A stretch of 7,331 nt of DNA. Origin: Actinomycetes bacterium (GTDB taxonomy: Bacteria; Actinomycetota; Acidimicrobiia; Acidimicrobiales; JAKAOS01). The position numbers and the translations under genes were made by a program. Shown one piece after another: positions 1 through 7,331 of this stretch. The DNA lies in contig JAJYGW010000220.1 of the NCBI GenBank assembly GCA_021790615.1, positions 1 to 7,331 on the forward strand, given 5' to 3'. Position 1 is the stretch's first letter, and every line of letters starts with the position of its first letter. Under the pieces are notes generated by a model. It worked only from the letters and a program-made list of their open reading frames with translations. It was not told where the DNA came from and made no database searches.

Positions 1-49
1 TGGGAGCCGCGCAAGTGCACGGAGACGGCAAGGCCGGCCGGCGCGAGGC

Positions 50-55
50 GGAGGG
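50..55 (+). promoter_or_regulatory. Ribosome binding site deciding the fumC start
   Basis: GGAGGG sits 7 nt before the ATG at 63, a good Shine-Dalgarno match and spacing. The in-frame ATGs at 15 and 96 lack a comparable site. A start at 63 also puts the catalytic residues two positions beyond their Escherichia coli FumC numbers. No promoter is evident in bases 1-62, which may include the tail of an unseen upstream gene. Confidence 0.6.
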
Positions 56-62
56 CGCCGGG

Positions 63-1469
63 ATGGGGAAGGACGACGAGCGGCGACGAGCGAGCATGCG
101 GGTCGAGCACGACTCGATGGGCGAGGTCCTCGTGCCCGCAGACGCCCTCTGGGGCGCGCAGACCCAGCGCGCCGTCGAGAACTTCCCGATCTCCGGCCAG
201 CGGATCGACCGCGCCTTGGTGGCGGCGCTCGCGTCGATCAAGGGTGCGGCGGCCGTGGTCAACGCGGAGCTCGGCGTCGTCGACCCGGAGGTTGCCCGCG
301 CGCTCCACGACGCGGCCGCTGAGGTCGCGGCGGGCCGCCACGACGACCACTTCCCGGTCGACGTCTTCCAGACCGGGTCGGGAACCTCGTCGAACATGAA
401 CATGAACGAGGTGCTCGCCCGCATCGCCAGTGCCCGGCTCGGCCGGGAGATCCGCCCCAACGACGAGCCGAACGCCTCGCAGAGCTCGAACGACGTCTTC
501 CCCTCGGCGATCCACCTCGCTGCGGCGCGTGAGCTGAGCCGGGATCTGCTGCCCGCTCTCGCTCGCCTCGGTGATGCGCTGGCGGAACGCTCCGCGGCCT
601 TCGCCGGGGTCGTCAAGTCCGGACGGACGCACCTCATGGATGCGACGCCGGTCACGCTCGGGCAGGAGTTCGGTGGCTTCGCGGCCCAGGTTCGCCATGG
701 CGCGGAGCGGATCCAGGACTGCCTCCCCCGAGTCGGCGAGCTCCCCCTCGGCGGGACGGCTGTCGGCACCGGGCTCAATGCCCCCCCGGGCTTTGCGGAG
801 CGAGTGATCGCCTGTCTCGCAGCCGAACTCGGTCTCGTGCTCACCGAGGCGCGGGACCACTTCGAGGCGCAGGGCGCCCGCGACGCGCTCGTCGAGTGCT
901 CCGGCGTGCTGCGAACCATCGCGGCCTCGCTGTACAAAGTGGCGAACGACCTGCGCTGGCTCTCGTCGGGACCGCGCTGTGGGCTCGGGGAGATCCACCT
1001 CCCGGACCTCCAGCCCGGCTCTTCGATCATGCCCGGGAAGGTGAACCCGGTCGTCCCCGAGGCGGTCTGCCAAGTCGTCGCCCAGGTCTACGGGAACGAC
1101 GCCGCCGTGGCGTTCGGGGGAGCGGCGGGGAACCTGGAGCTGAACGTGATGCTCCCGGTGATCGCGCGGAACCTGCTCGAGTCGATCCGGCTGCTCGCGG
1201 CGGTGTCGCGGGCGCTGGCCGACAAGTGCGTCTCCGGGATCGTGGCCGACGAGGAGCGCTGCCGGACGTACGCGCTCTCGTCGCCCTCGATCGGTACCAG
1301 CCTCAACCCCTACATCGGCTACGAGGCGGCCGCGAAAGTGATCAAGACGGCTCTCGCCGAGAACAAGGACCTCCGCACCGTGGTCCTGGAGCAGGGCCTG
1401 CTCACCGAGGCCGAGGTCGACAAGGCGCTGGACGTCGTCGCCATGACGCGGGGCGGCATCTTGCGCTGA
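63..1469 (+). CDS. fumC: Class II fumarate hydratase (fumarase C)
   Basis: This enzyme reversibly hydrates fumarate to L-malate in the cytoplasmic TCA cycle; class II fumarases are iron-independent homotetramers. From ATG 63 it is 468 aa (E. coli FumC: 467). Visible motifs are GSGTSSN (105-111), SQSSND (139-144), SGRTH with the catalytic-site His190, and the superfamily signature [11 protein letters not shown] (319-329) carrying the flexible-loop serine, Lys326 and Asn328. The His in SGRTH and the SQSSND wording favour fumarase over aspartase. One oddity is that the position equivalent to E. coli His129, in the second carboxylate (B) site, is Arg131 (RPND instead of HPND). The start rests on a GGAGGG site 7 nt upstream; ATG 96 would also give a near full-length protein. 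The gene is complete. The next gene begins 53 nt after the stop, behind its own putative promoter. Confidence 0.95.
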
Positions 1470-1473
1470 CCGG

Positions 1474-1495
1474 CTGGAGCTCCTGCCCGCTCCAG
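1474..1495 (+). terminator. Hairpin just after fumC, possible terminator
   Basis: CTGGAGC (1474-1480) pairs perfectly with GCTCCAG (1489-1495) across an 8-nt loop, starting 5 nt after the fumC stop. There is no T-tract, so it would be at best a U-less terminator of the kind proposed in high-GC actinomycetes. It could equally be an operator, because the putative promoter of the next gene begins right behind it. Confidence 0.35.
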
Positions 1496-1510
1496 AGGGC
1501 GTTCCCTGGA

Positions 1511-1522
1511 TACGGTGAGGTG
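1511..1522 (+). promoter_or_regulatory. Putative -10 box of a leaderless promoter
   Basis: TACGGT (1511-1516) fits the actinobacterial TANNNT -10 pattern. Six nucleotides separate it from GTG 1523, so transcription would begin at or next to the start codon. No good Shine-Dalgarno sequence lies at proper distance (the nearest GAGGG is 1495-1499). No convincing -35 is visible 17-18 nt upstream. The same box-to-GTG spacing recurs at 2512-2524. Confidence 0.4.
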
Positions 1523-2353
1523 GTGCATCCTCTCGAGCAGCTCCGGGCGGTCGCGCGAGTCGACCGAGTGCCGGCGGTCGAGCTGGTCTCCCTCGCCGCC
1601 GACGCGCTCGCAGGCTTCTGGGGGAGCCCTCCTGAGCTCGTGCCCGGACTGCTCCGGCTCGTGGAGCGCCATCCGACCTGCGGGCCGGTCTGGTGTCTCG
1701 CCTCTCGGGTGCTCCTCGCGGAGGACCCGGCAGCTGCGGCGGCTGAGCTGGTCGTCGAGCTCGAACAGGACTCGACCGCCGACCGCCTCGCGGCGGCGGC
1801 GCCCGAAGGTGGGCGGGTCGTCGTCGTCGGCTGGCCCGACACCGCGAGCGTGGCGCTTGCGGAGCGGGGCGACCTCGCGGTCGCGGCGGTCAGGTCTGCT
1901 CGGAGCGACCCGGGGCTCGCGCAGGCGCTCGCCCGGCTCGGCAACGACGCGGAGGACCTCCCCGCTGGCGCAGTTGCCGCTGCGGTCGTCGGCTCGGACC
2001 TGGTCGTTCTCGAGGCGGAGGCCGCTGGCCCCGACGGGCTCGTGGCGCCGGAGGGATCACTCGCCGCAGCCGCCGTCGCTCGGGCCGTCGGTGTGCCGTG
2101 CTGGGTCGTCGTCCCGGCCGGGACGCTGCTCCCGGGCCCGCTCTGGCTGGCGATGAGGAGCCGCCTCGACGGTCGGCGAGCGCACCAGCCTCGCCGGGTG
2201 GACGGCGCAGGCGCGGAGCTGGTCGGGCTCGGCCTCGCCGACGAGGTGTTCCGCCCCGACCGCCAGGTGCCACCGGACTGGCTCGGGAGCCTTGCCGACT
2301 GCGCCGATGCTCCCGAGCTGCGTCGTGGGCCGGGCCTCCCGTTCGGCACCTGA
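1523..2353 (+). CDS. Divergent eIF2B/MtnA-like Rossmann-fold protein
   Basis: The protein is 276 aa from GTG 1523. An N-terminal helical part (about 1-95) is followed by an alpha/beta part. The hydrophobic strand VVVVG (99-103) leads into PDTASVALAE. The stretch from G157 to P192 follows the eIF2B alpha/beta/delta and methylthioribose-1-phosphate isomerase pattern of 'D-V-x-V-GAD...DG...NK-GT...A...A...GVP-V'. The family's GAD reads EAE (164-166) and its NK-GT reads AP-GS (175-179 region), so the usual sugar-phosphate site is not conserved and catalysis like that of MtnA is doubtful. I infer a regulatory or binding role; the substrate is unknown. The start is uncertain: GTG 1520 and 1523 are adjacent, and the earlier in-frame sequence back to 896 lies inside fumC and is a shadow. 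The gene lies between fumC and a lyase, with its own putative leaderless promoter, and bacterial versions are usually annotated only as hypothetical. Confidence 0.65.
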   Translation: MHPLEQLRAVARVDRVPAVELVSLAADALAGFWGSPPELVPGLLRLVERHPTCGPVWCLASRVLLAEDPAAAAAELVVELEQDSTADRLAAAAPEGGRVVVVGWPDTASVALAERGDLAVAAVRSARSDPGLAQALARLGNDAEDLPAGAVAAAVVGSDLVVLEAEAAGPDGLVAPEGSLAAAAVARAVGVPCWVVVPAGTLLPGPLWLAMRSRLDGRRAHQPRRVDGAGAELVGLGLADEVFRPDRQVPPDWLGSLADCADAPELRRGPGLPFGT

Positions 2354-2403
2354 GCCTGACTGGCCCGGCGCTGCTCATGCGACGGGAGGCTTCCCTGACT
2401 CGG

Positions 2404-2415
2404 CGCGACGTCGCG
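2404..2415. other. 12-bp perfect palindrome in the 217-bp gap
   Basis: CGCGACGTCGCG is a perfect palindrome in the gap between the eIF2B-like gene and the lyase, about 50 nt after the stop. The flanking GGCGC (2402-2406) and GCGCC (2416-2420) can also pair. It could be an operator or part of a terminator; in sequence of this GC content, chance is also possible. Confidence 0.3.
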
Positions 2416-2444
2416 GCGCCCGGCTCCGCTCGCTCGCCGTCGGT

Positions 2445-2461
2445 CCGGGAGAGAGACCCGG
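2445..2461 (+). terminator. Hairpin with purine loop, possible terminator
   Basis: CCGGG (2445-2449) and CCCGG (2457-2461) flank the loop AGAGAGA. An overlapping alternative pairs GGTC (2442-2445) with GACC (2455-2458). No T-tract follows. It lies between the eIF2B-like stop and the lyase promoter, so termination of the former is a reasonable guess. Confidence 0.3.
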
Positions 2462-2488
2462 CTGGCCGTCCTCGGCAGGCCCCTCGTC

Positions 2489-2517
2489 GTGACCGGCCGT
2501 GCGCGCTCGCCTACCAT
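2489..2517 (+). promoter_or_regulatory. Putative promoter of the CoA-ester lyase
   Basis: GTGACC (2489-2494; 4 of 6 match TTGACA) is separated by exactly 17 nt from TACCAT (2512-2517; TANNNT). This is the best housekeeping-type promoter in the window. Transcription would start near 2524, on the GTG that opens a 15-codon leader ORF, and about 47 nt upstream of the lyase ATG. Confidence 0.5.
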
Positions 2518-2523
2518 CACGTC

Positions 2524-2571
2524 GTGCAACTCCTCTCGATCCGAGCCGTCGACCTCGCCGGAGCGCGCTGA
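2524..2571 (+). CDS. Possible 15-codon leaderless leader peptide
   Basis: GTG 2524 lies 6 nt after the TACCAT box, where transcription should begin. It opens a short frame reading (M)QLLSIRAVDLAGAR and ending in TGA 2569-2571. That stop shares its last base with the lyase ATG 2571 (TGATG), the classic arrangement for translational coupling. The lyase Shine-Dalgarno site GGAG (2560-2563) lies inside the peptide's last codons. There is no run of one amino acid that would suggest an attenuation sensor, and no cysteine. The reading is an inference from geometry alone; the frame is also open upstream to 2377, but that longer ORF has no ribosome binding site. Confidence 0.35.
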   Translation: MQLLSIRAVDLAGAR

Positions 2572-3539
2572 TGGGGGCGCGGTCCCGGTTCCTCCCCCGA
2601 CGCTCCTGCCTCGCCGTCCCCGGGTCGTCCGATCGCTTCCTCACCCGCGCGCCGGGCACGGACGCCGACATGTGCTTCCTGGACCTCGAGGACGCGGTCG
2701 CGCCGAGCGAGAAGGAGCCCGCACGTGCCAAGGTCGTGACGGCCGTTCGAGAACTCGACTGGGGCGACAAGGTCCTCTGCGTGCGGGTGAACGCGTGGGA
2801 CACGCGCTGGACCTACCGGGACGTCATCGACGTCGTTGGCGCCGCCGGTCCGCGCCTCGACGAGGTCATGCTCCCCAAGGTGTCGACACCGGCGGAGGTG
2901 GTTGCGCTCGACCTGCTCCTCACCCAGGTCGAGGCCGATGCCGGGCTCTCCCGTGGTCACATCGGGCTCGAGGTGCAGATCGAGACGACGCTCGGGTTGA
3001 TCAACGTCGAGGCGATCTGCACCGCATCGCCCAGGATCGAGGCGGTGGTCTTCGGACCGGCAGACTTCGCGGCGTCGATGGAGATGCCGGTCCTGACCGG
3101 CGGTGTGGAGATCCCGAACTACCCAGGCGACCACTTCCACTATGTCCTCGCGAAGATCCTCATGGCCGGACGCGCCGCAGGGATCCAGGTCGTTGACGGT
3201 CCCTACCTGAAGGTGCGGGATCTCGAGGGCCTCGCAGCGTACTGCACGCGGAGCGCGACGCTCGGCTACGACGGCAAGTGGGCCTTGCACCCCGACCAGG
3301 TGGCGGTGGTGAACGAGGCCTTCTCGCCGACGCAGGAGCAGTTCGAGCGAGCGGTCGCGATCCTCGACGCCTACCGGGCCGCAACGGAGGGTGACGGTCG
3401 GGGGGCGGTCATGTTCGGCGACGAGATGATCGACGAGGCGAGCCGGAAGATGGCGGAGAAGTTCGTCACCCGGGGTACTCGGGCCGGCCGGGTCCGGCTC
3501 CCGCGTGCCGAACCGGACGGGGCGTCCCCGGGCGGGTGA
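2571..3539 (+). CDS. HpcH/HpaI-CitE family CoA-ester lyase (malyl-CoA lyase-like)
   Basis: The 322-aa protein belongs to the CitE/malyl-CoA lyase branch of the HpcH/HpaI aldolases, Mg2+-dependent TIM barrels that cleave or form C-C bonds in CoA esters. Known substrates include L-malyl-CoA (to acetyl-CoA and glyoxylate), beta-methylmalyl-CoA and citramalyl-CoA. Visible motifs are PGSSDRF near the N-terminus, FLDLEDAV, RVNAWDTRW with Arg72, QIETTLGL with the metal ligand Glu138, FGPADFAAS with the metal ligand Asp165, and YDGKWALHPDQV near the C-terminus. These residues sit 3-4 positions before their Rhodobacter malyl-CoA lyase counterparts, and the length matches that family. ATG 2571 has GGAG at 2560-2563, 7 nt away. 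The substrate cannot be fixed from sequence; a link to the nearby fumarase through malate and glyoxylate metabolism is inference. The C-terminal 20 residues or so (basic, Pro/Gly-rich) look disordered. Confidence 0.85.
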   Translation: MGARSRFLPRRSCLAVPGSSDRFLTRAPGTDADMCFLDLEDAVAPSEKEPARAKVVTAVRELDWGDKVLCVRVNAWDTRWTYRDVIDVVGAAGPRLDEVMLPKVSTPAEVVALDLLLTQVEADAGLSRGHIGLEVQIETTLGLINVEAICTASPRIEAVVFGPADFAASMEMPVLTGGVEIPNYPGDHFHYVLAKILMAGRAAGIQVVDGPYLKVRDLEGLAAYCTRSATLGYDGKWALHPDQVAVVNEAFSPTQEQFERAVAILDAYRAATEGDGRGAVMFGDEMIDEASRKMAEKFVTRGTRAGRVRLPRAEPDGASPGG

Positions 3540-3600
3540 CGGTGCGGTTCGCCGCGGCGGACCGGTCCCGGACCGAGGCGGCGCGGACGGCGGGACACCC

Positions 3601-3613
3601 TGCCCGAACGGGC
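3601..3613 (+). terminator. Hairpin after the lyase, shares a 13-mer with the right end
   Basis: TGCCCGAACGGGC can fold as GCCC-GAAC-GGGC (or a 5-bp stem with a 2-nt turn). It starts 62 nt after the lyase stop. The identical 13-mer recurs at 7295-7307, 66 nt past the DUF4157 stop. No T-tract follows. The 165-bp gap 3540-3704 also holds the imperfect inverted repeat CGGTCC-C-GGACCG (3563-3575) and three CGAAC words (3605, 3613, 3627). It contains no TA step, so no TANNNT promoter for the next gene is visible in it. Confidence 0.4.
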
Positions 3614-3704
3614 GAACGGCTCTGCTCGAACAGGCAGGGATCATTGCCCGGAGACATGCCCCCGGTCGCAGGACGGGGGGCCCTCGTTGCGAGAGGCTGG
3701 CTGC

Positions 3705-4418
3705 ATGATCCACGAGGTGGACGAGGCGATCCGCAAGATCGTCACCGACGAGGTGCTTGCCGGGACGGAGCTGACGGTTGTCTTCGACGCGCCGACGAAA
3801 GACTGGGCGGCGAAGCGGGTCGCCCCGGTGATCGACGCCTATCTCTACGACATCCGTGAGGAAGTGGCACGTCGGAGCGTCGGGGTTCGTGCCGAACGCG
3901 ACCAGCGTGGCGTGGTCGTCGCGGAGCGTCAGCCGATGCGCTACTACCGCCTCGCATACCTGCTCACGGCGTGGGCGCAGCGGCCCGAGGACGAGCACCG
4001 CCTCCTGTCGGCGCTGCTGGCCTGTTTCGTGCGGAGGGAGGCAATCGCGCCGGAGGAGCTCCCCGGGGCGCTCGGCGAGCAGGCACTGCCGGTACGCGTC
4101 GCCGTCGCGGCTCCGCCGAAGGACGACCGCCAGGTCTCCGAGGTGTGGTCGGCCATGGGGGGCGAACTGCGGGCGGCGCTCGACCTGGTGCTGACCGTGC
4201 CGGTCGAGGTCGGGCGGCTGGTCGTGCCGGCACCGCCGGTCGAGCAGCCGCTCACCCTCGTGGTGCAGGGCGCGGGGGGCGGCGAGTCGATCCAGGGCCG
4301 CAGGCGCGCGACACCGGACGAGAGCCGAGAGCGCCCTGCCGATGCCGATGCCGATGCGCCAGAGCCGCCCGCCCAGCGCGACGCGCGACCAGCCGCTCGG
4401 CGGCGCCGACAGGGATGA
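3705..4418 (+). CDS. DUF4255 / Pvc16-type eCIS tail terminator (sheath cap) protein
   Basis: The 237-aa protein matches the DUF4255 (Pvc16 N-terminal) family. In Photorhabdus virulence cassettes and the antifeeding prophage this protein caps the distal end of the sheath and tube of the contractile injection particle. Signature segments are the short N-terminal helix MIHEVDEAIRKIV, FDAPTKDWAAKR (about 30-41), the LYDIREEVARR segment, and RYYRLAYLLTAWAQRPEDEHRLL, followed by a Val/Pro-rich strand region to about residue 190. The last 45 residues are low-complexity, with an ADADADA run and an Arg-rich end, and look disordered; they are probably not part of the conserved fold. The ATG has GAGAGG 8 nt upstream; TTG 3687 is a weaker alternative. 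The stop TGA overlaps an ATG (ATGA, 4415-4418), and the AAA+ gene starts 10 nt on, so the two are surely co-transcribed. Confidence 0.85.
   Translation: MIHEVDEAIRKIVTDEVLAGTELTVVFDAPTKDWAAKRVAPVIDAYLYDIREEVARRSVGVRAERDQRGVVVAERQPMRYYRLAYLLTAWAQRPEDEHRLLSALLACFVRREAIAPEELPGALGEQALPVRVAVAAPPKDDRQVSEVWSAMGGELRAALDLVLTVPVEVGRLVVPAPPVEQPLTLVVQGAGGGESIQGRRRATPDESRERPADADADAPEPPAQRDARPAARRRRQG
4338..4355 (+). repeat. Three tandem GCCGAT hexamers inside the DUF4255 gene
   Basis: Three perfect GCCGAT copies encode Ala-Asp repeats in the disordered tail. Gain or loss of one unit keeps the reading frame, so tail length may vary among strains. Confidence 0.8.
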
Positions 4419-4435
4419 GCGGACCGGGATGAGCG
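4412..4435 (+). repeat. Duplicated start region GGGATGAGCG with two ATGA overlaps
   Basis: GGGATGAGCG occurs at 4412-4421 and 4426-4435, offset by 14 nt. The first ATG (4415) overlaps the DUF4255 stop and opens a five-codon frame, MSGPG. Its TGA (4430-4432) overlaps the second ATG (4429), the start of the AAA+ protein. The arrangement would allow termination-reinitiation from one gene to the next. No strong Shine-Dalgarno site sits at optimal distance from 4429; AGGGA at 4411-4415 is 13 nt away. Confidence 0.6.
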
Positions 4436-6441
4436 ACGTTCGTGCCCGGCGCGCCGCTCGCCCAGGCACGGCGCTCCGGGCCGTCGACGAGCTCGCGGCG
4501 CGGGTGCGACTCGCGGTGGAGGCGATGCGGGCGGCCGATCCCGCGGTCGACGACCCCTTCCGAGGGTTGTACCTGTCGGAGGAGGAGGTGCTCGCACTCC
4601 TCGACCGCCCGCCCTCGGGCGGCCCGGGTGCCCCGGCCGTGGATGCCGACCGGCTCGGACTGCTCGCGACCCGCTTCGACTTGACGGCGTTCGACGTCGA
4701 GATCCTCGTGGTCGCGCTCGCGCCCGATGTCGACGCCCGTTTCGAGCGCTTCTACGGGTACCTACACGACGACGTGACCCGCCGGCGCGCCACGATCGGG
4801 CTGGCATTCGGACTCGCCGGCGTCGCCCCGTCGGACCCGGTGGCGCGTGGTCGGGTCGCCCCGGGTGCCCCTCTCATCGACGGCGGGCTGGTCGTGGTCG
4901 AAGAGCCGGAGCGTCCGTTCCTCTCGCGCTCGCTCGCCGTGCCGGAGCGGGTGACGGCATGGTGCCTGGGGGACGAGGGTGTCGACTGGCAGGTCGAGGG
5001 GGCTTCGTGGCCGGTCGAGCCTCGGCGCGGGGCGGAGGCGGACCGGCTGGCCGTCGTGCTCCGACGCGGGAGCGGGCTGCTCTACCTCCGTGAGCGGCCG
5101 GGGGCCGCCGGTGCGGATCTGGCGGCCGGCGTGCTCGCTGCGGCCGGGCTCTCGCCGCTCGTGGTCGACGTGCGGAGCTTCGGGGTCGAGGAGGACCCCC
5201 TCGGCGCCGTCCGGCACCTCGCCCGTGAGGCCCGGCTCCTCGGGGCGGGGCTCGCGCTCGGGCCCGTCGACGCCCTGGTGCCGCGCGCCCTCGGGGCACT
5301 GCGGATGCTCGCCGATGCCAGCCTGCCGCTCGTGCTCTTCGGAGCCGAGGCGTGGGATCCCGCCTGGGCGCGACGGGTGCCCGCCCAGGTGGAGGTTGTG
5401 CCGCCCGACGCGCTCGAGCAGGCGGCGATCTGGACCGGTGCCCTCGGCGAGGCGGGGCCGGCGCTCGCCGAGGCGCTCCCGGGCTACCGGCTCGCCGGGT
5501 GGCAGGTCCGTCGTGCGGCAGTTGCTGCCCGCCAGGTCGCCCTGCTCGGCGGTGGCGAGCTCGGCGAAGCCGAACTCCGCCAAGGCGCGGCCCAGCAGAG
5601 CGCGGGGGGTCTCACCCGCCTCGCGCGTCGGATCGACCCGGCCGTGGGCTGGGGCGACCTGGTCCTCGCACCGGGCGTCGTACGCCAACTCCGTGAGCTG
5701 GTGGAGCGTGCGAGGCTCCGGGGCAGGGTGCTCGGCGAGTGGCGGATGCGGCCCGGTGGGGGCCGCGGGACCGGGGTCGTCGCCCTGTTCGCGGGTGACC
5801 CCGGAACGGGCAAGACGATGTCTGCCGAGGTGATCGCCGGTGCCCTCGGCCTCGAGCTCTACGCGGTGAACCTCGCCACGGTGGTCGACAAGTACGTGGG
5901 CGAGACCGAGAAGAACCTCGAGCGGATCTTCGTCGAAGCGGCCGGGGTCAACGGGCTGCTGCTGTTCGACGAGGCGGATGCCCTGTTCGGGAAGCGTTCC
6001 GAAGTGCGCGACGCACACGACCGCTACGCCAACGTCGAGACCTCCTATCTCCTCCAGCGCCTCGAGAGCTTCGACGGGCTCGCCGTCCTCTCGACCAACC
6101 TCCGGGCGAACCTGGACGAAGCGTTCACGAGGCGACTCGACCTGGTCATCGAGTTCCCCGAGCCGGACGTCCGGCTGCGTCGTGAGCTCTGGGACCGTTG
6201 CCTCGGGAGCGTCCTGCCTCGGGCAGCCGACGTCGACCTCGACTTCTGCGCACGGGCGTTCAGCCTCTCCGGTGGTGGGATCCGGTCCGCGTCGATCACC
6301 GCGGCCTATCTCGCGGCGGCGGAGGGCGGCCCCGTCCGGATGGCACAGCTCGTCCGGGGCGCGTACCTCGAGTATCGAAAAGCCGGTCGCCTCACGCTCG
6401 AGTCGGATTTCGGGCCGTGGCTCGCCGAGGTCGTGGGGTGA
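4429..6441 (+). CDS. AAA+ ATPase of the eCIS Pvc15/Afp15 type
   Basis: The 670-aa protein has three parts. An acidic helical N-terminus (1-65) is followed by a winged-helix-like domain (about 70-130) of the kind that precedes AAA modules in this family. Next comes a degenerate AAA-like module (about 205-380), where the expected P-loop reads GAAGAD (225-230), with no Lys. Last is an intact AAA+ module with Walker A GDPGTGKT (456-463, Lys462), Walker B LLLFDEAD (Asp514, Glu515), sensor-1 Asn557, arginine-finger candidates Arg568 and Arg569 in FTRRLD, and sensor-2 Arg619 in GGGIRSAS. The hydrolytic residues are all present, so an active ATPase is expected. Every studied eCIS locus class carries such an ATPase; it is thought to help particle assembly or cargo loading, but the mechanism is unsettled. 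The upstream in-frame ATG 4342 lies inside DUF4255, so I chose 4429. There is no signal peptide or membrane segment, so the protein should be cytoplasmic. Confidence 0.9.
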   Translation: MSDVRARRAARPGTALRAVDELAARVRLAVEAMRAADPAVDDPFRGLYLSEEEVLALLDRPPSGGPGAPAVDADRLGLLATRFDLTAFDVEILVVALAPDVDARFERFYGYLHDDVTRRRATIGLAFGLAGVAPSDPVARGRVAPGAPLIDGGLVVVEEPERPFLSRSLAVPERVTAWCLGDEGVDWQVEGASWPVEPRRGAEADRLAVVLRRGSGLLYLRERPGAAGADLAAGVLAAAGLSPLVVDVRSFGVEEDPLGAVRHLAREARLLGAGLALGPVDALVPRALGALRMLADASLPLVLFGAEAWDPAWARRVPAQVEVVPPDALEQAAIWTGALGEAGPALAEALPGYRLAGWQVRRAAVAARQVALLGGGELGEAELRQGAAQQSAGGLTRLARRIDPAVGWGDLVLAPGVVRQLRELVERARLRGRVLGEWRMRPGGGRGTGVVALFAGDPGTGKTMSAEVIAGALGLELYAVNLATVVDKYVGETEKNLERIFVEAAGVNGLLLFDEADALFGKRSEVRDAHDRYANVETSYLLQRLESFDGLAVLSTNLRANLDEAFTRRLDLVIEFPEPDVRLRRELWDRCLGSVLPRAADVDLDFCARAFSLSGGGIRSASITAAYLAAAEGGPVRMAQLVRGAYLEYRKAGRLTLESDFGPWLAEVVG

Positions 6442-6475
6442 CGGGCCGGGATCCCCTGCGCGGCCGGAAAGGCCC

Positions 6476-6484
6476 TGGTATGTT
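6476..6484 (+). promoter_or_regulatory. Putative extended -10 promoter before the DUF4157 gene
   Basis: TGG followed by TATGTT makes an extended -10 element (TGn plus TANNNT). The -35 at 17 nt spacing is poor (CTGCGC, 6456-6461). A short GGCC-GGAAA-GGCC hairpin (6462-6474) lies just upstream. Transcription would start near 6491, giving a leader of about 80 nt before ATG 6570. Confidence 0.4.
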
Positions 6485-6512
6485 CGGGAAGCTGGCTCGG
6501 TGACTGCCACGG

Positions 6513-6532
6513 CGTTCGAGCGTGGTCGAACG
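6513..6532. promoter_or_regulatory. Perfect 7-bp inverted repeat in the DUF4157 gene leader
   Basis: CGTTCGA (6513-6519) and TCGAACG (6526-6532) flank a 6-nt spacer. The element lies about 22 nt after the predicted transcription start and about 37 nt before ATG 6570. It could be a repressor operator or an RNA hairpin. The half-sites resemble those of actinobacterial LexA boxes but are in swapped order, so I do not call it an SOS box. Confidence 0.45.
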
Positions 6533-6560
6533 GCGGGAGCGCGTTGCCGTGCGTCGGCCT

Positions 6561-6566
6561 GGAGGG
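6561..6566 (+). promoter_or_regulatory. Ribosome binding site of the DUF4157 gene
   Basis: GGAGGG ends 3 nt before ATG 6570, which is close but usable. GTG 6549, with GGGAG at 6535-6539 (9 nt away), is a real alternative start and would add 7 residues. GTG 6522 would begin inside the inverted repeat and is less likely. Confidence 0.5.
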
Positions 6567-6569
6567 CGC

Positions 6570-7229
6570 ATGGGTACGACCGGTAGGAGAGCGTTCGAAG
6601 AGTTCGACCCCCGCATCGGGCGACGTCACGAGCGGCTCCGCCCGCAGGCGAGCGCCAGCGAGAGCCTGTCGAGCGCGCGGCCCGTGGTGGAGGGCCGGCC
6701 CGGCGCGATCCTCGCGCTCCAGCGACAGGTGGGGAATCGGGCGGTCCAGCGGCTCCTCGGCGGAGCCGAGCTCGACGAGTCCGAGGAGTCCGACGAGATC
6801 CAACGCGTCGGCGCAGCCGGCGGGGAGCAAGCGGCACCAGCGAACCCTGCGAGCGCCCTCGTTCGCGAGGCGCTCTCGCTCCCGGGTGCGCCGGCCGACG
6901 GGCAGGCGCTCGCCCAGGCGCGCCGAGCCGGCGCAGCCGTGCCGCCGATGCGTGTCGTCACCGGGCCTGTCGCCGACGCCGCCGCCAAGGCGGTCGGCGG
7001 GTCGATGTTCACGGTGGGGAGCAAGATCGTGGCGCAGGACGGCGCCTACCGACCTGGGTCGCCCACCGGTCAGCGCGACCTCATGCACGAGCTCTATCAC
7101 GGTTACCAGCAGGCGACCGGACCAGTCGCCGGGACCTCCTGGGGCGACGGGCTCTCGGTTTCGGACCCGAGCGACCGCTTCGAGCTGGAGGCGGAGGAGT
7201 TCGCTCACCGGGCGGCCGGCGGCCACTGA
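6570..7229 (+). CDS. Small DUF4157 protein with HELYH zinc-protease motif, eCIS-linked
   Basis: The 219-aa protein has a polar, probably disordered N-terminus with the segment LQRQVGNRAVQRLL (50-63). That LQRxxGNxAVxRLL pattern is common at the front of eCIS-linked DUF4157 proteins. An acidic linker (DESEESDE) follows, and then a divergent DUF4157 domain (about 95-185). It matches the family at VTGPVADAAA, FTVGSKIV, AYRPGSPTGQ and LMHELYHGYQQ; His173, Glu174 and His177 are the expected zinc and catalytic residues, and the later FELEAEEFAHR may supply the third ligand. The usual family text is LLAHELTHVVQQ, so this copy differs at Thr-to-Tyr and Val-Val-to-Gly-Tyr. The chain stops soon after the domain: no toxin or effector domain follows. 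It may be a maturation protease or a small cargo; neither is shown. It sits 128 nt after the AAA+ gene, possibly with its own promoter. Confidence 0.8.
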   Translation: MGTTGRRAFEEFDPRIGRRHERLRPQASASESLSSARPVVEGRPGAILALQRQVGNRAVQRLLGGAELDESEESDEIQRVGAAGGEQAAPANPASALVREALSLPGAPADGQALAQARRAGAAVPPMRVVTGPVADAAAKAVGGSMFTVGSKIVAQDGAYRPGSPTGQRDLMHELYHGYQQATGPVAGTSWGDGLSVSDPSDRFELEAEEFAHRAAGGH

Positions 7230-7232
7230 GCC

Positions 7233-7296
7233 GCCACGACTGGCCGAACTGCCGGCGCTGGCTGACCAGCCACGACTGGCAGAAGTGCCGGCGCTG
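7233..7296 (+). repeat. Two 28-bp near-identical units, 36-bp period
   Basis: Copies at 7233-7260 and 7269-7296 agree at 26 of 28 bases, differing at unit positions 13 and 17, with an 8-nt spacer. Each can form a short hairpin (CTGGC pairing with GCCGG). They start just after the DUF4157 stop. A period of 36 is a multiple of three, and one frame stays open to the window end (PRLAELPALADQ then PRLAEVPALPER), but I see no start codon with a ribosome site for it, so I leave it as a non-coding repeat. Confidence 0.8.
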
Positions 7297-7310
7297 CCCG
7301 AACGGGCAGC
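7293..7310 (+). terminator. Strong GC hairpin after the DUF4157 gene
   Basis: GCTGCCCG (7293-7300) and CGGGCAGC (7303-7310) are perfect complements separated by AA; in RNA this would be a 7-bp stem with a GAAC loop. It starts 64 nt after the DUF4157 stop and follows the 28-bp units. No T-tract follows. It is the most stable hairpin seen here and a fair candidate terminator; the rest of the window (7311-7331) shows nothing recognisable. Confidence 0.5.
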
Positions 7311-7331
7311 CAATCGCTCCCGAAAGGGGCC

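Follow-up and report, generated by a model that had tools for sequence, protein, structure and literature searches.

A Streptomyces-type contractile injection system in an acidimicrobial genome, with a predicted phage-type frameshift and a candidate disordered length ruler

The stretch of DNA analysed here (7,331 bases, hereafter the window) marks the left border of a contractile injection system (CIS) cluster in an uncultured acidimicrobial actinobacterium. The cluster is complete and of a known kind, the Streptomyces type (IId), an assignment made by similarity and gene order. Just to the right of the window, at the end of a chaperone-like gene (g26), the cluster carries a signal that would direct a phage-type -1 frameshift; computational support for this is good and we consider the frameshift very probable. 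The product of a long gene downstream of g26 is mostly disordered, has a conserved motif at its C-terminus and is proposed as the length ruler (tape measure) of the particle, a hypothesis toward which we lean slightly. The explanation as a whole, a IId CIS with a CisA trigger, a frameshift in g26 and a long-protein ruler, seems probable to us.

The first CIS gene in the window encodes a Pvc16/Cis16-type cap protein of 237 aa (3705..4418, + strand, alternative start TTG 3687; Pvc16_N PF14065, E=2.1e-37). It is followed by a Pvc15/Cis15-type AAA+ ATPase (4429..6441, + strand; AAA PF00004, E=2.5e-21; WHD PF22977, E=8.3e-20), which was given the start ATG 4429 and has an earlier in-frame ATG at 4342, and by a small DUF4157 (eCIS_core) protein (6522..7229, + strand; PF13699, E=6.7e-13). 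The HExxH motif of the latter is intact (HELYH) and its start is uncertain among GTG 6522, ATG 6570 and GTG 6684. All genes of the window are intact, the three CIS genes are consecutive on the + strand, and all Pfam matches of the window proteins exceed the curated cut-offs. The first-pass annotation had described a DUF4255/Pvc16 cap, a Pvc15 ATPase and a DUF4157 protein in series, and the Pfam matches and open frames bear this out. It had also placed the start of the CIS after metabolic genes, which agrees with the presence upstream of fumC (fumarase C; 15..1469, + strand; PF00206, E=1e-94; PF10415, E=4.3e-19) and a gene for an HpcH/HpaI-type aldolase/lyase (2571..3539, + strand, start ATG 2571 or GTG 2499; PF03328, E=3.3e-43), both metabolic and outside the CIS. 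Between these two lies a gene for a 277-aa protein of no clear family (g19).

Genes outside the window were read on contig C144 (45,618 bases) of genome G000, where the coordinate is that of the window plus 18779; coordinates given from here on refer to this contig unless marked otherwise. The window corresponds to C144:18780-26110 with 24 mismatches in 7331 bases, which makes the G000 assembly either that of a very close relative or a different version. Five of these differences lie within window bases 1-69, perhaps an assembly-end effect. Gene starts are approximate, having been set by a codon-usage-based caller.

The sheath gene (26198-27727; PF04984, E=5e-24; PF17482) starts 88 bases beyond the end of the window. 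It is followed, like it on the + strand, by a first tube of the gp19 type (27836-28279; PF06841), g26 (28276-28782), DUF6760 (28779-28937; PF20546, E=2.4e-13), a proline- and alanine-rich long DUF4157 protein of 966 aa (28953-31853; eCIS_core at residues 673-742, E=9.7e-16), a second tube (31862-32293), a LysM hub (CIS_tube; 32341-33036; PF19266), a spike (33045-34814; PF04717, PF05954), gp25 (34837-35235), the wedge proteins Cis11 (Baseplate_J; 35232-37202) and Cis12 (Tail_P2_I; 37243-37794), and a CisA-like protein of 840 aa with zinc-ribbon and F5/8-type domains (37791-40313). Structural genes had been expected to the right, and sheath, tubes, hub, spike, gp25 and wedges do lie directly downstream, with the sheath and both tubes inside about 20 kb. 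By Pfam the core set of sheath, two tubes, Cis7, 8, 9, 11, 12, 15 and 16 is present, and the sheath is the single Phage_sheath_1 match in the whole G000 genome. Two regulator genes on the - strand close the region, one of the BTAD type (40300-43257) and one of the LuxR type (43418-44077). A BTAD-type regulator also stands beside cisA on the opposite strand in genome G008 (L138:3048-6011) and may thus belong to the cluster. The LuxR regulator is here at the far end of the cluster, and matching regulators precede cis16 in many relatives.

The assignment to the Streptomyces type rests first on the sheath. Its best PDB matches were 8bky/9gtp (E=6.4e-205), which we take to be the S. coelicolor sheath entries; Pvc2 (E=9.8e-53) and Afp2 (E=9.6e-47) were far more distant. 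The sheath of genome G566 matches the typed 8bky sequence without a difference over 529 residues, and CisA there has 468 aa, the length given for S. coelicolor CisA (PMC12237407). Related sheath loci, of which 80 of 245 were kept, came first from acidimicrobial and other actinobacterial MAGs and then from Actinosynnema, Amycolatopsis, Streptomyces and others. In one Streptomyces locus (L032), sheath, tube, g26 and DUF6760 occur twice in tandem.

We also examined the idea that the CIS is an accessory block joined to a stable neighbourhood. The sheath was matched in 7 of 41 genomes searched, our own included (four whole-length at 69-100%, one at 51%, two partial), and was absent from both same-family genomes searched. 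HpcH was found in 31 of the 41 genomes; in the 11 relatives for which 1.5 kb on each side of HpcH were examined, cis16 never followed it. G032, which has a CIS, carries HpcH on contig C56 and the CIS on contig C71, and g19 precedes HpcH in 4 of the 11 relatives. The rarity of the sheath and the absence of cis16 after HpcH support the reading that the cluster was inserted next to a neighbourhood of which part has been retained. GC content is even (left flank 0.713, CIS 0.728, right flank 0.736) and gives no sign of a recent arrival, which speaks against recent joining. The partial sheath matches (35-57% identity), on contig C29 of G009 and contigs C120 and C59 of G020, point to further contractile systems or remnants of phages in these two relatives.

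We inspected the gap between DUF6760 and the second tube in the 56 loci where both were found. Of the 56 slot frames, 33 satisfied a pattern filter and served to build a profile of the C-terminal motif. This profile matched in 54 of the 80 loci; the frames concerned have 721-1283 codons, with P, A, G, S and T abundant. Three loci missed by the profile (L010, L013 and L031) have a long frame as well, that of L031 being 1354 codons long. Long frames in plasmid CIS of Nostoc, Rhodococcus and Deinococcus close with this motif as well; in Nostoc and Deinococcus aquaticus the motif-bearing frame is placed after the second tube. In G566 the long protein (L135:6455-10591) has 1378 aa with 20 PVQR/AVQR motifs, several of them at a spacing of 28-30 residues. 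Searches of Pfam, NCBIfam and PHROGs gave no tape-measure profile match for the long protein, which is not the usual coiled coil.

The position of the gene recalls P2-like phages, in which the tube is followed by the E/E+E' frameshift and then by the tape measure, and tail length follows the length of the latter (PMC3091744). The P2-like tape measures of 842, 920 and 1075 aa go with tails of 140, 150 and 160 nm, or 0.15-0.17 nm per residue (PMC3091744). S. coelicolor particles are all 268 nm long, and the paper describing them calls the tape measure gene absent (PMC12237407), as do a second paper on S. coelicolor (PMC10066040) and one on the S. lividans cluster (PMC10286715). Dividing 268 nm by the 1378 aa of the G566 protein gives 0.19 nm per residue, a value from a single matched pair; at this rate the acidimicrobial particle would measure about 190 nm. 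Deinococcus frames have 1535-1999 codons, and the 365 nm particle comes from another species, Deinococcus aquatilis. The particles of Roseiflexus castenholzii (217 nm) and Calidithermus chliarophilus (238 nm) had no matching sequences to set beside them. The Nostoc plasmid CIS was at first taken to represent the 119 nm Anabaena particle, a pairing that was given up since the Nostoc sheath lies closer to 8bky (E=3e-98) than to All3325 (E=1.6e-42).

A rival we take seriously, while doubting it, is that the long protein is a cargo or cargo adaptor and that length is set otherwise, for example by an Sle1-like coiled-coil protein. DUF4157 marks cargo, and eCIS_core is found in the long protein here and in 5 of the 10 long proteins scanned. 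A published effector, Tme of S. davawensis, shows a relation to tape measures (PMC11126660), and Sle1 has been termed tape-measure-like (PMC13277306). By contrast, the other five scanned proteins, in which DUF4157 was not matched, still keep the slot and the C-terminal motif, and Sle1 homologues are reported from 62 of 754 Streptomyces species, a share too small for a general ruler (PMC13277306 for the counts). The two roles can also be served by one chain. The ruler proposed for this organism would be such a case, carrying its DUF4157 cargo core on the same polypeptide. The long protein could also be an assembly factor.

The gene that precedes DUF6760 is similar to those for phage tail assembly chaperones. 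The product of g26 had no Pfam or NCBIfam match, nor had the distant chaperone-like proteins; against PHROGs it matched phrog_508, 'tail assembly chaperone' (E=1.3e-8). Fold searches were ambiguous and do not tell chaperone types apart: with the g26 model, Foldseek returned nothing from the PDB at E<=0.001 (YqbN, 3klu, reached just E=4.3), and in a viral fold library T4-like baseplate hub assembly proteins came top with TM ~0.45, above tape-measure chaperones. Among the 80 loci, g26 was found in 78 and DUF6760 in 76, the latter in the -1 frame in 76 of 76. An overlapping stop and start would suffice as the cause of this constant frame.

At the end of g26 stands the heptamer G_GGG_GAA (28770-28776, + strand). 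When the g26-DUF6760 join was compared in 77 rows (our own and those of 76 loci, two cut ones being excluded), GGG was present in 76 and GAA in 72, while in the bodies of the chaperone genes GGG makes up 0.27 of the Gly codons and GAA 0.136 of the Glu codons. Further genome and plasmid loci enlarged the set to 108 entries, 104 of them distinct. G_GGG_NNN was in register in 97 of these entries (94 of the distinct ones), the last triplet of the 94 being GAA in 84, GGA in 6, CGA in 2 and GAG in 2; counted by lineage (below 70% identity), the site occurs in 16 of 26. As a control, 571 ends of other CIS genes were examined over their last seven codons; GGGGGAA stood in register in 2 of them and any G_GGG in 48. 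The site is absent from 10 of the 104 distinct chaperone genes. In six of these loci (L091, L111, L113, L114, L117 and L123) DUF6760 has its own ATG or GTG, so that fusion is not universal; for the other four, all from Deinococcus, the DUF6760 profile search found nothing. The same heptamer is associated with about a thousand -1 frameshifts in actinophage chaperone genes (PMC10885494) and occurs in corynephage phi16 (PMC5506516).

Just downstream of the slip site lies an inverted repeat of about 10-12 pairs, GACGTACGCG with CGCGTACGTC, the arms of which fall at 28779-28790 and 28814-28825 (+ strand). Both arms are coding, so the hairpin was tested against synonymous shuffles that kept the protein and the codon usage, the latter being taken, beyond the first 80 loci, from the short chaperone gene alone. 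Mean z was -2.56 over 68 distinct loci, 90% of which were below -1, and three control places gave -0.67, -0.91 and -1.27 in the same test. The weak values were those of L011 (-0.22), L119 (-0.93), L015 (-0.96) and L017 (-0.98). A plain dinucleotide shuffle of 13 sequences gave a mean z of -1.44. The covariation score, computed on 37 hand-chosen sequences of the 68 distinct ones (L119, L122 and L125 omitted), was 0.105, compared with 0.044 for shuffled and at most 0.063 for slid alignments, with 13 cells changed on both sides; this score is inflated, since the structure was derived from the same sequences. Slid versions reach the same numbers of double-change pairs (5, also at slide -2) and of pair types (9). 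Inspection by eye shows a shifted register for the stems of L120 and L124. As far as the sequences go, codon choice does not explain the hairpin.

These data support the idea that ribosomes finishing g26 would slip back one base on G_GGG_GAA, aided by the hairpin. Slippage would yield some g26-DUF6760 fusion besides g26 alone, as with gpG/gpGT or gpE/gpE+E' in phages, and both forms would handle the product of the next gene, the long disordered protein. We think it unlikely that the cluster is instead an ordinary Streptomyces-type CIS without a frameshift, in which translation of DUF6760 starts by coupling and the G run acts as a weak ribosome-binding site. For coupling speak the GTG (79) or ATG (7) found at this place in 86 of the 94 distinct site-bearing loci, as well as the normality of start/stop overlaps and the fact that coupled re-initiation requires no Shine-Dalgarno sequence; DUF6760 of our own locus has a GTG overlapping the g26 stop, from which re-initiation is possible. 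By contrast, the DUF6760 frame lacks an ATG, GTG or TTG start in 8 of the 94 loci. These eight span four phyla: Actinomycetota (L009, L010, L106, L109 and L120), Cyanobacteriota (L119), Bacillota (L122) and Pseudomonadota (L124). Four of them (L009, L010, L106 and L109) have a CTG, which could start weakly, and L119 (Nostoc), L120 (Rhodococcus), L122 (Paenibacillus) and L124 (Paraburkholderia), in which the chaperone stop is TAG or TAA, have nothing usable. Of 68 distinct loci, 2 have AGGA, GGAG or GAGG upstream, as compared to 32 of 35 sheath starts, and the chaperone codon frequencies given above also weigh against coupling. On the strength of the 2 Shine-Dalgarno tetramers in 68 loci and the 8 startless frames in 94, the ribosome-binding-site reading of the G run was rejected as the main explanation.

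The 840-aa protein next to Cis12 is, by its sequence, a CisA homologue. It has zinc ribbons, a long disordered part, one membrane span (hydrophobic at ~657) and an F5/8-type C-terminal domain. This domain matches that of the Streptomyces homologue (L135) at E=4e-9 with 26% identity over 182 columns, and the domain set is the same. The protein also matches NCBIfam NADase_discoid above the cut-off (E=3.9e-19), and in the Streptomyces CisA (L135) NADase_transloc was matched weakly, beside a zinc ribbon. The C-terminus of the homologue is an F5/8-type, NADase-type glycan-binding domain, of which a related family is weakly matched in Streptomyces CisA. The paper on S. coelicolor CisA likens its domain to substrate-binding domains and describes a bitopic membrane protein that is required for firing (PMC12237407). 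No tail-fibre family was matched by Pfam among the genes scanned from cap to CisA, where remote fibre folds are possible, and no PAAR gene was recognised in the cluster.

A CisA homologue together with the lack of a recognisable tail fibre suggests a cytoplasmic, membrane-triggered device over a released one. By analogy with S. coelicolor, we infer a cytoplasmic location of the device and firing at the membrane of the producing cell itself. The sheath would contract round the gp19-type tube on a Cis1b/7/8/9/11/12-type baseplate, with Cis16 as the cap, and the CisA-like protein would probably tether or trigger the device at the membrane. The name 'extracellular' CIS in the first-pass annotation is apt for the family, but the anatomy is that of the cytoplasmic Streptomyces device and not of Afp/PVC. 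A classical released system of the Afp/PVC type that attacks other cells, with which the cluster has core genes and DUF4157 proteins in common, is highly unlikely, given a sheath so much nearer to 8bky than to Afp2 or Pvc2, a CisA homologue in the fibre's place and no tail-fibre match among the annotated genes from cap to CisA.

In the open literature searched we found no paper on DUF6760 and no report of a frameshift in CIS, where a review on phage tails was the match, and a search for a disordered tape measure in CIS gave phage papers only; the frameshift signal and the candidate disordered ruler are thus unreported in that literature, and reports elsewhere are possible. We are evenly divided on a wider proposal, that CIS of this lineage, Streptomyces included, may keep the full phage length-control cassette of chaperone frameshift with hairpin, DUF6760 extension and proline-rich disordered ruler, the acidimicrobial ruler having gained DUF4157. 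The uniform S. coelicolor particles (PMC12237407) raise the question of how a CIS keeps a fixed length without a tape measure. If the ruler is real, it would be of a new type, disordered and not helical, and particle length would be programmable by gene length. If the frameshift is real, a phage-inherited recoding would have been kept in bacterial chromosomes after domestication of the tail, and the annotation of DUF6760 genes would change.

As a comparison, the S. coelicolor CIS (IId) shares the sheath, two tubes, Cis7/8/9/11/12/15/16 and a CisA right after Cis12, has no recognised fibre or PAAR, and also contains the chaperone-like gene, DUF6760 and a long protein. It differs in that here the sheath gene comes after those of cap and ATPase on one strand, with a small DUF4157 gene between, the long protein has 966 aa with DUF4157 (1378 aa and no Pfam match in G566), and CisA has 840 aa (468 there). 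The small DUF4157 protein of the window lies just upstream of the sheath, as does Sle2 of S. lividans; unlike the Sle1/Sle2 pair, it has no large helical Sle1-like neighbour and adjoins the ATPase and sheath genes. Tme of S. davawensis resembles the long protein in being the largest frame, immediately upstream of baseplate genes, with DUF4157 (PMC11126660), whereas its transmembrane segments, coiled coils and nuclease domain had no match in the long protein. With the phage chaperone frameshifts (lambda G/GT, P2 E/E+E' and actinophage GGGGGAA) the cluster shares a chaperone-like gene after the tube, an in-register heptamer two codons ahead of the stop, a -1 frame extension and a long gene next. 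It departs from them in that the DUF6760 frame often has its own GTG, the fusion here being a prediction.
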